A stretch of DNA of 64,000 nt from Maricaulis maris. Lineage in GTDB: Bacteria; Pseudomonadota; Alphaproteobacteria; Caulobacterales; Maricaulaceae. Location: the NCBI RefSeq assembly GCF_003634045.1, contig NZ_RBIM01000001.1:310001-374000 (forward strand), given 5' to 3'. The translations under genes and the position numbers were made by a program. How positions within the stretch are numbered: position 1 is the stretch's first letter; each line of letters begins with the position of its first letter. Shown here in pieces: positions 1 through 64,000 of this stretch. The notes under the pieces are model-generated. The model had not been told where the DNA came from and ran no database searches. It worked only from the letters and a program-made list of their open reading frames with translations.

Positions 1-697
1 GCAGGCCCAGGGTGATGGACCGGTCCGCTTTCTCGTTGCTGAATACGTCACCGGCGAGGGCGTTCGGGGCTTTGCCTCGATGGACCGCGATGCGGTGGAT
101 GCGGCCTTGGCCGCCGAGATCGCGCCGGAAGCGATGATGTCGACCCTGCTCGGGCGCGGTTCCTTCGCCATGACCATCGATCACGGGCCGGATATGGACC
201 AGTATCAGGGCGTGGTGGCGCTGGAAGGCGAGAGCCTGAGCCAGGTCGCCGAAACCTATTTCCGTCAGTCCGAGCAAACGCCGACCCGGCTGCGTTGTGC
301 GATCGGCGAGATATGGACCGGCGATGCGGCGCGGCAATGGCGCGGCGGCGGGGCCCTGCTCCAGTCGGTGGCCGGTGACGAAGCCCGCGGGTCGGCCGAG
401 GAGGACTGGGATCACGCCCGTGCCCTGTTCGAGACGGTCGAGGATGCCGAGCTTCTCGATCCTGACCTGTCTGCCGGGGCGCTTCTTTATCGCCTGTACA
501 ATGAGGACGGTGTTCGCCTGCTCGAGCCGGCGGCTGTCACCAAACGCTGCTCCTGCGAGCGTGAACGCCTGCGGCGCATCATCGCCTCTTTCCCGGCCGA
601 TGACCGGGCCGAGATGGAGGCTGACGGGGCCATCGTGATGACCTGTGAATACTGCAATCGCGACTGGCGTTTCGCGCCGGACGAGGTGGCGGGCTGA
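1..697 (+). CDS. hslO: Hsp33 redox-regulated chaperone, 3' part
   Basis: The reading frame is open from the first bases of the window, so the N-terminus lies outside it. Hsp33 is a cytosolic holdase activated when oxidation releases zinc from a C-terminal four-cysteine centre. That centre is visible here: a CSC pair followed about 30 residues later by CEYC near the C-terminus. The upstream QGDGPVRFLVAEY stretch matches the core fold of the family. The stop at 695-697 is 10 bp from the stop of the convergent trkH. Identity is secure; only the 5' end is missing. Confidence 0.93.
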   Translation, partial: QAQGDGPVRFLVAEYVTGEGVRGFASMDRDAVDAALAAEIAPEAMMSTLLGRGSFAMTIDHGPDMDQYQGVVALEGESLSQVAETYFRQSEQTPTRLRCAIGEIWTGDAARQWRGGGALLQSVAGDEARGSAEEDWDHARALFETVEDAELLDPDLSAGALLYRLYNEDGVRLLEPAAVTKRCSCERERLRRIIASFPADDRAEMEADGAIVMTCEYCNRDWRFAPDEVAG

Positions 698-707
698 ACA
701 GCGCCCC

Positions 708-2165
708 CTAGGCGCGCCAGAAGCGCGGGCTGAGCAGGACAAGCACGGCGAGGACTTCCAGCCGCCCGATAAACATGTTGGCGGTCAGCACCCATTTCAC
801 TGGATCGGACAGTGGCTGGAACGTGCCCGATGGCCCGATAAGGGTGCCGAGTCCCGGGCCGGTATTGGTCAGCGTGGTGCCCGCACCGGACAAGGCCGTG
901 ATCAGGTCCAGCCCCAAGGCGGACAGCAGGGCCGCCGAGACCGCATAAACCGCGAAGAAGACAAAAAAGAAGCCCAGCACCGAATGCAGGATGCTCTCCG
1001 ATACCGGTCGGCCATTATACCGCATGGGGATGATTGCATTGGGGCGAAGCAGCCGGGCCAGGTATCGGCGGATTGCGGTGCCGGCGATCTGGAAGCGGAA
1101 AATCTTGATCGAACAGGTTGTCGAGCCGGCACAGCCGCCGATGAACATGAAGATGAAGAAACAAGCCTGTGCGAAGGGTCCCCATTGTCCGTAATCCGTG
1201 GTGGCAAAGCCGGTTCCGGTGATAATGGAGATCGCGTTGAAGCTGGCATGGCGCCATGCCGCTACATCGTCGGTCGGGATGTCCTGCAGCATCAGCAAGG
1301 CTGTGAGTCCGACCGAGGCCACCAGGATGACAAGCAGGAAACCACGCACCTGTGCATCGCGAAACAGACCGCTGAACCGCCCCCTTGCCGCAAGCAGGAA
1401 CAGGGCGAAGGGCAAGGAAGCCAACACGATGAAAACCGTCGTGATCATGTCGGCGCCCAGATGGACATATTGGCCCATGGAATTGTCCGACGTGGAAAAA
1501 CCGCCGGTCGAGACCGTCGACATGGCGTGGCAAATTGCCGGCAGCCAGTCCATCCCCACCGCGATGTAGGCAAGGAAGCAGATCACGGTCAAAAGCAGGT
1601 AGATGATGGCGATTCCGGCAGCGATCTGGGTTGCGCGCGGCAAGACCTTGTCTGATTTGTCGCCGCTCTCCAGCTGGAAGAGCTGCATGCCGCCAATGCC
1701 GAGCATCGGCCAGAAGGCCATGGCGGTGACAATGATTCCGATGCCGCCAATCCATTGCAGGATGGCCCGCCACAGCAGCAGGCCCGGCGGTCGGTAATCG
1801 AGGCCGGTGATCACCGTGGCCCCGGTCGTGGTCAGGCCCGAGATCGACTCAAAAACGGCATCGGTCCAGCTCAACCCCTCGCCGGACAGCCGTAACGGCA
1901 GCGCCGCACACAGTGCCAGTGCTAACCATGCGCCGACGATCAGGACAAAGGCGCCGCGCGGCGGCATGTCGCCGACCGGGCCGCGCGTACCGAGGGTTAC
2001 CGCGCCGCCGACGAAAACCCCGATCACCGCCGACAGGATGAAGGCGGTCGCGCTCTCGCGATCACCCGCGGCGAAATCCACCAGGGCCGGGGCTAGCATG
2101 GTCACCGCCAAGACGGTGACCATCATGCCGATCATGAAGAGGACTTGCCGCAGGGCCTGGGTCAC
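708..2165 (-). CDS. trkH: TrkH/KtrB-family potassium uptake membrane protein
   Basis: Product of 485 aa, the usual length for TrkH. It is the membrane subunit of low-affinity K+ uptake and works with a cytosolic TrkA-type NAD-binding subunit not seen in this window. The four pseudo-repeats of the pore are recognisable by glycine-rich selectivity loops: TTTGATVITG, STVSTGGFST, IITGTGFATT and TLTNTGPGLG. Between them are the M1-P-M2 hydrophobic helices. It ends tail to tail with hslO. Potassium versus mixed K+/Na+ selectivity cannot be decided here. Confidence 0.92.
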   Translation of the reverse strand: MTQALRQVLFMIGMMVTVLAVTMLAPALVDFAAGDRESATAFILSAVIGVFVGGAVTLGTRGPVGDMPPRGAFVLIVGAWLALALCAALPLRLSGEGLSWTDAVFESISGLTTTGATVITGLDYRPPGLLLWRAILQWIGGIGIIVTAMAFWPMLGIGGMQLFQLESGDKSDKVLPRATQIAAGIAIIYLLLTVICFLAYIAVGMDWLPAICHAMSTVSTGGFSTSDNSMGQYVHLGADMITTVFIVLASLPFALFLLAARGRFSGLFRDAQVRGFLLVILVASVGLTALLMLQDIPTDDVAAWRHASFNAISIITGTGFATTDYGQWGPFAQACFFIFMFIGGCAGSTTCSIKIFRFQIAGTAIRRYLARLLRPNAIIPMRYNGRPVSESILHSVLGFFFVFFAVYAVSAALLSALGLDLITALSGAGTTLTNTGPGLGTLIGPSGTFQPLSDPVKWVLTANMFIGRLEVLAVLVLLSPRFWRA

Positions 2166-2216
2166 GGTTGCAGGGCTTCCTGGGCCAAGACGTGCCGGGC
2201 GGAGGCGTTCATCGGA

Positions 2217-2609
2217 TCAATGCAGCCAGAGCCGGTCGGACGGGCGGTCGAGCGAGAAGCCGGGGATGGTGGCGGCAAAGCTCTCACCATCGCCGCGGCG
2301 CATTTCATAGCTGCCGCTCATGAAGCCAGACGGGGTCGGCAGCGGTGCGCCGGAGGTATAGCGAAAGCGCTCACCCGGCTCGATGACCGGCTGTTCGCCA
2401 ATCACACCCATGCCCTGCACATGCTCGGTGCGGCCATTGGCGTCGGTAATCACCCATTTGCGGGCAATCAGTTGCACCGGTTGCTCGCCGGTATTTTCGA
2501 TCTCGATCGTATAGGCCCAGACATAGCGCCCCTCGTCCGGAGTGCTTTCGTCTTCGAGATAGTCCGGACTGACACTGATCCGCACGCCGCAGCTTTCGTG
2601 CTGGTACAT
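2217..2609 (-). CDS. apaG: ApaG domain protein
   Basis: Product of 130 aa beginning MYQHESCGVRISV, the usual ApaG start. A longer frame upstream to 2753 has unrelated residues and is rejected. ApaG is a single fibronectin-III-like beta-sandwich. The family motifs are present: WAYTIEIENTG, ARKWVITDANG, GVIGEQPVI and GSYEM. The name comes from the E. coli apaGH locus, and a link to Co2+/Mg2+ efflux has been proposed, but the biochemical role is unsettled. It lies about 50 bp downstream of the divergent-side neighbour's region and reads toward trkH. Confidence 0.9.
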   Translation of the reverse strand: MYQHESCGVRISVSPDYLEDESTPDEGRYVWAYTIEIENTGEQPVQLIARKWVITDANGRTEHVQGMGVIGEQPVIEPGERFRYTSGAPLPTPSGFMSGSYEMRRGDGESFAATIPGFSLDRPSDRLWLH

Positions 2610-2774
2610 GGAGCGCCCCTGTGACCGGCACGCCCTGTGCCGCCGGTCGGTTCTGAATTCGCCGCTATCATCAACCTGCGGGCGGGCCGGCTCAACCCCC
2701 ACGGTCAGCATCGCTGGACAGGGCGGGCTGGATGTTGGACATCTGCCACGCACCAGACATGCTGATCGAGAGCC

Positions 2775-3791
2775 ATGGCCGACACCGGAATCCTACCTGA
2801 CCATCATCTCGCCGCCCTCGTCGGACAGGGTATCCTGACCACGCAGCAAGCACTGGCGGACGGCCAGGTGCAGCCGGCCAGTATCGACTTGCGCCTGGGC
2901 AGCAAGGCCTGGCGCTTGCGGGCCAGCTTCCTGCCCGGTCCGGACCGCACGGTTGCCGAACGTCTCGATGATGATCTGGTCATGCACACGGTCGATCTCA
3001 CCGTTGGTGCGGTGCTGGAGACGGGGTGCGTCTATCTCGCGCCACTGCAGGAAGGACTCAAATTGCCCGCCGGTCTGACTGCCGCGATGAATCCCAAAAG
3101 TTCAACCGGTCGTGTCGACGTCTTCACCCGCGTCATCACGGATCGCGGGGTTGCGTTCGACCAAGCCCCGGTCGGGTATGACGGGCCACTCTATGCCGAG
3201 ATCTCGCCCTGCACCTTTTCCATCCTTGCCCGCGAAGGCGACCGGCTGAGCCAGGTCCGGTTCCGTCAGGGTGCGCATTCGACACTGCGCGAAGTCACCG
3301 TCAGCGTCGATCTGGCCGGGTTTGATGATGGTATTGTCGGCTATCGGGCCCGTCGTCATTCCGGACTCGTCGACCTTGCACGGATCGGCGGACATGCGGC
3401 GAGCCGTTATTGGGAGCCGCTGCGGGCGCCGGATCGGCGCCTCATTCTGGATCCGGGTGAGTTCTACATCCTGGCATCGCGCGAGGCGGTCGAGATCGGC
3501 CGTGGCGAGGCGGCCGAAATGGCGCCGATCGCCACAGAGATTGGCGAGTTCCGCGCTCACTATGCCGGCTTCTTCGACCCGGGCTTTGGCACAGCCGAGG
3601 CGGGCGGTGTCGGGGCGCGGGCGGTGCTGGAAGTGCGTGGTCGCGATGTCCCCTTCATTCTCGAGCACGGCCAGCCGATCGCCCGTCTTGTCTATGAGCC
3701 GATGCTCGAACCGCCGCAGACGGCCTACGGCCAGGTAGCGTCGAACTACCAGGCGCAAGGCCTGAAGCTGTCGAAGTTCTTCACGCTCTGA
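2775..3791 (+). CDS. dcd: 2'-deoxycytidine 5'-triphosphate deaminase, long alphaproteobacterial form
   Basis: Product of 338 aa, about twice the length of E. coli Dcd. This is the long form with an N-terminal DCD-like domain followed by a second dUTPase-fold half. Dcd converts dCTP to dUTP, feeding dTMP synthesis. The motif PASIDLRLG near residue 34 and AAMNPKSSTGRVDVFTR near residue 105 (the S-x-x-R nucleotide-binding motif) are characteristic. The ATG at 2775 lies directly after GAGAGCC. A tRNA gene follows 70 bp downstream. Confidence 0.88.
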   Translation: MADTGILPDHHLAALVGQGILTTQQALADGQVQPASIDLRLGSKAWRLRASFLPGPDRTVAERLDDDLVMHTVDLTVGAVLETGCVYLAPLQEGLKLPAGLTAAMNPKSSTGRVDVFTRVITDRGVAFDQAPVGYDGPLYAEISPCTFSILAREGDRLSQVRFRQGAHSTLREVTVSVDLAGFDDGIVGYRARRHSGLVDLARIGGHAASRYWEPLRAPDRRLILDPGEFYILASREAVEIGRGEAAEMAPIATEIGEFRAHYAGFFDPGFGTAEAGGVGARAVLEVRGRDVPFILEHGQPIARLVYEPMLEPPQTAYGQVASNYQAQGLKLSKFFTL

Positions 3792-3861
3792 GCCGGTCGC
3801 AGCCGGGCGTGCAAATCGCGGCTTCCGCTATGGCAATCAGTGCGTATAAGCTGACGGTGTC

Positions 3862-3935
3862 GCGGGTGTAGCTCAATGGTAGAGCAGAAGCTTCCCAAGC
3901 TTACGACGAGGGTTCGATTCCCTTCACCCGCTCCA
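3862..3935 (+). tRNA. tRNA-Gly (anticodon CCC)
   Basis: A 74-nt cloverleaf with encoded CCA. Acceptor arms GCGGGTG and CACCCGC pair fully, followed by discriminator T and CCA. The D arm is GCTC/GAGC, the T arm holds GGTTCGATTC, and the anticodon loop reads TTCCCAA, giving anticodon CCC for the glycine codon GGG. The outer anticodon-stem pair is G-A, so that stem is four good pairs plus a mismatch. Confidence 0.96.
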
Positions 3936-4028
3936 GTCCCTGCGCCCTTTTCCGTCGACCCGCCGGGCAGAGCCGTCACATAAGGCGTGTAGCCTATCTT
4001 TCATTGTGGTGGTTTTGAGGAGTGTCCA

Positions 4029-4952
4029 ATGTCAGCAACGACTGCGGCACAGGCGATACGGCGCGGGATTTCGCAGGTGATCACGACAGCGCTTGGCGCA
4101 TTTCGCACGATGCTGGGCTATCTCACATTCACCGCGACCCTGTTGACCGCACTGACGCTTGTGGTGCGGCGCGACTTTTCCAATGCCGTTCTTTCGGTGG
4201 TCGAAGATTGGCTCAGCCAGCTTGGGCAGGTCGCCGATGTCGTCGACAGGATCGTGGTCGCGTGGCACGAAATTGCGGTCGTCCCGCTTGCCGCATATCT
4301 CGGTGACTGGCTGGATTGGCATCCATCGCTGCTTGTCGTTGAAGTTGCCACGCTCGTGCTGTTTGCCATCGGGCCGTTTTTGCGCGCGGTGTGGACGGCG
4401 CAGACAATCAGGTCTTCAATCCGGAAACGCTTGCGTTGGGTCGTTGAGCTACAGTCGGCCAAGGAGACGCAGTCGGCTGCGATCAGCGAACTCAAGAGTA
4501 TCCAGGATGAGCTGCAAGCCTCCTATGATGATCGCAATTGGACGCGGGCCAAGAAGGTTGGCAAGGCGGTGGGCGGGCTGGCGCTTGCCGGCTTGAGCCT
4601 GCTGGCGGGAGGCGCGAATGTTCGCTTTGTGCAACCGCTGGCCAAATCGGCCTGGGACAGCCTTTCCAGTTGGGATGAGGTCCGGGACCGCATCATCGAG
4701 CTCGGCAAGGACGTCGAAATGCTCGAGAAGGAACAAGCCCGGATTGAGCGTCAGATCGAGGCCTTGAGCGCGCGAGACAACCATCTGATCGGCCGTCTGG
4801 TGACGGTGTCGGCGGAGGCGGCGGCCGCGCAAATTCGGGACCATGTTGCGCACAAAATGCGGCTGGCGGTCGCGCTGTCCCGCTTTGCGCTCGGCGTGGT
4901 GATGGCAGTCGTTCTCGCCTATGTCGTTGAGTGGACCTGGCCGGGGCTTTGA
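4029..4952 (+). CDS. hypothetical membrane protein with coiled coil
   Basis: Product of 307 aa, not recognised as a named family. The ATG at 4029 has GAGGAG eight bases upstream. Hydrophobic helices occur near residues 25-45, about 95-120, 185-200 and at the C-terminus (FALGVVMAVVLAYVVEWTWPG). Between them are charged helical stretches such as KDVEMLEKEQARIERQIEAL that look like a coiled coil. The composition suggests an inner-membrane scaffold or stress protein, but no catalytic motif is visible. It stands alone between the tRNA and a convergent gene. Confidence 0.72.
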   Translation: MSATTAAQAIRRGISQVITTALGAFRTMLGYLTFTATLLTALTLVVRRDFSNAVLSVVEDWLSQLGQVADVVDRIVVAWHEIAVVPLAAYLGDWLDWHPSLLVVEVATLVLFAIGPFLRAVWTAQTIRSSIRKRLRWVVELQSAKETQSAAISELKSIQDELQASYDDRNWTRAKKVGKAVGGLALAGLSLLAGGANVRFVQPLAKSAWDSLSSWDEVRDRIIELGKDVEMLEKEQARIERQIEALSARDNHLIGRLVTVSAEAAAAQIRDHVAHKMRLAVALSRFALGVVMAVVLAYVVEWTWPGL

Positions 4953-4974
4953 GCGCTACACATTTCGTTCCAGC

Positions 4975-5199
4975 CTAGCGCTGAGGCCGAAACGCCGCCG
5001 GGTCCATGCCGGCCAGCTCCACCAGGTGTGCCACCATCACGATGGCGATTGCCGCGGCGAGAATGGCGATCAGCGTCCAGGGGATGAGGCGGGGTCCGCG
5101 TTCCGGGCGGACCGGCTGTCCGGCGCGCCAACGGGCGAGGAAGAAGGCGCCGATGCAGGCGGCAAGGCCGATGAGTGTGGGGGTGAGTGAGAGGTACAT
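4975..5199 (-). CDS. small two-helix membrane protein
   Basis: Product of 74 aa starting MYLSLTPTLIGLAA, with two hydrophobic helices (about residues 4-24 and 40-62) joined by a basic loop. The chosen ATG sits behind GACGGGGCGGCC. Its first 130 bp overlap, in another frame, the 3' end of the glycosyltransferase gene upstream, so the two are probably co-transcribed. Function unknown; partner or modulator of the glycosyltransferase is only an inference from position. Confidence 0.62.
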   Translation of the reverse strand: MYLSLTPTLIGLAACIGAFFLARWRAGQPVRPERGPRLIPWTLIAILAAAIAIVMVAHLVELAGMDPAAFRPQR

Positions 5200-6707
5200 G
5201 GCCGCCCCGTCATGGCGCTCAGGCCGTGTTCGGTTTTCTCCCAGTGATGTGGGTTGGTCAGGAGTTGACGCAAGGCCCGTGCCGCCGCAAGCGTTTGCAA
5301 CAGCCAATAGCCGGGCATGATCGCCAGATCACGGACCCGCAGGCGCAGTCCGGCACGGCGCATCGCGATGGTGGCGCATGTGAGGGCGCTGGCATAGCCG
5401 GTCAGCATGAAGGCCAGGGCCGCCAGGCTGCCGGGCCAGGCGACCGGGGCGAGCGCGAGCGCCGCGATGCAGACCAGGCTCAGCGGACCGTGGATCAGTG
5501 CCGACAAGGCTGCGCCGCCCAGGACGAGGGCGCCGGGCCAGACCTGTCTCCAGGGTGTGTCGGGGCGGGCCGCGAGCACAGCCAGCGTCTGGGCATAGCC
5601 CTTGATCCAGCGGGTGCGCTGCGTGACCCATGGTGCCAGGCGCAGCGGGGCTTCTTCCATCGTCATCGGCGCAATCAGGCCGCAACGATAGCCGGCGGCA
5701 TGCAGGCGCAGGCCGAGATCGGCGTCTTCGGTGACATTCCAGGCATCCCATCCGCCGACCCGGATCAGCGCGTCGTGGCGGAAATGATTGCTGGTTCCAC
5801 CCAGCGGCAGTGGCCATCCCAAGCGTTGATAAAGTGGCAGGAGGGCGTGGAAATGGGCGGCGTATTCCAGTGCGAATTGGCGCGTCAGCCAGGTTTCGTT
5901 GCGGTTGAACCAGTTCAGCGGGGCCTGGATACAGGCCAGTCGGGCGTCGCCGGCGGCAAAGGCCTCCGCAGCCCGGCGCAGCTGACCGGGGTCGGGCCTG
6001 TCCTCGGCATCGTGCACGGTGACCAGTTCGCTGCGGCACAGGCGCAGGGCGTAATTGAGCGCGCGCGGCTTGGTGCGCGGATGGCCCGGCGGCACAATGA
6101 TGATCTCGAACCGGTCATCCAGCGCCAAGGCGCGTGCGACATGCAGGGTCTCGCCATCCCCGGCTTCCAGTACCAATTTGAAGCTGACCCGGTCGGGCGG
6201 ATAATCGATTGCGACCAAGCTGGCGGCAAGCTGTGGCAGGACGGCCGCTTCATCATAAAGTGCGACCATGACGCAGGCGGTCGGCAGGTCTGTGTCCGGA
6301 AGCGTCGGCGCCGCTTGCCAGCGTGGTGCCACGACACTGGCAGCGAGCCGCAGGCCGATCAGTGCCGCGAACAATGCGCAGACAAGGCAGCTGGCGAGCG
6401 ACAAGGCGAGGCCAGGGGCGAGCAGAAACAGGATCAGGCTGCCGACAAGTCCGGCGAGGCTTGCTGTAGCGAGGCCGTGCGACACCCGGCCAAAAGCACT
6501 CAGCTCGGGCGCCCGGCATGGCAGGCCACAAGCGGCGTGATCCCGCCACAGGCGCGCCAATTGTGCCGGCGGCCGCGCCAGTCGTGTGGGCCGGAAGGCG
6601 TGTCCGCCTTGGGGGCGCCAAGGCCGGAAGGTTGATGTTACGGAGTCACGCCTTGCAACGGTTCGCGGTCGCGTTCGAACGCGGGTTTCGTCGTCCAGCA
6701 TCGCCAT
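5070..6707 (-). CDS. membrane family-2 glycosyltransferase, processive type
   Basis: About 545 aa. Membrane glycosyltransferase with hydrophobic helices ahead of and after a GT-A domain. Motifs in order: VALYDEAAVLPQ (nucleotide binding), TVHDAEDRP (DxD-like), GGTSNHF, TEDADLGLRL (catalytic base region) and QRTRW, the QxxRW signature of processive beta-glycosyltransferases. The likely product is an extracellular polysaccharide; the sugar cannot be told. The start is placed at 6707 because GGGGATC precedes it; an ATG at 6758 is also in frame. The last ~40 residues, after HHWEKTEHGLS, look non-conserved and overlap the small gene downstream, so the C-terminus may be an accidental extension. Confidence 0.85.
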   Translation of the reverse strand: MAMLDDETRVRTRPRTVARRDSVTSTFRPWRPQGGHAFRPTRLARPPAQLARLWRDHAACGLPCRAPELSAFGRVSHGLATASLAGLVGSLILFLLAPGLALSLASCLVCALFAALIGLRLAASVVAPRWQAAPTLPDTDLPTACVMVALYDEAAVLPQLAASLVAIDYPPDRVSFKLVLEAGDGETLHVARALALDDRFEIIIVPPGHPRTKPRALNYALRLCRSELVTVHDAEDRPDPGQLRRAAEAFAAGDARLACIQAPLNWFNRNETWLTRQFALEYAAHFHALLPLYQRLGWPLPLGGTSNHFRHDALIRVGGWDAWNVTEDADLGLRLHAAGYRCGLIAPMTMEEAPLRLAPWVTQRTRWIKGYAQTLAVLAARPDTPWRQVWPGALVLGGAALSALIHGPLSLVCIAALALAPVAWPGSLAALAFMLTGYASALTCATIAMRRAGLRLRVRDLAIMPGYWLLQTLAAARALRQLLTNPHHWEKTEHGLSAMTGRPCTSHSPPHSSALPPASAPSSSPVGAPDSRSARNADPASSPGR

Positions 6708-6780
6708 GGTGCAAAGATCCCCACTGCCTCCCATGGGCGCATACAAGCATGATTGCATCTTTAACGCGAATCGCTTGGCG

Positions 6781-7269
6781 TTACGTCTTGGGATTGCTGC
6801 AGGTCACGAAGTGCGGCTGGCGCAGATCACAATCGGTCAGTTCGAACACGCTGGCCGTCGCGGTGGGGTAGCCGGACGGAAGATCGCGGGTCGCGCCGCA
6901 CAGCTGGGCCAGCTTGTGGGCAAAGCCGCCAATGCCCGGATTATGGCCGACCAGAAGGACGCTCCGTCCCGGCGCCAATACGTCGCGCGTGGCCCGTTCC
7001 AGCATGTCGGTCGAGGCGTGGTAGAGCACCATCGGGTCGTCCATTTTCGGTGACCCAATTTGCGGGACCAGCTGGTCGAAGGTCTGACGCGTGCGCCAAG
7101 CGGGCGACACAAGGGCGATGTCGGCGCTGATGCCGAGCGCCGCCAAAGCCTCTCCTGCATCACCGGCATCGCGGCGGCCGCGCGGCGTCAGGCCGCGCTG
7201 GAAATCATCTTCCGCTTCCAGCCGGTCGACGGCCTTGGCATGTCGCATAAGGATCAATGTGGCAGTCAT
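6781..7269 (-). CDS. SixA-like histidine phosphatase
   Basis: Product of 162 aa. Phosphoglycerate-mutase-like fold with the RHG-type motif LMRHAKA near residue 8, which carries the phospho-accepting histidine; LTPRGRRDA; and the second histidine in LLVGHNPG. SixA proteins dephosphorylate phosphohistidine on signalling or PTS proteins. The start MTATLILMRHAKA fits the family; an in-frame upstream extension to 7359 is not conserved-looking. Divergent from the peroxiredoxin gene; the target protein is unknown. Confidence 0.88.
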   Translation of the reverse strand: MTATLILMRHAKAVDRLEAEDDFQRGLTPRGRRDAGDAGEALAALGISADIALVSPAWRTRQTFDQLVPQIGSPKMDDPMVLYHASTDMLERATRDVLAPGRSVLLVGHNPGIGGFAHKLAQLCGATRDLPSGYPTATASVFELTDCDLRQPHFVTCSNPKT

Positions 7270-7405
7270 GGCGTCCGCTGTTTCAAGCCAGGGCCGGCTG
7301 TTGCAAAGTCGGGCGTGCCGGGCGGAACAGGGCTTGATCTCCCGACCGACAAGGCGCACCTACTCCTAGGCCAGTTTCATCGCGTTTTGAACCGAGGAGA
7401 AAGCC

Positions 7406-8059
7406 ATGGGCCTGCTGTTGGGCGATATCGCCCCGAATTTCCAAGCCGAGACGAGTGACGGACCGATCAGTTTTCACGACTGGATCGGCAAGGACTGGGT
7501 GATCTTCTTCTCCCATCCGGCCGACTATACCCCTGTCTGCACAACCGAGCTGGGCTTTACCGCCAGGCTGAAGGACGAGTTTGCCAAGCGCGGCGCCAAG
7601 GCGATCGCGCTGTCGGTGGACAGCGTCGAGGACCACAAGGGCTGGATCAAGGACATTGAGGAAACCCAGAATGTCCGGATGAACTTCCCGATCATCGCCG
7701 ATACGGATCGCTCCGTGTCCGAGCTCTACTCGATGATCCACCCGAACGCCGATCCGAAGCTGACCGTGCGTTCGGTCTACATCATCGATCCGAACAAGAA
7801 GATCCGCGCCACCTTCACCTATCCGCCCAGCGCCGGCCGGAATTTCAATGAAGTGCTGCGCCTGATCGACAGCCTGCAACTGACCGACGGCTACAAGGTC
7901 GCCACCCCGGTCAATTGGGAAGATGGCCAGGACGTGATCGTCGTGCCGTCGATCTCGGACGCCGAAGCCGACAAGCTCTTCCCGGCCGGCTACAACAAGA
8001 TCAAGCCCTATCTGCGGGTGACGAAACAGCCGAACAAGGTCGATGAGCCTGCGGAGTAG
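7406..8059 (+). CDS. 1-Cys (Prx6-type) peroxiredoxin
   Basis: Product of 217 aa that reduces hydrogen peroxide and organic hydroperoxides in the cytosol. The active-site motif SHPADYTPVCTTE contains the peroxidatic cysteine. The long C-terminal dimerisation domain (after TVRSVYIIDPNKKIR) is typical of the AhpC/Prx6 branch of about 215-220 aa. GAGGAGAAAGCC precedes the ATG as ribosome binding site. A rho-independent terminator follows. Confidence 0.94.
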   Translation: MGLLLGDIAPNFQAETSDGPISFHDWIGKDWVIFFSHPADYTPVCTTELGFTARLKDEFAKRGAKAIALSVDSVEDHKGWIKDIEETQNVRMNFPIIADTDRSVSELYSMIHPNADPKLTVRSVYIIDPNKKIRATFTYPPSAGRNFNEVLRLIDSLQLTDGYKVATPVNWEDGQDVIVVPSISDAEADKLFPAGYNKIKPYLRVTKQPNKVDEPAE

Positions 8060-8083
8060 GCGCATTTTATACGGTCGGAAGAG

Positions 8084-8117
8084 AGGCGCTCAGGGCAACC
8101 GGGCGCCTTTCTTTTCG
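8084..8117 (+). terminator. rho-independent terminator after peroxiredoxin
   Basis: Arms AGGCGC and GCGCCT around a 13-nt loop, followed by a T-rich tail TTCTTTTC, 25 bp after the peroxiredoxin stop. Confidence 0.75.
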
Positions 8118-8124
8118 CATTCGA

Positions 8125-8184
8125 TTGTAAAGCACCCTTGACGACAAGTTTCCTTTACGCCACATAGTCAAGGTCACTTTACAA
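8125..8184 (+). promoter_or_regulatory. promoter with inverted GTAAAG/CTTTAC sites ahead of XRE cassette A
   Basis: A TTGACG -35 (8138-8143) is 17 bp from CACATA (8161-8166), a fair -10. TTGTAAAG (8125-8132) and CTTTACAA (8177-8184) are exact reverse complements flanking the promoter, and a further CTTTAC lies at 8153-8158. The layout suits autorepression by the XRE protein encoded at the end of the same operon. Sites are seen; binding is inferred. Confidence 0.55.
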
Positions 8185-8201
8185 GCGTGAAGGAGGTTTT
8201 C

Positions 8202-8468
8202 ATGACGATGCGTGACTGGATGAAGGATTTTGGAGATGCGGGCGACCCGCCCAGCCTGGTCTCTCTGGCCCTGTTTGCCGTCGTATTCCTGCCGACCATC
8301 TTTCTGGCTGGAATGGTTGGTCCGTCGCTCGACATGGTGAGAGACGTCGTCGACGGATTGTCTCCTGAAATGAAGATGGCCGGCCTGACGGTGTTCATTC
8401 TCGGCGTGATGGCGATTGCCCGCATTATCTCGCTGTTGGTCAGCGGCGACGAAAAGGACGTGTCATGA
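8202..8468 (+). CDS. small membrane protein, XRE cassette A gene 1
   Basis: Product of 88 aa starting MTMRDWMKDFGDAG. AGGAGG is five bases upstream of the ATG, so it is preferred to the in-frame GTG at 8187. Two hydrophobic helices (about residues 19-40 and 57-80). Stop overlaps the next ATG by 4 bp (ATGA), indicating translational coupling. Function unknown. Compare the similar three-gene arrangement at 17974-19064. Confidence 0.72.
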   Translation: MTMRDWMKDFGDAGDPPSLVSLALFAVVFLPTIFLAGMVGPSLDMVRDVVDGLSPEMKMAGLTVFILGVMAIARIISLLVSGDEKDVS

Positions 8469-8875
8469 GTGCAAGTAAAAAACAGGCCTCGGTGACCCGT
8501 CGCTATTTCTGGCGGACTTTCGTGGCGATGATCGCCTTCACCGCCATTCTCGTTGCCATCGACAAGGTGCTCAACCCATCGCTCAATGGTTGGGACGCCA
8601 TTTCGGCCTGGCCATTGGTGGCGCTGACCTGTCTGCCGCTGCTGGTCTACGGCTATGAAGTCATTCGCTATGTGCGCTCGATCGACGAGATGCTGGCACG
8701 CATGCAGGTTCGGGCTGCGGCGATCGCAATGCTGGCGATGCTTTTGTTCAGCGCGGTCTTCGGGGTGGCCGAGATCTACGGGATCATGGAACCGCTCAAC
8801 ATGACCATGCTGTTTCCGTTGGCGGCCGTCGTGCACTCTCTTGCTGCCGCCGTCCAGCAGGTCCAGGTGCGATGA
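8465..8875 (+). CDS. four-helix membrane protein, XRE cassette A gene 2
   Basis: Product of 136 aa with about four transmembrane helices and no cysteine pairs or catalytic motif. A basic N-terminus (SKKQASVTRRYFWRT) suggests cytoplasmic orientation. It overlaps both neighbours by ATGA junctions. Small membrane proteins encoded next to compact XRE regulators are common in bacteria, and the pair may form a membrane-sensing unit; this is inference. Confidence 0.75.
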   Translation: MSASKKQASVTRRYFWRTFVAMIAFTAILVAIDKVLNPSLNGWDAISAWPLVALTCLPLLVYGYEVIRYVRSIDEMLARMQVRAAAIAMLAMLLFSAVFGVAEIYGIMEPLNMTMLFPLAAVVHSLAAAVQQVQVR

Positions 8876-9072
8876 AGAACCGGCTCAAGGACTTGCGCGG
8901 CGAGAAGGGGTGGAGCCAGCAGGTGCTGGCCGACCATCTCGACGTCTCCCGCCAGACCGTCAACGCGCTGGAGACCGGCAAGTATGACCCGTCCCTGCCG
9001 CTCGCCTTCAAACTGGCCCGCCTGTTCGGCGAACCGATCGAGAGCATTTTCGATGATGAGTGGGCGGGTTAG
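8872..9072 (+). CDS. minimal XRE-family HTH regulator, cassette A
   Basis: Product of 66 aa, nearly all helix-turn-helix: RLKDLRGEKGWSQQVLADHL then VSRQTVNALETGKYDPSL. The closest style is the YgzD/YozG group of very short Xre regulators that lack a sensing domain. It probably represses its own operon through the inverted sites upstream of 8202. Its start overlaps the stop of the preceding membrane gene. Confidence 0.88.
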   Translation: MKNRLKDLRGEKGWSQQVLADHLDVSRQTVNALETGKYDPSLPLAFKLARLFGEPIESIFDDEWAG

Positions 9073-9083
9073 CGCCTGCCCAC

Positions 9084-10190
9084 TTAGTCCAGCGTCCGGC
9101 GGTAGCGCAGCATCGCCACCGCTGCGATCGCCGTGAAGATCACCAGAAGCGGCCAGATCTGGGGCCAGACGTGATCCAGTTCGGCGCCCTTCAGCATGAT
9201 CGCGCGAACCGCCCGGATGAAATGCGTGGCCGGGATGATCTGTCCCAACGCTTGTGCCCATTGCGGCATGGCGGCGAAGGGAAACATGAAACCGGACAGG
9301 AGGATGGAGGGCAGGAAGGCAAAGAAGGTCAGTTGCATCGCCTGCATCTGGCTGCGCGCCACGGTCGAGAACAAAAAACCCAGCGCCAGATTGACCAGGA
9401 TGAAGAGCGAGACTGCGACCAGGAAGGCGGGCGGCGAACCCTCAAAGGGCACGTCGAACAGCAAGCGGGCACCCAGCAGCATGATTGCCACCTGGATGAA
9501 GCCGACCACGACATAGGGCGTGATCTTGCCGATCATCACCTCGTGCGGCCGGGTCGGGGTGGAGAGGAGGGCCTCCAGCGTGCCGCGCTCGGCTTCGCGG
9601 GTCAGCGCCATCGAGGTCATCATCGCCATGGTCATGGTCAGGATGATGCCAAGAAGTCCCGGCACGATATTGAGTGCGGTCCGCCCGGCCGGATTATAGC
9701 GACGGTGAATCACGGTTTCGACGGGAGGAGACAGGTCGCCCAGCATGGGTTCCAGTGCTTGCTGGACGATGGTGGAGAAAACGCCGCTGCCAGCCCCGGC
9801 CGCCACGGGGTCTGTGGCATCGACATCGAGCAGGATTTGCGGCCGCTCGCCGCGCGCGAGGGCGCGTTCGAAGCCGGGCGGAATGGTGACGATGAAGACA
9901 GCCTCACCGTCGCGCATGGCGTTCTCAACCGAGGCACCCGGCGCGACCGTCCCGACCAGGTCGAAATACGCCGATATCTCCATGGCCTGCAGGATGGCGC
10001 GGCTGGCCGGGCCATTATCGCCCATCTCCACAAGGGTCGGCAGATGGCGCGGATCGGTATTGATGGCATAGCCGAACAGCAAGAGCTGCATCACCGGAAT
10101 GCCGACCATCATGCCGAAGGTCAGCCGGTCGCGCAGCATCTGGATGAATTCCTTGCCCAGAATGGCCAGGATGCGGGACAGGCTCTTCAC
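9084..10190 (-). CDS. ABC-2 type transporter permease
   Basis: Product of 368 aa of the YhhJ/YbhR type: one N-terminal helix, a long extracytoplasmic domain (about residues 40-175) and five C-terminal helices with the ABC-2 hallmark TREAERGTLEALLSTP. With the ATPase and membrane-fusion lipoprotein it forms a drug- or lipid-exporting tripartite pump. Only one permease is present, so it may act as a homodimer. The start overlaps the ATPase stop by 4 bp. Confidence 0.88.
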   Translation of the reverse strand: MKSLSRILAILGKEFIQMLRDRLTFGMMVGIPVMQLLLFGYAINTDPRHLPTLVEMGDNGPASRAILQAMEISAYFDLVGTVAPGASVENAMRDGEAVFIVTIPPGFERALARGERPQILLDVDATDPVAAGAGSGVFSTIVQQALEPMLGDLSPPVETVIHRRYNPAGRTALNIVPGLLGIILTMTMAMMTSMALTREAERGTLEALLSTPTRPHEVMIGKITPYVVVGFIQVAIMLLGARLLFDVPFEGSPPAFLVAVSLFILVNLALGFLFSTVARSQMQAMQLTFFAFLPSILLSGFMFPFAAMPQWAQALGQIIPATHFIRAVRAIMLKGAELDHVWPQIWPLLVIFTAIAAVAMLRYRRTLD

Positions 10191-11113
10191 TGGAAATTGT
10201 CCTCTGCGCCGCTCATCAACCAGATGAAGGCTTCTTCCAGCCCGGTCTTGGCCTCGCTCACGCTCAGCCCGTCGCGCCCGTTGTAGGGCTGCGCGGCGGC
10301 GGCTAGTGCGTCGGCATCGCGGCCGGAGATGTGCAGGGCGGCGCCAAAGCGCGCGATCTGCTCGACACCCGGATCCTGTTCCAGCGTGTCATAAACCGGC
10401 TGCAGGCCGGGACCTTCAATGCGGATCGTGTGCAGGCCGATGCGCGACGGGATCTCACCCGCGGGGGCGTCGATCAGCTTTCGGCCATAGGCGATGAAAG
10501 CGATATTGTCGCATTGCACCGCCTCATCCATGTAGTGGGTCGAGACCAGCACCGTGACGCCCTGCTTGGCCAGTCGCCGGATACGGTCCCAAAAGTCGCG
10601 CCGCGCCTTGGGATCAACGCCCGCGGTCGGTTCGTCGAGGAGCAAGAGGCCGGGCTGGTGCAGCGAGGCGGCGGCGAGGGCCAGGCGTTGTTTCCAGCCG
10701 CCGGAGAGATTGCCGGCCAGCTGTTTTGCGCGTGGCGCCAGATCATATTCCTTGAGCGCCCGGTCGACGACATCACGGACCTTGGGCAGGGCATGCAGCC
10801 GCGCCATGAAGGTCAGATTTTCGCGCACGGTCAGATCGCCATAGAGCGAGAAGCGCTGGGTCATATAGCCGACCCGTGCCTTGATCTCCCGGCTCTGGCG
10901 GATGATGTCGAGGCCGAGCGCCGTGCCGCCGCCGCCATCGGGCTTCAACAGGCCGCACATCATCCGGATCGTGGTCGTCTTGCCGGACCCGTTGGGGCCC
11001 AGAAAGCCATAGATCTTCCCGGGCGGGACAGCCATGTCGAACCCATCGACGACCCGGGTACCGCCGAAAGACTTGCTCAATCCCAGCACGTCGATGGCGA
11101 GAGCGTCACTCAT
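10187..11113 (-). CDS. ABC transporter ATP-binding protein
   Basis: Product of 308 aa. Walker A GPNGSGKTTT near residue 41, signature LSGGWKQRL (tryptophan at the position usually occupied by Q or M), Walker B LLLLDEPTAGVD, and the H-loop STHYMDEA. The extra ~90 C-terminal residues are usual for the YbhF/drug-exporter subclass. Overlaps the neighbours on both sides by 4 bp, consistent with a single polycistronic message controlled by the TetR gene. Confidence 0.92.
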   Translation of the reverse strand: MSDALAIDVLGLSKSFGGTRVVDGFDMAVPPGKIYGFLGPNGSGKTTTIRMMCGLLKPDGGGGTALGLDIIRQSREIKARVGYMTQRFSLYGDLTVRENLTFMARLHALPKVRDVVDRALKEYDLAPRAKQLAGNLSGGWKQRLALAAASLHQPGLLLLDEPTAGVDPKARRDFWDRIRRLAKQGVTVLVSTHYMDEAVQCDNIAFIAYGRKLIDAPAGEIPSRIGLHTIRIEGPGLQPVYDTLEQDPGVEQIARFGAALHISGRDADALAAAAQPYNGRDGLSVSEAKTGLEEAFIWLMSGAEDNFQ

Positions 11114-12060
11114 TGCGCAGGCTCAAGAAAGAGCGGGGTACCGGGTGGCGGCGGATCAGACGCGAAGCGGGCTTCTGCGCGATAGACCAGACGCGCCCGC
11201 TCATTGTCGGAATAGAGGATGGGCGGGGTGAATTCGGCTTCGTCGTCGATCGTCGCAATGGTCACCTCGAGACCGGTCGGGCAGGCATCACAGCTCACCC
11301 GAAGCCGGGTTCCGACCGGCAGGCTGGCCAGGGCGGGTTCCGGGATGAAGATCACGGCATGCACGGCGTCGTCGGGCAGGAGGTCATAGACCGGCGCGCT
11401 GGGTCCTGCCTGTTCGCCGCCAAAACGCAATTGGCGATGGATGCGCGCATCGACCGGAGCGCGGGTCGTGCGCTGCTCCAGCCGGTAGAGGGCGGCATCG
11501 CGGTTGGCTTCGGCGCCGGCGATCTCGGCTTGCAGGGCGCGCAGCTGATCGGCCCGGGCGGGCAGGCGCACAATGTTGAGCCGCTGGCGCATTTCATCGA
11601 CCCGGGCATCCGCCGCTGTCGCGGCAGCCCGGACAGTATCCAGTCGGGCCTGGGAGATATGGCCGTCGGCAAAGAGGGCCTGGCTGCGCTCAAGCGAATG
11701 CGCGGCGTCGTTCTGGGCGGCCAGGGCCTGGCGCAACAAGTCCCGCGCGGCCTCGATTTCCGGGTCACGGGCGCCGGCGAGGGCATCATCATAGCGCGCG
11801 GTGGCGGCATCGATGCGGGCGGTAGCGGATGCGAGGGCCGCGATTTCGGCCGTGGCGTCCTGGCGAAAGAGCTCGTCGCCCTCAATCACCCGATCGCCCT
11901 CGCGCGCGGCCGTGTCGATGAGCTGGCCGGGCTGTTGGGGTGCGATGCGGATGAAGTCGCCTTCGGCGTAGCCGTGCAGCGTGGTGTTCGTTTCCGCACT
12001 GCAGGCGGTGAGTCCCAGGGGCAGGGCCAGAAGGAGGGCAAGCGTGCGAAGTCGGGTCAT
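11110..12060 (-). CDS. HlyD-family membrane-fusion lipoprotein of ABC exporter
   Basis: Product of 316 aa. Signal peptide ends in the lipobox LGLTAC, so it is predicted to be acylated at Cys20. It is followed by a biotinyl-lipoyl-like half (FIRIAPQQPGQLIDTAAREG), a long alanine-rich coiled hairpin (about residues 70-190) and a beta-barrel (TTRAPVDARIHRQLR). It bridges the ABC permease toward the outer membrane. Closest to the YbhG group. Confidence 0.87.
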   Translation of the reverse strand: MTRLRTLALLLALPLGLTACSAETNTTLHGYAEGDFIRIAPQQPGQLIDTAAREGDRVIEGDELFRQDATAEIAALASATARIDAATARYDDALAGARDPEIEAARDLLRQALAAQNDAAHSLERSQALFADGHISQARLDTVRAAATAADARVDEMRQRLNIVRLPARADQLRALQAEIAGAEANRDAALYRLEQRTTRAPVDARIHRQLRFGGEQAGPSAPVYDLLPDDAVHAVIFIPEPALASLPVGTRLRVSCDACPTGLEVTIATIDDEAEFTPPILYSDNERARLVYRAEARFASDPPPPGTPLFLEPAQ

Positions 12061-12695
12061 AAGGCGGGAACTCGCGGCTTGAGACCATTGAGGAGAATGT
12101 CGGCCAGGGCGTCGGCCATCTCGGCTGGATCTGTGAGCTGGTCGGGCGGGAAGCCGAAAATCGAGGTCAGCGCCATATGCGCGATGCCGGGCCCGCCCGT
12201 GGCGCGCATGAAGGCGTCAGCATCGACATCCCGGAAGGCCCCGCTCTCGACACCCGCCGCAAGGAGTGCCCGCAAGGCACGGCGAGCCACATCCAGGACC
12301 TGGCTGCGGTAATGGGCAGCGATCTCCGGGAAGCGGCCGGCCTCGGCGAAGACCAGGCGCGGCGCGGCATTGATGTCCGGATCGCCCATGGCCGCGAAGA
12401 GCATGCGCAGAAGACCGCGAAAAGCGGTTTCCGGGTCCTGCGGTGCGCCCAGCGCGACCAGCTGCTCGGCACCCTTGGCCAGCTCGCCGGCGGATTGTTC
12501 GACCAAGCCGTTCAGCATGGCCTCTTTGGAGGCAAAGTAGAGATAGACCGCCCCCTTCGACAGGCCGGCTTCCCGGGCAATGTCCTCCACGCGCGCCGCG
12601 GCAAACCCCTTGGCCGAAAACACGGCGAGGGCGGCGTCGAGGATCTCGTCGGGGCGGGCGTCAGGGCGGCGTCGTCGTTTGGGAGCGGAGGTCAT
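12057..12695 (-). CDS. TetR-family repressor of the exporter operon
   Basis: Product of 212 aa beginning MTSAPKRRRRPDARPDEIL. The N-terminal DNA-binding domain reads ILDAALAVFSAKGFAAARVEDIA then LSKGAVYLYFASKEAML, the AcrR/TetR helix-turn-helix. The C-terminal half is the ligand pocket. It is first in the operon, overlaps the lipoprotein gene by 4 bp and has a palindromic operator just upstream, so it very likely represses its own operon until a drug or metabolite binds. Confidence 0.92.
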   Translation of the reverse strand: MTSAPKRRRRPDARPDEILDAALAVFSAKGFAAARVEDIAREAGLSKGAVYLYFASKEAMLNGLVEQSAGELAKGAEQLVALGAPQDPETAFRGLLRMLFAAMGDPDINAAPRLVFAEAGRFPEIAAHYRSQVLDVARRALRALLAAGVESGAFRDVDADAFMRATGGPGIAHMALTSIFGFPPDQLTDPAEMADALADILLNGLKPRVPAL

Positions 12696-12706
12696 GAGAT
12701 TGTTTA

Positions 12707-12727
12707 TAACTGACCAGTCAGTCAGTA
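12707..12727 (-). promoter_or_regulatory. TetR-type operator
   Basis: ACTGAC-CA-GTCAGT at 12709-12722, followed by a further CAGT, lies about 12 bp upstream of the TetR start. TGACTGACTGGTCAGT-like palindromes are common TetR/AcrR operators. Binding by the neighbouring regulator is inferred from position. Confidence 0.65.
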
Positions 12728-12801
12728 ACAAGGGTGGAGCCGATCGCGAATCTGGATGAAGTAGTCCGGTTCGCCCCTATCCATCGCGGAAGGAGTTCGT
12801 G

Positions 12802-13257
12802 ATGAGCTATGACACCCTTTACACCGTGCTCAACCTGTCCGTTGTGCCGGCCTGGGCCCTGCTGATCCTCGCACCTGGCTGGTCATGGACACAGCGCCTG
12901 GTTCACTGTGCATTGATCCCGCTTGTCCTGGCGGCGGTCTATCTGAGCTTCCTGACGCTGGGGATCGGCTTCGGCCAGTCCGACCCGGAGGCCGGCATGT
13001 CCAGCCTGGCCGCTGTCCAGGCCCTGTTCTCGCACCCGGTCGGCTTGCTGACCGGCTGGGTCCATTTCCTGGTCTTTGATCTTTTCGTTGGTGCCTGGAT
13101 AAGCCGCGATGCCCGGCGGATCGGCCTGGGCCGCTGGATCGTGACGCCGGCCCTCATCCTGACTTTCCTGTTCGGACCGGTCGGCCTGCTCATCCATCTC
13201 CTCGCCCGCAAGTGCAGCGGCAAGGCGGGCTGGTCGCTGGACGAGGTGGCAGGCTAG
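12802..13257 (+). CDS. ABA4-like (DUF4281) membrane protein
   Basis: Product of 151 aa with four transmembrane helices. It matches the family named after plant ABA4 (neoxanthin formation), visible in VVPAWALLILAPGW, HFLVFDLFVGAWISRDA and FLFGPVGLLIHLL. The bacterial role is not known; a carotenoid link is only by family name. The ATG at 12802 is six bases after GGAAGGAG. Divergent from the TetR operon. Confidence 0.82.
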   Translation: MSYDTLYTVLNLSVVPAWALLILAPGWSWTQRLVHCALIPLVLAAVYLSFLTLGIGFGQSDPEAGMSSLAAVQALFSHPVGLLTGWVHFLVFDLFVGAWISRDARRIGLGRWIVTPALILTFLFGPVGLLIHLLARKCSGKAGWSLDEVAG

Positions 13258-13295
13258 CGCCGCAGTGTTGTGGCGACCCGCGACTGCCCCAATAC

Positions 13296-13329
13296 GGGAG
13301 GGAGCGCGTCGGGGGTCGCGCTCCCTCCC
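13296..13329. terminator. 13-bp perfect hairpin between convergent units
   Basis: GGGAGGGAGCGCG and CGCGCTCCCTCCC pair perfectly around an 8-nt loop. It lies 38 bp after the ABA4-like gene and beyond the minus-strand attenuator terminator. There is no T-run, so termination would be weak or factor-assisted. Confidence 0.5.
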
Positions 13330-13375
13330 TGGGTTTGCATTCCGGCCGCCATGGGGGGAGAGCGGCGCAGAACAC

Positions 13376-13408
13376 AAAAAACCCTCCTCGAGCGGGCGCT
13401 CGGGAGGG
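13376..13408 (-). terminator. intrinsic terminator of orphan leader RNA
   Basis: On the minus strand CCCTCC-CGAGCG, loop CC, CGCTCG, one bulged A, GGAGGG, then six T. This is a strong rho-independent terminator 27 nt downstream of the leader-peptide stop. No gene follows in this orientation; the next gene is on the plus strand. Confidence 0.82.
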
Positions 13409-13434
13409 CCAACAACCGGGACTGTGGGGCCAGT

Positions 13435-13527
13435 CTACCGGGTGGAAGCGTCATCCTCCGCGCGCACAACCACCGCCGGCCAAAGGGCCGGGCGGGAGAG
13501 GCGATATCGGGTCTGAACTGGGTTCAT
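13435..13527 (-). CDS. candidate 30-aa leader peptide of an orphan attenuator
   Basis: A 30-codon frame that starts ATG-AAC-CCA and contains the run GTG-GTT-GTG (VVV) followed by RAEDDAST and a TAG. The codons around VVV lie in a helix whose arms (CCGGCGGTGG and CCACCCGG) mimic a 1:2 pause hairpin, and a strong terminator follows. This is the architecture of amino-acid biosynthesis attenuators such as ilv leaders, but no biosynthetic gene is downstream. A good promoter (TTGAAC-N17-CATAAG) lies upstream. Translation is unproven. Confidence 0.5.
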   Translation of the reverse strand: MNPVQTRYRLSRPALWPAVVVRAEDDASTR

Positions 13528-13590
13528 GATCGTCTCTTCTTGTGCGCAGGACCGGATGGGCCGGTCCCGAGCGGGGCTAACGGGAGGCGG

Positions 13591-13619
13591 CTTATGACGC
13601 CGTCCGACTTCGCGTTCAA
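13591..13619 (-). promoter_or_regulatory. sigma70-type promoter of the orphan leader RNA
   Basis: On the minus strand TTGAAC, 17 bp, CATAAG, about 65 bp upstream of the leader-peptide ATG. Spacing is ideal; both hexamers deviate from consensus by one to two bases. Confidence 0.5.
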
Positions 13620-13703
13620 GGCGAAATCGACACGCCTGGGTTGGATTGGCGCGAAGTGTGGCTTTTGGGTGACGGGTTCGTGGTGTGGGGTGCCGCCTTC
13701 AGT

Positions 13704-13805
13704 CCTTCTCCCGTGGGAGAAGGTGCCCGAAGGGCGGATGAGGGGGATCAGCCCGCCATCATCGGGATTTCCCCCTCACCCTGCCCCTCTCCCAAGGGAG
13801 AGGGG
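13704..13805. repeat. REP-like bilateral palindromic repeat
   Basis: Two hairpin ends (CCTTCTCCCGTGGGAGAAGG and the 22-bp palindrome at 13784-13805) enclose GATGAGGGGG...CCCCCTCACCCT, which also pair with each other. This is a familiar intergenic repeat of proteobacterial genomes. It lies directly at the 3' end of the pentapeptide-repeat gene. Confidence 0.7.
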
Positions 13806-13813
13806 AAGCGTGC

Positions 13814-16126
13814 CTAGTTGATCTGGAATTTCCGGCGCAGGGCGAGGGCCGAGAGAAAGAGGAGGATCAGCGAGATCAGCGATTGGCCCGCCGACAGCAG
13901 GCCCAGCAGCAATCGCGTGCCCGGTGCGTCCGCTGTCATCGCGGCGAAGGGCTGGCTGTCGGTCAGGGCGAATTTGAGCGGGCCGAGCATGTTGGTCAGG
14001 GCCAGTTCCAGAGCGGCGAGGCTGGCGCGGTTCAAGGCTGGGTCCGGATCGGGCCAGAGCTGGTTTGTATCCTGGCTCAGCAGGCCGAGGGCGATCATCG
14101 TGTAGAGTAGGAAGAAGATTATGGCCGTGGCGAGCAGGGCAAGCAGCGGCCGCGACGACGAGGCGCCATAGTCGGCCACGAGGCCGTAAAATCGTGAGGC
14201 GAGATTGGAGAAAATGGAGATCTGTGTTTCCGGCTTCTGCTTGATCCAGTAGACCGGCCGCCGCTCCCGCGCTTTCAGCTCCATCCGGTGAAAGGCCTGT
14301 TCGCGCTGCCGGTCACTGCCGCGCGCCATGGCGTGTTTGAGGACCAAACAGCCTTTTTCCAGCGCGGCGAAACGGGCGTCGCGGCCCCGCCTGTCGCGAT
14401 CACCATCCTTGTTGGCGTCATAGGACGGGTCCGTGCAGATGGCGGCATCGCGGCGAACAGCGGCTTCTGTCTCGTCGCGGGCCCGGTGGAAGTCGGCATT
14501 CTTGGGATGGTTTGAGCCGATCAGCACGCCCTGATCGAATATGGCCCCCTGAAAGGCGGAGAAGGGCAGGTGTTCCACACCTTTGAAATCCACCGTCTCA
14601 TGAAAGCGCGCCCCTTCCAGCGCGCCATTGCGGTGTTCAGCCTGTTCGGGAAAGCGGCAGCGAGCAAAATCCGCGAGGGCATGGAAGGTCGAACCGCGGA
14701 AGCTGAGTTCCGCACAAAACCGGGCGCCGGACCGGACGGCAGTGTCGCGCAAGCCAAACTGAAAGGCGTCGCCATATCGGACACCACCCTCGAACGTGCA
14801 ATCCCGAAAATAGGTGGCTTTTTCGAATTGGGCCTCAATAAAACGGCACTCATGCTTGGCGCTTATTTTGTCGAAGTTCGCGTTACCGCCGGAGAATTGC
14901 GCTTGATTGAAGGAAGCGTCACCGCCGGAGAATTGCGCTTTTTCGAAGTAAGCGTCTCCGCCGGAGAATTGCGCTTCTTTGAAGTTAGCGTCTCCGCCGG
15001 AGAATTGCGCTTCACTGAAGATAGCGTTTCCGCTGGAGAATTGCGCGTCCCAGAAGTAAGTGTTACCGCCGGAGAATTGCGCTTCTCTGAAGATAGCGTA
15101 TCCGCCAGAGAATTGCGCTTGTTGGAAGTTAGCGTATCCGCCGGAGAATTGCGCTTCTGTGAAGTCAGCGTCTCCGCCGGAGAATTGCGCTTCATTGAAG
15201 TCAGCGTCTCCGCCGGAGAATTGCGCTTGATTGAAGTAAGCGTATCCGCCGGAGAATTGCGCATTTTCGAAGCCAGCGTATCCGCCGGAGAATTGCGCTT
15301 TTCCGAAGTTCGCGTATCCGCCGGAGAATTGCGCTTGTTGGAAGCTCGCGTCTCCGCCGGAGAATTGCGCTTGGCTGAAGTTCGCAGGGGAGTCAAAGCG
15401 GGCGTTTCCCAGATGCAGATGTTCGAGCCAACGGGTGTGATGGGCGGTCAGATTGTAGGCACCGGGTTGGGCAGCCTGTGAGTTTGCCCCGGGCGCATCG
15501 CTATTGGTCGATCGGGCGCGGTCGGTATCAGGGTGTTCAGGCTGGCTGGGTGGGCGGGGCAGGGCGCGAAGATGGGCGCCGGTCAGCTGGGCCCGGTGAT
15601 CCGCGCCCTTGAGGGACCCTTTTTCAAAGCCATCTGTATGGATATCGCAAGATTTCGTATGACTGAACAGGCGCTCCAATTCGTCGGTGAGGGCTGTCCA
15701 CAACGGATGCGCGGGATCAATTTTCCAACTTTCCGAGCCGTCTTTCCAGCGTTCGGGCAAATGCAGGATGTGGAAACGCGGTTGGTTTGGCGTCTCGATC
15801 AGGGCGCCGTCCGCGATCAGCCGCTTGTCCCCACGCCAATGCCGGGACGCGGCATCCCAGCGGAAATAGTCCTGCAAGCTGGCAGGCCGTGCCGAAGCCG
15901 TGGCGTGGCTGGCCTCAATCAGGGTTTTCGTCTTGGCCTCGGTGTCTTCCTGTACCGACCAACCAATCCACGGATGGACCGGATCGCCATCCTCGTCCAG
16001 CCGTCCCAACCCCTCCCAGCTATAATCCGCCGCCCACCAGCCCTTCCACCATTCCTCGTCCGCCGCTTTGATCGCGGCCTGGCGTTCTTCCTTGGTCAGC
16101 ATGGGTTTGGCGCTCTTGTCCTGCAT
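13814..16126 (-). CDS. pentapeptide-repeat protein with two-helix membrane tail
   Basis: Product of 770 aa. Residues 1-240 are a tryptophan- and charge-rich region of unknown fold. Residues 253-420 are fourteen near-identical 12-residue units, AQFSGG(D/Y/N)AxFxx, that should form a right-handed quadrilateral beta helix. More divergent A-F repeats follow to about residue 560. The C-terminus has two hydrophobic helices (about 661-683 and 739-763) joined by a 55-residue loop that includes a hydrophobic stretch, reminiscent of two-helix ion channels. No signal peptide is visible, so the repeat domain is probably cytoplasmic. Function unknown. It stands alone, divergent from lysK. Confidence 0.85.
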   Translation of the reverse strand: MQDKSAKPMLTKEERQAAIKAADEEWWKGWWAADYSWEGLGRLDEDGDPVHPWIGWSVQEDTEAKTKTLIEASHATASARPASLQDYFRWDAASRHWRGDKRLIADGALIETPNQPRFHILHLPERWKDGSESWKIDPAHPLWTALTDELERLFSHTKSCDIHTDGFEKGSLKGADHRAQLTGAHLRALPRPPSQPEHPDTDRARSTNSDAPGANSQAAQPGAYNLTAHHTRWLEHLHLGNARFDSPANFSQAQFSGGDASFQQAQFSGGYANFGKAQFSGGYAGFENAQFSGGYAYFNQAQFSGGDADFNEAQFSGGDADFTEAQFSGGYANFQQAQFSGGYAIFREAQFSGGNTYFWDAQFSSGNAIFSEAQFSGGDANFKEAQFSGGDAYFEKAQFSGGDASFNQAQFSGGNANFDKISAKHECRFIEAQFEKATYFRDCTFEGGVRYGDAFQFGLRDTAVRSGARFCAELSFRGSTFHALADFARCRFPEQAEHRNGALEGARFHETVDFKGVEHLPFSAFQGAIFDQGVLIGSNHPKNADFHRARDETEAAVRRDAAICTDPSYDANKDGDRDRRGRDARFAALEKGCLVLKHAMARGSDRQREQAFHRMELKARERRPVYWIKQKPETQISIFSNLASRFYGLVADYGASSSRPLLALLATAIIFFLLYTMIALGLLSQDTNQLWPDPDPALNRASLAALELALTNMLGPLKFALTDSQPFAAMTADAPGTRLLLGLLSAGQSLISLILLFLSALALRRKFQIN
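14867..15370 (-). repeat. fourteen tandem 36-bp coding repeats
   Basis: The 36-bp unit encodes AQFSGG(D/Y/N)AxFxx; the constant part reads GGAGAATTGCGCTT on the plus strand. The positions encoding the second and fourth-fifth variable residues differ while the scaffold bases are almost identical, suggesting recent expansion with selection or drift at the variable codons. Not CRISPR: the whole array is translated. Confidence 0.88.
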
Positions 16127-16253
16127 CTTCCGCGCGAGTTAAGCGCAGCCGCGTCGAAAAGGCCATCGCTGCCAAGCCCCGCCAGCTTGACCCTGCAGCG
16201 CTTCCCCTCTACCTCGCGAGCTTCTGTCCACATGCATGAGAAAGTTGCCCGGG

Positions 16254-17843
16254 ATGTCTGTTTCCGATCTTGCCCAAAACGCGAAAGCCTGGCCGTTTGA
16301 ACAAGCGCGCCTGCTCAAGAAGCGTCTGGACAAGCTGGGGCGAAAATCCGGGCCGGTCGTGTTCGAGACCGGCTATGGCCCGTCGGGGCTTCCGCATATG
16401 GGCACATTCGGCGAAGTGGTGCGCACCACCATGGTGCTGCGCGCCTTCGATGCGCTGACTGGCGGGGCCTATGAGCCGCAGCTGATCTGTGTCTCCGACG
16501 ATATGGACGGCATGCGCAAAGTGCCCGACAACCTGCCGCAACAGGACATGTTGAACCAGCACCTGCAGGAGCCGCTGACCGTGGTGCCCGATCCGTTCGG
16601 CACGCATGAGAGCTTTGGTGCCCACATGAATGCCCGCCTGCGCGGCTTTCTCGACGGGTTCGGCTTCACCTACACCTTCCAGTCGGCGACCGAGCTCTAC
16701 AAGTCCGGCGCCTATGACGCGATGCTCAAGCGCGCGGCCGAACGCTATGACGACATCATGGCGGTGATGCTGCCGACGCTGGGGGCGGAACGCCAGGCGA
16801 CCTATTCGCCTTTCCTGCCGATTTCGCCGAAGACGGGCCGTGTCCTCTATGTGCCGATGAAGGCTGTCGATGCCGCAGCCGGCACGATCACCTTTGACGA
16901 TGAAGACGGGACCGAGACCACGCTGCCGGTCACCGGTGGCCATGTGAAGCTGCAATGGAAGCCGGATTTCGGCATGCGCTGGGCCGCCCTGGGCGTTGAT
17001 TTCGAGATGTTCGGCAAGGACCACCAGACCAATGCGCCGATCTATTCGCGCATCTGCAAAATCCTCGGTGCCGAGCCGCCGACGCAATTTGTCTACGAGC
17101 TCTTCCTGGACCAGAAGGGCGAGAAGATCTCCAAGTCCAAGGGTAATGGCCTGTCGGTCGAGGACTGGCTGAGATACGCCCCGGCGGAAAGCCTCTCCTA
17201 CTATAACTTCGTCAAGCCGAAGACGGCCAAGCGCTTGTATTTCGACGTCATTCCCAAGGCAGTTGACGAGTATATGCAGCATCTGGCGGCCTATGCCGGC
17301 CAGACGCCGGACAAGCAGCTGGAAAATCCGGCCTGGCATATCCATGACGGCAATCCGCCCTCTGATACCTCGCCGATTTCCTTCGCGCTGATGCTCAATC
17401 TCGCTTCGGCCGCGTCGGCCCATAATAGCGAGGTGATGTGGGGCTTTATCGGTCGTTATGTCGAAGGCGCCTCGCCGGCCAGCCATCCGCTGCTCGACCA
17501 GCTGGCCGGCTTTGCCGTGCAGTATTTCCAGGACTTCGTGAAGCCGACCAAATCCTTCCGCGCACCCACCGACATGGAGCGGGCAGCGATGGAGGATCTC
17601 TTGTCCCGGCTTCGCGCGATGGATGCCGGCGAGCGTGACGCTGCCAAGATCCAGGACGAGGTGTTTGCCGCCGGCAAGACGCAGGAATTCGACAATCTGC
17701 GTGACTGGTTCCAGGCCCTCTATGAAGTCCTGCTCGGCCAGTCCCAGGGACCGCGCTTTGGTTCCTTTGTCGCCATTTACGGCGTTGGCGAGACCATCAA
17801 GCTGATCGAAAAAGCGCTGGCGGGCGAGCTGGTAACAGGTTGA
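16254..17843 (+). CDS. lysK: lysyl-tRNA synthetase, class I
   Basis: About 529 aa; charges tRNA-Lys. This is the Rossmann-fold class I enzyme of archaea and many alphaproteobacteria, unrelated to class II LysS. The HIGH-equivalent is PSGLPHMG near residue 46 and the KMSKS-equivalent is KISKSKG near residue 291. The start [17 protein letters not shown] fits the family; an in-frame ATG at 16236 would add six residues. A terminator follows the stop. Confidence 0.94.
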
Positions 17844-17852
17844 TTTGACTGG

Positions 17853-17880
17853 AAGGCCCGCCATGCGGGTCTTCTTTTTC
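17853..17880 (+). terminator. rho-independent terminator of lysK
   Basis: AAGGCCCGC, loop CAT, GCGGGTCTT, then CTTTTTC, ten bases after the lysK stop. Confidence 0.85.
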
Positions 17881-17899
17881 TCACAAAATGTAAGAAAAA

Positions 17900-17975
17900 T
17901 TTGACATCAAGTCCGATTGTTCCTACATAACATCATGTCAAAAAAATCAGACACAGAGAATGGAGTGTTTGACAT
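17900..17975 (+). promoter_or_regulatory. promoter with TTTGACAT operators ahead of XRE cassette B
   Basis: TTGACA (17901-17906) and TACATA (17924-17929) are separated by 17 bp. TTTGACAT at 17900-17907 is repeated inverted as ATGTCAAA at 17935-17942 and direct again at 17968-17975, the last overlapping the start codon of the first gene. The copies flank the promoter, as expected for autoregulation by the XRE protein of the cassette. Confidence 0.6.
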
Positions 17976-18408
17976 GAGTTTTCACGAGAAAAGCAATATC
18001 GCCATGCTGCTGCTGACCGGCGGAGTCTATGCCTGGTACTTCGCGACCTCGGCCGGTGTCCTGTTCGGCGGAGCGATGAGTCCGGAGGACGCGCTCGACC
18101 TGACCAATACCAAGATGCTGGTCACGGTCGGCATTATCATCCTGGCCTCCATCGTCGCCAATATCGCGATCGCAATTTCGGCCCCGTCGCAGGCCAATGA
18201 GGATGCCGACGAGCGTGACAAGCTGGTCGAGATGCGCGGCGACCAGCGCGGCGGCTTCGTGCTGGCCCTGTTTGCCCTGGCGGCGATGGCGTCGGCAATG
18301 ACCGCGCAGCCCTACCACCTGATCGCCAATCTGATCCTGGCCGGCCTGGTCGCCAGCGAGCTGGTCAAGGGCGTGTCCAAGCTGGTCGATTATCGGCGGG
18401 GTGTGTGA
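17974..18408 (+). CDS. four-helix membrane protein, XRE cassette B gene 1
   Basis: Product of 144 aa starting MSFHEKSNIAM, with GGAG ten bases upstream. Four transmembrane helices in two pairs, with a cytoplasmic loop DERDKLVEMRGDQRGG between helices 2 and 3 and a C-terminal YRRGV. The DERD...RGD loop resembles DUF2178-type membrane proteins. It is paralogous to the next gene (same loop, same C-terminal motif). An upstream in-frame ATG at 17935 is less likely. Confidence 0.78.
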   Translation: MSFHEKSNIAMLLLTGGVYAWYFATSAGVLFGGAMSPEDALDLTNTKMLVTVGIIILASIVANIAIAISAPSQANEDADERDKLVEMRGDQRGGFVLALFALAAMASAMTAQPYHLIANLILAGLVASELVKGVSKLVDYRRGV

Positions 18409-18842
18409 TGTCCGGTTTCCTCGAAAAACTGAACCGCGCCGCCGCGATCGGCACCATCCTGGCCTTGGGCTGGTATCTCATCCGGGTCGTGCCGCAACTC
18501 ACCAGCGGGCCGTTGGACGATGTGTCCTGGAAGGGGGAGATGATGATTGCGGTGGTGATCTTCGTGGCCACCCTGATTGCCGACAGTATCCGGGCTGCCA
18601 TCGCCAGCCGGGAAGAACTCGTCGAGGCGGATGTGCTGGATGATGAGCGCGATGACGTGATCGAACGGCGCGGCGACGCCTGGGGTGGGCATGCCATGCA
18701 TGCTGTTGCCTTCATTGCCTTGATCTTGCTGGTGCTGGACTCCGATCCGTTCTGGGCCGCGAATACCCTCTTTGTGGGCGCCATGCTGGCCGGCCTGACG
18801 AGCATGTTGGTGAAATGGATGAGCTATCGGGGAGGTGTGTGA
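18408..18842 (+). CDS. four-helix membrane protein, XRE cassette B gene 2
   Basis: Product of 144 aa. It shares with the preceding protein the loop DERDDVIERRGDAWGG and the C-terminal YRGGV, so the two arose by tandem duplication and may form a heteromer. Start and stop codons overlap with the neighbour (TGATG). Function unknown; association with an XRE regulator suggests membrane-stress or lipid sensing, as inference only. Confidence 0.78.
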   Translation: MSGFLEKLNRAAAIGTILALGWYLIRVVPQLTSGPLDDVSWKGEMMIAVVIFVATLIADSIRAAIASREELVEADVLDDERDDVIERRGDAWGGHAMHAVAFIALILLVLDSDPFWAANTLFVGAMLAGLTSMLVKWMSYRGGV

Positions 18843-18845
18843 GAC

Positions 18846-19064
18846 ATGGCCAAACCCACCCCCATCATCAATGAGATCCGCACCCTGCGCTTTCACGCCG
18901 GCGAGATGACCCAGGCCGAGCTGGCCAGGCAGGTCGGTGTGACGCGGCAGACCATCATTGCCATCGAGCAAGGCAAATACTCGCCCTCGCTCGAGGTCGC
19001 CTTCAAGATCGCCCGTGTCTTCAAGGTCGGATTGGACGCAGTTTTCCAGTATCCGGAAGATTAA
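18846..19064 (+). CDS. minimal XRE-family HTH regulator, cassette B
   Basis: Product of 72 aa with the helix-turn-helix [33 protein letters not shown] split across residues 27-60. It is clearly related to the 66-aa regulator at 8872 (VSRQTVNALETGKYDPSL) but the recognition helix differs at several positions. Three bases separate it from the preceding stop. It is the likely repressor of its own operon. Confidence 0.9.
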
Positions 19065-19196
19065 GCCTGCATCCGGTTGCGCAAGGGAGAATTGCGCTGC
19101 AATTTCTCGCCGGGCAAGCTGGATTTTCCGGTCAATCCTCGTTCTTTTCTAACAAAATTCAGCGATCTTGCCGTTTGATTTTGTTGGAAAGGGCGG

Positions 19197-21386
19197 GTGG
19201 TGACGCAACAGAACTGGCACAAGCTTCCGGTCGCAGCCGGACTGATCCTGGCTGGGCTGTCGAGCGTACCGGCCCTGGCAGACGGCGCCGATGTTGAACC
19301 CGCCGCAGCGGCAGAAACCGGGGTTGCCGTCTACACGCCGGCCTCCTTCCGCGAATATCTGCCGCGCAACGCCCTGGACATGGTTTGGCAATTGCCCGGC
19401 TTCAGCCTCAATGGTGGCGACAATGTCCGCGGCCTTTCCGGCGCGCAGGGCAATGTCCTGATTGACGGTCGCCGGCCACCCCGCGGTGGCGGCTCGGTTG
19501 AAAGCCGCGTTCGCGCCATCCGGGTCGGGGACGTGGTGCGGCTGGAATTGATCGATGCCGGCGCCCGCGATGTCGATATGCAGGGCTATCCCGTCCTGCT
19601 CAATATCGTGACAACCCAGCGCAGCGCCGCTCGCACCGATGGTCGGATCGAGCTGGAGCAGCGCGGCAATGGCGGTGAACGCAATAGTGGTGAGCTGCTG
19701 GCCTCGCTGAGTGGTGGGCGTCTCGAACTGGAAGCACGCATTGATGGGCTGGACGAGAGCCGCATCGATTTTGCTGAAGTGCGGGCATCGACGGCCGACG
19801 AACCCGTCGCACGAGCCTCGGTTGACGAGTTGACGACACGGACGCGGCGCAACTGGCAGGCGATGGCCCGGTTCGAACTGGACGAGGCGAATGAGTTTGA
19901 ATTCACCCTGTCCACCGAGCGCCGGGAAGACACGGGTGAGCCCACCACCGAGGCGCAGGCCGCGGGCGGGTTGATCGAAACAGGGGAGTCGTCTTCGGTC
20001 GCCCGTTTCGGTTCGGCGCGCTGGCGCCATATCCTCACCCGGCGATTGCAGATGATCGGGCTGGTGACGCGACGTCAGGGCGAAACGGTCGCCAGTGACA
20101 GCCTGTTCTCAGGCGGGTCGCGCAGCCGTTCCGCCTCGCTGCGCGAAACAAGTGAGACCGCGGCCCGGGCTGATCTGCGCTGGCGGCCAATTGATAGGCT
20201 GACCGCCGAGACGGGCGTCACCTGGGCCAGCAATACGCTTGAAGGGGCCTCCTCGGCGTCGATTGACGGGGTCGACCAGGCGATTGATGGCGCCGATGCG
20301 CGGGTCGAGGAGACTCGGTCGGCGGTGTTGGCGTCGGCGACCTGGACACCATCCTCGACGGTTACAGCCACGGTTGGCGGTCGCGTCGAGCAATTCTCGC
20401 TGGAAAGTTCGAACCAGGGTGGTGCTTCGCTCAGCCTGACCGATATCGCACCGCGGGCCGATCTCAACTGGACCCTGCTGGAAGCCTGGACGCTGCGCCT
20501 GAGCACGGAACGTGAGGTCGGTCAGCTCAATCTCGACCAATTCCTCGCCTCGACGGATCTGGACAACGCCCTCAACACGGCGGGCGCCTCGACGCTGGAA
20601 CCGCAACGCGACTGGGTCCATCGCGTCACGCTGGAGCGCCGTTTCGGCGAACGCGACTTGTTGCGTCTCGAGGCTGCCGCCCGGCGCACGGACAATCCGG
20701 TCTCCAATGTCCTGGATGGTGATGGCAGCGTTCGTCCGGCCAATGTCGGACCGGAGAGCATTGATCAGCTGACTGCCGAGTTCGAGTTCGATCTCACGCG
20801 GTTCGGCCTGGATGGGCTGAGTGTCGAGGGCATGGCGACGCGGCGCTGGTCGGACCGCCTGGATCCCTTGCAGGGCTTTGCCCGCACCACGTCGGGCCAT
20901 CGCGATCATCATGTCCGTCTTGGCTTGCGTCAGGAATGGTCCGACGGGCGCTATGTCGTGGCCGCCAAAGTCGAGGACAAGGCTCCGGCCATGCATTACT
21001 GGCTGACGGAAATCCGCAAGGAAGCCAATGGTCTCAGTGTCGAGCTGGATGGCGAGTGGCGACACGCGCCGGGCTGGCGGTCCGGCATTGCCACGCGTTG
21101 GCGCGGTGATCGCGAGGACAGGATTTACGTGTTCGACGGGGTCCGCCAGTCGGGCAATGCACCGATCCTCGTCAACACGCTGGACCGTGCCGAAGGCATA
21201 CATGCTGACATCTGGTCAGAGTGGGAAATTCGCCGCGCCGCCTATCTGCGCCTGTCCCTGCGCACCGGTCGTGACCGAGCCGGCGTCAGCCGTGTCGAAA
21301 CGCTCGACGGGGTGGCACTCGATCAGCTGAGTCGCGACTCGCAATCGGTGCCATCGGTGAATGTACGCCTGCGCTTCCAGCGCTAG
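19197..21386 (+). CDS. TonB-dependent receptor-like outer-membrane protein
   Basis: Product of 729 aa starting at a GTG (19197, or the adjacent GTG at 19200) behind GGAAAGGG. A signal peptide ends near ALADG. The plug domain follows: LDMVWQLPGFSLNGG, GNVLIDGRRPP and IRVGDVVRLELIDAG. The remaining ~550 residues are alternating beta-barrel strands ending in NVRLRFQR, the aromatic/arginine C-terminus of outer-membrane proteins. No clear TonB box is seen. The ligand is unknown. Convergent with and overlapping the P450 gene by 2 bp. Confidence 0.82.
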   Translation: MVTQQNWHKLPVAAGLILAGLSSVPALADGADVEPAAAAETGVAVYTPASFREYLPRNALDMVWQLPGFSLNGGDNVRGLSGAQGNVLIDGRRPPRGGGSVESRVRAIRVGDVVRLELIDAGARDVDMQGYPVLLNIVTTQRSAARTDGRIELEQRGNGGERNSGELLASLSGGRLELEARIDGLDESRIDFAEVRASTADEPVARASVDELTTRTRRNWQAMARFELDEANEFEFTLSTERREDTGEPTTEAQAAGGLIETGESSSVARFGSARWRHILTRRLQMIGLVTRRQGETVASDSLFSGGSRSRSASLRETSETAARADLRWRPIDRLTAETGVTWASNTLEGASSASIDGVDQAIDGADARVEETRSAVLASATWTPSSTVTATVGGRVEQFSLESSNQGGASLSLTDIAPRADLNWTLLEAWTLRLSTEREVGQLNLDQFLASTDLDNALNTAGASTLEPQRDWVHRVTLERRFGERDLLRLEAAARRTDNPVSNVLDGDGSVRPANVGPESIDQLTAEFEFDLTRFGLDGLSVEGMATRRWSDRLDPLQGFARTTSGHRDHHVRLGLRQEWSDGRYVVAAKVEDKAPAMHYWLTEIRKEANGLSVELDGEWRHAPGWRSGIATRWRGDREDRIYVFDGVRQSGNAPILVNTLDRAEGIHADIWSEWEIRRAAYLRLSLRTGRDRAGVSRVETLDGVALDQLSRDSQSVPSVNVRLRFQR

Positions 21387-22756
21387 CGGGGCTGGACAGT
21401 CATCGGCATGCCGGTGTCCGGCTGCAGTGTGATGCGCATCACCGGCACCGGGTCGCGCTCGCCGGCGAAGTCGAGACGCAGGCGCTTGGACAGGCATGCC
21501 ATTACGATCACCATCTCCATCATCGCAAAACGGGCACCGATACACACGCGAGGCCCCAGCCCGAAGGGCAGGTAGGCATCGCGCGGAATGGCGGCGGCGG
21601 CCTCGCCAAGGAAGCGGTCTGGACGGAATTCGTCCGGCTGTTGCCAGATGTCGCGCTGGCGATGCAGGAGCCAGGTCGAGACCAGTATGTCGGTGCCGGC
21701 GGGCACCGGCAGACCGGCCACCAGGCTCCAGGCCTTCGAGGTCCGCGTCAGCATCGGCGCCGGCGGGTAGAGGCGCAGGCTCTCCTTCAGTACCGCCTCG
21801 GTGAAGGGCAGCAGGCCCGACCAGGCGGCGGGGTCAGTATCGGCCAGCGGTGCGGCATCGATTTCGGCTTCGACCCGGTCGCGGGAATCCGCGTCGCGCG
21901 ACAGGAGGTAAAGCGTCCAGGCGAGGCTGCGTGCCGTCGTCTCATGGCCGGCGGCGAGGAAGGTCAGGAGATTGTCGATGACGGCGGTATCGTCCAGTCC
22001 GGCGCCCAGCAGCAGGTCGAGGAAGTCGGGTGTGCGCCCGGCAGCTTCCGGCGAGGGTGCGGCGCGGCGGGCGGCGGCGACGGCCCCGACCTGATCGCGC
22101 AAATCACGGATCACCTGGCGCGACTTGCCTTGGCCGATGCGCGGAAGCCAGCCGGGCAGGTGCATCAGGTCGAAAGGGTGCGGGATGCCGGAGATTTCCA
22201 GGAGATCACAGATGCCGCGGGTGAAGCGCGCCTTGTCGAGCGCCTCATCGCCGGAAAACAGTGTTTCCAAGAGCACGTCCAGGGTCAGCTCGACCATCAG
22301 GTCCGACACGCTGACAGTCTCACCGGCCCGGTCTGCCAGTTGCGTGACTGCGGCCTCGCACACATCGCGAATTTGTGGCGCGAACCCGTTCACCTTGCGC
22401 GGCGTGAAGACCGGTGAAACGGCCTTGCGGGCGGTCTTCCAGACATCGCCCTCTGCCGTCAGTAACCCATCGCGCAGGAAGGGGCGCAGCACCGCCTGTC
22501 GTAGCGGGTTCATGGTGAAATTGCCGGCGTCGGAGACGAAGCATTGGTGGATGGCGGCCGGATCGTTGAGCAGCAGGTTGGAGCGGCCGAGAAAGCGGAA
22601 GGGTGCCAGCCGGATCGAGAAATGATGCTCGCCCCAGACCTCCAGGGGATTGCGCTGCATCGCCTGGAAATAGGTCCAGTAGTCAGACAGCTTCAATTTG
22701 CCGACGCCGCTGTAGTTGGCATAGGGCGGTTTGGGCGGCGCGAAGGCGAGGGTCAT
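21383..22756 (-). CDS. cytochrome P450
   Basis: Product of 457 aa, a soluble bacterial P450 monooxygenase. The I-helix reads FLAAGHETTARSL, the K-helix ExxR is in VLKESLRLYPP, and the heme-ligand loop is FGLGPRVCIGARFA with the axial cysteine. The sequence resembles the eukaryote-like CYP102/CYP4-type bacterial group that hydroxylates fatty acids or hydrocarbons; the substrate is not determinable. No ferredoxin gene is adjacent. Confidence 0.93.
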   Translation of the reverse strand: MTLAFAPPKPPYANYSGVGKLKLSDYWTYFQAMQRNPLEVWGEHHFSIRLAPFRFLGRSNLLLNDPAAIHQCFVSDAGNFTMNPLRQAVLRPFLRDGLLTAEGDVWKTARKAVSPVFTPRKVNGFAPQIRDVCEAAVTQLADRAGETVSVSDLMVELTLDVLLETLFSGDEALDKARFTRGICDLLEISGIPHPFDLMHLPGWLPRIGQGKSRQVIRDLRDQVGAVAAARRAAPSPEAAGRTPDFLDLLLGAGLDDTAVIDNLLTFLAAGHETTARSLAWTLYLLSRDADSRDRVEAEIDAAPLADTDPAAWSGLLPFTEAVLKESLRLYPPAPMLTRTSKAWSLVAGLPVPAGTDILVSTWLLHRQRDIWQQPDEFRPDRFLGEAAAAIPRDAYLPFGLGPRVCIGARFAMMEMVIVMACLSKRLRLDFAGERDPVPVMRITLQPDTGMPMTVQPR

Positions 22757-22867
22757 GCGGGTTTCCTTGTGACGTCACGAAACTAGCCCGATTTGCGCCT
22801 TACGCCAGCGCGCGAAAAGTCGCGGTCGCGACTTGCGCCGTCGTCGGACTGATCTAGAGTTGCCGGC

Positions 22868-23629
22868 ATGGTCCGGACCCTCGCGCTTCTCTCATTCCTG
22901 CTTCTCGCAGCGCCGGCCGAGGCCGATCACGCTGCTGCCGCGGCGGCCTATCAACAAGGCGATTGGGAATTGGCAGCGAATGAGGCGCAGCGGCTGGACA
23001 CAGCCGACGGGTACGCCTTCGCAGCGAGTGCCTTGTTGACCCGATTGATGGTCGAGGATGCCGGGGCTGATCGTGAAGCCTTGGCCGAGCGTGCCATTGA
23101 TCTCGCCGAACATGCCCTGCAGCTGGATGAGGATCATGTCGAAGCGCGCGTCAGCCTTGCCGGCGCACTCGGTTTTCGCGGCCGTTACATGAGTGGCTGG
23201 CGGGCCTATCTAACCCGGGTTCCGCAGCGCGGCCGTAATCTTCTCGAAGACGTCGTGGCCCGGCAGCCCGACAATGCCCGGGCGCTGGGCATGCTGGGGG
23301 CCTGGCATCTGGAAGTCGCCCGCCGTGGCGGATCGCGAGGTCTGCGGGTGCTCGATGCCTCGGTCGAGGCTGGCATGGGTTATTATTCGCAAGCCATCGC
23401 GCTGGATCCGGCCAGTCCGGCACCGCGCTATTTTGCGGCGCTCGGCCTGGCGGCGCTGGATGAGCCGGCCTACCGGGTCCGTATCCGTGAACTGGTCGAG
23501 ACCGGTCGCCAACTGCCGCCGCGTGATTCCTTCGAGGCTGCCATACTCGGTGAGCTTGACGAGTTCGCGGCCCGACTGGACGATCATCGCGTCGTCTCGG
23601 CTTGGGCCGATGCGCGTCTGCAACGGTAG
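22868..23629 (+). CDS. secreted TPR-like protein
   Basis: Product of 253 aa with a signal peptide (LALLSFLLLAAPAEA) and helical repeats of TPR character: AAYQQGDWELAANEAQRL, AERAIDLAEHALQLDEDHVEARVSLAGALG, and LGMLGAWHLEVA. Probably a periplasmic scaffold; no enzymatic motif. Divergent from the P450 gene with a 110-bp shared intergenic region. Confidence 0.75.
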   Translation: MVRTLALLSFLLLAAPAEADHAAAAAAYQQGDWELAANEAQRLDTADGYAFAASALLTRLMVEDAGADREALAERAIDLAEHALQLDEDHVEARVSLAGALGFRGRYMSGWRAYLTRVPQRGRNLLEDVVARQPDNARALGMLGAWHLEVARRGGSRGLRVLDASVEAGMGYYSQAIALDPASPAPRYFAALGLAALDEPAYRVRIRELVETGRQLPPRDSFEAAILGELDEFAARLDDHRVVSAWADARLQR

Positions 23630-23638
23630 GATCTGCCG

Positions 23639-24265
23639 CTACTGGCTGACCCAGATGATGCGCGCCATCCAGGCGATCTGCGACAAGGGCAGGTTTATGC
23701 TGGGGCGCAGCGGGTCGAATGGTGTCAGCCGCACGCCTTGCACGGTCTTCTCCGCCAATGTCCAGGCTGCACGCGTGCTGTCGCGGCGCTGGATGATGAC
23801 GCGGTCGCCGACCCGTGTCGGCGCCTCGTGCGACACGACCAGTCGATCGCCGGGACGGTAGACAGGCCGCATCGTGTCATCCTGTACGGTCAGGGCGTAG
23901 GCATCACCGGGCGCCAGGCCGGGAAAGGGAATGGCCTCCCAATCGGGGCCGACCGGGTGACCCGTGGCATCAAACGGGTTGTTGGCTTCGCTGTCCGCGA
24001 GGGCGCGTGAAAGCAGGGCGCCGCCGCGCGGTTGGCCCGAGATCAGGGCGGCGAAATCATCAAAGTCGAGATTGGCGGCCGCCAGCGCCTTGGCGATGCT
24101 CTCGGTCGACGGCCAGCGCGGCTTCTTGCCGTCGGATGATACCCGTTTGGACGGGTTGAACGTGGTCGAATCCAGCCCCGCACGTCGGGCCAGACCGGAC
24201 GGGCTGGTCTGCGCATGCCGGGCCAGGCGGTCGATCCCGCGCCAGATGTCCTCATGGGTGAGCAT
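23639..24265 (-). CDS. HTH/S24-like repressor lacking the catalytic serine
   Basis: Product of 208 aa. N-terminal helix-turn-helix (HAQTSPSGLARRAGLDSTTFN), C-terminal LexA/CI-like S24 domain with GDAYALTVQDDTMRPVYRPGDRLVVS. In self-cleaving members the motif is D-S-M; here it is D-T-M, and no clear catalytic lysine is seen in the following strand, so autocleavage is unlikely. It resembles the alphaproteobacterial phage-repressor-like regulators that are resident in core genomes. It ends 9 bp from the convergent TPR gene. Confidence 0.82.
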   Translation of the reverse strand: MLTHEDIWRGIDRLARHAQTSPSGLARRAGLDSTTFNPSKRVSSDGKKPRWPSTESIAKALAAANLDFDDFAALISGQPRGGALLSRALADSEANNPFDATGHPVGPDWEAIPFPGLAPGDAYALTVQDDTMRPVYRPGDRLVVSHEAPTRVGDRVIIQRRDSTRAAWTLAEKTVQGVRLTPFDPLRPSINLPLSQIAWMARIIWVSQ

Positions 24266-24347
24266 GGGCGCGGAACGCTATAGGAAAATTGTCCCATGCG
24301 CGAGTCGTGTGCTTGCCCGAATCCGCCCTCGGGGCTAGTCCCTCCCC

Positions 24348-24704
24348 ATGACCATTAAAACCGCATATCGACTGGCCACGATCGAAGGCTGGTCCGACGT
24401 CATGGCCGCGGGCCGTTTCACCGGTGATCCGCACGACATCGCCGACGGTTTCATCCACCTGTCCGCTGCCGATCAGGTCGAAGGAACGTTGATCAAGCAT
24501 TATGACAGCCATGAGCGGCTGTTATTGGTCGAGATCGATCTGGAACCGCTGGGCGATGCCGTGAAGTGGGAAAAGTCCCGCGGCGGCGCCCTCTTTCCCC
24601 ATGTCTATGGCGAGATCCCGACGGCGGTCGTGCGCGGCATGCGCCATGTCCGGCGCAATGAGGAGGGTGACTGGATTCTGCCCGCCGATCTGGAGAGCCG
24701 CTGA
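24348..24704 (+). CDS. DUF952 family protein
   Basis: Product of 118 aa with the DUF952 signatures YRLATIEGW, DGFIHLSAADQVEGTL, LLVEIDLEPLG and FPHVYGEIP. DUF952 proteins are small, glutathione-transferase-neighbouring or stand-alone proteins of unknown activity. Its stop overlaps the pyrD start (TGATG), so it is co-translated with pyrD. Confidence 0.86.
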   Translation: MTIKTAYRLATIEGWSDVMAAGRFTGDPHDIADGFIHLSAADQVEGTLIKHYDSHERLLLVEIDLEPLGDAVKWEKSRGGALFPHVYGEIPTAVVRGMRHVRRNEEGDWILPADLESR

Positions 24705-25735
24705 TGATTCACGACCTCGCCACCCGCCTGCTGTACGGATTCGAGCCGGAGACCTCGCATCGGCTGGGCCTGCTCGGCCTGAAAGCCGGCCTTGGGCCAC
24801 GCCAATTGCGTCGCGATCCGGCGATCCTGAAAACCTCGCTGGCTGGCCTCGATCTGCCCAATCCGGTCGGGCTGGCTGCCGGTTTCGACAAGAATGCCGA
24901 AGCGCCCGACGCCCTGCTGGCAGCCGGTTTCGGTCTTGTCGAATGCGGCGCCGTGACGCCGCGCGCCCAGGATGGCAAACCGAAGCCGCGCATTTTCCGA
25001 CTGGCCGAGGACCGCGCCGTCATCAACCGCATGGGCTTTCCCAATCAGGGTCTCGACCTGTTCAGGTCGCGGCTGCAGGCCCGCATGGGCCGCAGCGGCG
25101 TGGTCGGCGTCAATCTTGGTGCCAATCTGGACAGTGAGGACCGGGTTTCCGACTATGTCACTTGTCTGCGCGAGCTGCAGGATCTGGCACAATTTTTCAC
25201 CGTCAATGTCTCTTCGCCCAACACGCCCGGCCTGCGCACACTGCAATCTTCCGGCGCGTTGGATGACCTTCTGTCGGCGGTGGCTGCGGTTGGTGCCAAG
25301 GCGCCGGTCTTCCTGAAGATCGCGCCGGATATTGATGACGCCGAGGCCGATGTCATGGTCGCCGCGATCACCCGCCACAAGCTCGACGGGATCATCATCT
25401 CCAACACCAGCATCACCCGGCCGGAAAGTCTGGTCAGTGACAAGATGGGCGAGGGGGGCGGTCTGTCCGGCCCGCCGATCTTTGCCCGGTCGACCGAGCT
25501 GGTCCGGGTCTTCCGCAAGGCGGCCGGACCGGAGATGGCGATCATCGGCGTTGGTGGTGTGGCCTGTGCCGACACCGCCTATGCCAAGATCCGTGCCGGG
25601 GCGAATGCGATCCAGGTCTATACGGGGCTGGTCTATGAGGGGCCGGGTCTTGTCCAACGGATCAAGCGCGGCCTGGCGGAGCGGCTTCAGGTCGACGGGT
25701 TTGCGTCTGTCGCCGAGGCTGTCGGCGCCGAGTGA
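24704..25735 (+). CDS. pyrD: dihydroorotate dehydrogenase (quinone), class 2
   Basis: Product of 343 aa; oxidises dihydroorotate to orotate, passing electrons to membrane quinone. FMN- and substrate-binding motifs are GFDKNAEAPDAL, NRMGFPNQG, VNVSSPNTPGLR (with the class 2 catalytic serine), IISNTSITRP and GVGGV. The N-terminal helix pair that binds the membrane is present. The last 49 bp overlap the convergent MATE gene. Confidence 0.95.
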   Translation: MIHDLATRLLYGFEPETSHRLGLLGLKAGLGPRQLRRDPAILKTSLAGLDLPNPVGLAAGFDKNAEAPDALLAAGFGLVECGAVTPRAQDGKPKPRIFRLAEDRAVINRMGFPNQGLDLFRSRLQARMGRSGVVGVNLGANLDSEDRVSDYVTCLRELQDLAQFFTVNVSSPNTPGLRTLQSSGALDDLLSAVAAVGAKAPVFLKIAPDIDDAEADVMVAAITRHKLDGIIISNTSITRPESLVSDKMGEGGGLSGPPIFARSTELVRVFRKAAGPEMAIIGVGGVACADTAYAKIRAGANAIQVYTGLVYEGPGLVQRIKRGLAERLQVDGFASVAEAVGAE

Positions 25736-27063
25736 AGCCGGCGTTCCAACGCCGGATAGGCACTCATCAGCGCCCCGGCCCGGGCGATGTAGAAGATCAG
25801 GAAAGCGGCCCAGACTCCGTGGTTTGAAAAGGCCGGCGCCAGGATCGCATCGGCGGCCAGATAGACCGCGACCGCGGCCAGTCCGGCATTGCGCAGGATC
25901 TTGCCGCTGGTGGTGCCGATGAAAATACCGTCCATCAGCCAGGCCGGCGCGCCCAGTAGCGGTACGACGGCACACCAGGGCAGATAGGCGATGGCGGCGG
26001 CGCGGGCTTCGGGGTCCTCGATCAGCGCGGTCAGGGCGGCGGGACCGAACAGCCAGGTGGCGAGGGCAAACAGGCCGCCGGCGATCAGCATGGGTTCGCC
26101 GGTGAGGCGCACCGAGCGCCGCAAATCGCTTACCGACCGTCGCCCGAAGGCGCGGCCCGCTTCGGTCTCGGCCACAAAAGCGAAGGCGTCGAGCACGAAG
26201 GCCCAGACCGAGATTACCTGCAGCAGGACGTGATTGCCGGCCAGCGCGGCGGTCCCCTGGCGCGCGCCGGCATTGGCAAACCAGGTAAAGCCGATCACCA
26301 GCGACCAGGTGCGGATCATCAGGTTTACATTGACCTGGAACAGCTCGCGGATGGCGGCCGCATCGAGCAGGCGGGCGCGGTCGAGAACGCCGTCCGCCCA
26401 GCCTTTCTGGCGTCGCAGTGTGTCAGCCATGAAGGCCAGGCCGACCAGAAGGGCGACCCATTCGGCGATGGCCGTCGCGGCGCCAACTCCGCCTGGCCCA
26501 TAACCAAGGCCGAGCACAAACCACAGATCGAGCCCGATATTGACCAGGCTGAAGACGACATAGATGGCCAGTGTCGCGGCGTTGCGCCCCAGCCCGATCA
26601 GCCAGCCGGACAGGGCAAAACATGCCAGGGCCGCCGGGGCGCCCCAGGCCCTTGCCACGAGATAGGTCGCGCCCTTGTCCTCGACGCGGGCCTCGCCCTG
26701 AAGGACCGCAAAGCCGGCCAGGGCGATCAGGTCGCGCAGCGCGAAGATGAGGATGCCAAAGGCAGCGGCGATGGCGAGGGCGCGCAACAGGATGCGCTGG
26801 GTCTCGGCCCGGTCGCCGGCGCCATCGGCCTGGGCCGTCAGCCCGGTCGTCCCCATCCGCAGGAAGTAGAAGCTCCAGTAAAAGACCGCGAACAGGGCGC
26901 CGCCGAGCGCCACACCGCCCAGATCCGCCTTGTCCCCCGACAGGCCGAGCACAAATGTGTCGACGACCCCGGCAAGCGGCACGGCGGCATTGGCGAAGAC
27001 GAGGGGCCAGGCGCGCTTGATGACGTCGAGCCGGGTCAGGGACGGAACAGACATGTTCCGCAC
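25687..27063 (-). CDS. MATE-family efflux transporter (DinF-like)
   Basis: Product of 458 aa with twelve hydrophobic helices and the MATE features PLAGVVDTFVLG near the N-terminus and its counterpart in the second half. It is closest to the DinF branch. It exports cationic drugs or organic acids using a Na+ or H+ gradient; the substrate cannot be assigned. The 3' end overlaps pyrD antisense by 49 bp, so the C-terminal tail is constrained by both frames. Confidence 0.88.
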   Translation of the reverse strand: MRNMSVPSLTRLDVIKRAWPLVFANAAVPLAGVVDTFVLGLSGDKADLGGVALGGALFAVFYWSFYFLRMGTTGLTAQADGAGDRAETQRILLRALAIAAAFGILIFALRDLIALAGFAVLQGEARVEDKGATYLVARAWGAPAALACFALSGWLIGLGRNAATLAIYVVFSLVNIGLDLWFVLGLGYGPGGVGAATAIAEWVALLVGLAFMADTLRRQKGWADGVLDRARLLDAAAIRELFQVNVNLMIRTWSLVIGFTWFANAGARQGTAALAGNHVLLQVISVWAFVLDAFAFVAETEAGRAFGRRSVSDLRRSVRLTGEPMLIAGGLFALATWLFGPAALTALIEDPEARAAAIAYLPWCAVVPLLGAPAWLMDGIFIGTTSGKILRNAGLAAVAVYLAADAILAPAFSNHGVWAAFLIFYIARAGALMSAYPALERRLHSAPTASATDANPST

Positions 27064-27100
27064 CTATCCCGGCCCGGCGAGGCAGGCAATAGCCGAACGG

Positions 27101-27445
27101 TCAGCCCTGGTCCGGCACTGATGCCGCGGCGACGGTCAGGGCCGTTGATCGTTGCGCCTCGAGTTGATCAATGGCCCGGGCATGCGCGTCCCGGATGCAG
27201 GCGTTGAGGGTGACGGGGCGTAGCAGATCACCCAGCAATTGCTCGCGGCAGACATCGCGGGCGGCGATTTCGACCCGTTCACGCAGGGCTTCGTAGCGGG
27301 TCGGGTCGATCAGGTCGGCCGCTTCGAACGGGATCTGGACCGCTGGGCCGGCGGGTGTTTGGGCGGTGGCGGTACCACCCGTTCCCGACAGCGCTGCGGT
27401 GAGGCCGGTCAGGCAGACGGCGAGGGTGAGCAGGGTATGTTTCAT
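27101..27445 (-). CDS. UrcA family protein
   Basis: Product of 114 aa starting MKHTLLTLAVCLTGL with GGAGAG upstream; a signal peptide ends near ATAQT. The UrcA pattern is present: VQIPFEAADLIDP, YEALRERVEIAARDVC and NACIRDAHARAIDQL, with two conserved cysteines 20 residues apart. UrcA proteins are small exported proteins of unknown function, common in Caulobacterales and Sphingomonadales. Confidence 0.78.
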   Translation of the reverse strand: MKHTLLTLAVCLTGLTAALSGTGGTATAQTPAGPAVQIPFEAADLIDPTRYEALRERVEIAARDVCREQLLGDLLRPVTLNACIRDAHARAIDQLEAQRSTALTVAAASVPDQG

Positions 27446-27582
27446 GGCTCTCTCCAGAATGGATGTCACGCGACATGCAAACATGCATGATGCAACGACC
27501 CCTATTTGGGTGGGGTTGTCCAAGAGTCCATGGCTGTGTTGTTGAGGTTTGTCTCTGGCAGCTATACAAAATTGTATGGATG

Positions 27583-27951
27583 TCAGATGCGACCGTCGCA
27601 GATACCGTCGCGGCAGACCTGACGGGGCCGGTAGGGGGCCAACCAGCGATAGAGGCGGTCGAGCGGGACGCGGATCCAGGCTGGCCGGGTCAGCCAAGCC
27701 AGCCAGCCCCAGCCAGGTACACGTTCCCAGATTGCCAGGAATGCAATCCACCCGTCGACCACGACACCGTCGGGAAGGCGGACATGCAGGCTGGCAAGGG
27801 CGGCCTCGCGGTCGACATCGCCGGGCAGCTCGCCGTTGCAATCATGCAGCTGGATGAGATCGGGGGCGCGTCTCGCATAGCCGGCCATTTCGTGTCGGCA
27901 GATCGGACACAAACCGTCGAAATAGGCAATCACGGCATTGGCGTTGGTCAT
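27583..27951 (-). CDS. DCC-family thiol-disulfide oxidoreductase-like protein (DUF393)
   Basis: Product of 122 aa. The DUF393 N-terminus AYFDGLCPICRHEM carries a CPIC redox-type motif on a thioredoxin-like fold. The rest is the W-rich family tail (RVPGWGWLAWL, LYRWLAPYR). No signal peptide, so it is probably cytoplasmic. It sits between two UrcA genes on the same strand, about 135 bp and 95 bp from them. Confidence 0.85.
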   Translation of the reverse strand: MTNANAVIAYFDGLCPICRHEMAGYARRAPDLIQLHDCNGELPGDVDREAALASLHVRLPDGVVVDGWIAFLAIWERVPGWGWLAWLTRPAWIRVPLDRLYRWLAPYRPRQVCRDGICDGRI

Positions 27952-28047
27952 GGCGTCACCGTGCCGCGAGCGCGCGCCACAGGCGAGATGTCACAAGGTC
28001 GCAGGCGGCCGCGCCAGCCCCGTGGCGGCCGCCTTGATTGCGAGCGT

Positions 28048-28371
28048 CTACTGGGCGGCGATGACGACAGCAACGGTGCGGCTGGTCGTATCGGCGTATT
28101 GGCGGTTGAGCTGCGACATGCCGTCGGTGAAGGCTTCGCGGAAGCAGGCTCGCCGGATGCGTTCGGCGACCAGGCCGCGCAGGCCGTGCTGGCGGCAGAC
28201 ACGATTCGCAGCGACGCGGATGCGGGTCTCGACATCGGCCCGACCGGCTTCGCTTTCGAGTTCATTCATATGAATGCGCACGATCTGGCTTGGCGGGGAC
28301 TGATCGGTGGCGGCGGCGAGTGGGGTTGCGGTCAGGCTCATCGTGAGCGCGGCCAGGGACGTGATAAGCAT
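28048..28371 (-). CDS. UrcA family protein
   Basis: Product of 107 aa with signal peptide (LAALTMSLTATPLAAA) and GAGGAG ahead of the ATG. The motif IRVAANRVCRQHG...RRACFREAFTDGM matches the paired-cysteine core of the UrcA protein at 27101. The two differ enough to be old paralogues. Confidence 0.78.
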   Translation of the reverse strand: MLITSLAALTMSLTATPLAAATDQSPPSQIVRIHMNELESEAGRADVETRIRVAANRVCRQHGLRGLVAERIRRACFREAFTDGMSQLNRQYADTTSRTVAVVIAAQ

Positions 28372-28582
28372 GGGGCTGTCTCCTCAAGCGTGGCCGGTTA
28401 CCCTCTGTGACCCGTCACCACGCCCACCAGATTGCACGATGCCATGTCTCCGGGCCCTGACAGCGGGCCTAAACCTTTGAGAGAAAACAGTTAGAAACTG
28501 TCGGCATTGTAAGGTGCAGGTAAGTACCCGTCAGTCTTCTGCGACCAGTGACGGCGTGTGTGCGACGAACGACACCGACCGG

Positions 28583-29008
28583 TCAGTCGGCCGCGGTGTC
28601 GTCTTGTCCCGGTGTAATCAGGAAATGACCGTGCAGGGTCGCAACCGGCGCATCAATGCGGTTTTGCCATGCTTCAACGCGGACATTGGCGACGCGTCGT
28701 CCGGACCGGGCGACGACGGCGCGGGCATAGACGTCCTGGGCCCGGGCCGGGCGCAGATAGTCGATCGCCACATCGATCGGCTTGGGCAGGCGTTGCAGCG
28801 GCTGGCTGGCCAGCAGCGAGGCCGAGGCAACGATTTCCAGGAAGGCGCCCACGGCGCCGCCATGCAGGGCCGGGATCAGCGGATTGCCGACCAGGTGGTC
28901 CGCGAAGGGCAGCACGCCGGTCAGCTCATTGCCCTTGCGCTCCAGGCGGACACCGAAGCGGGCAACATAGGGGGCTGACATGAGGGTTTCGATCAGCACC
29001 TGGCTCAT
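28583..29008 (-). CDS. PaaI-type hotdog thioesterase
   Basis: Product of 141 aa. Hotdog-fold acyl-CoA thioesterase: ADHLVGNPLIPALHGGAVGAFLE holds the HGG substrate loop, with IDYLRPARAQDVYARA in the second half. Overlaps the upstream thioesterase gene by ATGA; the tandem may act as a heterodimer on aryl- or acyl-CoA thioesters. Confidence 0.85.
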   Translation of the reverse strand: MSQVLIETLMSAPYVARFGVRLERKGNELTGVLPFADHLVGNPLIPALHGGAVGAFLEIVASASLLASQPLQRLPKPIDVAIDYLRPARAQDVYARAVVARSGRRVANVRVEAWQNRIDAPVATLHGHFLITPGQDDTAAD

Positions 29009-29493
29009 TCCATCCGCCCCTCGGTATAGGCCCGGCGGGCCCGTTCCTGGGCAAGCTTGGACGCCTTGGTGATCATGAAAGCGGCTTGGGCGATGGCGAC
29101 CGGGTCATCCGGGTCGCCATCATGCGCCGTGGCCCGGACGAAGGCGACGAGGCCGTGCGATTTCAGGCAGCTGGCCTCGGCCGTGACATCAAGGCCGGGT
29201 TTCGCCGGACGCAGATAGTCGATCCGCAGGTCAAGTGTGGCCGGCGTGTCCTTGGCGCCGAAACCGGCAAAGGCCGCCATGCCGCAGGCATGATCAAGCA
29301 AGGCGGTGACCACGCCGCCGTGCAGGGTTCCCGTATCCGGATCACCGATCAGGCTTTCGTCATAACGTGCGCCCATCACCGCTCGTCCCGGCGTCAACGC
29401 CTTGAGCGAGAGGCCGAGCGCGACGGCATGTGGTGACCCGTCCACGATGAGCGGGGCGATGGAATCGAGGCGGGACTGGATATCGTCGGTCAT
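29005..29493 (-). CDS. PaaI-type hotdog thioesterase
   Basis: Product of 162 aa. GDPDTGTLHGGVVTALLDHACGMA and RIDYLRPAKPGLDVTAEA are the two PaaI motifs; HGG with a following D is the usual active-site pattern. First gene of the thioesterase pair. Substrate unknown, presumably CoA thioesters of fatty or aromatic acids. Confidence 0.87.
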   Translation of the reverse strand: MTDDIQSRLDSIAPLIVDGSPHAVALGLSLKALTPGRAVMGARYDESLIGDPDTGTLHGGVVTALLDHACGMAAFAGFGAKDTPATLDLRIDYLRPAKPGLDVTAEASCLKSHGLVAFVRATAHDGDPDDPVAIAQAAFMITKASKLAQERARRAYTEGRME

Positions 29494-29553
29494 GGCGATC
29501 CTGCGGACTTGGACCGTCTTGATAGGACAGGCCGGGGTTTCCCGGAAGCGGCG

Positions 29554-30393
29554 TCAGCGGCGGCCCATGCGTTTGGCGACCACCTGCTCGAGGCCGGCAA
29601 CGACCGGTTCGCGCAGTGGATTACCATCCTCAGCCATGCGTACGAGTTGTGCCAGGGCAGCGCGGTGCATTTCGACAACCTCGGCCTCGACGGGTGTATA
29701 GTCGGTCACGGCGGTGATGAAGCGCTGCAATGAGCGCCCGACCCGGATCGCCAGCCGGTCGCCGCTGAGCTGGGTCTCGTGGGCCAACGCTACCGCTGCC
29801 GCCCGGGCGGCGCCCATCGGTGTTGCCAGGCCAGCCTCGACATCGGCCGTGCGCTTGTGGGCCGGCCCGTGCGCCTTGCGTGGCCGACGCCGACGATCCG
29901 GCCCGGCAAAGCGGGCCGCGCTGATGAAGTCTCGTGGCTGTGTATCCAGCGCCTGCAGTCTGTTCTGCAGGGTGATCGGTGCGATCGGCGTGATCAGGAA
30001 TTCCGAGACACCGACATCGCGGGCCCGTTCGACTTCCCGGCGCGAGCGTGGCTGGGAGATGAGAACAATCGGTGTGTGCCGGTAGGGCGCGTGTTCGGAT
30101 TCGCGGATCGCGCGAACCAGTTTGAGGCGATCTTCGGTCGGGTCATCATGATTGTGCCAGTCGGCGATGATGACGCTCGGCGTGCGTTCGGCAATCTGCA
30201 TCAGGGCCGCATCGCCGCGCTTGGCGAGCATGACGTCGCCGGCGCCGGCATCGCGCAGCAGTCCGAGCAACATGTTGCGCAGGAACCCGTTCGACTCCAG
30301 CAGCAAGGGGGTCTCGCCGCAGCCGTTCGGGGCGATGGCGGCCAAGCTGGTGGCCGAGACCGGCAGGTTTCGCGCAAGGGCTGTCATGCCCAA
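29554..30393 (-). CDS. receiver-domain protein with atypical active site
   Basis: Product of 279 aa. Residues ~28-150 form a receiver-like domain: LLLESNGFLRNMLLGLL (acidic pocket reduced to one Glu), VIIADWHNHDD (phospho-acceptor Asp position), PIVLIS and VSEFLITPIAP, where the usual lysine before the proline is replaced. The C-terminal 130 residues are basic then helical and have no known output motif. Phosphorylation is doubtful; it may be a stand-alone CheY-like adaptor. Confidence 0.72.
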   Translation of the reverse strand: MGMTALARNLPVSATSLAAIAPNGCGETPLLLESNGFLRNMLLGLLRDAGAGDVMLAKRGDAALMQIAERTPSVIIADWHNHDDPTEDRLKLVRAIRESEHAPYRHTPIVLISQPRSRREVERARDVGVSEFLITPIAPITLQNRLQALDTQPRDFISAARFAGPDRRRRPRKAHGPAHKRTADVEAGLATPMGAARAAAVALAHETQLSGDRLAIRVGRSLQRFITAVTDYTPVEAEVVEMHRAALAQLVRMAEDGNPLREPVVAGLEQVVAKRMGRR

Positions 30394-30461
30394 ACTCTAG
30401 CAAACCTTCCTTGCCATTCGGCAAAGGAAGTTGGTTAACGAATCCGAAAAGTCGAAAAGAT

Positions 30462-30782
30462 TCAGCTGCGTCGCAGGGCGCCGAGAACCCGGAACACGAT
30501 CCAGATCGGGATGACCAGGATGGCGCCCAACAGGAAGTATTCGATCGCCCAGCCCACCGAATGGGTGAGAAAGTCGATGAAACGCCCCCAAGATTCGGCG
30601 ATCGTGCCGAAGAAGTCGACCCACAGCCGCCGCGGATTGACGTGGAAGGCGGCCAGTACGAAGCCCGCAAGCACGCACAGCACCACGACCCGGATGATGT
30701 CGGTCGACCCGACCCGGATCAGCCGTTGGACGAATGTGGTGCGGTTTGACCGGCTATCGGTCTCTGTCTCTCGGTCTGTCAT
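30462..30782 (-). CDS. small membrane protein (DUF6460-like)
   Basis: Product of 106 aa. A polar N-terminus rich in R, E and T precedes a helix at about residues 33-48, a W-rich amphipathic segment and a second helix (YFLLGAILVIPIWIVFRVLGAL). Resembles small conserved alphaproteobacterial membrane proteins. Sits 60 bp downstream of mscS in the same orientation. Confidence 0.68.
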   Translation of the reverse strand: MTDRETETDSRSNRTTFVQRLIRVGSTDIIRVVVLCVLAGFVLAAFHVNPRRLWVDFFGTIAESWGRFIDFLTHSVGWAIEYFLLGAILVIPIWIVFRVLGALRRS

Positions 30783-30842
30783 GTGCCCAGCTTACCCCCA
30801 AATGCGGCGCAATCGGGGCCGCAGCCCCGACCGCGGACCGAT

Positions 30843-31673
30843 TCAGCCCTTGCGGGCGATATTGACGCGATGCGGATAGGGAATGGAGATGCCGTTCTTG
30901 TCGAAAGCCTCTTTCACATTCTTCATCGCATCGAAGTGGACGCCCCAATAGTCGCTGGTATTGCACCAGGCGCGGGCGACGATATCGACCGAGCTTTCGC
31001 CATGCGCGGTGACCGCGGTAAAGACAGCCGGGTCGACATGAACCCGTTCGTCGGCAGAAATCGTGTCCGTGATGACCTGCATCGCTTTGCCGATATCGTC
31101 GCCATAATCGATCGAGAAGGTCAGATCGACGCGGCGGGTCGGATTGGCCGAGTAATTGGTGATCGTATCACCCCAGGACTTGGAGTTGGGGATGATGATC
31201 TTCTTGTTGTCGCCGGTCGACAACACGGTGGTGAAAAGCGTGATTTCGGTTACTGCGCCCGACGTGCCCGCCAACTCGACCCAGTCGCCCAGGCGATAGG
31301 GGCGGAACAGGATCAGCATGACGCCCGCAGCCAGGTTCGACAGCGTGCCCTGCAGCGCCAGGCCGATGGCCAGCGAGGCGGCACCCAGCGTGGCCACGAA
31401 GCTGGTGGTGGGAATGCCGAACGTGCCCAGCATCGCGATGACGACCATCGCCATGATGCCGTAATAGGCCAGCGAGCCGAAAAATCCGCCGAGCGTGTCG
31501 TCCATGCGCTCGCTCTTGTGGACCGCATTCTTGATCGCCTTGCGTACCGAGCCAGCGACCACCAGGCCGATAATGAGGATGATGGCGGCCAGGACCACAT
31601 TCGTGCTGGCGGCAATCCCGGTCTCGATCAGCGTTGCGAGTGTTTCGGGATTCATAAGGTCTTCGGGATTCAT
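30843..31673 (-). CDS. mscS: small-conductance mechanosensitive channel
   Basis: Product of 276 aa, close to E. coli MscS (286 aa). TM1 and TM2 precede the pore-lining TM3 (VATLGAASLAIGLALQGTLSNLAAGVMLILF), whose AxxGLALQG pattern is diagnostic. The beta domain contains FRPYRLGDWVELAG. It opens on membrane tension during osmotic downshock. The start MNPEDLMNPETL is chosen because AAGGGGG lies nine bases upstream. Confidence 0.92.
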   Translation of the reverse strand: MNPEDLMNPETLATLIETGIAASTNVVLAAIILIIGLVVAGSVRKAIKNAVHKSERMDDTLGGFFGSLAYYGIMAMVVIAMLGTFGIPTTSFVATLGAASLAIGLALQGTLSNLAAGVMLILFRPYRLGDWVELAGTSGAVTEITLFTTVLSTGDNKKIIIPNSKSWGDTITNYSANPTRRVDLTFSIDYGDDIGKAMQVITDTISADERVHVDPAVFTAVTAHGESSVDIVARAWCNTSDYWGVHFDAMKNVKEAFDKNGISIPYPHRVNIARKG

Positions 31674-31747
31674 GCGGGGCCCCCTTGTCATTTGGTTCTG
31701 AAACGCTCCCTAGCACCCTTCTTCCGGGAAGGGAAAGCACCATTCGG

Positions 31748-32479
31748 TCAATCGTCGCGCTGCTCGCCGGCATTTGGCTGCGCGTCGCGCACGATGTTGA
31801 TTTTCTGCCAGATCTTGGCCGACATGTTCGATGTCAGGCTTTCGATGTCATTGACGGCCGCGATCACGACCGGATCGCGTGAGCTCTGGGCATAGAGGGC
31901 GGCGATCTTGCCGGCCAGGCTCAGCGCTTCGGCGCAGTAGTCGAGATAACGACCAAGCTCGAACTCGCTCATGGCTCGGTCCGGTGATGCGGCCGTGCGT
32001 GGCCCCAGTCGCAGCAGGGCTGTCGGGTCCTTGGTCAGCTGGTGCATGTCAATGACGTGGGCGATTGAGCGCAATTCGTGCAGGTCATCCAGGGCAAGCG
32101 AGCGCTTCAGCCGTTCCTCGACGCGCGTCAGTGTGAAAATCGCGACGGCGGCCAGGATGACAATATTGAGGCCGGCCTCGACCCCCTCGAACACCGTAAA
32201 GACATCCGCGCTGGCCCCGCTTTCCTGCGCCCAGTTGAAGACCCGTTCGCCGACAAAGACGAGTCCGGTCAGGGCCAGCAATACGGCGAGCAGTGTGCCG
32301 CCGCGTAGGAGGAGATAGGGGCGGGACAGGCGCTGGCTGCGCCGGCGATCGCGTTTGGCGAGGCCGATAAGCTCGTCGATGACATTGTTCAGGCTGGCAG
32401 ACGCGAACCGGTCGCGGCAGCGGGCGGCCAATCGCTCCAGTGTTGCCACGATGTGATCGGAACTGAGTTGGCTGAACAC
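31748..32479 (-). CDS. hypothetical membrane protein
   Basis: Product of 243 aa, unrecognised. Two hydrophobic helices near residues 57-76 and 103-120 are flanked by helical cytoplasmic regions: a basic N-terminus (GLAKRDRRRSQRL) and a C-terminal half with ELRSIAHVIDMHQLTKDP and a late hydrophilic tail. The end falls 75 bp before mscS in the same orientation, so co-transcription is possible. Confidence 0.65.
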   Translation of the reverse strand: MFSQLSSDHIVATLERLAARCRDRFASASLNNVIDELIGLAKRDRRRSQRLSRPYLLLRGGTLLAVLLALTGLVFVGERVFNWAQESGASADVFTVFEGVEAGLNIVILAAVAIFTLTRVEERLKRSLALDDLHELRSIAHVIDMHQLTKDPTALLRLGPRTAASPDRAMSEFELGRYLDYCAEALSLAGKIAALYAQSSRDPVVIAAVNDIESLTSNMSAKIWQKINIVRDAQPNAGEQRDD

Positions 32480-32560
32480 GGCACTTCCCCCGACGCCACC
32501 TTCGCGTGCGAAGGCCAGAACCCGTTTTTAACGTGGTCTGGCGCCGGCTGTCACGCCGGT

Positions 32561-33550
32561 TCAGCTCGCAGCTGCAACGGCCGCCGTGGAACCGGCGACT
32601 GCGGCGATCACTGCGGCTTGGGCGGCCAGGATGGCGGCCAAGTCGCGGGCCGCCGCGTGCGGTTGGCTGGTTCCGGTTTGGGCTTGGGCGAGGCGCATGG
32701 CCAGACGCGCAGCGACCTGTCCCGATGGCCGCGGCCGGAGCGCCCGCACGGCTTCGAAACTGGAGACCAGGCGGTCGGCGGTCTCGGCGCCACGGCCTCG
32801 CGCGGCAAGGATGGCCAAGCCGGTCTTGCCGACGCCATTGCGCAGCACGATGCGGCCGCGAACCGCTGTGTTGAGACTGGTCCAGGCCGCGGCAATCTCG
32901 CCGTGATCGATTGGGCCGAGGCAGATCTCCTGTGCCGCGCCTTCCACGTGATGGCCGGGAACACCGGCGGCGCGCAGGGCTTGGCGAGCCTTGTCGAGCT
33001 TGGCGCGCGCACAGTCCGGAGTCTCGCCCATGGCGGCAAAGGTGGCCGCGAGAACATCCTCGCGCGCCGGCACACGACGCCACCAGGGCAGCGAGATTTC
33101 GTCAAGTATGTCAAAGAAGGTGTCGACCTGGCCGATCTCGCCGCCGGCCACGGCCAGAGCGAGTGCGGCGCAGGAGCCACCATGGCTGAGCACGCGGCTG
33201 CCACGCTCGCGCCGCCGCGTATTGATCGCTTCGCGGATGGCGAAGAATTGGTCGGCGTTGCGGTTGGACGAGGCGAGGGCGGCGGAGAAGACCAGTCGCA
33301 TGGCCCGCCCCGGCGAACGCCAGGTGCCGAGGCCCTCATTCATCCGGTCGCGAATGGTGAGGGTCCGCGCGACAAGCGCCTCGGGGGCTTCGGTCGCCGA
33401 GATGCAGGCCAGCGCCGAGAAGCGGCCATACAGGCGCTCGCCCTTGCTGGCACGCTCACAGAACGCGGCATCAAGCCGTTGAAACCGTTCGATGACGGCG
33501 TTGACCATGACCCAATTTCCCTCGCTAATGGCAAACTCGCCTGTGACCAT
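32561..33550 (-). CDS. conserved hypothetical protein, all-helical
   Basis: Product of 329 aa with no signal peptide and no recognised domain. It is alpha-helical and alanine-rich, with WW at about residue 155 (ISLPWWRRVPAREDVLA), and ends in a low-complexity AAVIAAVAGSTAAVAAAS tail. The pattern of ERYGRFSALACISATEAPEALVART near the N-terminus is reminiscent of DUF4003-type proteins, a weak suggestion only. Divergent from the helicase gene. Confidence 0.62.
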   Translation of the reverse strand: MVTGEFAISEGNWVMVNAVIERFQRLDAAFCERASKGERLYGRFSALACISATEAPEALVARTLTIRDRMNEGLGTWRSPGRAMRLVFSAALASSNRNADQFFAIREAINTRRRERGSRVLSHGGSCAALALAVAGGEIGQVDTFFDILDEISLPWWRRVPAREDVLAATFAAMGETPDCARAKLDKARQALRAAGVPGHHVEGAAQEICLGPIDHGEIAAAWTSLNTAVRGRIVLRNGVGKTGLAILAARGRGAETADRLVSSFEAVRALRPRPSGQVAARLAMRLAQAQTGTSQPHAAARDLAAILAAQAAVIAAVAGSTAAVAAAS

Positions 33551-33643
33551 GGCGAAATCGGGGCAAATCGGGCAGGGGGACGCTCAGGGCAGTCATCCCC
33601 CATGAGGAAAGCGCCCGCCACAAGGGCGGGCCGGAATAATGTC

Positions 33644-36130
33644 ATGCCGACTGCACCCGCCGCAAAACCCGCCGCGATCACATTGCCGGAGCGCTTTGCT
33701 GACTGGTTCGCCGCACGTGGCTGGCAGGCCCGTCGCCATCAGATCGACATGGTCGCGGCCGCCCGCGCGGGCGAGGACGCATTGTTGATCGCGCCGACCG
33801 GCGGCGGCAAGACGCTGGGCGGTTTCCTGCCGAGCCTGATCGATCTGGCCGAACAGACAGACGGGGCGGGCAAGACCCGGCCCTATCGCCTGCACACGCT
33901 CTACATCTCGCCGCTCAAGGCGCTGTCGGTCGATGTCGCACGCAATCTGATGATCCCGGTCGAGGAGATGGGGCTGGACCTGCGCATCGAGACCCGGACC
34001 GGTGATACATCGACCGCCAAGCGCCAGCGCCAGCGTGCCCATCCGCCCGACATTCTTTTGACCACGCCGGAACAGCTGGCCCTGTTCTGCGCCACCGCCA
34101 ATGCCGAGGCCTTCTTTCGTGACCTGCGCCGGATCATCATTGACGAAATCCACGCCATTGCACCGCAAAAACGCGGTGACCTGCTCTCGCTTGATCTTGC
34201 CACGATAAGCCAGTGGGCCCCGCAAGCCAGTCGTGCCGGCCTGTCGGCCACGGTGGCGGACGAGGGCGGTCTGGCGCGTTGGCTGGTGACGCAGCCGGCT
34301 GGCGATGACCGCTTTGCCCGCATCGTGCGCGGCGAGGCCGGCGCCCGGCCGCAGGTGGAAATCCTGGACCCGGCTGACCGCATCCCCTGGGCCGGCCATT
34401 CCGGTCGCCACGCGCTCGGTGATGTCTATGAACGCATCAAGGCGGCGAAAATGGCGCTCGTCTTCGTCAATACGCGCTCCCAGGCCGAGCTGACCTTCCA
34501 GGAGTTATGGGCTCGCAATGACGCCAACCTGCCCATCGCCCTGCACCATGGATCGCTGTCGCCGGAACAACGCCGCAAGGTGGAAAAGGCGATGGCCGAG
34601 GGGCGTCTGAAGGCGGTCGTGTGCACCTCAACGCTCGATCTCGGTATCAATTGGGGCGATGTCGATCTGGTGATCCAGATGGGGGCGCCGAAAGGTTCGT
34701 CGCGACTGATCCAGCGCTTGGGGCGCTCCAATCACAGGCTCGATGCACCGTCTCGCGCCTTGCTGGCGCCGACCAACCGGTTCGAGCATCTCGAATGCCA
34801 GGCGGCCCGTGAGGCTGTGGCCGAGAATGCGCTTGATGGTGAGCCGCTGGCTGCCGGATCGCTGGACGTATTGGCCCAGCACATCATGGGGCGCGGCTGT
34901 GGTGACGGTTTCGAGGCCGAGGCCCTGTTCGACGAAATCCGCAGCGCCGCGCCCTATGCGCAGCTGGATCGCGAGACTTTTGACCGGGTGCTCGATTTCA
35001 CGGCGACCGGTGGCTATGCGTTGAACACTTATGAGCGCTTCCGGCGCCTGGTGAAGCGCAAGGACGGGCGCTGGTTAGCCCGCACACCACAGATCGCCCA
35101 GCGCTATCGGATGAATGTCGGCACCATTGTCGAAGCGCCGATGCTGGATGTGGTTGTGTCCGGACGGGGCCGCGGCGGCCACCGGCTCGGCCAGATCGAG
35201 GAATGGTTCGTCGAACAGCTGGTGCCGGGTGACACCTTCATCTTCGCCGGCCAGGTGCTGCGCTTTGTCGGCATCGAGGAGATGTCGGCCCGGGTCACCC
35301 GCGCTGCCGACGCCGATCCGAAAATTCCCTCCTATCAGGGCGGCAAATTCCCGCTCTCCACCTATCTGGCCGGGCGGGTACGCGATATCGTGCAGAACCC
35401 GGACCATTGGGGCGCGCTGTCCGTCCAGGTGCGCGACTGGCTGCAGCTTCAAGCCGAGCGTTCGCGCCTGCCCGATGCGGATGGCCTCTTGGTCGAGACC
35501 TTCCCGCGCGCGGCCCGCCACTACATGGTCTGCTACCCGTTCGAGGGCCGGCTGGCGCACCAGACGCTGGGCATGTTGCTGACCCGCCGGCTGGAACGTC
35601 TTGGCATGCGGCCGATGGGGTTTGTCGCCAATGAGTATGCGGTCGCGGTCTGGGGGCTGCGCGATCTCGCCGGCCTCGATTTCGACGCCTTGTTCAACGA
35701 GGACATGATGGGGGATGACCTTGATGCGTGGCTCGCCGAGAGCCAGCTCATGAAACGTACTTTCCGCAATTGCGCGGTCATCGCCGGCTTGATCGAGCGT
35801 CGTTTTCCCGGTCAGGAGAAGTCCGGCCGCCAGATCACCTTCTCGACCGATCTCATCTATGACGTGCTGCGCGAGCACGAGCCCGACCATGTCCTGCTGC
35901 GCGCCGCTTGGCAGGATGCCGCCGCCGGCCTGCTCGACATCCGCCGTCTCGGCGAGGCATTGACCCGGGTGAAGGGCCGCATCAGCCATGTCGGTCTTGA
36001 CCGGATTTCACCGCTGGCCGTGCCGGTCATGCTGGAGATCGGCAAGGAACCCGTTTATGGCGAGGGCCATGACAGCATCCTCGAGGATGCTGCCGATGAT
36101 CTGATCGCGGAGGCCCTCCGGCTTGACTGA
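33644..36130 (+). CDS. ligase-associated DEXH-box DNA helicase (Lhr-like)
   Basis: About 828 aa. Superfamily 2 helicase of the Lhr family: motif I APTGGGKT, motif II DEIH, motif III SATV, motif V STLDLGINWGDV, motif VI QRLGRSNHR, then the Lhr-core winged-helix and C-terminal domains. In many bacteria it is encoded with PdeM, an exonuclease and an ATP-dependent DNA ligase; only PdeM is present here. The start at 33644 (or 33602) is chosen because the open frame further upstream, to 32453, lies antisense to another gene and has no helicase features. Confidence 0.92.
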   Translation: MPTAPAAKPAAITLPERFADWFAARGWQARRHQIDMVAAARAGEDALLIAPTGGGKTLGGFLPSLIDLAEQTDGAGKTRPYRLHTLYISPLKALSVDVARNLMIPVEEMGLDLRIETRTGDTSTAKRQRQRAHPPDILLTTPEQLALFCATANAEAFFRDLRRIIIDEIHAIAPQKRGDLLSLDLATISQWAPQASRAGLSATVADEGGLARWLVTQPAGDDRFARIVRGEAGARPQVEILDPADRIPWAGHSGRHALGDVYERIKAAKMALVFVNTRSQAELTFQELWARNDANLPIALHHGSLSPEQRRKVEKAMAEGRLKAVVCTSTLDLGINWGDVDLVIQMGAPKGSSRLIQRLGRSNHRLDAPSRALLAPTNRFEHLECQAAREAVAENALDGEPLAAGSLDVLAQHIMGRGCGDGFEAEALFDEIRSAAPYAQLDRETFDRVLDFTATGGYALNTYERFRRLVKRKDGRWLARTPQIAQRYRMNVGTIVEAPMLDVVVSGRGRGGHRLGQIEEWFVEQLVPGDTFIFAGQVLRFVGIEEMSARVTRAADADPKIPSYQGGKFPLSTYLAGRVRDIVQNPDHWGALSVQVRDWLQLQAERSRLPDADGLLVETFPRAARHYMVCYPFEGRLAHQTLGMLLTRRLERLGMRPMGFVANEYAVAVWGLRDLAGLDFDALFNEDMMGDDLDAWLAESQLMKRTFRNCAVIAGLIERRFPGQEKSGRQITFSTDLIYDVLREHEPDHVLLRAAWQDAAAGLLDIRRLGEALTRVKGRISHVGLDRISPLAVPVMLEIGKEPVYGEGHDSILEDAADDLIAEALRLD

Positions 36131-36824
36131 CACGCTTGCGGACCACGCGTTCACACTGGCCGGTGAAGCCGCGATTGCCGATGCCGACGGGGTGCTGGTG
36201 CTCCCGGACCACGGCGTGCTGGTGGTCTCCGACCTGCATTTCGAGAAGGGCTCGTCCTACGGCATGGGCGGCCAGATGCTGCCGCCCTATGACACCCGCA
36301 CGACGCTGCGCCGCCTCGCCGCGGCCATTGCCCGGCACCGGCCCCGCACCGTGATCGCGCTGGGGGACAGTTTCCACGACCGGCTTGCTGATCGCCGCAT
36401 GGACGGGGCCGATGTTGAACGGCTGGCTGATCTGGTGGATGGGGTTGGCCGCTGGGTCTGGATCGAAGGTAATCATGATCCGGCGCCACCACCGCAATTT
36501 GGCGGCGAGGTGCGTCACACGCTCGAACTGGGAGGCCTGGTGCTGCGCCATGAACCGACCGAGGGCGCGGCGCCCGGCGAAATCGCCGGTCATCTACACC
36601 CTTGCGCGAAGGTGCGCGGCAAGGGGCGGGCGGTCCGGGCGCGTTGTTTTGCCACTGATGGCGAGCGGCTGATCATGCCGGCTTTTGGCGCGTTTACCGG
36701 TGGGTTGAATGTCTGTGATCCCGCCTTTGAGCGCTGTTTTGGCGCGGTGCCGGGCGTGCTGGTGATGGGGCGGGCACGGGTTTATCCGGTCGCCGCCAAA
36801 TCTTGCGTGCCGGATCGCTCCTAA
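36123..36824 (+). CDS. pdeM: ligase-associated DNA endonuclease PdeM
   Basis: Product of 233 aa. Calcineurin-like metallophosphoesterase: VVSDLHFEKG (D-x-H), ALGDSFHD (GD), IEGNHDPAP (GNHD) and AGHLHPCAKV (GHxH), in order. It starts at a TTG overlapping the last codons of the helicase by 8 bp, with GGAGG nine bases upstream, so the two are translationally coupled. It acts as a DNA-repair nuclease with the helicase. Confidence 0.9.
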   Translation: MTDTLADHAFTLAGEAAIADADGVLVLPDHGVLVVSDLHFEKGSSYGMGGQMLPPYDTRTTLRRLAAAIARHRPRTVIALGDSFHDRLADRRMDGADVERLADLVDGVGRWVWIEGNHDPAPPPQFGGEVRHTLELGGLVLRHEPTEGAAPGEIAGHLHPCAKVRGKGRAVRARCFATDGERLIMPAFGAFTGGLNVCDPAFERCFGAVPGVLVMGRARVYPVAAKSCVPDRS

Positions 36825-37102
36825 CGGGCGACCGGGTCGCCGCCGGTGCCAACACGGTCGACCAGGCCCCACATGTTCGGATTGTTTTCCTGTGGCCGGG
36901 CGCCGAGGGCGACGAGGTCTTTGCGGACGGTGTCCGGGTCTGTGCCCGAGGCCGCAACCAGTTGGGCGAGGCTGCGCCACTGGAAGCGTTTATCCTCCAA
37001 CATGGCCTGCAACCGCATTCGGCGCGCCCGTTGATCGGCACCAGCGTCGCGGTGCCTGACCCAGCCAAGCAGGAGCTGGCCGATATCGCTGATCCATCCC
37101 AT
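36821..37102 (-). CDS. small hypothetical protein with winged-helix-like end
   Basis: Product of 93 aa. N-terminal half amphipathic (GWISDIGQLLLGWVRHRDAG), C-terminal half reads SLAQLVAASGTDPDTVRKDLVALG, which looks like a helix-turn-helix, then PQENNPNMWGLVDR. Function unknown. Ends 4 bp inside the pdeM stop region, convergent. Confidence 0.66.
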   Translation of the reverse strand: MGWISDIGQLLLGWVRHRDAGADQRARRMRLQAMLEDKRFQWRSLAQLVAASGTDPDTVRKDLVALGARPQENNPNMWGLVDRVGTGGDPVAR

Positions 37103-37122
37103 GGCTGCAGGATAGCGCTGAT

Positions 37123-37971
37123 CTAGCGGCGGTTGAAGGCCAGGTTGGCGAGGTAACCGGCGAGCATCGCCATCAGAACGCAGAACAGGCCGTAGAGCGC
37201 CGGCAGGTCGTGGGCGAATTCGAAGAAGAAGCGTTCGATGCCGGCTTTCTCCACCCGCAGGCTGGCCGAGCGGCTGGCAATCGGACGGCCGTCGCGGAAG
37301 AGGTAGACTTCGGCGACATAATTGCCGACCGGGGTCAGGGGCGGCAGGGCGATGGTGGCGCGGAACAGGCCGCCATCAAGGATTTCGACACCGCGCTGGG
37401 CCTCGGCAAAGGTGTTGTCGCGGCGGCCGGAACGGGCGATGGCGGCGAGATAGTCGGCGACCTCGTCGCGCCGGATCAGGGCCGGCACGTCGTGATCATC
37501 GGCGACGGCGGCCGGTTGCAAGACATCTGCTGTTTCGGCGGGCAGGGTTGAAGCGCTCAGCAGCCAGCTCGGCGCCATGGCCGCGGCATTGGCTTCCAGC
37601 ATGGCCTGCAGGCCGACGCCACTGCGCGCCAGCTCGTCCGGGCCGGCAATCGTGTCCAGCGGTAGCGAGGTCGCGATGGCGTAATAGCTGGGCACGTCGT
37701 CAAATTCGAGCGGCGCGGCGTTGATCCAGATACCGAACGTGCGGCGCTTCTGCATGACCCGCAGATCGCGTCCCGGGCCGCGAAGGACGACCACGATCTC
37801 GTCGCGGATGGTGAGGCCGCGGGTGGCGCCGTAGAGCACGAGTTCAGCGCCGTCGAAATCCTCACGTATCTCGACCGTTTCCTGGGTCAGGGCGGCGACG
37901 ATGCCGGGCGCTTCGGTGGCGATTTGCGGCTGGCCCTGCAGGGCGATGGCAACGAGGAGGCTGGTCAGCAT
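37123..37971 (-). CDS. TIGR02186 family membrane-anchored protein
   Basis: Product of 282 aa starting MLTSLLVAIALQGQPQ, signal-peptide-like. The body is periplasmic beta-rich (VEIREDFDGAELVLYGA, VVLRGPGRDLRVMQKRR, INAAPLEFDDVPSYYAIA), and a C-terminal helix (YGLFCVLMAMLAGYLANLAF) anchors it. TIGR02186 proteins are regularly encoded next to TauE/SafE-type permeases, as here: start and stop codons of the pair are separated by one base. Confidence 0.85.
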   Translation of the reverse strand: MLTSLLVAIALQGQPQIATEAPGIVAALTQETVEIREDFDGAELVLYGATRGLTIRDEIVVVLRGPGRDLRVMQKRRTFGIWINAAPLEFDDVPSYYAIATSLPLDTIAGPDELARSGVGLQAMLEANAAAMAPSWLLSASTLPAETADVLQPAAVADDHDVPALIRRDEVADYLAAIARSGRRDNTFAEAQRGVEILDGGLFRATIALPPLTPVGNYVAEVYLFRDGRPIASRSASLRVEKAGIERFFFEFAHDLPALYGLFCVLMAMLAGYLANLAFNRR

Positions 37972-37972
37972 C

Positions 37973-38908
37973 TCAAAACCCCTCGCCGGCGCCGCGAGGC
38001 AGGATGACAAAGAGATCGGACGGCGTGACCACCAGATCCCAGCCCATTTTCAGGCATACGGCCAGGACCAGGGCGGCCAGCAGGGCGCGCAATTCCTCCG
38101 CCTTCACATTGCGGCCGGCGCGGGCCCCGAACTGCGCCCCGATGACGCCACCCACGGTCAGCAAGAGTGCCAGCAATATGTCGACGGTCTGGTTCTGGGC
38201 AGCCTGCAGGAAAGTCGTCAGGGCGGTGACAAACAGGATCTGGAACAGGGAGGTGCCGACCACGACGCTGGTCGGCATGCGCAGCATGTAGATCATCGCC
38301 GGTACCATGATGAAGCCGCCGGCAACGCCCATGATCGCGACCAGCGTGCCAACGAAAAGGCCGATCGCGAGTGGCGGCAGGACCGAGATATAGAGGCCCG
38401 ATGTCGGGAAACGCATCTTGAACGGCAGGCGCGAAATCCAGCCGCGCCGGCGCAGCGGGCGTTTGCTGCCCGCCTTTTCCGGATTGGCGGCGCGCAGGAT
38501 GGAGCGCACGCTCTCGACCATCATCAATCCGCCGACCACGCCGAGAAAGCCGACATAACTCAGGGAGATGATGAGGTCGATCTGCCCCAGTCCGCGCAAC
38601 AGGGCGAAGAGTTGCACCCCGGCGATCGAGCCTGCAGAGCCGCCGATAAGCAGAAGCAAGCCCATCTTGATGTCGAGCGTCTTGCGTCGCCAATGCGGGA
38701 AGACGCCGGACATGGAGGAGGCGACGATCTGGTTGGCGCCCGTCGAGACGGCGACCGCCGGCGGCACACCGATGAAGATCAATAGCGGCGTCATCAGGAA
38801 GCCGCCGCCAACCCCGAACATGCCGGACAGGAAGCCGACGCCGAGGCCCAATCCGAGCAAAAGGAAGATGTTGACCGAGATTTCCGCGATCGGGAGGTAG
38901 ATCTGCAC
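37973..38908 (-). CDS. TauE/SafE-family sulfite/anion exporter
   Basis: Product of 311 aa with eight hydrophobic helices and the family repeats VGFLSGMFGVGGGFLMTPLL near residue 22 and LVAIMGVAGGFIMVPAM in the second half. Members export sulfite, sulfoacetate or related anions. Coupled to the TIGR02186 gene. Lies just downstream of the podJ-like gene on the same strand, 6 bp apart. Confidence 0.9.
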   Translation of the reverse strand: MQIYLPIAEISVNIFLLLGLGLGVGFLSGMFGVGGGFLMTPLLIFIGVPPAVAVSTGANQIVASSMSGVFPHWRRKTLDIKMGLLLLIGGSAGSIAGVQLFALLRGLGQIDLIISLSYVGFLGVVGGLMMVESVRSILRAANPEKAGSKRPLRRRGWISRLPFKMRFPTSGLYISVLPPLAIGLFVGTLVAIMGVAGGFIMVPAMIYMLRMPTSVVVGTSLFQILFVTALTTFLQAAQNQTVDILLALLLTVGGVIGAQFGARAGRNVKAEELRALLAALVLAVCLKMGWDLVVTPSDLFVILPRGAGEGF

Positions 38909-38914
38909 CGCGGG

Positions 38915-41900
38915 TCAGCCCGCCGCCGCGCGCTCGAGGCGTTCAACGAGAACGGCATCGACACGTCCGGTGCGGGGCAGGCCCTGATCGGCCTCGAATT
39001 GCATGATGGCGTCGCGGGTGCGGCCGCCGATTTCGCCGTCGATCGGACCGGGGCCATAGCCGAGCACCGAGAGGAATCCCTGGGCGCGGCGAACGATGGC
39101 CGTGTCGGTTGTCGCGACTCGTTCCCAAGGCAGGTCGGCGTAAATGCCGTTGGCTTCGCCATCGAGGGGGCGCGGCGTGAAACCGGCGGCGGTCGAGCGG
39201 GCGGCGCTGAGGGCGGCAGGTTCGATCAGCTCGGCGAGGGCCGCAGCGCGCTCGGTCGCCGTCGGATCGCTTTCGCTGGCGGCGATGGTGAACCAGGCAT
39301 AGGCGTCGGGAAGGCTCAGCGGCACGCCGTCGCCGGTCTCGTAGAGCAGCGCCAGATTGAACTGGGAATCGCGCAGACCAAGCAGGGCCGCCTCCTGGAA
39401 CCAGCGTGCTGCCGTCTCCATGTTCTGGGCGGCACCGGTACCATAGTAATACATCACGCCGAGATTGTGCATGGCCCGGCGATGACCGGCATTGGCGGCC
39501 CGTTCGGTCCAGCGGCGGGCATCTTCGAGATTGATCTCGACGCCGTCGCCGGTCTCCAGCAGCTTGCCATAGCGATACTGAGCCGCTGGCACGCCCTGTT
39601 CGGCGGCGCGACGAAGCAGGATGGCAGCCGTCGCGGCGTCACCATTGTCCAGTGCACGCACGCCCAGCTGGTAGCGGGCGACCGGATTGCCTTCGGCGGC
39701 GGCGCTTTCCAGCGTCATCCGGCCGGGCTGGTTGTTGTTTGAGGTTGAGTGTGTCGAAACGGGCGCGGGTTCGACCACGGTGGTACTTGGAGCGGCCGGC
39801 AGGCTGGTACCAGTGGCGTCGGCAACTTGGTTGGTTGGCGGCCGTGGATTGTCGGCTGACGGCTGGGCTTCCGCGACCCGGGTTTGGGCCGGTGTCTGCT
39901 CCGGAGATGGTTCCGGGACCTGATTGACTGGCGGCGTCGCGGCGTCCGCTTCGGCGGCTTGCGACGCGGCAGTGTCGCTCGGTGCTGTGGTGGCGGCGGT
40001 CTGGTTGTCGCTGCCGGACAGGTCGGCTTCAACCTGGGCGATGAAGCTGCGTTCGGCGGCTGTGTCGGCGGCAACGCGTTCGCCATCACCTTGCCAGGCT
40101 TCCCAGATCAACAGCGCACCGGCACCGGACAGCATCACCAGTGCGATGACCGGCAATGTGTAGAGCAGGCTGCGGCCGAGCTTGGACTGCGGCAAGCGGC
40201 GTTGCTCACCCGTATCGCTGCCCTGGCTCGGCATGCCGGTGCGGGTGCGCTCGCGGGCGGCGGCCAGGAAATCGGCATCGGCGGTGGCGCCCATGCGGTG
40301 CGGACGGGCCGGCTGGGCCGGTGGTTGTACAGGGCCGCGCGCCTGGGGGGCTGGCGCCGGCATGGCAGACGCCGTCGAGGGCGTCTGGGGCCGGGCCGGC
40401 TTCTCGCGCAGGATTGGCGCGGCATGTGCAGCGGCCGCGACCGGTGTCACAGGGTCGGCCTCGGCGAGGAAGGGGTCATCGCCGTCAATGTCGAAACCAC
40501 CCGATGGCGTCTCGGCCTGCGGCGGCGGCGCCAGCGGTGTGTCGAAATCAATCGCCGGGTCCGGCGCGGCGTCGTCTTCGGCTTTGCCGGTCTCCGGCTC
40601 GCTGTCCGGTGCCGGCTTGCCGCGACCTTCAATGGCTTCAAGCCGGTCGGCCAGGGCCGACATGGCGCGCTGGACCGGCGACAAGGCCTGTTCGGTCTCG
40701 GCACGCACCGCGCTCATGCGATCCTTGACACCAGACAGCGCCTCTTCAATGCGCTGGGCGGTGCGTTCCTCGGACTGGCGCAGCCGGTCTTCCAGATTGT
40801 CTTCGCGGCCGGATTGTTCCAGCCGATCCATCATCTGGGCCATGCGGTCGGTCGCGGTCTCGACCATGCCGGCGGCGCGTTCTTCCGACTTCACGATGCG
40901 GTCGCCAAGGGCGCGTCCGAGGCGGGTGACCTCGTCGCCCATGCGCTTCATGGAGTCCTTTTGTTCCTGGCGGACTTCATCGAGGCGGCGATCAAGCTTT
41001 TGTTCCGACTGGCTTTCGCGCAGAGCCTCGACGGAACGGCGTTCGCTCTCGGTGAGGCGGCGGTCGATGGCGCCGGCCAGCTTGGTGATCTCTTCGCCGA
41101 GGCGGGCCATATTGTCGCCCTGGCGGCGTTCGGCGGTGTCGATGCGGTCGAGGGCCTTGGCGAGGGCATCCTCCAGCCGGTCAACACGCGGCTCGGCGGC
41201 GGCCTTGTTGAGCGCTTGGCTGACCTGGCTGCGGGTCTCGGCGATGGTGCGGGCGACGTCATCGGTCAGGCGTTCGAAGCGGCGCTCCAGCTCGACCGTG
41301 TCAGAGGAATTGCGGGTTTCCAGCTGGCGCAGCCGGTCGTCGAGGCGTGTGAAGGAGGTTTCCAGCAGGCGGGCGGCATCATTGGTGACGCGCTCGGAGC
41401 CTTCGATGCGGGCCTTGAGCATTTCGGTCGAGGTGTGCAGGCCGTTCAGCGTTTCGGCGGTGCGGTCGTCATGTTTCTTGGTCAGCTCGGCGAAGTCTTC
41501 GGCCCGGTTTTCCAGCCGCGCGAGACGCTCTTCCAGGCTCTCGGCCATGCGCTTGCTGTCGTCGCCGACCTCATGAACGCGGGCAGCGGTGTCATTTTCG
41601 TGTTCATAGAGCCGGCGCGCCAGCTTCATGATCGTGGTCTCGACTGCCTTCACCGTGTCCGGAGACGCGCCGCTGCCGCCACCGCTTTCCAGCGTGCGCA
41701 GGCGGTCGCCCATCTCGTCCTGGCTTTTCTTGACGCGTTCAATGCTGTCGCGCGCCGCAGCCAGTTCGGACTGGGTGCGTGTCCCGGTCTTGCTGATCTT
41801 CTCGGCCAGCTGGGTGATCGCCTTGTCGATGCCGCCGAGTGTGCGGGCCGACATTTGTTCGCTGCTGTCGACACGTTCGGACAGGCGATTGACCATGGCC

Positions 41901-42127
41901 CGCAGCAGCTTGTCCTCGTCTTCGCTCAGCGATTGCTGGCTGCCAAAGCCGGGGAAGGCTTCCAGCGCATCATCCCAGTGCGGGGAGGACGGATCATTGT
42001 CTTCGAGGATGACGCGGTTGAGCCATTCGCCGAGGGTCATGCCCTCCTTGCGCGCGGCCGTCTTGGCTCTCGCCCGGGCGCGGGGATCAATCCCTTTCAC
42101 GCTCCAAGGGTTACCCATAGACGACAT
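38915..42127 (-). CDS. podJ: PodJ-like polar localisation protein
   Basis: Product of 1070 aa. N-terminal NPWSVKGIDP...GMTLGEWLN block (residues 6-37) is shared with Caulobacter PodJ. Residues ~65-500 are a long coiled coil, 505-650 proline/acidic linker, 653-677 a transmembrane helix, 808-950 Sel1-like repeats (AAAEGNPVARYQLGVRALD, AAEQGVPAAQYRYGKLLE, AANAGHRRAMHNLG) and 1010-1066 a peptidoglycan-binding domain (LSVLGYGPGPIDG). In Caulobacter, PodJ recruits pole factors for pili, holdfast and asymmetric division. The periplasmic half would bind the wall at the pole. Orthology is inferred from architecture. Confidence 0.88.
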   Translation of the reverse strand: MSSMGNPWSVKGIDPRARARAKTAARKEGMTLGEWLNRVILEDNDPSSPHWDDALEAFPGFGSQQSLSEDEDKLLRAMVNRLSERVDSSEQMSARTLGGIDKAITQLAEKISKTGTRTQSELAAARDSIERVKKSQDEMGDRLRTLESGGGSGASPDTVKAVETTIMKLARRLYEHENDTAARVHEVGDDSKRMAESLEERLARLENRAEDFAELTKKHDDRTAETLNGLHTSTEMLKARIEGSERVTNDAARLLETSFTRLDDRLRQLETRNSSDTVELERRFERLTDDVARTIAETRSQVSQALNKAAAEPRVDRLEDALAKALDRIDTAERRQGDNMARLGEEITKLAGAIDRRLTESERRSVEALRESQSEQKLDRRLDEVRQEQKDSMKRMGDEVTRLGRALGDRIVKSEERAAGMVETATDRMAQMMDRLEQSGREDNLEDRLRQSEERTAQRIEEALSGVKDRMSAVRAETEQALSPVQRAMSALADRLEAIEGRGKPAPDSEPETGKAEDDAAPDPAIDFDTPLAPPPQAETPSGGFDIDGDDPFLAEADPVTPVAAAAHAAPILREKPARPQTPSTASAMPAPAPQARGPVQPPAQPARPHRMGATADADFLAAARERTRTGMPSQGSDTGEQRRLPQSKLGRSLLYTLPVIALVMLSGAGALLIWEAWQGDGERVAADTAAERSFIAQVEADLSGSDNQTAATTAPSDTAASQAAEADAATPPVNQVPEPSPEQTPAQTRVAEAQPSADNPRPPTNQVADATGTSLPAAPSTTVVEPAPVSTHSTSNNNQPGRMTLESAAAEGNPVARYQLGVRALDNGDAATAAILLRRAAEQGVPAAQYRYGKLLETGDGVEINLEDARRWTERAANAGHRRAMHNLGVMYYYGTGAAQNMETAARWFQEAALLGLRDSQFNLALLYETGDGVPLSLPDAYAWFTIAASESDPTATERAAALAELIEPAALSAARSTAAGFTPRPLDGEANGIYADLPWERVATTDTAIVRRAQGFLSVLGYGPGPIDGEIGGRTRDAIMQFEADQGLPRTGRVDAVLVERLERAAAG

Positions 42128-42324
42128 TTGATTCGCTCGCTCAGCCTAACCCGCGGAAGGCTATTCCGTGGTTAATATTGTGTAAACCAAGGGTGGAGAC
42201 CCAATATGTAGTGTTTCCACACCAAATCTCAGATTGACGCACACGGGTGCGAAATCCTGAGTCTGAACAAGGCTCTGACTCGGTTAATGGTGGGTAAAAT
42301 GTGTGGATAAGTTGGCGTTCCGAC

Positions 42325-43980
42325 TCAGTTTTCGACCGGGTCGACGGCGTTACCTTCGTCGGCGTCTTGGTCAGGGTCATCCTGGGGGGTGTCGCTGACA
42401 TGCAGGAAGAAGCCGGGCGCAAGCATCTGCAACTGCTCGCTCATTGCCACGGCTTCGCGGGCCGGCGGCAGGCTCTGCGAGGCCGGCAGCGAGCGGGCAA
42501 TATCAAATAACAACCAGGCCGTCTCGACATCGCCTTGGCTCGCGACGAACCGGCCACCATGCCAGAATGCCATCGGTGCATAAGGGTCGGCGACGGCGCT
42601 GGCGGCGAACAGGGCCGGCAGATTCATGTCCGGCAGGGCGCCAGCCTGGCTGCTGCGCAGGGCGGCCAGGGCCTGGGCGGCGAGCAGGTTGGCGGCGCCG
42701 CCTTCCAGCCCGTCCCGGTGCAGGTGGTCGCGCAGGATGGTGATGGCGGCGGCCCGGTCGCTCTGCATGCTGGTGATGGCGCTCATCAGGGCTTCAAAAT
42801 TGGCATTGCCGATCCCTGACGCGGTGACCTGGCTCATCCGATTGCACACTGGCGACGGCGTGTCGCCACGGCACGGGCCCTGATGGTGCGAGATCTGGTA
42901 CAGGGCGAGATAGGCGCCGGCGGGATCAGCGCGGCGCTGGGCGGCGTCGGCGGCGGCCAGGAAGTCGGCATCGGCCGGCGCTGCTGATGGTCGGGCGGCA
43001 GCGTCGAGCCCGGCCTGCAGCAGGCCGCGCACGGCGGGGTCGTCGATCTGGTAGCTGTCGGCGCGGGCCGGGGCGAGGCCTTCGGGCCAGGGGAAGGCGG
43101 CCGCGTCCTCGTGCTCGCTGAGCCGGGTCCAGGTCTCGCGGCGCCCGTCCGGACTGGACGGGCTGAAGACGAGGAAGCTGAACTCCGCCGGAATGCCGGC
43201 CTCATCGACCAGCGTGGCCAGCGCGTCCGGATGGACCGGGACGGAGTGTTGCAGCCAGGCGCGGAACAGGGCGGCCGGGCGACCGGCGCCCAATCTGTCA
43301 TCGCGGTGTGTGAACAGGGCTGAGCCGTCGGCATTGCGGCGGATTTCGGTGATGCCGTCCTCGTTCACAGTCGAGGCAAGCTCGGCCTCGGCCAGTCGCA
43401 CACCCATCGCGGCTTCGATCCAGAACCGATCGAATGCCGTGCCGCCGGGGCCGGTCACCTGATCCAGCGTGCCGCCCTCGGTGTAATAGGCGAACGTGTT
43501 CATCTGGCGATGGATGTGGGCGACGAAGGGTTCGTTGCGCATGACCGGCCCGTCCAGCGCCGGGACGCGGGTCAGGGTTCGCCGGGTCAGGAAATCCTGG
43601 ATGACGCGCTCGGACTCGCCGGTCTCGGTGACATAGCCGTCACCGATCACGATCTCGCGCTGTTCGCTGTCCAGCGCCGTCCCGTCGAGCGCGGTCCGCG
43701 CGATCCGCCAGCGGGTGCGCAGGACCTGGTCATGCGTGCCGCCGCGCAGGGCCAGATAGGAATCGCGATCAAGGTGCGGCCCGATCACGATATAGGTCTC
43801 ATCCGACAGGTCCGCGACCGGCTGGTCGGGTGTCGGATCCGTCCGTCCGGCCTGTGGCGCCAGGATGGAGAAGCCGGGATCGGGCTGGCCGGCCTGGGCG
43901 GCGGCACTGGCAGGAAGGGCCAAGTCAATAAGGGCCGACAAGGTCAGGGCGAGGGCGGGGAGGGCAGGAGAACGCAACAT
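42325..43980 (-). CDS. secreted hypothetical protein
   Basis: Product of 551 aa. A signal peptide (LPALALTLSALIDLALPASAAA) follows the ATG at 43978-43980, preferred to 44043. No recognised domain; the central part has GPHLDRDSYLALRGGTHDQVL, TETGESERVIQDFL and three cysteines in GPCRGDTPSPVCNRM. Alpha-helical C-terminal half resembles TPR-like packing. Ends with acidic DPDQDADEGNAVDP. Lies between podJ and a divergent MerR gene. Confidence 0.72.
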   Translation of the reverse strand: MLRSPALPALALTLSALIDLALPASAAAQAGQPDPGFSILAPQAGRTDPTPDQPVADLSDETYIVIGPHLDRDSYLALRGGTHDQVLRTRWRIARTALDGTALDSEQREIVIGDGYVTETGESERVIQDFLTRRTLTRVPALDGPVMRNEPFVAHIHRQMNTFAYYTEGGTLDQVTGPGGTAFDRFWIEAAMGVRLAEAELASTVNEDGITEIRRNADGSALFTHRDDRLGAGRPAALFRAWLQHSVPVHPDALATLVDEAGIPAEFSFLVFSPSSPDGRRETWTRLSEHEDAAAFPWPEGLAPARADSYQIDDPAVRGLLQAGLDAAARPSAAPADADFLAAADAAQRRADPAGAYLALYQISHHQGPCRGDTPSPVCNRMSQVTASGIGNANFEALMSAITSMQSDRAAAITILRDHLHRDGLEGGAANLLAAQALAALRSSQAGALPDMNLPALFAASAVADPYAPMAFWHGGRFVASQGDVETAWLLFDIARSLPASQSLPPAREAVAMSEQLQMLAPGFFLHVSDTPQDDPDQDADEGNAVDPVEN

Positions 43981-44073
43981 GCGGCGGACTGTGCCGTGCC
44001 TGCCGTGAAGATGAAAGGGGGCAAAGGCGGATGAGCCCGGCAAGGCTGAAAATTTCCGTCTGTCATATATTTG

Positions 44074-44095
44074 ACGTTGACGTTCGCGTCACTTC
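44074..44095 (+). promoter_or_regulatory. possible MerR-type operator/promoter
   Basis: TGACGTTGACGTTCGCGTCA contains TGACG and CGTCA arms 10 bp apart, 20 bp upstream of the MerR start codon. LiuR-type MerR regulators of branched-chain and fatty-acid catabolism are known to use GACGT-rich inverted repeats. Site seen; regulation inferred. Confidence 0.45.
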
Positions 44096-44113
44096 GTGAA
44101 CACCATTCACCCC

Positions 44114-44596
44114 ATGATCAAGCCTGTCGCTCCCGATGCCGAATTCACCATTCGCGAACTCGCCCACGAGTTTGATATCACCCCGCGCACGCTCCGCTTC
44201 TATGAGCAAAAAGGGATGATCCATCCGCTGCGCCGCGGTGCAGCCCGGGTCTATTCCGCCGAGGACCGGGCCCGGATTGAGCTGATCCTGCGCGGCAAGC
44301 GGGTCGGGTTTGCGCTCGACGAGATCAAGGAAATCCTCGACCTGCAGGCGATCGACCGTGGCGGCCGCGAGCGTCTGGAGCCGGCGATCAAACGTTTCGA
44401 GCACCGCATCACCGTGCTGCAGCAGCAGCGCGAGGATGTCGCCCGTGCCCTGGCTGAGCTTGAGGCCGGTCTCGACTGGATGCGCGAGCGCCTGGAAGAC
44501 CGCACCCCGCCGGACGATGTCCGTCGCCGGGCCCGCGCCTTCGAGGCGCTGGCCAATGCCCATCTGGAAGACTGGAGCGGTCTGTCACCGGGCTGA
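44114..44596 (+). CDS. MerR-family regulator, probable beta-oxidation regulator
   Basis: Product of 160 aa. MerR helix-turn-helix: FTIRELAHEFDITPRTLRFYEQKGMIHPLRRGAARVYS (residues 11-49, split), then a long dimerisation coiled coil with no metal-binding cysteines, as in LiuR-type regulators that sense CoA thioesters. It directly precedes acyl-CoA dehydrogenase genes. The ATG at 44114 fits MIKPVAPD; a GTG at 44096 is in frame. Confidence 0.87.
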   Translation: MIKPVAPDAEFTIRELAHEFDITPRTLRFYEQKGMIHPLRRGAARVYSAEDRARIELILRGKRVGFALDEIKEILDLQAIDRGGRERLEPAIKRFEHRITVLQQQREDVARALAELEAGLDWMRERLEDRTPPDDVRRRARAFEALANAHLEDWSGLSPG

Positions 44597-44668
44597 CCCG
44601 GTATCGCCCGCCCTGATCGCGCCATTACAAATCACAATAATTCACACCCCGCTCCCCGGAGACCCATC

Positions 44669-46459
44669 ATGACCACCCCGTATCGCGCCCCGGTTCGTGA
44701 CCAGCGTTTTGTCCTGCATGACGTGCTCAATATTGCCCAGTATGGCGACCTGCCCGGCTTCGCCGACGCCGATGCCGACACGGTCGACGCCATCCTCGAG
44801 GAGGGGGCCAAATTCTGTGAGGGTGTGCTCGCTCCGATCTCCAAGATTGGTGATGAGGAAGGCTGCACGCGTGACGCGGACGGAAACGTCAAGACGCCGA
44901 CCGGCTGGAAAGACGCGTTCAAACAAATGTCCGAAGGTGGCTGGACGGCGCTGTCCTCGGATCCGGAATATGGCGGCCAGGGCCTGCCGCATGTCCTCAA
45001 TCTCGCCTTCAACGAGATGGTCTCCTCGGCCAATATGGCCTTCGGCATGTATCCGGGTCTGACCCTGGGCGCCGCGGCGGCGCTGGCGACCGGCGGCACG
45101 GACGAGCAAAAGGCGCTCTACCTGCCCAAGATGATCTCCTGCCAGTGGGGCGGGACGATGAATCTGACCGAGCCGCATTGCGGCACCGATCTGGGTCTTC
45201 TGCGCACCAAGGCCGTGCCGCAGGCCGACGGCTCCTACAAGATCACCGGCCAGAAGATCTGGATCTCCTCCGGCGAGCACGACATGGCGGAGAACATCAT
45301 CCACCTCGTCCTGGCCCGCATCGAGGGTGCGCCGGAAGGCGTGAAGGGTATCTCGCTTTTCGTGGTGCCGAAATTCATCCCCGATGCCGACGGTAATCCG
45401 GGGGAGCGTAACGCGGCCAAGTGTGGCGGCCTGGAACACAAGATGGGCATCCACGGCAATGCCACTTGCGTCATGGACTATGACGAGGCGACCGGCTGGC
45501 TGGTCGGCGACGAGAACAAGGGCCTCAAAATCATGTTTATCATGATGAATGAGGCCCGTCTGGGTGTCGGCCTGCAGGGCTATGCCCTGGCCGAGGCCGC
45601 CTACCAGCAATCCCTCGGCTTTGCGAAAGACCGTCTCCAGGGTCGCTCCCTGACCGGACCGAAGAACCAGGATGGCCCGGCCGATCCGATCATCGTCCAT
45701 CCGGACGTGCGTCGCATGTTGATGGACCAGAAGTCCTTCGTCGAAGCGGCCCGCTGCTTTGCCCTGTGGACCGCCCTGCAAGGCGATCTCGAGGAAAAAG
45801 CCTCCGACCCGGCCATGCGCGAAAAGGCCGGCGACTACATGGCGCTTTTGACCCCGATCGTGAAGGGTTATCTGACCGGCAAGGGCTATGATATGGTCTC
45901 CTCCGGCCTGCAGATCCATGGCGGGTCCGGTTTCACCGAGGAATGGGGCGCGTCCCAGCTTCTGCGCGATGCCCGCATCACCCTGATCTATGAAGGCACC
46001 AACGGTATCCAGGCGCTCGACCTGGTGGGCCGCAAGCTGGCGATGAACGGCATGCGCCCGATCACGACCTTCTTCGCCGAGCTGGACGCCTTCGTCGCCG
46101 AAGGCGGCAATGACGAGACCCAGCCCTTCGTGGATGCTGTGGCTGAGACCAAGGGCAAGCTCAAACAGGCCACCGACTGGTTGATGAATAATGCGCTCAA
46201 CAATTTCGACCATGCCGGCGCCGGCAGCCACGACTATCTCAGCCTCTTCGGCCTGACCTGCCTGACCTATATGTGGGCGAAAATGGCCAAGGTCGCCTCG
46301 GCCAAGATCGCCGCCGGCGACAGCGATCCGATCTATGCCGCCAAGCTGAAGACCGGCCAGTATTTCCTCGACCGCTGGGTCCCGGAAGCGGCCATGCACC
46401 TGGCCAAGGTCGAGGCCGGTGCCGACTCCATGATGGCGCTGGAAGCCGACGCCTTCTAG
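44669..46459 (+). CDS. acyl-CoA dehydrogenase, long form with C-terminal domain
   Basis: Product of 596 aa, about 200 aa longer than ordinary members; the extra C-terminal domain is that of the DmdC/FadE-like group. Motifs: GGTMNLTEPHCGTDLG, GQKIWISSGEHD, RDARITLIYEGTNGIQALDLVGRK with the catalytic glutamate in YEGTN. It introduces the alpha-beta double bond in acyl-CoA and passes electrons to ETF. Substrate chain length is not determinable; 3-methylmercaptopropionyl-CoA is an alternative in this family. Confidence 0.92.
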   Translation: MTTPYRAPVRDQRFVLHDVLNIAQYGDLPGFADADADTVDAILEEGAKFCEGVLAPISKIGDEEGCTRDADGNVKTPTGWKDAFKQMSEGGWTALSSDPEYGGQGLPHVLNLAFNEMVSSANMAFGMYPGLTLGAAAALATGGTDEQKALYLPKMISCQWGGTMNLTEPHCGTDLGLLRTKAVPQADGSYKITGQKIWISSGEHDMAENIIHLVLARIEGAPEGVKGISLFVVPKFIPDADGNPGERNAAKCGGLEHKMGIHGNATCVMDYDEATGWLVGDENKGLKIMFIMMNEARLGVGLQGYALAEAAYQQSLGFAKDRLQGRSLTGPKNQDGPADPIIVHPDVRRMLMDQKSFVEAARCFALWTALQGDLEEKASDPAMREKAGDYMALLTPIVKGYLTGKGYDMVSSGLQIHGGSGFTEEWGASQLLRDARITLIYEGTNGIQALDLVGRKLAMNGMRPITTFFAELDAFVAEGGNDETQPFVDAVAETKGKLKQATDWLMNNALNNFDHAGAGSHDYLSLFGLTCLTYMWAKMAKVASAKIAAGDSDPIYAAKLKTGQYFLDRWVPEAAMHLAKVEAGADSMMALEADAF

Positions 46460-46595
46460 GCGCAGACTGAACGACAAATCGGCGGGACCGTTCCGACAAA
46501 AGAGAGCGGCCCGCCACACAATTCCGGTTGATAAAGGGCATCCGCCATCCCGCGGTCAGGCTCGTCTCAAAAGAACCGTCTGGGGAGGACGTTTC

Positions 46596-47762
46596 ATGTT
46601 TCAGGACCCACTCAATGTGCCCCGTCCGGCCTTTCTCGAACGCGAGGATGTGCGGATGTTCGAGGACACGGTTCGCGCCTTCATGGCGAAGGAATGCGTG
46701 CCCAATGCCGAACGCTGGGAAGAGCAGGGCATGGTCGATCGCGAGATCTGGACCAAGGCCGGCAAGGCGGGGATCCTGTGCCCCTCCGTGCCCGAGGAAT
46801 ATGGCGGCGCCGGCGGCGATTGGGGCCATGAATACGTCTTCCACACCGCAGGCGCCGAGATCGGCGCGGCCGGCTGGGGTGTCGGCTTGCACAATTCCAT
46901 CATCGCGCCCTATGTCACCCATTACGGTTCGGAAGATCAGAAGAAGTCGGTCTTGCCGCGGATGATTTCCGGCGAGCTGATCGGCGCCATCGCCATGTCC
47001 GAACCGGGCACCGGCTCGGACCTGCAAAGCGTCAAGACGACGGCGATCAAGGACGGCAATGGCTATCGCATCAATGGCCAGAAAACCTTCATCACCAATG
47101 GCGGTTCGGCCAATTTCATCATCGTCGTGGCCAAGACCGATCCGTCCAAGGGCTTTGACGGCGTCTCCCTGCTGATGGTCGAGACCGACAAGGTCGAGGG
47201 CTTCCGTCGCGGTCGCCTCCTCGACAAGGTCGGCATGAAGGCCCAGGACACGGCCGAGCTCTTCTTCGAGGATGTCTGGGTGCCGGCCGATGCCTTGCTC
47301 GGTCAGGAAGAGGGCCAGGGCTTCATCCAGCTGATGCAGCAATTGCCCCAGGAACGCCTGCAGATCGCCGTCCAGGGTGTCGGCGCCATGAAGCGCGCCC
47401 TCTTTGAGACGATCAACTACACCAAGGAACGCGAGGCGTTTGGCCGTCCGATCCTGAAATTCCAGAACACCCAGTTCAAGCTCGCCGAATGCAAGACCAA
47501 GGCGACCCTGGCCGAGGTCTTCACCCATCACTGCTCGGAACGCCTGATGAAAGGCGAACTCGACGCCGCCACCGCCTCAATGGCCAAATACTGGGTCTCC
47601 GAAGCCCAGAATGAAGTCATGGACGAATGCGTCCAGCTGCATGGCGGCTACGGATACATGCGCGAATACCCGATCGCGAAGATGTGGACCGACAGCCGCG
47701 TCCAGCGGATCTATGGCGGGACGAACGAGATCATGAAGCTGCTGATTGCGAGGACGTTGTAG
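46596..47762 (+). CDS. acyl-CoA dehydrogenase, LCAD-like
   Basis: Product of 388 aa. Motifs: AIAMSEPGTGSDLQSV, GQKTFITNGG, and C-terminal YGGTNEIMKLLIART. Glycine replaces the usual C-terminal catalytic Glu, as in long-chain and isovaleryl-CoA dehydrogenases, where the base instead sits in helix G; the corresponding LPQERL is present near residue 249. Likely long-chain or branched acyl-CoA substrate. GGGGAGGAC precedes the ATG. Confidence 0.93.
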   Translation: MFQDPLNVPRPAFLEREDVRMFEDTVRAFMAKECVPNAERWEEQGMVDREIWTKAGKAGILCPSVPEEYGGAGGDWGHEYVFHTAGAEIGAAGWGVGLHNSIIAPYVTHYGSEDQKKSVLPRMISGELIGAIAMSEPGTGSDLQSVKTTAIKDGNGYRINGQKTFITNGGSANFIIVVAKTDPSKGFDGVSLLMVETDKVEGFRRGRLLDKVGMKAQDTAELFFEDVWVPADALLGQEEGQGFIQLMQQLPQERLQIAVQGVGAMKRALFETINYTKEREAFGRPILKFQNTQFKLAECKTKATLAEVFTHHCSERLMKGELDAATASMAKYWVSEAQNEVMDECVQLHGGYGYMREYPIAKMWTDSRVQRIYGGTNEIMKLLIARTL

Positions 47763-47787
47763 GCTGATGAGTGAGGGCGCTCTGCTT

Positions 47788-47962
47788 TCCTCCCCGCGTC
47801 AGTGGGGAGGGGGACCGCGAAGCGGTGGAGGGGCCGCCGCGCGACGACGCGGCGGAATCTTCGTGCCACGCGCCGAACGCCCGTCTCCGCTTGCGCTGCG
47901 ACGGGCGCCCCTTCGACCCGATGCTGCGCATCGCCCCACTTCCCCACTGATGTGGGGAAGAA
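47788..47962. repeat. intergenic palindromic repeat
   Basis: Hairpins TCCCCGCGTCAGTGGGGA (47791) and TCCCCACTGATGTGGGGA (47941) bound a GC-rich core with GGGGGACCGCGAAGCGG and its counterpart GGCGCCCCTTCGACCCG. This is a familiar bilateral repeat of Caulobacterales genomes, here between an acyl-CoA dehydrogenase gene and the PaiB-like gene. Confidence 0.7.
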
Positions 47963-47984
47963 ATCCGGCGACGGAGCCCGCCTG

Positions 47985-48590
47985 ATGTACACGCCCACAC
48001 ATTTCCGGATGGAAGACGAGAGCGAGATGCGAGCGGTGATGCGTTCGTATGATTTCGGCCTGCTGCTCATTCCGGGCGAGCCGGACCTGGCCGCGACGCA
48101 TATCCCCTTCAAGCTGGCCGATGAGCGCCTGGTCCTGATCGGCCATGTCGCCATGGCCAACCCGGCCTTCGAGGCGATCAAGGCGGGAAAGGAGGCGATG
48201 GTCGTTTTCACCGGTCCGCACGCCTATGTCTCGCCGACCTGGTATTCGCGGCCGCACGAGAATGTGCCGACCTGGAATTATGTCGCCGTGCACGCCTTTG
48301 GTACGTTGGTGCCGCTCGAGGGTGTCGAGGCCGAGCGGGCGCTGTCCTCGCAGATCGCCGATTTTGAGAGCGAGTGGCGGATCACCCAATTGGAAGAAAA
48401 GCGCCGCGCCATGCTGGAACGCGCCATCCAGCCTTTCGAGCTCGAGATTGACCGCCTGGAGGGCAAGGCCAAGCTCTCCCAGAACAAGCCATTGGAGGAG
48501 CGTCTGCGCATCGCCCACGCCCTCAATGAACGCGGCGAACACGCCGTCGCCTACCACATGATCGAGGACGAGGCGGAAGAGGATGATTAG
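47985..48590 (+). CDS. PaiB-like FMN-binding protein
   Basis: Product of 201 aa of the PaiB family (FMN-binding split-barrel). Motifs: MYTPTHFRMEDESEM, LAATHIPFKL, GHVAMANP, VVFTGPHAYVSPTWY and VPTWNYVAVHAFG. PaiB was described in Bacillus as a repressor of sporulation and protease genes; most members are probably flavin-dependent enzymes. The start at 47985 is chosen because the frame upstream runs through a repeat element. Inserted between beta-oxidation genes, but no functional link is shown. Confidence 0.88.
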   Translation: MYTPTHFRMEDESEMRAVMRSYDFGLLLIPGEPDLAATHIPFKLADERLVLIGHVAMANPAFEAIKAGKEAMVVFTGPHAYVSPTWYSRPHENVPTWNYVAVHAFGTLVPLEGVEAERALSSQIADFESEWRITQLEEKRRAMLERAIQPFELEIDRLEGKAKLSQNKPLEERLRIAHALNERGEHAVAYHMIEDEAEEDD

Positions 48591-48713
48591 TCCCGTGCCC
48601 AGCCCTCATCGGCTCCCGAGCGCGATGCGCCCGGGGGCCACTTCTCCCGCTAGCGGGGGCAGAAAACTTACGTCGATAAAGGGAACCACCCCGCCAAGGG
48701 AAAGGAAGTGACC

Positions 48714-49919
48714 ATGACAGAAGCTTATATCTTCGACGCCACGCGCACGCCGCGCGGCAAGAAAAAGAACGGGGCGCTCAACGAGATCACCGCGCTGCAG
48801 CTGGCCACCCAGCAGCTCGCCGCGATCCGTGACCGCAATAATCTCGACACCGCGCTCGTCGATGACGTGATCATGGGGGTCGTCTCGCCGGTCGGTGAGC
48901 AGGGCGCCAATATTTCGCGCTCGGCCGTGATCAATGCCGGCTATGCCGAGACCACCGGCGGCTATCAGCTCAACCGTTTCTGCGCCTCGGGCCTGGAAGC
49001 GGTCAATGTGGCCGCGGCCAAGGTGATGTCCGGCGAGGCCGATTTTGCCATTGGCGGCGGTGTCGAAGCCATGTCACGCGTGCCGATGGGCTCCGATGGC
49101 GGCGCCATGGGCGTCGATCCGGAGATTTCCTTCGACAATTACATCGTGCCACAGGGCGTCTCCGCCGACCTGATCGCCACCAAATACGGCTTCAGCCGGG
49201 ATGATGTCGACGCCTATGCTGTCGAGAGCCAGAAGCGCGCGGCGCGGGCCTGGGAAGAGGGCCGCTTTGCCAAGTCGGTCGTTGCCGTGAAGGACCAGCT
49301 GGGCACCACGATCCTTGATCATGACGAGCACATGCGTCCGGGTACTGACATGCAGGGCCTTGGTTCGCTGAAGTCGGCCTTCAAGGACATGTCCGATTTC
49401 GTCGGTTTTGAAGCGGTCGCGACCCAGCGCTATCCGGAAGTGGAATACCTCAACTGGGTCCATACCGGCGGCAATTCTTCCGGCATCGTCGATGGTTCGG
49501 CCATGGTCCTGGTCGGGTCGAAAGAGGCGGGCGAGCGTGCCGGCCTGAAGCCGCGGGCGCGGATCCGTTCGATGGCCTCGATCGGTTCCGAGCCGACCAT
49601 CATGCTGACCGGCCCGGTCCCGGTCACCGCCAAGGCCCTGAAAAAGGCCGGCATGGAAGCGGGCGATATCGACCTGTGGGAGCTCAACGAGGCCTTCGCC
49701 GCTGTCGTGCTGCGCCTTATGCAGGCCTATAATATCGACCACGACATCATGAATGTGAATGGTGGCGCCATCGCCATGGGTCACCCGCTGGGCGCAACCG
49801 GCGCGATGATCCTGGGCACCGTCCTCGACGAGCTGGAGCGCACGGGCAAGCAAACCGCACTGACCACGCTCTGCGTCGGCGGCGGCATGGGCACCGCGAC
49901 CATCATCGAGCGGGTTTAA
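48714..49919 (+). CDS. acetyl-CoA acyltransferase (thiolase)
   Basis: Product of 401 aa. Final step of beta-oxidation: cleaves 3-ketoacyl-CoA to acetyl-CoA and a shortened acyl-CoA. Active-site cysteine in [12 protein letters not shown] near residue 90, the GHPLGATGA histidine motif and the second cysteine in [17 protein letters not shown] precedes the ATG. Followed after 22 bp by the FadB-like gene, a classical fadAB arrangement. Confidence 0.94.
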
Positions 49920-49941
49920 GGGTCGAGCAGGAGAAAAGACG

Positions 49942-52152
49942 ATGAAAAACTTCACACTCGAAATCGATCAAGACGGCATTGCCCTGGTCACTTTTGACAG
50001 CCCGGGCAAGTCGATGAATGTCATCTCCGCCGATGTCATGGATGACTTCGACGCGCTGACCGACAAGATCATCAATGACGACGCCATCAAGGGCGTGGTC
50101 ATCACCTCGGGCAAGGACGCGTTCTGTGCCGGGGCCGATCTGTCGGAGCTGGGCAGCTCCTCCTCCGAGCTGGCCAAGCTGCCGGAAGAGGAAATGAAGA
50201 CGAAGCTGTTCGAGCAATGCTTCCGTCTCAACAAGACGTTCCGGGCGCTGGAAACCTGCGGCAAGCCGATCGCCGCGGCGGTCAATGGCCTCGCCCTGGG
50301 CGGCGGCTTCGAGATTGCCCTGGCCTGTCATTACCGGGTCATGCCGTCGGACAATCCCAAGGCCAAGCTCGGCCTGCCGGAAGCCATGGTCGGTGTCCTG
50401 CCCGGCGGTGGCGGCACCCAGCGCCTGCCGCGCCTGGTTGGCCTGATGAATGCCGCACCGATCCTGTTGCAAGGCAAGCAGCTCGACGCCGCAACCGCAC
50501 AGCAGCAGGGCATTGTCGATGCCCTGGCGCCGCTGGCCGAGCTGGTCGCCAAGGCCAAGGGCCTGGTCAAGGAAGATCCGAAGGGTGCCAAACAGCCCTG
50601 GGATGGTGACAAGTTCCGCTTCCCGGGTGGTGGTCCCTACCATCCCGCCGGTGGCCAGATGTTCGGCGCCGCCTCGCCGATGCTGCGCAAGACCAGCTAT
50701 GGCAATTATCCGGCCCAGCGCTACATCCTGTCCTGCGTCTATGAAGGCTCGCAGGTCTCGATGGATGCCGCGATCCGCATCGAGAGCCGGTATTTCACCA
50801 AGCTTTTGCTGCGCCCGGAAAGCCGCAACATGATCCGCTCGATCTTCCTGTCCAAGCAGGATCTGGACAAGGGCGGACGCCGTCCGGCCGGTCAGGACAA
50901 GGGCGAGATCAACAAGATCGCCATCATCGGTGCCGGTTTCATGGGTGCGGGCATTGCCACGGTTTCGGCCCAGGCCGGGATCGAGATTGTTCTCATCGAC
51001 GCCACGCAAGAGGGCGCCGAGAAGGGCAAGAAGCATTGTACCGATCACTTCGCCAAGGGCGTCGCCCGCGGCAAGCTGAGCCAGGACAAGGCTGACAAGC
51101 TGGGCGCCCTCATCACGCCGACCACCGATTACACCCTGATCAAGGATGTTGATCTGGTCGTCGAGGCCGTGTTCGAGAATTCCGAACTCAAGGCCAAGAT
51201 CACCAAGATGGCGGAAGAGCAGATCGGCACCACGGCGGTGTTTGGCTCGAACACCTCCTCCATCCCGATCACCGATCTCGCCAAGGCGTCGGATCGTCCG
51301 GACAATTTCATCGGCATCCACTTCTTCTCGCCGGTCGAGAAGATGAACCTGGTCGAGATCATCATGGGCGAGAAGACGGGCGATTATGCCCTCTCGCGCA
51401 CGATCGATTTTGTCACCAAAATCAAGAAGACGCCGATCGTCGTCTCCGACACGCGCGGCTTCTACGCCAATCGTTGCGTCATGCGCTATATCGGCGAGGG
51501 CATGAACCTGCTGGCTGAGGGCGTGAAGCCGGCCCTGATCGAAAATGCCGCCAAGATGGCTGGCATGCCGGTCGGCCCGCTGTCCCTGCAGGACGAGGTG
51601 GCGCTGGATCTCGGCGTGAAGCTGATCAAGCAGACCAAGGCCGATCTCGGCGACAGCTACAAGCCGTCCAAGACCGAGCCCATCCTGTTCAAGATGGTCG
51701 AGGAATATGAGCGCTTCGGTCGCAAGAATGCCAAGGGCTTCTATGACTACCCGGCCGAAAAGGGTCAGCCCAAGCGTCTCTGGCCGGAGCTGGAGCAGTT
51801 TGCTCCGGGCGGCAAGTACGCCGACGAGCAGCCGACAGCGGACGAGATCAAGGACCGCATCCTCTACGCCCAGGCGCTGGAAGCGGCGCGTTGCATGGGT
51901 GAGGACATTGTCCAGGATCCGCGTGAGGCCGATGTCGGCTCCATCCTCGGTTGGGGTTTCGCGCCCTATACCGGCGGCACGCTGTCCTACATCGACACCA
52001 TAGGCGCCAAGGCCTTCGTGGCCCGCGCCAAAGAGCTGGAAGCCGCCTATGGCGACCAGTTCGCGGTGCCGGACCTCCTCGTCGAAATGGCCGAGAAGGG
52101 CGAAACCTTCTACGGACGCTTCGGCGCTCCGGCGGCGGTGGCGGCGGAATAG
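49942..52152 (+). CDS. fadB: fused enoyl-CoA hydratase / 3-hydroxyacyl-CoA dehydrogenase (FadB/FadJ-like)
   Basis: Product of 736 aa. Residues 1-190: crotonase fold with the oxyanion-hole segments DAFCAGADLSEL and NGLALGGGFEIALACHYRV. Residues ~310-500: NAD-binding Rossmann (IAIIGAGFMGAGIATVSAQAG) with the catalytic His in FIGIHFFSPVEKMNLVEI. The C-terminal part is the helical dehydrogenase domain. It performs hydration and oxidation and partners the thiolase upstream. A terminator follows. Confidence 0.94.
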   Translation: MKNFTLEIDQDGIALVTFDSPGKSMNVISADVMDDFDALTDKIINDDAIKGVVITSGKDAFCAGADLSELGSSSSELAKLPEEEMKTKLFEQCFRLNKTFRALETCGKPIAAAVNGLALGGGFEIALACHYRVMPSDNPKAKLGLPEAMVGVLPGGGGTQRLPRLVGLMNAAPILLQGKQLDAATAQQQGIVDALAPLAELVAKAKGLVKEDPKGAKQPWDGDKFRFPGGGPYHPAGGQMFGAASPMLRKTSYGNYPAQRYILSCVYEGSQVSMDAAIRIESRYFTKLLLRPESRNMIRSIFLSKQDLDKGGRRPAGQDKGEINKIAIIGAGFMGAGIATVSAQAGIEIVLIDATQEGAEKGKKHCTDHFAKGVARGKLSQDKADKLGALITPTTDYTLIKDVDLVVEAVFENSELKAKITKMAEEQIGTTAVFGSNTSSIPITDLAKASDRPDNFIGIHFFSPVEKMNLVEIIMGEKTGDYALSRTIDFVTKIKKTPIVVSDTRGFYANRCVMRYIGEGMNLLAEGVKPALIENAAKMAGMPVGPLSLQDEVALDLGVKLIKQTKADLGDSYKPSKTEPILFKMVEEYERFGRKNAKGFYDYPAEKGQPKRLWPELEQFAPGGKYADEQPTADEIKDRILYAQALEAARCMGEDIVQDPREADVGSILGWGFAPYTGGTLSYIDTIGAKAFVARAKELEAAYGDQFAVPDLLVEMAEKGETFYGRFGAPAAVAAE

Positions 52153-52181
52153 TCCGCCCTAAGCTTCACGGCGACTGCAAG

Positions 52182-52216
52182 AAACCGGCGCGGCATTGTT
52201 CGCGCCGGTTTTTTCT
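52182..52216 (+). terminator. rho-independent terminator of the thiolase/fadB unit
   Basis: ACCGGCGCG, 8-nt loop, CGCGCCGGT, then six T, 30 bp after the stop. The 3' arm plus T-run (16 bp) is repeated at 54015-54030. Confidence 0.87.
52200..52215 (+). repeat. 16-bp direct repeat, left copy (terminator 3' half)
   Basis: TCGCGCCGGTTTTTTC, identical to 54015-54030. The left copy lies in a complete terminator, the right copy in a half without its partner arm, so the intervening 1.8 kb may be an insertion at this terminator. Confidence 0.6.
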
Positions 52217-52254
52217 TTGCGCTGCGGAGTAAAGGGTGTGTGCCTGTCCTTTGC

Positions 52255-52356
52255 GTCATCCTGACGAAAGTCAGGACCCAGTCTCGCAGGCGCGGTTTCA
52301 CCAGACTTGCCAACAACCAGAGTCGCAATCTGGGTCCCGGCGTTCGCCGGGATGAC
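52255..52356. repeat. bilateral inverted intergenic repeat
   Basis: GTCATCCTGACGAAAGTCAG with GACCCAG at one end and CTGGGTC with CGGCGTTCGCCGGGATGAC at the other. The outer arms pair and each end forms its own hairpin. This design is a widespread proteobacterial intergenic repeat. Confidence 0.7.
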
Positions 52357-52466
52357 GGTATTTAAGTCCAGGAATGGATGAGGACGCACGTCATGCCTGT
52401 GCACTGCAGAAGCCGAGCGGATTCAATGAGCGCCCCTCTACGTCCGCGCCTCCGGCGCAAACCCCA

Positions 52467-52590
52467 CCATAAACCGCTTGCCGAGAGACCGCCGTATCCG
52501 CTTCTTCAGGTCAAGGGCCGCAACGCGGCCGCTTCGCGGTTTCACCCTTGAGCTGAAAAAGCGGATACGGCCTGCTGGCTGACAAGCGAT
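52467..52590. repeat. 124-bp structured direct repeat, copy 1
   Basis: The core is an inverted repeat with arms CCGTATCCGCTTCTTCAG and CTGAAAAAGCGGATACGG (nearly complementary) around smaller GC hairpins. Identical in length to 53829-53952, with three substitutions (121/124). Between the copies lies the lipoprotein gene. Confidence 0.88.
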
Positions 52591-52710
52591 GAATGGTCGT
52601 TGGGTGCGGGATCTGACCACAGCTGAGCTGGCGGCTGTTCGCGTGAGTCCGAGGTGTCCATTGGTCGGCTTCTCGATCATCCGGGCTCAGGTGAGCGGTC
52701 TTGGAGCCTC

Positions 52711-53676
52711 TTACCTGCGCCTGGGGGTTGGGCTTAGGCCGGATCGTATCCTGCGTTCGGCCATTTCCATGCCGTCCTCCAGGGGACACAAGTCGAAGCC
52801 ATCATCCGCTTGAAAGCACGATTGCGTGCCGTATCGTTGGCTGCGACCTTCCCCTATAGCGACGCGATCATAGAGGTATGCATAGTACATGCTCGGGCGA
52901 CTGCCAGATTCGGCGTATGGCCGGAACGCTTCCAGCGCCAAACGTTGGAGATCGAGGTCGTGGTCCGCGTGCTGCGACGTGTACCATATGCCATACAAGG
53001 TGGTCGGGTCGTCCGGCAGATTCGATAGGAAGTCACTGCTACGAACGTACTCCGCATTAGCTTTGACCGCTTCACACCACAAAATTGAGCTAATTCGGTC
53101 GTGTGTTGCTCCGAACCTGTCTGAGTGAGGTCGCGTTGTATTCATCGCAACGTCCACCTCAACCAATCTTTGCCATGTCCCAGGGTCGCTTGCGTCCGCT
53201 CCGTCCAGAAACTCAATGTGTCGTCTTAAAAGCTCCAACTTGTCCGCGTGGCCATCAAGCAAATCGCGCAAGAGAGCATTGTGTTCAATATCAGGTGCGT
53301 TGAGTGCTTCGGACCCATTAAAAAGCTGATGCAGAGCTATAGTTACGCGCGCCCAAAGTGGCGTTTCGCAGCCACCAATAGCGTGCTGCGCGGTACGTTC
53401 AGGTATGCGCGGACCAATCGGCGACACCTCTCGCGCTTGGTCCCGCAATTCACGGGCTTGCTCCAGTACGTTTCGGTTGTCGGGCTCAACCACTCTTTCA
53501 TTCAGGCATATTGCAAGGTCGGAAAGTTGCCCAGTCCCGAATTCGAGCGCACATCCGCTGGGGTCAATGGATGATCGCCCATAGAGTGAAGGTGGGATGC
53601 AGCCGGCAGCAAACATCGCTGCTGATAGCGCAATTGTTGTTTTTAAGACCAAATTATTGGAAACATAACAATGCAT
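52711..53676 (-). CDS. orphan lipoprotein
   Basis: Product of 321 aa, unrecognised. The signal peptide ends in the lipobox FAAGC, predicting acylation at Cys26. The mature part is helical, with cysteines in LAICLNE, GGCETPLW, LWCEAV and a C-terminal SCFQADDGFDLCPLE pair. Base composition is visibly more AT-rich than the flanks, and it sits between two 124-bp hairpin repeats, so it may be acquired. It may be a phage- or plasmid-derived cargo gene; the function is not known. Confidence 0.7.
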   Translation of the reverse strand: MHCYVSNNLVLKTTIALSAAMFAAGCIPPSLYGRSSIDPSGCALEFGTGQLSDLAICLNERVVEPDNRNVLEQARELRDQAREVSPIGPRIPERTAQHAIGGCETPLWARVTIALHQLFNGSEALNAPDIEHNALLRDLLDGHADKLELLRRHIEFLDGADASDPGTWQRLVEVDVAMNTTRPHSDRFGATHDRISSILWCEAVKANAEYVRSSDFLSNLPDDPTTLYGIWYTSQHADHDLDLQRLALEAFRPYAESGSRPSMYYAYLYDRVAIGEGRSQRYGTQSCFQADDGFDLCPLEDGMEMAERRIRSGLSPTPRRR

Positions 53677-53828
53677 TAGGCTTCGCTTGCGGCGTCAGAT
53701 TGAAATCTGAGAGAAGCATTCCGTTCAGATCGATGCAATCCCACCAAATCTAGGATTGGAAGTAGCCGGGAAAAAGCAACCCAGATACGATTCCTACCCC
53801 TCTCCCCCGCGCCCCGGCGCATACTCCG

Positions 53829-53952
53829 CCATAAACCGCTTGCCGAGAGACCGCCGTATCCGCTTCTTCAGGTCAAGGGCCGCAACGCGGTCGCTACGCG
53901 GTTTCACCCTTGAGCTGAAGAAGCGGATACGGCCTGCTGGCTGACAAGCGAT
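53829..53952. repeat. 124-bp structured direct repeat, copy 2
   Basis: Same orientation as 52467-52590 and three differences: T for C, A for T and G for A, of which the last keeps the hairpin arms paired. Copies bracket the lipoprotein gene. Confidence 0.88.
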
Positions 53953-54014
53953 CTATGGACAGCCCCGCGCGCCGCGCCTGGGTCAGAGCTGAACTTTTGG
54001 CGGCTCAAGACTGC

Positions 54015-54030
54015 TCGCGCCGGTTTTTTC
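54015..54030 (+). repeat. 16-bp direct repeat, right copy
   Basis: TCGCGCCGGTTTTTTC as at 52200-52215, but without the upstream complementary arm, so no terminator can form here. Marks the right edge of a possible insertion. Confidence 0.55.
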
Positions 54031-54039
54031 CTGGCCGCA

Positions 54040-54725
54040 CTTGGGCTAATCAGGGCGTGAAATCAGGCTGTTGAAAGTTTTCACCAGCTTTTCCACGGAA
54101 AGTGGAAAGTTTTCCACCAACTCCGCCGACTTGTCCACGAAATCGCATTTTCCGTGCGTTGCGGAGCCGGGTCCGGCCTGTTCTACTTCAATCATCGACA
54201 GCGACCGAAGTGGCCCGCAAGGACCAGGGATCGCCGGAGAGGTGGCTCGGAGGAGCAGGTTCGCAAGAACAGGTTCCACAAGGGCAGGCCGGAAGGAAAA
54301 GGACCCGCAAGGGGCCCGGAATTCAGGTCAGGTTCCAAGGCAAGGGTCCGCAAGGACCGGCGCTGAAGGGCTCACCGAACCGGAGGGACTGAACCGACCG
54401 CAAGGGAGGGGACCAGGACGCCAAGATGCCAGCGCTGCCTCACCGTGGTGCTGCCCCGGACGAAAGAAAGGGGACGCGGAAGGGACGGGTGTCAAAACCC
54501 GAACCGGACGCAACACGGCCGCCCGCCTCCTCACCTCTTGCCAGGTCAGGGACGGGCGGTTGGTGCGTTTGGGGACGCATCGCGGTCGCCCGCACCGCGA
54601 TGGACCTCCCCCCTCCTTTTCCCTTGTCCAGCGACCCGCTGCGCCATCCGCCGTCCGGTCCTGGAGCCACGGGCTGGCGCTGCGCCGCCTGTGCTGACCT
54701 GGCGCCTTCGGCACAGGTTTCTCGT
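54040..54725 (+). ncRNA. candidate structured RNA with serial GCAA-tetraloop hairpins
   Basis: No convincing gene in 700 bp. Short hairpins with GCAA tetraloops recur on the plus strand: TGGCCC-GCAA-GGACCA (54217), GTTC-GCAA-GAAC (54263), CCC-GCAA-GGG (54307), GGTCC-GCAA-GGACC (54350) and a weaker one (54400), at 43-50 nt intervals, plus CC-ACAA-GG at 54278. The 5' end begins with a CTTTTCCAC/GTGGAAAG palindrome; the 3' end has CCTGTGC ... GCACAGG followed by TTTCTC. The intervals are not multiples of three, arguing against coding. Not a recognised Rfam-type RNA to me. Confidence 0.4.
54688..54723 (+). terminator. possible terminator of the structured RNA
   Basis: CCTGTGC (54688-54694) and GCACAGG (54711-54717) pair around a 16-nt loop and are followed by TTTCTC, a weak U tail. 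Confidence 0.45.
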
Positions 54726-54924
54726 GGCAAATTCCCCTGACAGGCGAATATCGTATTCGTTCACTAACACAACCAAGTGTTTAGGCCGTTGAATTGGCAT
54801 TCAAAACACGTCTGGCGCGAAATTTGAACAAGACGTTAATCAAATATGAGATGCGTTAACCAAATCCATCGCCAAGATGCGCCGCGACGGGCAGGCCATG
54901 CCCGGCAGGCAAGGCAGGACTGAC

Positions 54925-55149
54925 ATGAACTCCTTTGGACCCGATCGCTGGGGGCTGACCGACTGGGCGGGCTATGCCCGTGCCATCGCGCTGGTGTGCT
55001 GGTCTGCGGCCGTGCTCATGACCGGTGTGATGGGCTGGTCGGCCTGGCGCGCCTTCGACAATGCTGCGGATGGCGTCGACCGTGTCGTCGCCCGCCACGA
55101 AGCCGGCGTCGTTTCCAAAACCCGCGACATCTTCATCGCCCGCCGTTAA
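54925..55149 (+). CDS. small single-span membrane protein
   Basis: Product of 74 aa starting MNSFGPDRWGLTDW. One long hydrophobic helix (AIALVCWSAAVLMTGVMGW, residues 21-39), then a charged cytoplasmic or periplasmic tail with HEAGVVSKTRD. Not recognised. An ATG 16 codons upstream is in frame but lacks a family-like extension. Downstream is an AraC-type gene. Confidence 0.58.
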   Translation: MNSFGPDRWGLTDWAGYARAIALVCWSAAVLMTGVMGWSAWRAFDNAADGVDRVVARHEAGVVSKTRDIFIARR

Positions 55150-55353
55150 GCCCCGGGACGCGTCGCGGATTGCCGGGCGCCGGATAATCTGGCACCGGGC
55201 ACCCGGTACATGTTCGAGCACAGCGCACCCAGCCTCGCCGACATAGACTCTCATCTTGCTTGACGTGCTGGCGGAAAGACCCTGCGCCGATTGTGAGGCC
55301 GCTGGCCGCAGCGCCCTATCGCCACACGCGACCGGCTCGCCTAGGCTTACGCC

Positions 55354-56025
55354 ATGTTGGTCACCGAAATACCGGGCAGGACGCGTTTTGAAGCCGGTGA
55401 GTGCCTGCCGATGCACCGGCATGCCGATGCCTATGCCGCTGTGATCGTCGAGGGCAGCTATGACGAGTTCGGCTTCGACGGGCGCTATGTCTGTCAGGCG
55501 GGCGATGTCGTGCTGCATCCGCGTGTGCATGCACATGGCAATGCCTTCCCGCAAGGCCGCGCCAGGGTCGTCAATATTCCGCTGCCCGGCATGCTGGCCG
55601 ACGCGCACGGCCTGAAAGTGTTCAATGCTCCGGATGTCCAGTCATTGCTCGCATTGGCGGCGGACAATCCGGTCAAAGCCGGCCATGCGTTGATCGAGGA
55701 GGGGGCCGGTCGTCCGCCGCTGGCGCCGCCGAGTTGGCTGACGGGTTTTACCTTGCGCCTGTTGGCTGGTGCTTCGGTCGCTGCCAGTGCCAGGCAGGCC
55801 GGTTGCTCACCGGAACATGCCAGCCGCACGTGCCGGTCATGGTTCGGTCTTTCCCCCCTGGCGTTGCGCCGCGAGGCGCGGATGCGTGCCGCGATCGCCG
55901 CCCTGCGCGACGGCGCGAAGATATCGGAAGCGGCGCAGATCGGCGAATTTTCGGATCAGCCACATCTGACCCGTGTCTTGCGTCATCAGACAGGACTGAC
56001 ACCGGCTGGTTTCCGCGGTCATTGA
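55354..56025 (+). CDS. AraC-family transcriptional regulator
   Basis: Product of 223 aa. N-terminal cupin (MHRHADAYAAVIVEG, GDVVLHPRVHAHGN) and C-terminal double helix-turn-helix: SVAASARQAGCSPEHASRTCRSWFG, then ISEAAQIGEFSDQPHLTRVLRHQTGLTP. The cupin-first layout is typical of regulators responding to small aromatic or sugar ligands. The target is unknown; neighbours give no clue. Confidence 0.87.
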   Translation: MLVTEIPGRTRFEAGECLPMHRHADAYAAVIVEGSYDEFGFDGRYVCQAGDVVLHPRVHAHGNAFPQGRARVVNIPLPGMLADAHGLKVFNAPDVQSLLALAADNPVKAGHALIEEGAGRPPLAPPSWLTGFTLRLLAGASVAASARQAGCSPEHASRTCRSWFGLSPLALRREARMRAAIAALRDGAKISEAAQIGEFSDQPHLTRVLRHQTGLTPAGFRGH

Positions 56026-56111
56026 GATCAGATTCGTTCAAGACAATGGCCACACCATTGCGGTCCTATCCGGGGACGCTTGGGGGCGTATGAACGAAAG
56101 AGATCATTCAG

Positions 56112-57296
56112 ATGCGTTTACTCGTACTTGCGTTCGCCGGCGCGCTGGCTTGTGGTTCGACAGTTCCGGCCGTCGCGCAAACCGAAGCTCCAGACCACAC
56201 CCAGGCCATGACAACGCAATGGCGTGTTCGGCCGGCACCCGGGCTGGATGCGCTCATGTTGCTCGGGGCGGCATCCGGCGATGCGTTGCAATCGGGCTAT
56301 TATTCCGAGGAAATCGTTTTCATTCGCGGGCAGCTTGATCCTGCGGCGGTGGCGGCGATGGATCGTATCGGGCAGCGGATCCGGTCGCACGACTTGTTGG
56401 TCGGCCCGTTGCTGGCGCTGCTGTTTTCGGCCGGGCCGGTCGACAGCCTTCAGGACATCATCACCTCGGCCGGCGACCCGGACCGCTACTTGCGGCCGGG
56501 CTTTGAGGCCTCACCGAGTTGGGACGCCGAACGTTATGCGGGGTTGCGGGGCTTGATGCCGGACATACTCACGGTCCTGGAGGGATTTCGCACCAGTGGT
56601 TTCGAGACTTGGTATGCGGAACGCTTCATGCCCGACATCGCACTCGCGATTGACCGCAACCTCGCCGCCGTGTCGGCTCATGACATTATTCCGGAACAGG
56701 CGCGTCTTCTAGGTCGGGATCTCGAGCCGACCGTCGAAATCTTGATCCTGAATTTCTCGCAGCCCTATGGCATCCGCATTATCGGTCAGCGCTTCATCGC
56801 CTATCATGGCTGGCCCGGCGACACTCAGGTCCGGGTTGCGGCCCATGAAATCTTCCACCCGCCATTCGATCGCGGCGACGCGGATCTGCGCGCGCGGCTT
56901 GCGCCGTTGGAATCCGATCCGTGGATGATCTCGATCGTCGAGAACCATGATCCGGCGTTTGGATACAATTCCTTCATGGGGGTGGTGAACGAGGACTCGA
57001 CGCAGGCGCTGGACCAGATCGTTTCCGAGCGTATCGGCGTCGGGCGGGATCCGTCGCAGCGCTGGCAACACGCCGATGACGGGATGCACATGCTCGCCGC
57101 GGCGCTCTATCATGCGATGAAAGAGGACGGATTCGACGAACGCGGCGGCCGATATCGCGATTGGCTCATCTCCGCCTTTGATCGGGGCCTGCTGACGCCG
57201 GCCGAAGTGCGCCGGCGGGCGACCGCCATCGTCGGTGCGGACGCGGTTGCGCGGTGGTATGTCGTCGCCGACATGCCGGAGGCGGCAGCAGACTGA
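56112..57296 (+). CDS. secreted zincin-like protein
   Basis: Product of 394 aa with a signal peptide (LVLAFAGALACGSTVPAVAQ). At residues 245-249 HEIFH is a perfect HExxH zinc-binding motif in a hydrophobic helix (RVAAHEIFHPPF), followed about 50 residues later by NEDSTQALDQIVSE, which could supply the third ligand. Fits a gluzincin-type metallopeptidase, though no named family is recognised. GAAAGAG lies upstream of the ATG. Confidence 0.75.
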   Translation: MRLLVLAFAGALACGSTVPAVAQTEAPDHTQAMTTQWRVRPAPGLDALMLLGAASGDALQSGYYSEEIVFIRGQLDPAAVAAMDRIGQRIRSHDLLVGPLLALLFSAGPVDSLQDIITSAGDPDRYLRPGFEASPSWDAERYAGLRGLMPDILTVLEGFRTSGFETWYAERFMPDIALAIDRNLAAVSAHDIIPEQARLLGRDLEPTVEILILNFSQPYGIRIIGQRFIAYHGWPGDTQVRVAAHEIFHPPFDRGDADLRARLAPLESDPWMISIVENHDPAFGYNSFMGVVNEDSTQALDQIVSERIGVGRDPSQRWQHADDGMHMLAAALYHAMKEDGFDERGGRYRDWLISAFDRGLLTPAEVRRRATAIVGADAVARWYVVADMPEAAAD

Positions 57297-57378
57297 AGCC
57301 CTGCCATGCACTGACGCAGGCTGGCGCCGGGCGAAAAGCAGGTTAGCTTTCGTGGCTCAAAGCGGTGCGGAGCAAGCA

Positions 57379-58494
57379 ATGAGCTATACCCTGATCGGGA
57401 CCCCGGTCTCCCTTTATACCGGCAAGGTGCGGGGCTATCTGCGCTGGAAGAATGTCGCCTTCACCGAGCGGCTTTCAACGCGCGAGGTTTTCAAGGCCGA
57501 CATTCTTCCGCGCGTCGGCTGGTCGGTCATTCCGGTCGTCATCCATGAAGACGGGTCCGAAGACGGCGTGACGCTTCAGGACACGACCGATATCATCGAC
57601 CATGTCGAAGCGTGCGAACCCGGCCCGTCGGTCTATCCCGACACGCCGCGCCAGAGGCTTGCCGCCCTGATCCTGGAATTGTTCGGCGATGAGTGGCTGG
57701 TCATCCCGGCGATGCATTATCGCTGGGCCTATAATCGCGACTTCGCGCAGCAGGAATTTGGCGCCACCAGCCATCCCCACCTGCCGCCGGAAGAACAATT
57801 CGTCGCCGCCGAGAAGGCTGTCGGCTTCTTTTCCGGCTCGATCACCGGGCTCGGCATCAATCCTGACAGCGTTGCGGCGATTGAAGCGGCCTATGAGGAT
57901 TTTCTGGCCGTGTTCGAGGCTCATCTGGGCGAGCATGACAATCTGTTCGGCTCGCGACCTTCGATCGGCGACTATGGTCTGCTCGGTCCCCTATACGCGC
58001 ATTTGCTGCGCGACCCGAAGTCCGGCGAGCTGATGCGACGGCTGGCGCCGCGGGTCGCGCGCTGGGCGGAGCGTTGCCATGCGCCGCAGCATTCGCTGAC
58101 CGGTGACTTCCTGCCGGACGATGAAATCCCGGCGGGCGTCGAGAAATTGCTGCAGCGTTTTGCTGCGCAGCATTGGCCGGTTCTGCGCGATACCGCCGAC
58201 GCGCTCGCAGGCTGGGCTGCGGACAAGGCGCCGGGCACCGAATTGCCTCGTATACTGGGGTTCCACAAGGCGGTCATCGGCCATGGTGACAGCGCGGTCA
58301 CCACCGACCGGGCGATCATTCCCTTCCCGCTCTGGATGCTGCAACGGGTCACCGATTATCGCGACGGCCTGGTGGGTGAGGCGCGGCGGGCTGTGGGTGA
58401 ATTGCTGCGCAGCATGGGTGCAGCAGATCTTGACGAGTTCACCTTGCCGGTGCGCTTGCAACGCCGCAATTTCAAGCTCGCGCTCGCGGATTGA
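57379..58494 (+). CDS. glutathione S-transferase-like protein, long form
   Basis: Product of 371 aa. N-terminal thioredoxin-like domain (LIGTPVSLYTGKVRGYLRWK, VIPVVIHEDGS) without the usual catalytic Ser/Tyr/Cys at the first helix, then an all-helical domain of about 280 residues containing SRPSIGDYGLLGPLYAHL. Longer than standard GSTs (200-230 aa), resembling the uncharacterised bacterial GST-like group. Start set at MSYTLIGTPVSLY with CGGAG upstream. Confidence 0.82.
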   Translation: MSYTLIGTPVSLYTGKVRGYLRWKNVAFTERLSTREVFKADILPRVGWSVIPVVIHEDGSEDGVTLQDTTDIIDHVEACEPGPSVYPDTPRQRLAALILELFGDEWLVIPAMHYRWAYNRDFAQQEFGATSHPHLPPEEQFVAAEKAVGFFSGSITGLGINPDSVAAIEAAYEDFLAVFEAHLGEHDNLFGSRPSIGDYGLLGPLYAHLLRDPKSGELMRRLAPRVARWAERCHAPQHSLTGDFLPDDEIPAGVEKLLQRFAAQHWPVLRDTADALAGWAADKAPGTELPRILGFHKAVIGHGDSAVTTDRAIIPFPLWMLQRVTDYRDGLVGEARRAVGELLRSMGAADLDEFTLPVRLQRRNFKLALAD

Positions 58495-58561
58495 TCACAA
58501 AGATGTTGGACGCGTCTGGCGTCGTGCCGGGCTAACCTTCCGATCGGGACGGGAGGACATG

Positions 58562-59614
58562 ATGCGAATTCTTGTGACGATATGTATGGCTGTTGGTTTG
58601 ATGCTTCCGGCGGTCGGTGCACCGCTGGCGGCCCAGTGGCCGGAGGCGGTGCGGACAGCGTTGGAGGCCGGCGATGCCGAAGCACTGGCGGCGGCATTGG
58701 ACGCCGGCGCTGATCCCGACACGCGGGCCGAGGGTGGTCTGCAGGCCACGGCGCTCATGTATGCAACGTCCAATCCCGACCCCGCGATGACCCGCGTCCT
58801 TATCGAGGCCGGCGCTGACATCCATGTCCGGGACACGATGGGTGATCCGGCGATAAACTGGGCCGCCTATTATGGCCACGCCGCAATTGTGCAGATGTTG
58901 TTCGAGGCCGGCGCCGATGGTGAGGCCAGCGGCCATGGCTCCGTTGCCGAAATCGCCCTGCGCCGGGGACATCAGGCGACCCTTGCGGTGGCATTGGACG
59001 CCACGGGTCAGGCGCCGGCCCGCTTGGCGGTCGACGCCGTCCTGGAACGGGCCGTGATAGCCGGCGACACTGCAACGGTCGCGGCCATCGCGGAATGGCA
59101 TGACGTCGCCTCAGCACGCGATTGGGCCGGCCGGCCCCTGGTCCATGCCGCGGCCGGGGCCGGACAGGCCGAGACGCTGGGCCTGCTTCTCGCAAATGGG
59201 GCCGATCCGGATGCGGTCGACGCGATCGGCTATACGGCCCTGTTCGAAGCAGCGCGGACCGACCAGGTCGCGATTGTCGAGCAATTGATCGAGGTCGGCG
59301 CCGACCTCAACCGGGCAGGGGCGGAAAACGGCATGGCGTTGACGGCGGTCCACCTGGCCGCAATCGCAGGGCACACGGCGATGCTGTCCCGGCTGGCCGA
59401 GGCCGGGGCCGATCTGGATGTCCAGGGCGTGTCCGGTGCCACGCCGCTGTACTGGGCCGCGTTTGAAGGCCAGCGTGAGGCCGTGCTGGCCCTGCTGGAT
59501 GCCGGTGCCGATCCCGATGTCAGATCCGAGACAGCACCGGGTTTCGCCGACATCGCCGAAATGCTGGATTGGCCGGATGTCGCGGCGCGACTGGCGGAGC
59601 GCGCCGCCGAGTGA
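58562..59614 (+). CDS. secreted ankyrin-repeat protein
   Basis: Product of 350 aa. Signal peptide (ILVTICMAVGLMLPAVGAPLAA) followed by about nine ankyrin repeats: ALEAGDAEALAAALDAGADPD, TRVLIEAGADIHVRD, VQMLFEAGADGEA, TLGLLLANGADPDAVD, VEQLIEVGADLNRAG, LSRLAEAGADLDVQG and VLALLDAGADPDVRS. Periplasmic ankyrin proteins usually mediate protein contacts. The ATG at 58562 is five bases after GGGAGG. Confidence 0.87.
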   Translation: MRILVTICMAVGLMLPAVGAPLAAQWPEAVRTALEAGDAEALAAALDAGADPDTRAEGGLQATALMYATSNPDPAMTRVLIEAGADIHVRDTMGDPAINWAAYYGHAAIVQMLFEAGADGEASGHGSVAEIALRRGHQATLAVALDATGQAPARLAVDAVLERAVIAGDTATVAAIAEWHDVASARDWAGRPLVHAAAGAGQAETLGLLLANGADPDAVDAIGYTALFEAARTDQVAIVEQLIEVGADLNRAGAENGMALTAVHLAAIAGHTAMLSRLAEAGADLDVQGVSGATPLYWAAFEGQREAVLALLDAGADPDVRSETAPGFADIAEMLDWPDVAARLAERAAE

Positions 59615-60382
59615 TCAGGCGGCAAAGCGCCAGATATCCATGGCCAGGGCGCTGCGGCTCCAGGATTGATGCAGACACGTGCCGGCCTGTCCGCCGCCAG
59701 CCGCCATGGCGACAAGCAGCGGCCGGAAATGCTCCGGTGTCGGGTGATTGAAGCGCGCGGCCGGTGCGCTGCGCCAGCCGGCAATGGTGTCGGTGTCACC
59801 GGATGCCAGTCGCGGTCGGATCCAGTCGGCGAAGGCCAACGCGTCGGGATGGGCAGGCGCGTCCTCGGCGGCTGGCAGGGCGGCGCCGAGCGCGTGCGTC
59901 AGGGCGCCGGACCCGATGATCTGGACGCGGTCACGGCTCAGTGGGGCGAGTGCCTTGCCGAGGGCGATGGCCGCGTCGTCGCTGGCGGGAAGGCTGACCT
60001 GGAAGACCGGGATGCGGGCGTCTGGATGCATCAGCGCCAGCGGGATCCAGGCGCCATGGTCGCGGCCACGTTGCGGCTCGGCGCCGGCGGCCAGCCCGGC
60101 CGCTTTCAGGCGCTCGATCACGGCCGCTGCCAGGTCGGGCGCACCCGGTGCGTCATAGACGGCGCGCGCGAGTTCCGGACCGAACCCGCTGAAATCATGG
60201 ATGGTCGACGGGGCCGGCGCGGTCTGAACCCGCACCGGGTCCGCTTCCCAATGCGCCGACACGACCAGAACGGCCCGGGTTCCGGGTGTCAGGGCCAGGG
60301 ATGCGAGGGCGTGGTGAGCGGGTGTGTCGCGTACCAGAACATCCGGTGCGCCGTGGGAGATGAAAAGCGGATCGATCAACAT
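59615..60382 (-). CDS. DODA-type extradiol dioxygenase (LigB-like)
   Basis: Product of 255 aa; class III extradiol ring-cleaving family, closest to YgiD/DODA. Metal-ligand motifs: FISHGAPDVL, VSAHWEAD, RDHGAWIPL and IGSGALTHALG. Substrate may be a catechol derivative or 4,5-DOPA-like compound. AGGAGG lies upstream of the ATG. Divergent from a LysR gene with which it shares an 87-bp promoter region, an arrangement typical of LysR-activated enzymes. Confidence 0.88.
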   Translation of the reverse strand: MLIDPLFISHGAPDVLVRDTPAHHALASLALTPGTRAVLVVSAHWEADPVRVQTAPAPSTIHDFSGFGPELARAVYDAPGAPDLAAAVIERLKAAGLAAGAEPQRGRDHGAWIPLALMHPDARIPVFQVSLPASDDAAIALGKALAPLSRDRVQIIGSGALTHALGAALPAAEDAPAHPDALAFADWIRPRLASGDTDTIAGWRSAPAARFNHPTPEHFRPLLVAMAAGGGQAGTCLHQSWSRSALAMDIWRFAA

Positions 60383-60469
60383 GTCGGCCTCCTGGCTTTT
60401 CCATATGAATGCGGCGGCAAATGGGATAAATGCCCGGTAACGACACTTTCTGTTTCTTGTGGGGAATAA

Positions 60470-61360
60470 ATGGACCGGATTGATGCGCTGCGCCTGTTCT
60501 GCTCGGTGGCTGAGCTGGGGAGTTTCACCAAGGCGGCTGACCGCGAAGGCATGACGCCGGGCGCTGCCTCGAAGCAGATCACCGCGCTCGAGGAAAGATT
60601 GCAGGCGCGCCTGTTCGAGCGCACGACCCGCTCCGTCCGCCTCACCGATGCCGGTGACGCCCTGCTCGACCGGGTGCGGCCCTGGCTGGACGAGTATGAC
60701 GGGCTGGAGCAGGGCGTTGCCGATGCACGCTCGGCGCCGGCCGGCGTGTTGCGCGTCTCGGCGCCGGTTGATTTCGGCGCCCGCCGGCTGATGCCGATCA
60801 TCACGCAATTCATGACCGACTGGCCCGGTGTCGAAATTCGCCTGTCGCTGGCCGATCGCATGGTCGATCTGGTCAATGAGGGATTTGATGTCGGGGTGCG
60901 GATCGGCAATCTGCCCGACAGCGCCCTGATCGCCAAACAGCTCGCGCCGGCCTGCATGTCAGTGGTCGCCTCGCCGGCCTATCTCGCCCGTGCCGGAACC
61001 CCGCAACACCCGTCGGAACTGGCCGGGCACGAAATGGTCATCGACCGCAACAAGCCGGCGCCGCAAATGCTGAAATTCCTGCAGGGCAGGGACGAGGTCG
61101 ATGTCCGCATCCATGGCCGCCTGTCACTCAATGGTGCTGTGGCAGCGGTGACGGCGGCAGAGGCGGGGGTCGGCATTGCCTGTTCGCCGCGCTGGGCGGC
61201 CGAGCGGGCAATCGCCGAGGGCCGCGTGGTTGAAATCCTGACCGACTGGGAGTCGGAAAACCGCTTCCTGTGGGCGGTTTTCCCGTCCAACCGCTATCTG
61301 GCCCACCGGGTCCGCCTGTTCGTGGACTTTCTGGCCTCGCAATTCACCGACCGGATCTGA
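60470..61360 (+). CDS. LysR-family transcriptional regulator
   Basis: Product of 296 aa. N-terminal winged helix-turn-helix (LFCSVAELGSFTKAADREGMTPGAASKQITALEERL, split by domain core) and a C-terminal type-2 periplasmic-binding-like sensor (VLRVSAPVDFGARRLMP, SPAYLARAGTPQHPSELAGHEMV). It likely controls the divergent dioxygenase gene. The LysR group is the DsdC/CrgA-like group by the AGVLRVSAP motif. Confidence 0.9.
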   Translation: MDRIDALRLFCSVAELGSFTKAADREGMTPGAASKQITALEERLQARLFERTTRSVRLTDAGDALLDRVRPWLDEYDGLEQGVADARSAPAGVLRVSAPVDFGARRLMPIITQFMTDWPGVEIRLSLADRMVDLVNEGFDVGVRIGNLPDSALIAKQLAPACMSVVASPAYLARAGTPQHPSELAGHEMVIDRNKPAPQMLKFLQGRDEVDVRIHGRLSLNGAVAAVTAAEAGVGIACSPRWAAERAIAEGRVVEILTDWESENRFLWAVFPSNRYLAHRVRLFVDFLASQFTDRI

Positions 61361-61444
61361 CAGCGTACAGATTTCGCCACTCAGCTTGCGTTCATGTGTT
61401 AGGCTATTTAAAGGCGGCTGGACGAGCAGGGGGCATCTGGGCGG

Positions 61445-62299
61445 ATGAATATGCGCGCACTCATTTTGATCATGGCAGGCTTGAGCCTGTCCGCTTGTGC
61501 CACGACGGTCACGGACAGTCGCAATGGCGGCAGCATGGCCAATTCGGCGTTCAACTATGCGCCATCATCGCGGGCGCCGGTCAGTGGTGCCGGCTATGAG
61601 CTGATCGGGCATTCCGACTGGACCGGGCGATTGGCTTACTATGACGATGAGGGCGATGCCCGGGCGCATCTGGTGATGCGTTATGATGACGGCCGCGAGG
61701 TCGATGCCCGGCTCGATATCGTGATGCCCTATCTCGATGGCGGGCTGCGCCAGTTCCGTGGCGAGGACCAGGACGGGCGTTATGTCGCGGTCGAATTGCA
61801 GGCCGGCCCGTGCCCGTCCGCCGACGGCGACACGCTGATCTATTTTGCCGACATGTCGATCGGCAGCCAGACCGCCAGCGGCTGTGGTCGCGAGGTTGGC
61901 GGCGAGGTCGATCGCTGGTCGAACTATCTGATCGATTATCTGCCGATGATTGATCTCTGCCTGTCCGATTTCCGCGACCGCGCCCGTCATGTCTCGATCG
62001 CCTATACGATGGCGGGTGGCGAAACCGGTGTCCGCATCGTCGATCTCGACATGCGGACCTGGGAATGTGCGACCCGCGAAGGCGGTACCGAGATCAACAC
62101 GATCCGCCCGCTCGACGCCGCCGATGCCATGTTCGGTGAAGGCGATCCGATCTTCGTGCGGGGTGCCATGCCGGACTTCGGTGAGGGGTGTTATGTCTAC
62201 GAAGCGGTGCGTGAAGCCGACCGGACACTGATCGGTGCCTTTGGCTTCGACGCCTGCAATAGCGGCCCGATTGCCGCGCTCGGACCGGACGTCGGCTGA
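61445..62299 (+). CDS. lipoprotein of unknown function
   Basis: Product of 284 aa. The signal peptide ends LSLSAC, predicting lipidation at Cys18. The mature protein is beta-rich with repeated YDDGREVDARLD-like acidic strands and cysteine pairs in QAGPCPSADG / ASGCGREVG and GEGCYVYEAV / DACNSGP, suggesting disulfides. No named domain. Adjacent to a further secreted protein. Confidence 0.76.
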   Translation: MNMRALILIMAGLSLSACATTVTDSRNGGSMANSAFNYAPSSRAPVSGAGYELIGHSDWTGRLAYYDDEGDARAHLVMRYDDGREVDARLDIVMPYLDGGLRQFRGEDQDGRYVAVELQAGPCPSADGDTLIYFADMSIGSQTASGCGREVGGEVDRWSNYLIDYLPMIDLCLSDFRDRARHVSIAYTMAGGETGVRIVDLDMRTWECATREGGTEINTIRPLDAADAMFGEGDPIFVRGAMPDFGEGCYVYEAVREADRTLIGAFGFDACNSGPIAALGPDVG

Positions 62300-62340
62300 C
62301 TTAACCGCGTCTTTACGCAACGCAGAGCAAGGCCTTGGGC

Positions 62341-63258
62341 ATGCGCGCGAAAATCGTCCTGACCCTGATTGCCAGCCTCGCCCTGACAGCCCCGTCGGCG
62401 GCAGAGATCACCGATTTGCGGGCCCGCCTTGATGGCGATGCGGGCCAGATCTGGATTGCCCTCGACGAGCAACCGGCCGGTCTGATCAGCGAGGTCAGCC
62501 AAGCCGGCCTGACGCTCACCCTGGACGGTGTCAGCCTGCGCGCCCGCGCGATCAGCCCGGCCTCGGATACGCTGGTGGCAGCGGTGACCATTGATCCGAC
62601 CGAACAGGGCGCGATCGTCCGACTGCATGCCAGCCGCAGCTGGACCGGTGCCCGTGCCGAACTTCGCCAGGGCGGCGTGCTGGTCAGCATGATGGTTGGT
62701 CCGACGCCCGAGGTGCATGTTGCCGCCGGTGCCCTCCGGTCTGACGGTGGCATGTCGCCTGCCAATGTCCCGCCGTCGGACCGTGCGCCGATGCCGACAT
62801 CCGCCACCGGCAGCGAAAATGCGATCCAGGCCACGCCGGAACCGGCGCAATCCGTCGCTCCCGCTACATCAGCGCCAGCCGCGCCGACGCCGCTCTTCGC
62901 CAGCAATGACGGTGCTGCCCAAGCGGCGCGTAGCGGCACGTCCGTGGTGCCGCCGGGCGTTTGCACCGAGGCGGCACAAGCGGTCGCCGAAAGTCCATGG
63001 GATGATGATCTCCTGCACGCCCAGGCGGCCTGCCTGAATGATGGCGGCTATCACGCCGCCGCCGCATCGATCTACGAACAGATGCTGGCCTTCGAACCGG
63101 AGAATTTCCGTGCCACAGTCGCGCTGGCGGAAATCCGGGTCGAGCAGGGCGATGAACAGGCGGCGCGTGCACTCTATGACCAGGCGGCCCGGCATGCGAT
63201 ATCCGACGCCGAGGCGGCCCGCGCGCGGTCCCGGTTGCGGGCCTTGCGGGAGCAATAG
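62341..63258 (+). CDS. secreted TPR-containing protein
   Basis: Product of 305 aa. Signal peptide (KIVLTLIASLALTAPSAA), then a beta domain (residues ~25-125, ITDLRARLDGDAGQIWIALDEQ, VRLHASRSWTGARAEL) that resembles AMIN-type envelope domains, a proline/alanine linker to ~215, and a C-terminal TPR block (HAQAACLNDGGYHAAAASIYEQM, ALAEIRVEQGDEQAARALYDQA). The start at 62341 is preferred to the TTG at 62335. Ends 42 bp before thiD. Confidence 0.72.
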   Translation: MRAKIVLTLIASLALTAPSAAEITDLRARLDGDAGQIWIALDEQPAGLISEVSQAGLTLTLDGVSLRARAISPASDTLVAAVTIDPTEQGAIVRLHASRSWTGARAELRQGGVLVSMMVGPTPEVHVAAGALRSDGGMSPANVPPSDRAPMPTSATGSENAIQATPEPAQSVAPATSAPAAPTPLFASNDGAAQAARSGTSVVPPGVCTEAAQAVAESPWDDDLLHAQAACLNDGGYHAAAASIYEQMLAFEPENFRATVALAEIRVEQGDEQAARALYDQAARHAISDAEAARARSRLRALREQ

Positions 63259-63299
63259 GCAAGGCAGGCCGACTGTCCGGCCGGAGGATGCAAGGCGCG

Positions 63300-64000
63300 A
63301 TGGATATTGATGAACCCAAGGGCCGGGTCCTGATCATTGCCGGCTCAGACAGTGGCGGCGGTGCCGGTATCCAGGCCGATATCAAGGCGGTGACCGCGAT
63401 GGGCGGCCATGCTGCCACCGCGATCACCGCAATCACCGTCCAGAACACGCTCGGCGTCAGCGCCATCCATCCTGTGCCGCTGGACATTGTGAAGGCGCAG
63501 ATCGATGCGGTGCTGTCCGATATCGGGGCCGATATCATCAAGACCGGCATGCTCGGCACGCGCGAGATCGTCGATCTTGTCGCCGACCGTCTGGAGGCCT
63601 GCGACCCGCCGGTCCCGCTGGTGCTCGATCCGGTCATGGTCGCGACCTCGGGCGACAGGCTGGTTTCAGACGACGCTGCAATGGCGATCCGAGATCGACT
63701 GTTGCCACTGGCCTGGCTGGTCACGCCCAATATCCCGGAGGCGGAAAAGCTGACCGGCCTGGTGGTCGAAGACATCGCCGGCCAGCTTGAGGCGGCCAAC
63801 AAGCTCGTCGCGATGGGGGCCCGCGCGGCGCTGGTCAAGGGCGGTCATCTCAAGGGCGGGGTGGTGACCGATGTTTTGGTCTCGACACGCGGTATGGAGC
63901 TGATGGAACGGCCGCGCCTGCCCGGCCGCAACACCCATGGCACCGGCTGCACGCTGGCCTCGGCGATTGCCGGCCTGCTGGCGGACGGGGCGGCCCTGCC
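63300..64000 (+). CDS. thiD: hydroxymethylpyrimidine/phosphomethylpyrimidine kinase, 5' part
   Basis: Truncated by the window end after about 233 codons. ThiD phosphorylates HMP and HMP-P in thiamine biosynthesis. Motifs: VLIIAGSDSGGGAGIQADIKA (ligand binding, residues ~9-29, shown in part as AGSDSGGGAGIQADI), VQNTLGV, KTGMLG, LDPVMVATSG and GRNTHGTGCTL, the ribokinase-family catalytic loop. ATG 63288 or 63300 are both in frame behind GGAGG. Confidence 0.93.
   Translation, partial: MDIDEPKGRVLIIAGSDSGGGAGIQADIKAVTAMGGHAATAITAITVQNTLGVSAIHPVPLDIVKAQIDAVLSDIGADIIKTGMLGTREIVDLVADRLEACDPPVPLVLDPVMVATSGDRLVSDDAAMAIRDRLLPLAWLVTPNIPEAEKLTGLVVEDIAGQLEAANKLVAMGARAALVKGGHLKGGVVTDVLVSTRGMELMERPRLPGRNTHGTGCTLASAIAGLLADGAAL

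Follow-up and report, generated by a model that had tools for sequence, protein, structure and literature searches.

What does a leader-like element control when no gene lies behind it? The window, a 64,000-nucleotide stretch of the Maricaulis maris genome, carries such an element on its minus strand. The first-pass annotation had described a promoter, a short open reading frame (ORF), an intrinsic terminator and a 13-bp hairpin, and all of these can be read directly in the sequence. It had also stated that no structural gene lies downstream. This is confirmed in the window, where the gene that comes after the last hairpin is a convergent ABA4-like gene (PF14108; 12799 to 13257, plus strand).

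Layout of the element

All parts of the element are on the minus strand. The promoter, TTGAAC-N17-CATAAG, is at 13591 to 13619 (TTGAAC at 13619 to 13614, CATAAG at 13596 to 13591). Region 1, CCGCCTCCCG (13581 to 13590), lies where the transcript probably begins and is present in many, not all, genus copies. The leader ORF (13435 to 13527) runs from an ATG at 13527 to a TAG at 13435 and reads MNPVQTRYRLSRPALWPAVVVRAEDDASTR before the stop. It is preceded by purine-rich GAGACGA and contains the codons GTG GTT GTG at 13473 to 13465. Hairpin H2 (13476 to 13491) lies within the ORF over Trp codon 16. Region 2, GCGCGGAGG (13455 to 13465), lies near the ORF end and is a candidate antiterminator arm, as judged from the partner-position test at rtcB loci described below. 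Hairpin H3 (13413 to 13444; CACCCGG..GACTG/CAGTC.CCGGTG) spans the stop codon and belongs to the RNAalifold consensus.

The intrinsic terminator (13376 to 13408) consists of CCCTCCCGAGC..GCTCGAGGAGGG TTTTTT. Its stem has a one-base bulge and it ends in six T. Hairpin HP5 (13337 to 13375), with the C-rich loop CTCCCCCC, lies between the terminator and HP6. HP6 (13296 to 13329) is a perfect 13-bp hairpin that also has a C-rich loop. A simple scan of the window for sigma-70 promoter and terminator consensus listed neither the promoter nor the terminator of the element, so the case for both rests on conservation. No Rfam match at gathering score was found in the window element or in 10 other leader loci.

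In the genus, the element adjoins the lysine-tRNA ligase (LysRS) gene (NF001968). The start of this gene is about 360 to 450 nt from the leader ORF end in G017, G006 and G016. In the window, a pentapeptide-repeat gene (13814 to 16126) separates the ligase gene from the element. The intergenic stretch at 13700 to 13810 is palindrome-rich (CTTCTCCC.GGGAGAAGG, CTCCC.TGGGAG) and resembles a dispersed repeat.

Conservation in Maricaulis

We compared 19 Maricaulis genomes, including the window genome (G000). BLAST matched the element region in 14 of them, the window genome among these, apart from short weak matches. An RNA model from the ORF to the terminator (R1) found the element in the same 14 of the 19 genomes, with one strong copy in each (E of 5.3e-32 or better). 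G004 contained one additional weak match (E of 0.0013). A second copy in the window genome had been proposed as something to look for, and the R1 search found a single copy. A second RNA model, covering HP5 and HP6 (R2), matched directly adjoining the leader in these 14 genomes, and the 19 genomes contain no other match to it.

Five genomes have no R1 match (G003, G008, G010, G011 and G013). Two of them are incomplete, G008 (69%) and G013 (65%), and neither shows the LysRS locus. In G011, the contig stops just past an apparent promoter, as seen by eye. The element is deleted in G003 and G010; the latter retains the 3' arm of HP6 (by eye).

The terminator and, ahead of the ORF, a CTTG-N20-[C/G]AT promoter are present in all 14 copies, and the leader ORF is exactly 30 codons long in each. 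H2 has 5 to 9 bp in every copy, with the pair types CGGCC/GGCCG, CGACC/GGTCG and CAGCC/GGCTG. Each of the ten consensus pairs of H3 is kept in 12 to 14 of the 14 copies. One inner pair of the terminator is altered on both sides in three sequences of the 14-copy alignment. The outer stem of HP5 has double changes at three pairs, with up to 4 of the 14 sequences broken per pair. In HP6, 7 of the 13 pairs have changes on both sides, and all 13 are kept in all copies.

Association with rtcB

The same-strand structural gene that should follow an attenuator is missing in the window and is present, as rtcB, in half of the genus copies. rtcB is the next gene in G001, G002, G005, G006, G009, G012 and G014. 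In these seven genomes, its same-strand Pfam match starts 229 to 256 nt past the terminator, and a protein scan confirmed PF01139 in the G002 copy. The window genome has no rtcB, nor do G004, G007, G015, G016, G017 and G018, all of which carry the element. The gene is absent also from G003, G008 and G010. A small conserved gene follows rtcB (KVIVERPRxGWR...; 9706 to 10179 in L039, and equivalents) and has no Pfam or NCBIfam match.

In G006 and G012 (L032 and L038), rtcB and a second gene sit between HP6 and the ABA4-like gene. The G006 arrangement indicates that the arrangement in the window is a deletion. A LysRS gene tree was made for 13 of the 14 element loci; G014 was left out because its locus has no LysRS. 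In this tree, rtcB-bearing G006 and the orphan G017 form a group (support 0.86), and three further orphans (G018, G004 and G007) have rtcB-bearing relatives as near branches. If losses alone are counted, the tree requires at least four of rtcB, even if G006 regained the gene; gains may nonetheless have occurred, and the branch order within the nearest clade is weak. G010 and G015 have a common junction after HP6 (by eye).

Across the genus, the element is thus kept in its promoter spacing, the length of its ORF, its hairpins and its terminator, with rtcB behind seven copies and missing from the other seven element-bearing genomes. On this division, the window copy reads as the leader left behind by the deletion of an rtcB operon. 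The first-pass annotation had offered the relic of a deleted operon as a fallback, and this idea is borne out. We conclude that the window element is probably the intact attenuator of an rtcB operon (RNA ligase, tRNA repair) whose structural genes were deleted.

The proposal of an amino-acid attenuator stood in part. The leader-peptide architecture holds up; the link to ilv or valine does not. A valine or ilv attenuator, or an RNA sensing valine supply in trans, would draw on the GTG GTT GTG run in the window. The three valine codons, which had been taken as the signal, occur in 1 of the 14 copies, the window copy alone. The other copies have AVV, AIV, VTA, AIA, AFA, ARM, EFA or GFA at this position. 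Both arms of the 1:2 hairpin that had been drawn over these codons, CCGGCGGTGG/CCACCCGG, are likewise found in the window copy only (1 of 14). Behind the element lie rtcB (seven copies) and, in the scanned orphans, ABA4-like or unmatched ORFs, and not ilv genes. The ABA4-like gene follows in the scanned orphans G000 and G016, and the ORFs that follow in G004, G007 and G018 have no Pfam family match. With the run and the hairpin specific to the window, rtcB downstream in seven copies and a single copy in the genome, we rejected the valine reading as highly improbable.

Composition of the leader peptide

The leader peptides are unusually diverse. They contain 12.36 distinct residues per 18, compared with 11.13 in windows of RtcB and LysRS proteins (z of 6.1, n of 47), and the +1 and +2 frames of the leaders contain 9.9. 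Gln, Pro, Tyr, Asn and Arg are more frequent in them than in RtcB and LysRS (Gln 6.3% versus 2.7%, Tyr 3.7% versus 2.0%), and Val, Gly, Ile and His are less frequent. The leader peptides contain no run of one codon. The genus leader ORFs show no synonymous bias, with variation of 0.345, 0.382 and 0.311 at the three codon positions. A selected peptide product was rejected because the codon positions vary about equally. From the diverse residues, the lack of a codon run and the lack of synonymous bias, we read the leader peptide as sensing the speed of translation in general or the state of the tRNAs.

A sensor of the colicin-E5-type tRNAs (Tyr, His, Asn and Asp) as a group was also considered and dropped. 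These residues make up a share of 0.140 in the leaders and 0.151 in the RtcB/LysRS background. The share in the first background was 0.141; this background may contain antisense ORFs, and RtcB and LysRS proteins were used as the later backgrounds.

Leaders outside the genus

A like layout lies upstream of rtcB in Hyphomonas, Hirschia, Ponticaulis, Caulobacter, Brevundimonas and some Rhodospirillales. By strict fixed rules, a leader precedes rtcB in 36 of 75 distinct, mostly alphaproteobacterial loci. The same rules gave no hit in 1500 dinucleotide shuffles and 19 hits in 4000 random windows. When another 4000 random windows were drawn, 14 of the 15 hits were known leaders. The other 39 rtcB loci have no leader by these rules, and some of them hold another rtcB type beside YrlA RNAs. 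This second type (L051, L052, L046 and L101) has YrlA Y-RNAs (Rfam RF02553) and tRNAs as neighbours. G002 has both types, one YrlA-adjacent and one with the leader. Permuted tRNA genes near the second type were considered and dropped, since the four loci scanned contain YrlA RNAs and tRNAs. In Luteimonas (gammaproteobacteria; L091 and L092), the rtcB protein is 69 to 70% identical to that of Maricaulis, and the 320 nt read contain no such leader. The protein identity suggests a possible gene transfer.

The R1 model was also run across 299 genomes of the order and matched in 34. We read 20 of these loci (L210 to L229). Eight were leaders before rtcB, four were leaders before TROVE/Ro genes (L215, L216, L220 and L225), three were leaders before MATE transporters (L214, L218 and L228), and the remaining five were chance-like or ambiguous. 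PF05731 and PF01554 were confirmed in one protein each, from a TROVE and a MATE leader locus. By coordinates, R1 hits are also found a short way upstream of the MATE gene in G043 and G600, and of the TROVE gene in G087.

From the protein side, a leader was found at 7 of 15 TROVE loci. These were 7 of the 9 closest loci and 0 of the 6 more distant ones; one of the two closest loci that had none starts too near a contig end. For MATE, a leader was found at 5 of 30 loci, drawn from 63 genomes with a match. The TROVE and MATE scan accepted leaders lacking GGAGG and was run with no separate shuffle control, and two of its 12 hits (L245 and L279) have no GGAGG-like stretch. The Pfam TROVE model retrieved four genes of another kind, with no such terminator in the stretches read. 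In L234 to L237, about 700 to 1000 nt lie between the leader terminator and the TROVE gene, seemingly with tRNA-like stretches (odd ORF translations). A scan of L234 gave no Rfam match at gathering score. Because the other leaders aligned poorly, a broad RNA model of them was given up.

These loci bear on whether the element is an attenuator at all. It could instead be a stand-alone, structured small-RNA gene that merely happens to lie before rtcB in many species. Such a gene would account for the conserved promoter spacing, the terminator, the covarying hairpins and the persistence of the element without rtcB. It does not explain why the ORF length is kept or why leaders of this layout stand before genes of three unrelated families, and we consider it quite improbable.

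Pairing and proposed switching

Among the features expected of an attenuator, a short ORF with a putative ribosome-binding site lies ahead of the terminator, the ORF having 30 codons in all 14 genus copies, and the intrinsic terminator follows the ORF. A competing arm was sought upstream of the terminator. In 47 of the 75 rtcB loci, the terminator has the form CCTCC..GGAGG-T; their selection made no demand on ORF or GGAGG. In 39 of these 47 loci, the 8-nt stretch that pairs best with the terminator 5' arm is found 25 to 75 nt upstream, compared with 70 of 235 shuffled stretches. This position agrees with an antiterminator open to blocking by a ribosome that has reached the end of the ORF. In 42 of 47 non-redundant picked leaders, the partner is in the last third of the ORF, a test that is partly circular as the picking had favoured ORFs with GGAGG near the end. 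Per-sequence energy shuffles count against the 2:3 pairing, which reached p<=0.05 in only 15 of 71 leaders (about 4 expected), with a median p of 0.225. A pairing of region 1 with region 2 (the 5' end with GGAGG) was unsupported in the same kind of shuffles (6 of 71 leaders) and was discarded on this result.

Preferring the attenuator reading, we propose the following switch. Ribosomes that reach the leader ORF end would cover GGAGG. The CCCTCC/GGAGGG terminator would then form and transcription would stop. A ribosome slowed or stalled earlier in the ORF, by a damaged or scarce tRNA or by a translation inhibitor, would leave GGAGG free for pairing. GGAGG would pair with the CCTCC arm of the terminator, and RNA polymerase would read on into rtcB. 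The leader peptide would sample many different tRNAs, and not a run of one codon. The element most likely senses translation stress or tRNA damage, stopping transcription if the ORF is freely translated and allowing read-through if ribosomes slow. In the window, read-through could add only the hairpins HP5 and HP6.

Fate of the orphan copies

The orphans may have been kept for a function of their own. In this explanation, the terminated leader RNA or the HP5 and HP6 hairpins act in trans, as a C-loop small RNA. Among the nine rtcB-less genomes with a resolved locus, seven retain the ORF, the terminator, HP5 and HP6, and the LysRS tree has at least four separate rtcB losses, provided that the gene was lost and not gained. 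The seven orphans diverge from their rtcB-bearing relatives just past HP6 (by eye). In the four close orphans, identity over the ORF and terminator is 0.88 to 1.00, compared with 0.73 to 0.78 at LysRS four-fold sites.

The deletions in G010 and G003 count against this explanation, and the rate tests are mixed. Lineage-specific changes are few in the window (3 of 232) and in G017 (2), matching rtcB-bearing G006 (2). They are near the four-fold counts in G015 (6/232 versus 8/246) and in G016 (13/232 versus 11/246), the count for G016 being inflated as it is the outermost of the five compared. Two of the four close orphans therefore drift at a near-neutral rate. The persistence of the element also has other possible causes. 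The rtcB losses may be recent, the long hairpin may itself set the deletion ends, and HP6 may serve the convergent gene. On balance, we regard function in trans as unlikely.

Comparison with known systems

The trp, ilv and his leaders are ribosome-mediated attenuators of amino-acid operons. Like them, the element has a promoter, a short ORF, an intrinsic terminator and a candidate competing arm. It differs from them in that its family has no run of regulatory codons and encodes unusually diverse peptides. The targets also differ, being RNA repair (rtcB and TROVE) and a MATE pump. The attenuator RNA rnTrpL of Sinorhizobium reportedly acts in trans. For peTrpL of Sinorhizobium, action of an attenuator product in trans is likewise reported (PMC7298713). 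Compared with rnTrpL and peTrpL, the peptide of the element has no synonymous conservation, and action in trans is only a candidate reading here.

The nearest mechanism is that of the duf1127 uORF of S. meliloti, also an alphaproteobacterial leader ORF, which senses translation efficiency and is induced by tetracycline (PMC12218461). It is proposed to be Rho-dependent, and no intrinsic terminator was found (PMC12218461). The terminator of the element, by contrast, is intrinsic and conserved, and the targets are other genes. The rtcBA and rsr-yrlBA-rtcBA operons are controlled by RtcR, an activator with a CARF domain that binds tRNA fragments (PMC7790460). Like the targets of the element family, they include rtcB and Ro-type genes, with a link to tRNA damage (PMC7790460). 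Control there is by an activator; here it would lie in the leader RNA. In Acinetobacter baumannii under tigecycline, rtcB was reportedly the most induced gene (PMC7652931), though control there may differ. The reading of the element as a sensor of translation or tRNA state fits both the link of rtcB operons to damaged tRNA (PMC7790460) and this induction (PMC7652931).

The literature search had most subscription journals outside its range, and it retrieved no report of such a leader before rtcB in titles and abstract openings. A search on RtcB, attenuation and leader peptide retrieved, at the same depth, one paper, on MexXY. Searches on rtcB with terminator and small RNA, and on RtcB with Hyphomonas, retrieved nothing.

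Implications

A wider reading joins these points, and taken as a whole we consider it unlikely. The elements may form an undescribed alphaproteobacterial attenuator family, in which codon-diverse peptides test many tRNAs and switch on rtcB, Ro/TROVE and MATE genes when translation falters. In rtcB-less Maricaulis, the orphan sensor may control its own HP5-HP6 C-loop RNA in trans. The rtcB control that we found in print is the activator RtcR (PMC7790460). A leader that ties RNA repair directly to ribosome speed would be a different control of rtcB in Alphaproteobacteria. Such a leader could also serve as a simple means of reporting tRNA damage. In the Maricaulis orphans, nature has set up a test of the fate of an attenuator after gene loss.
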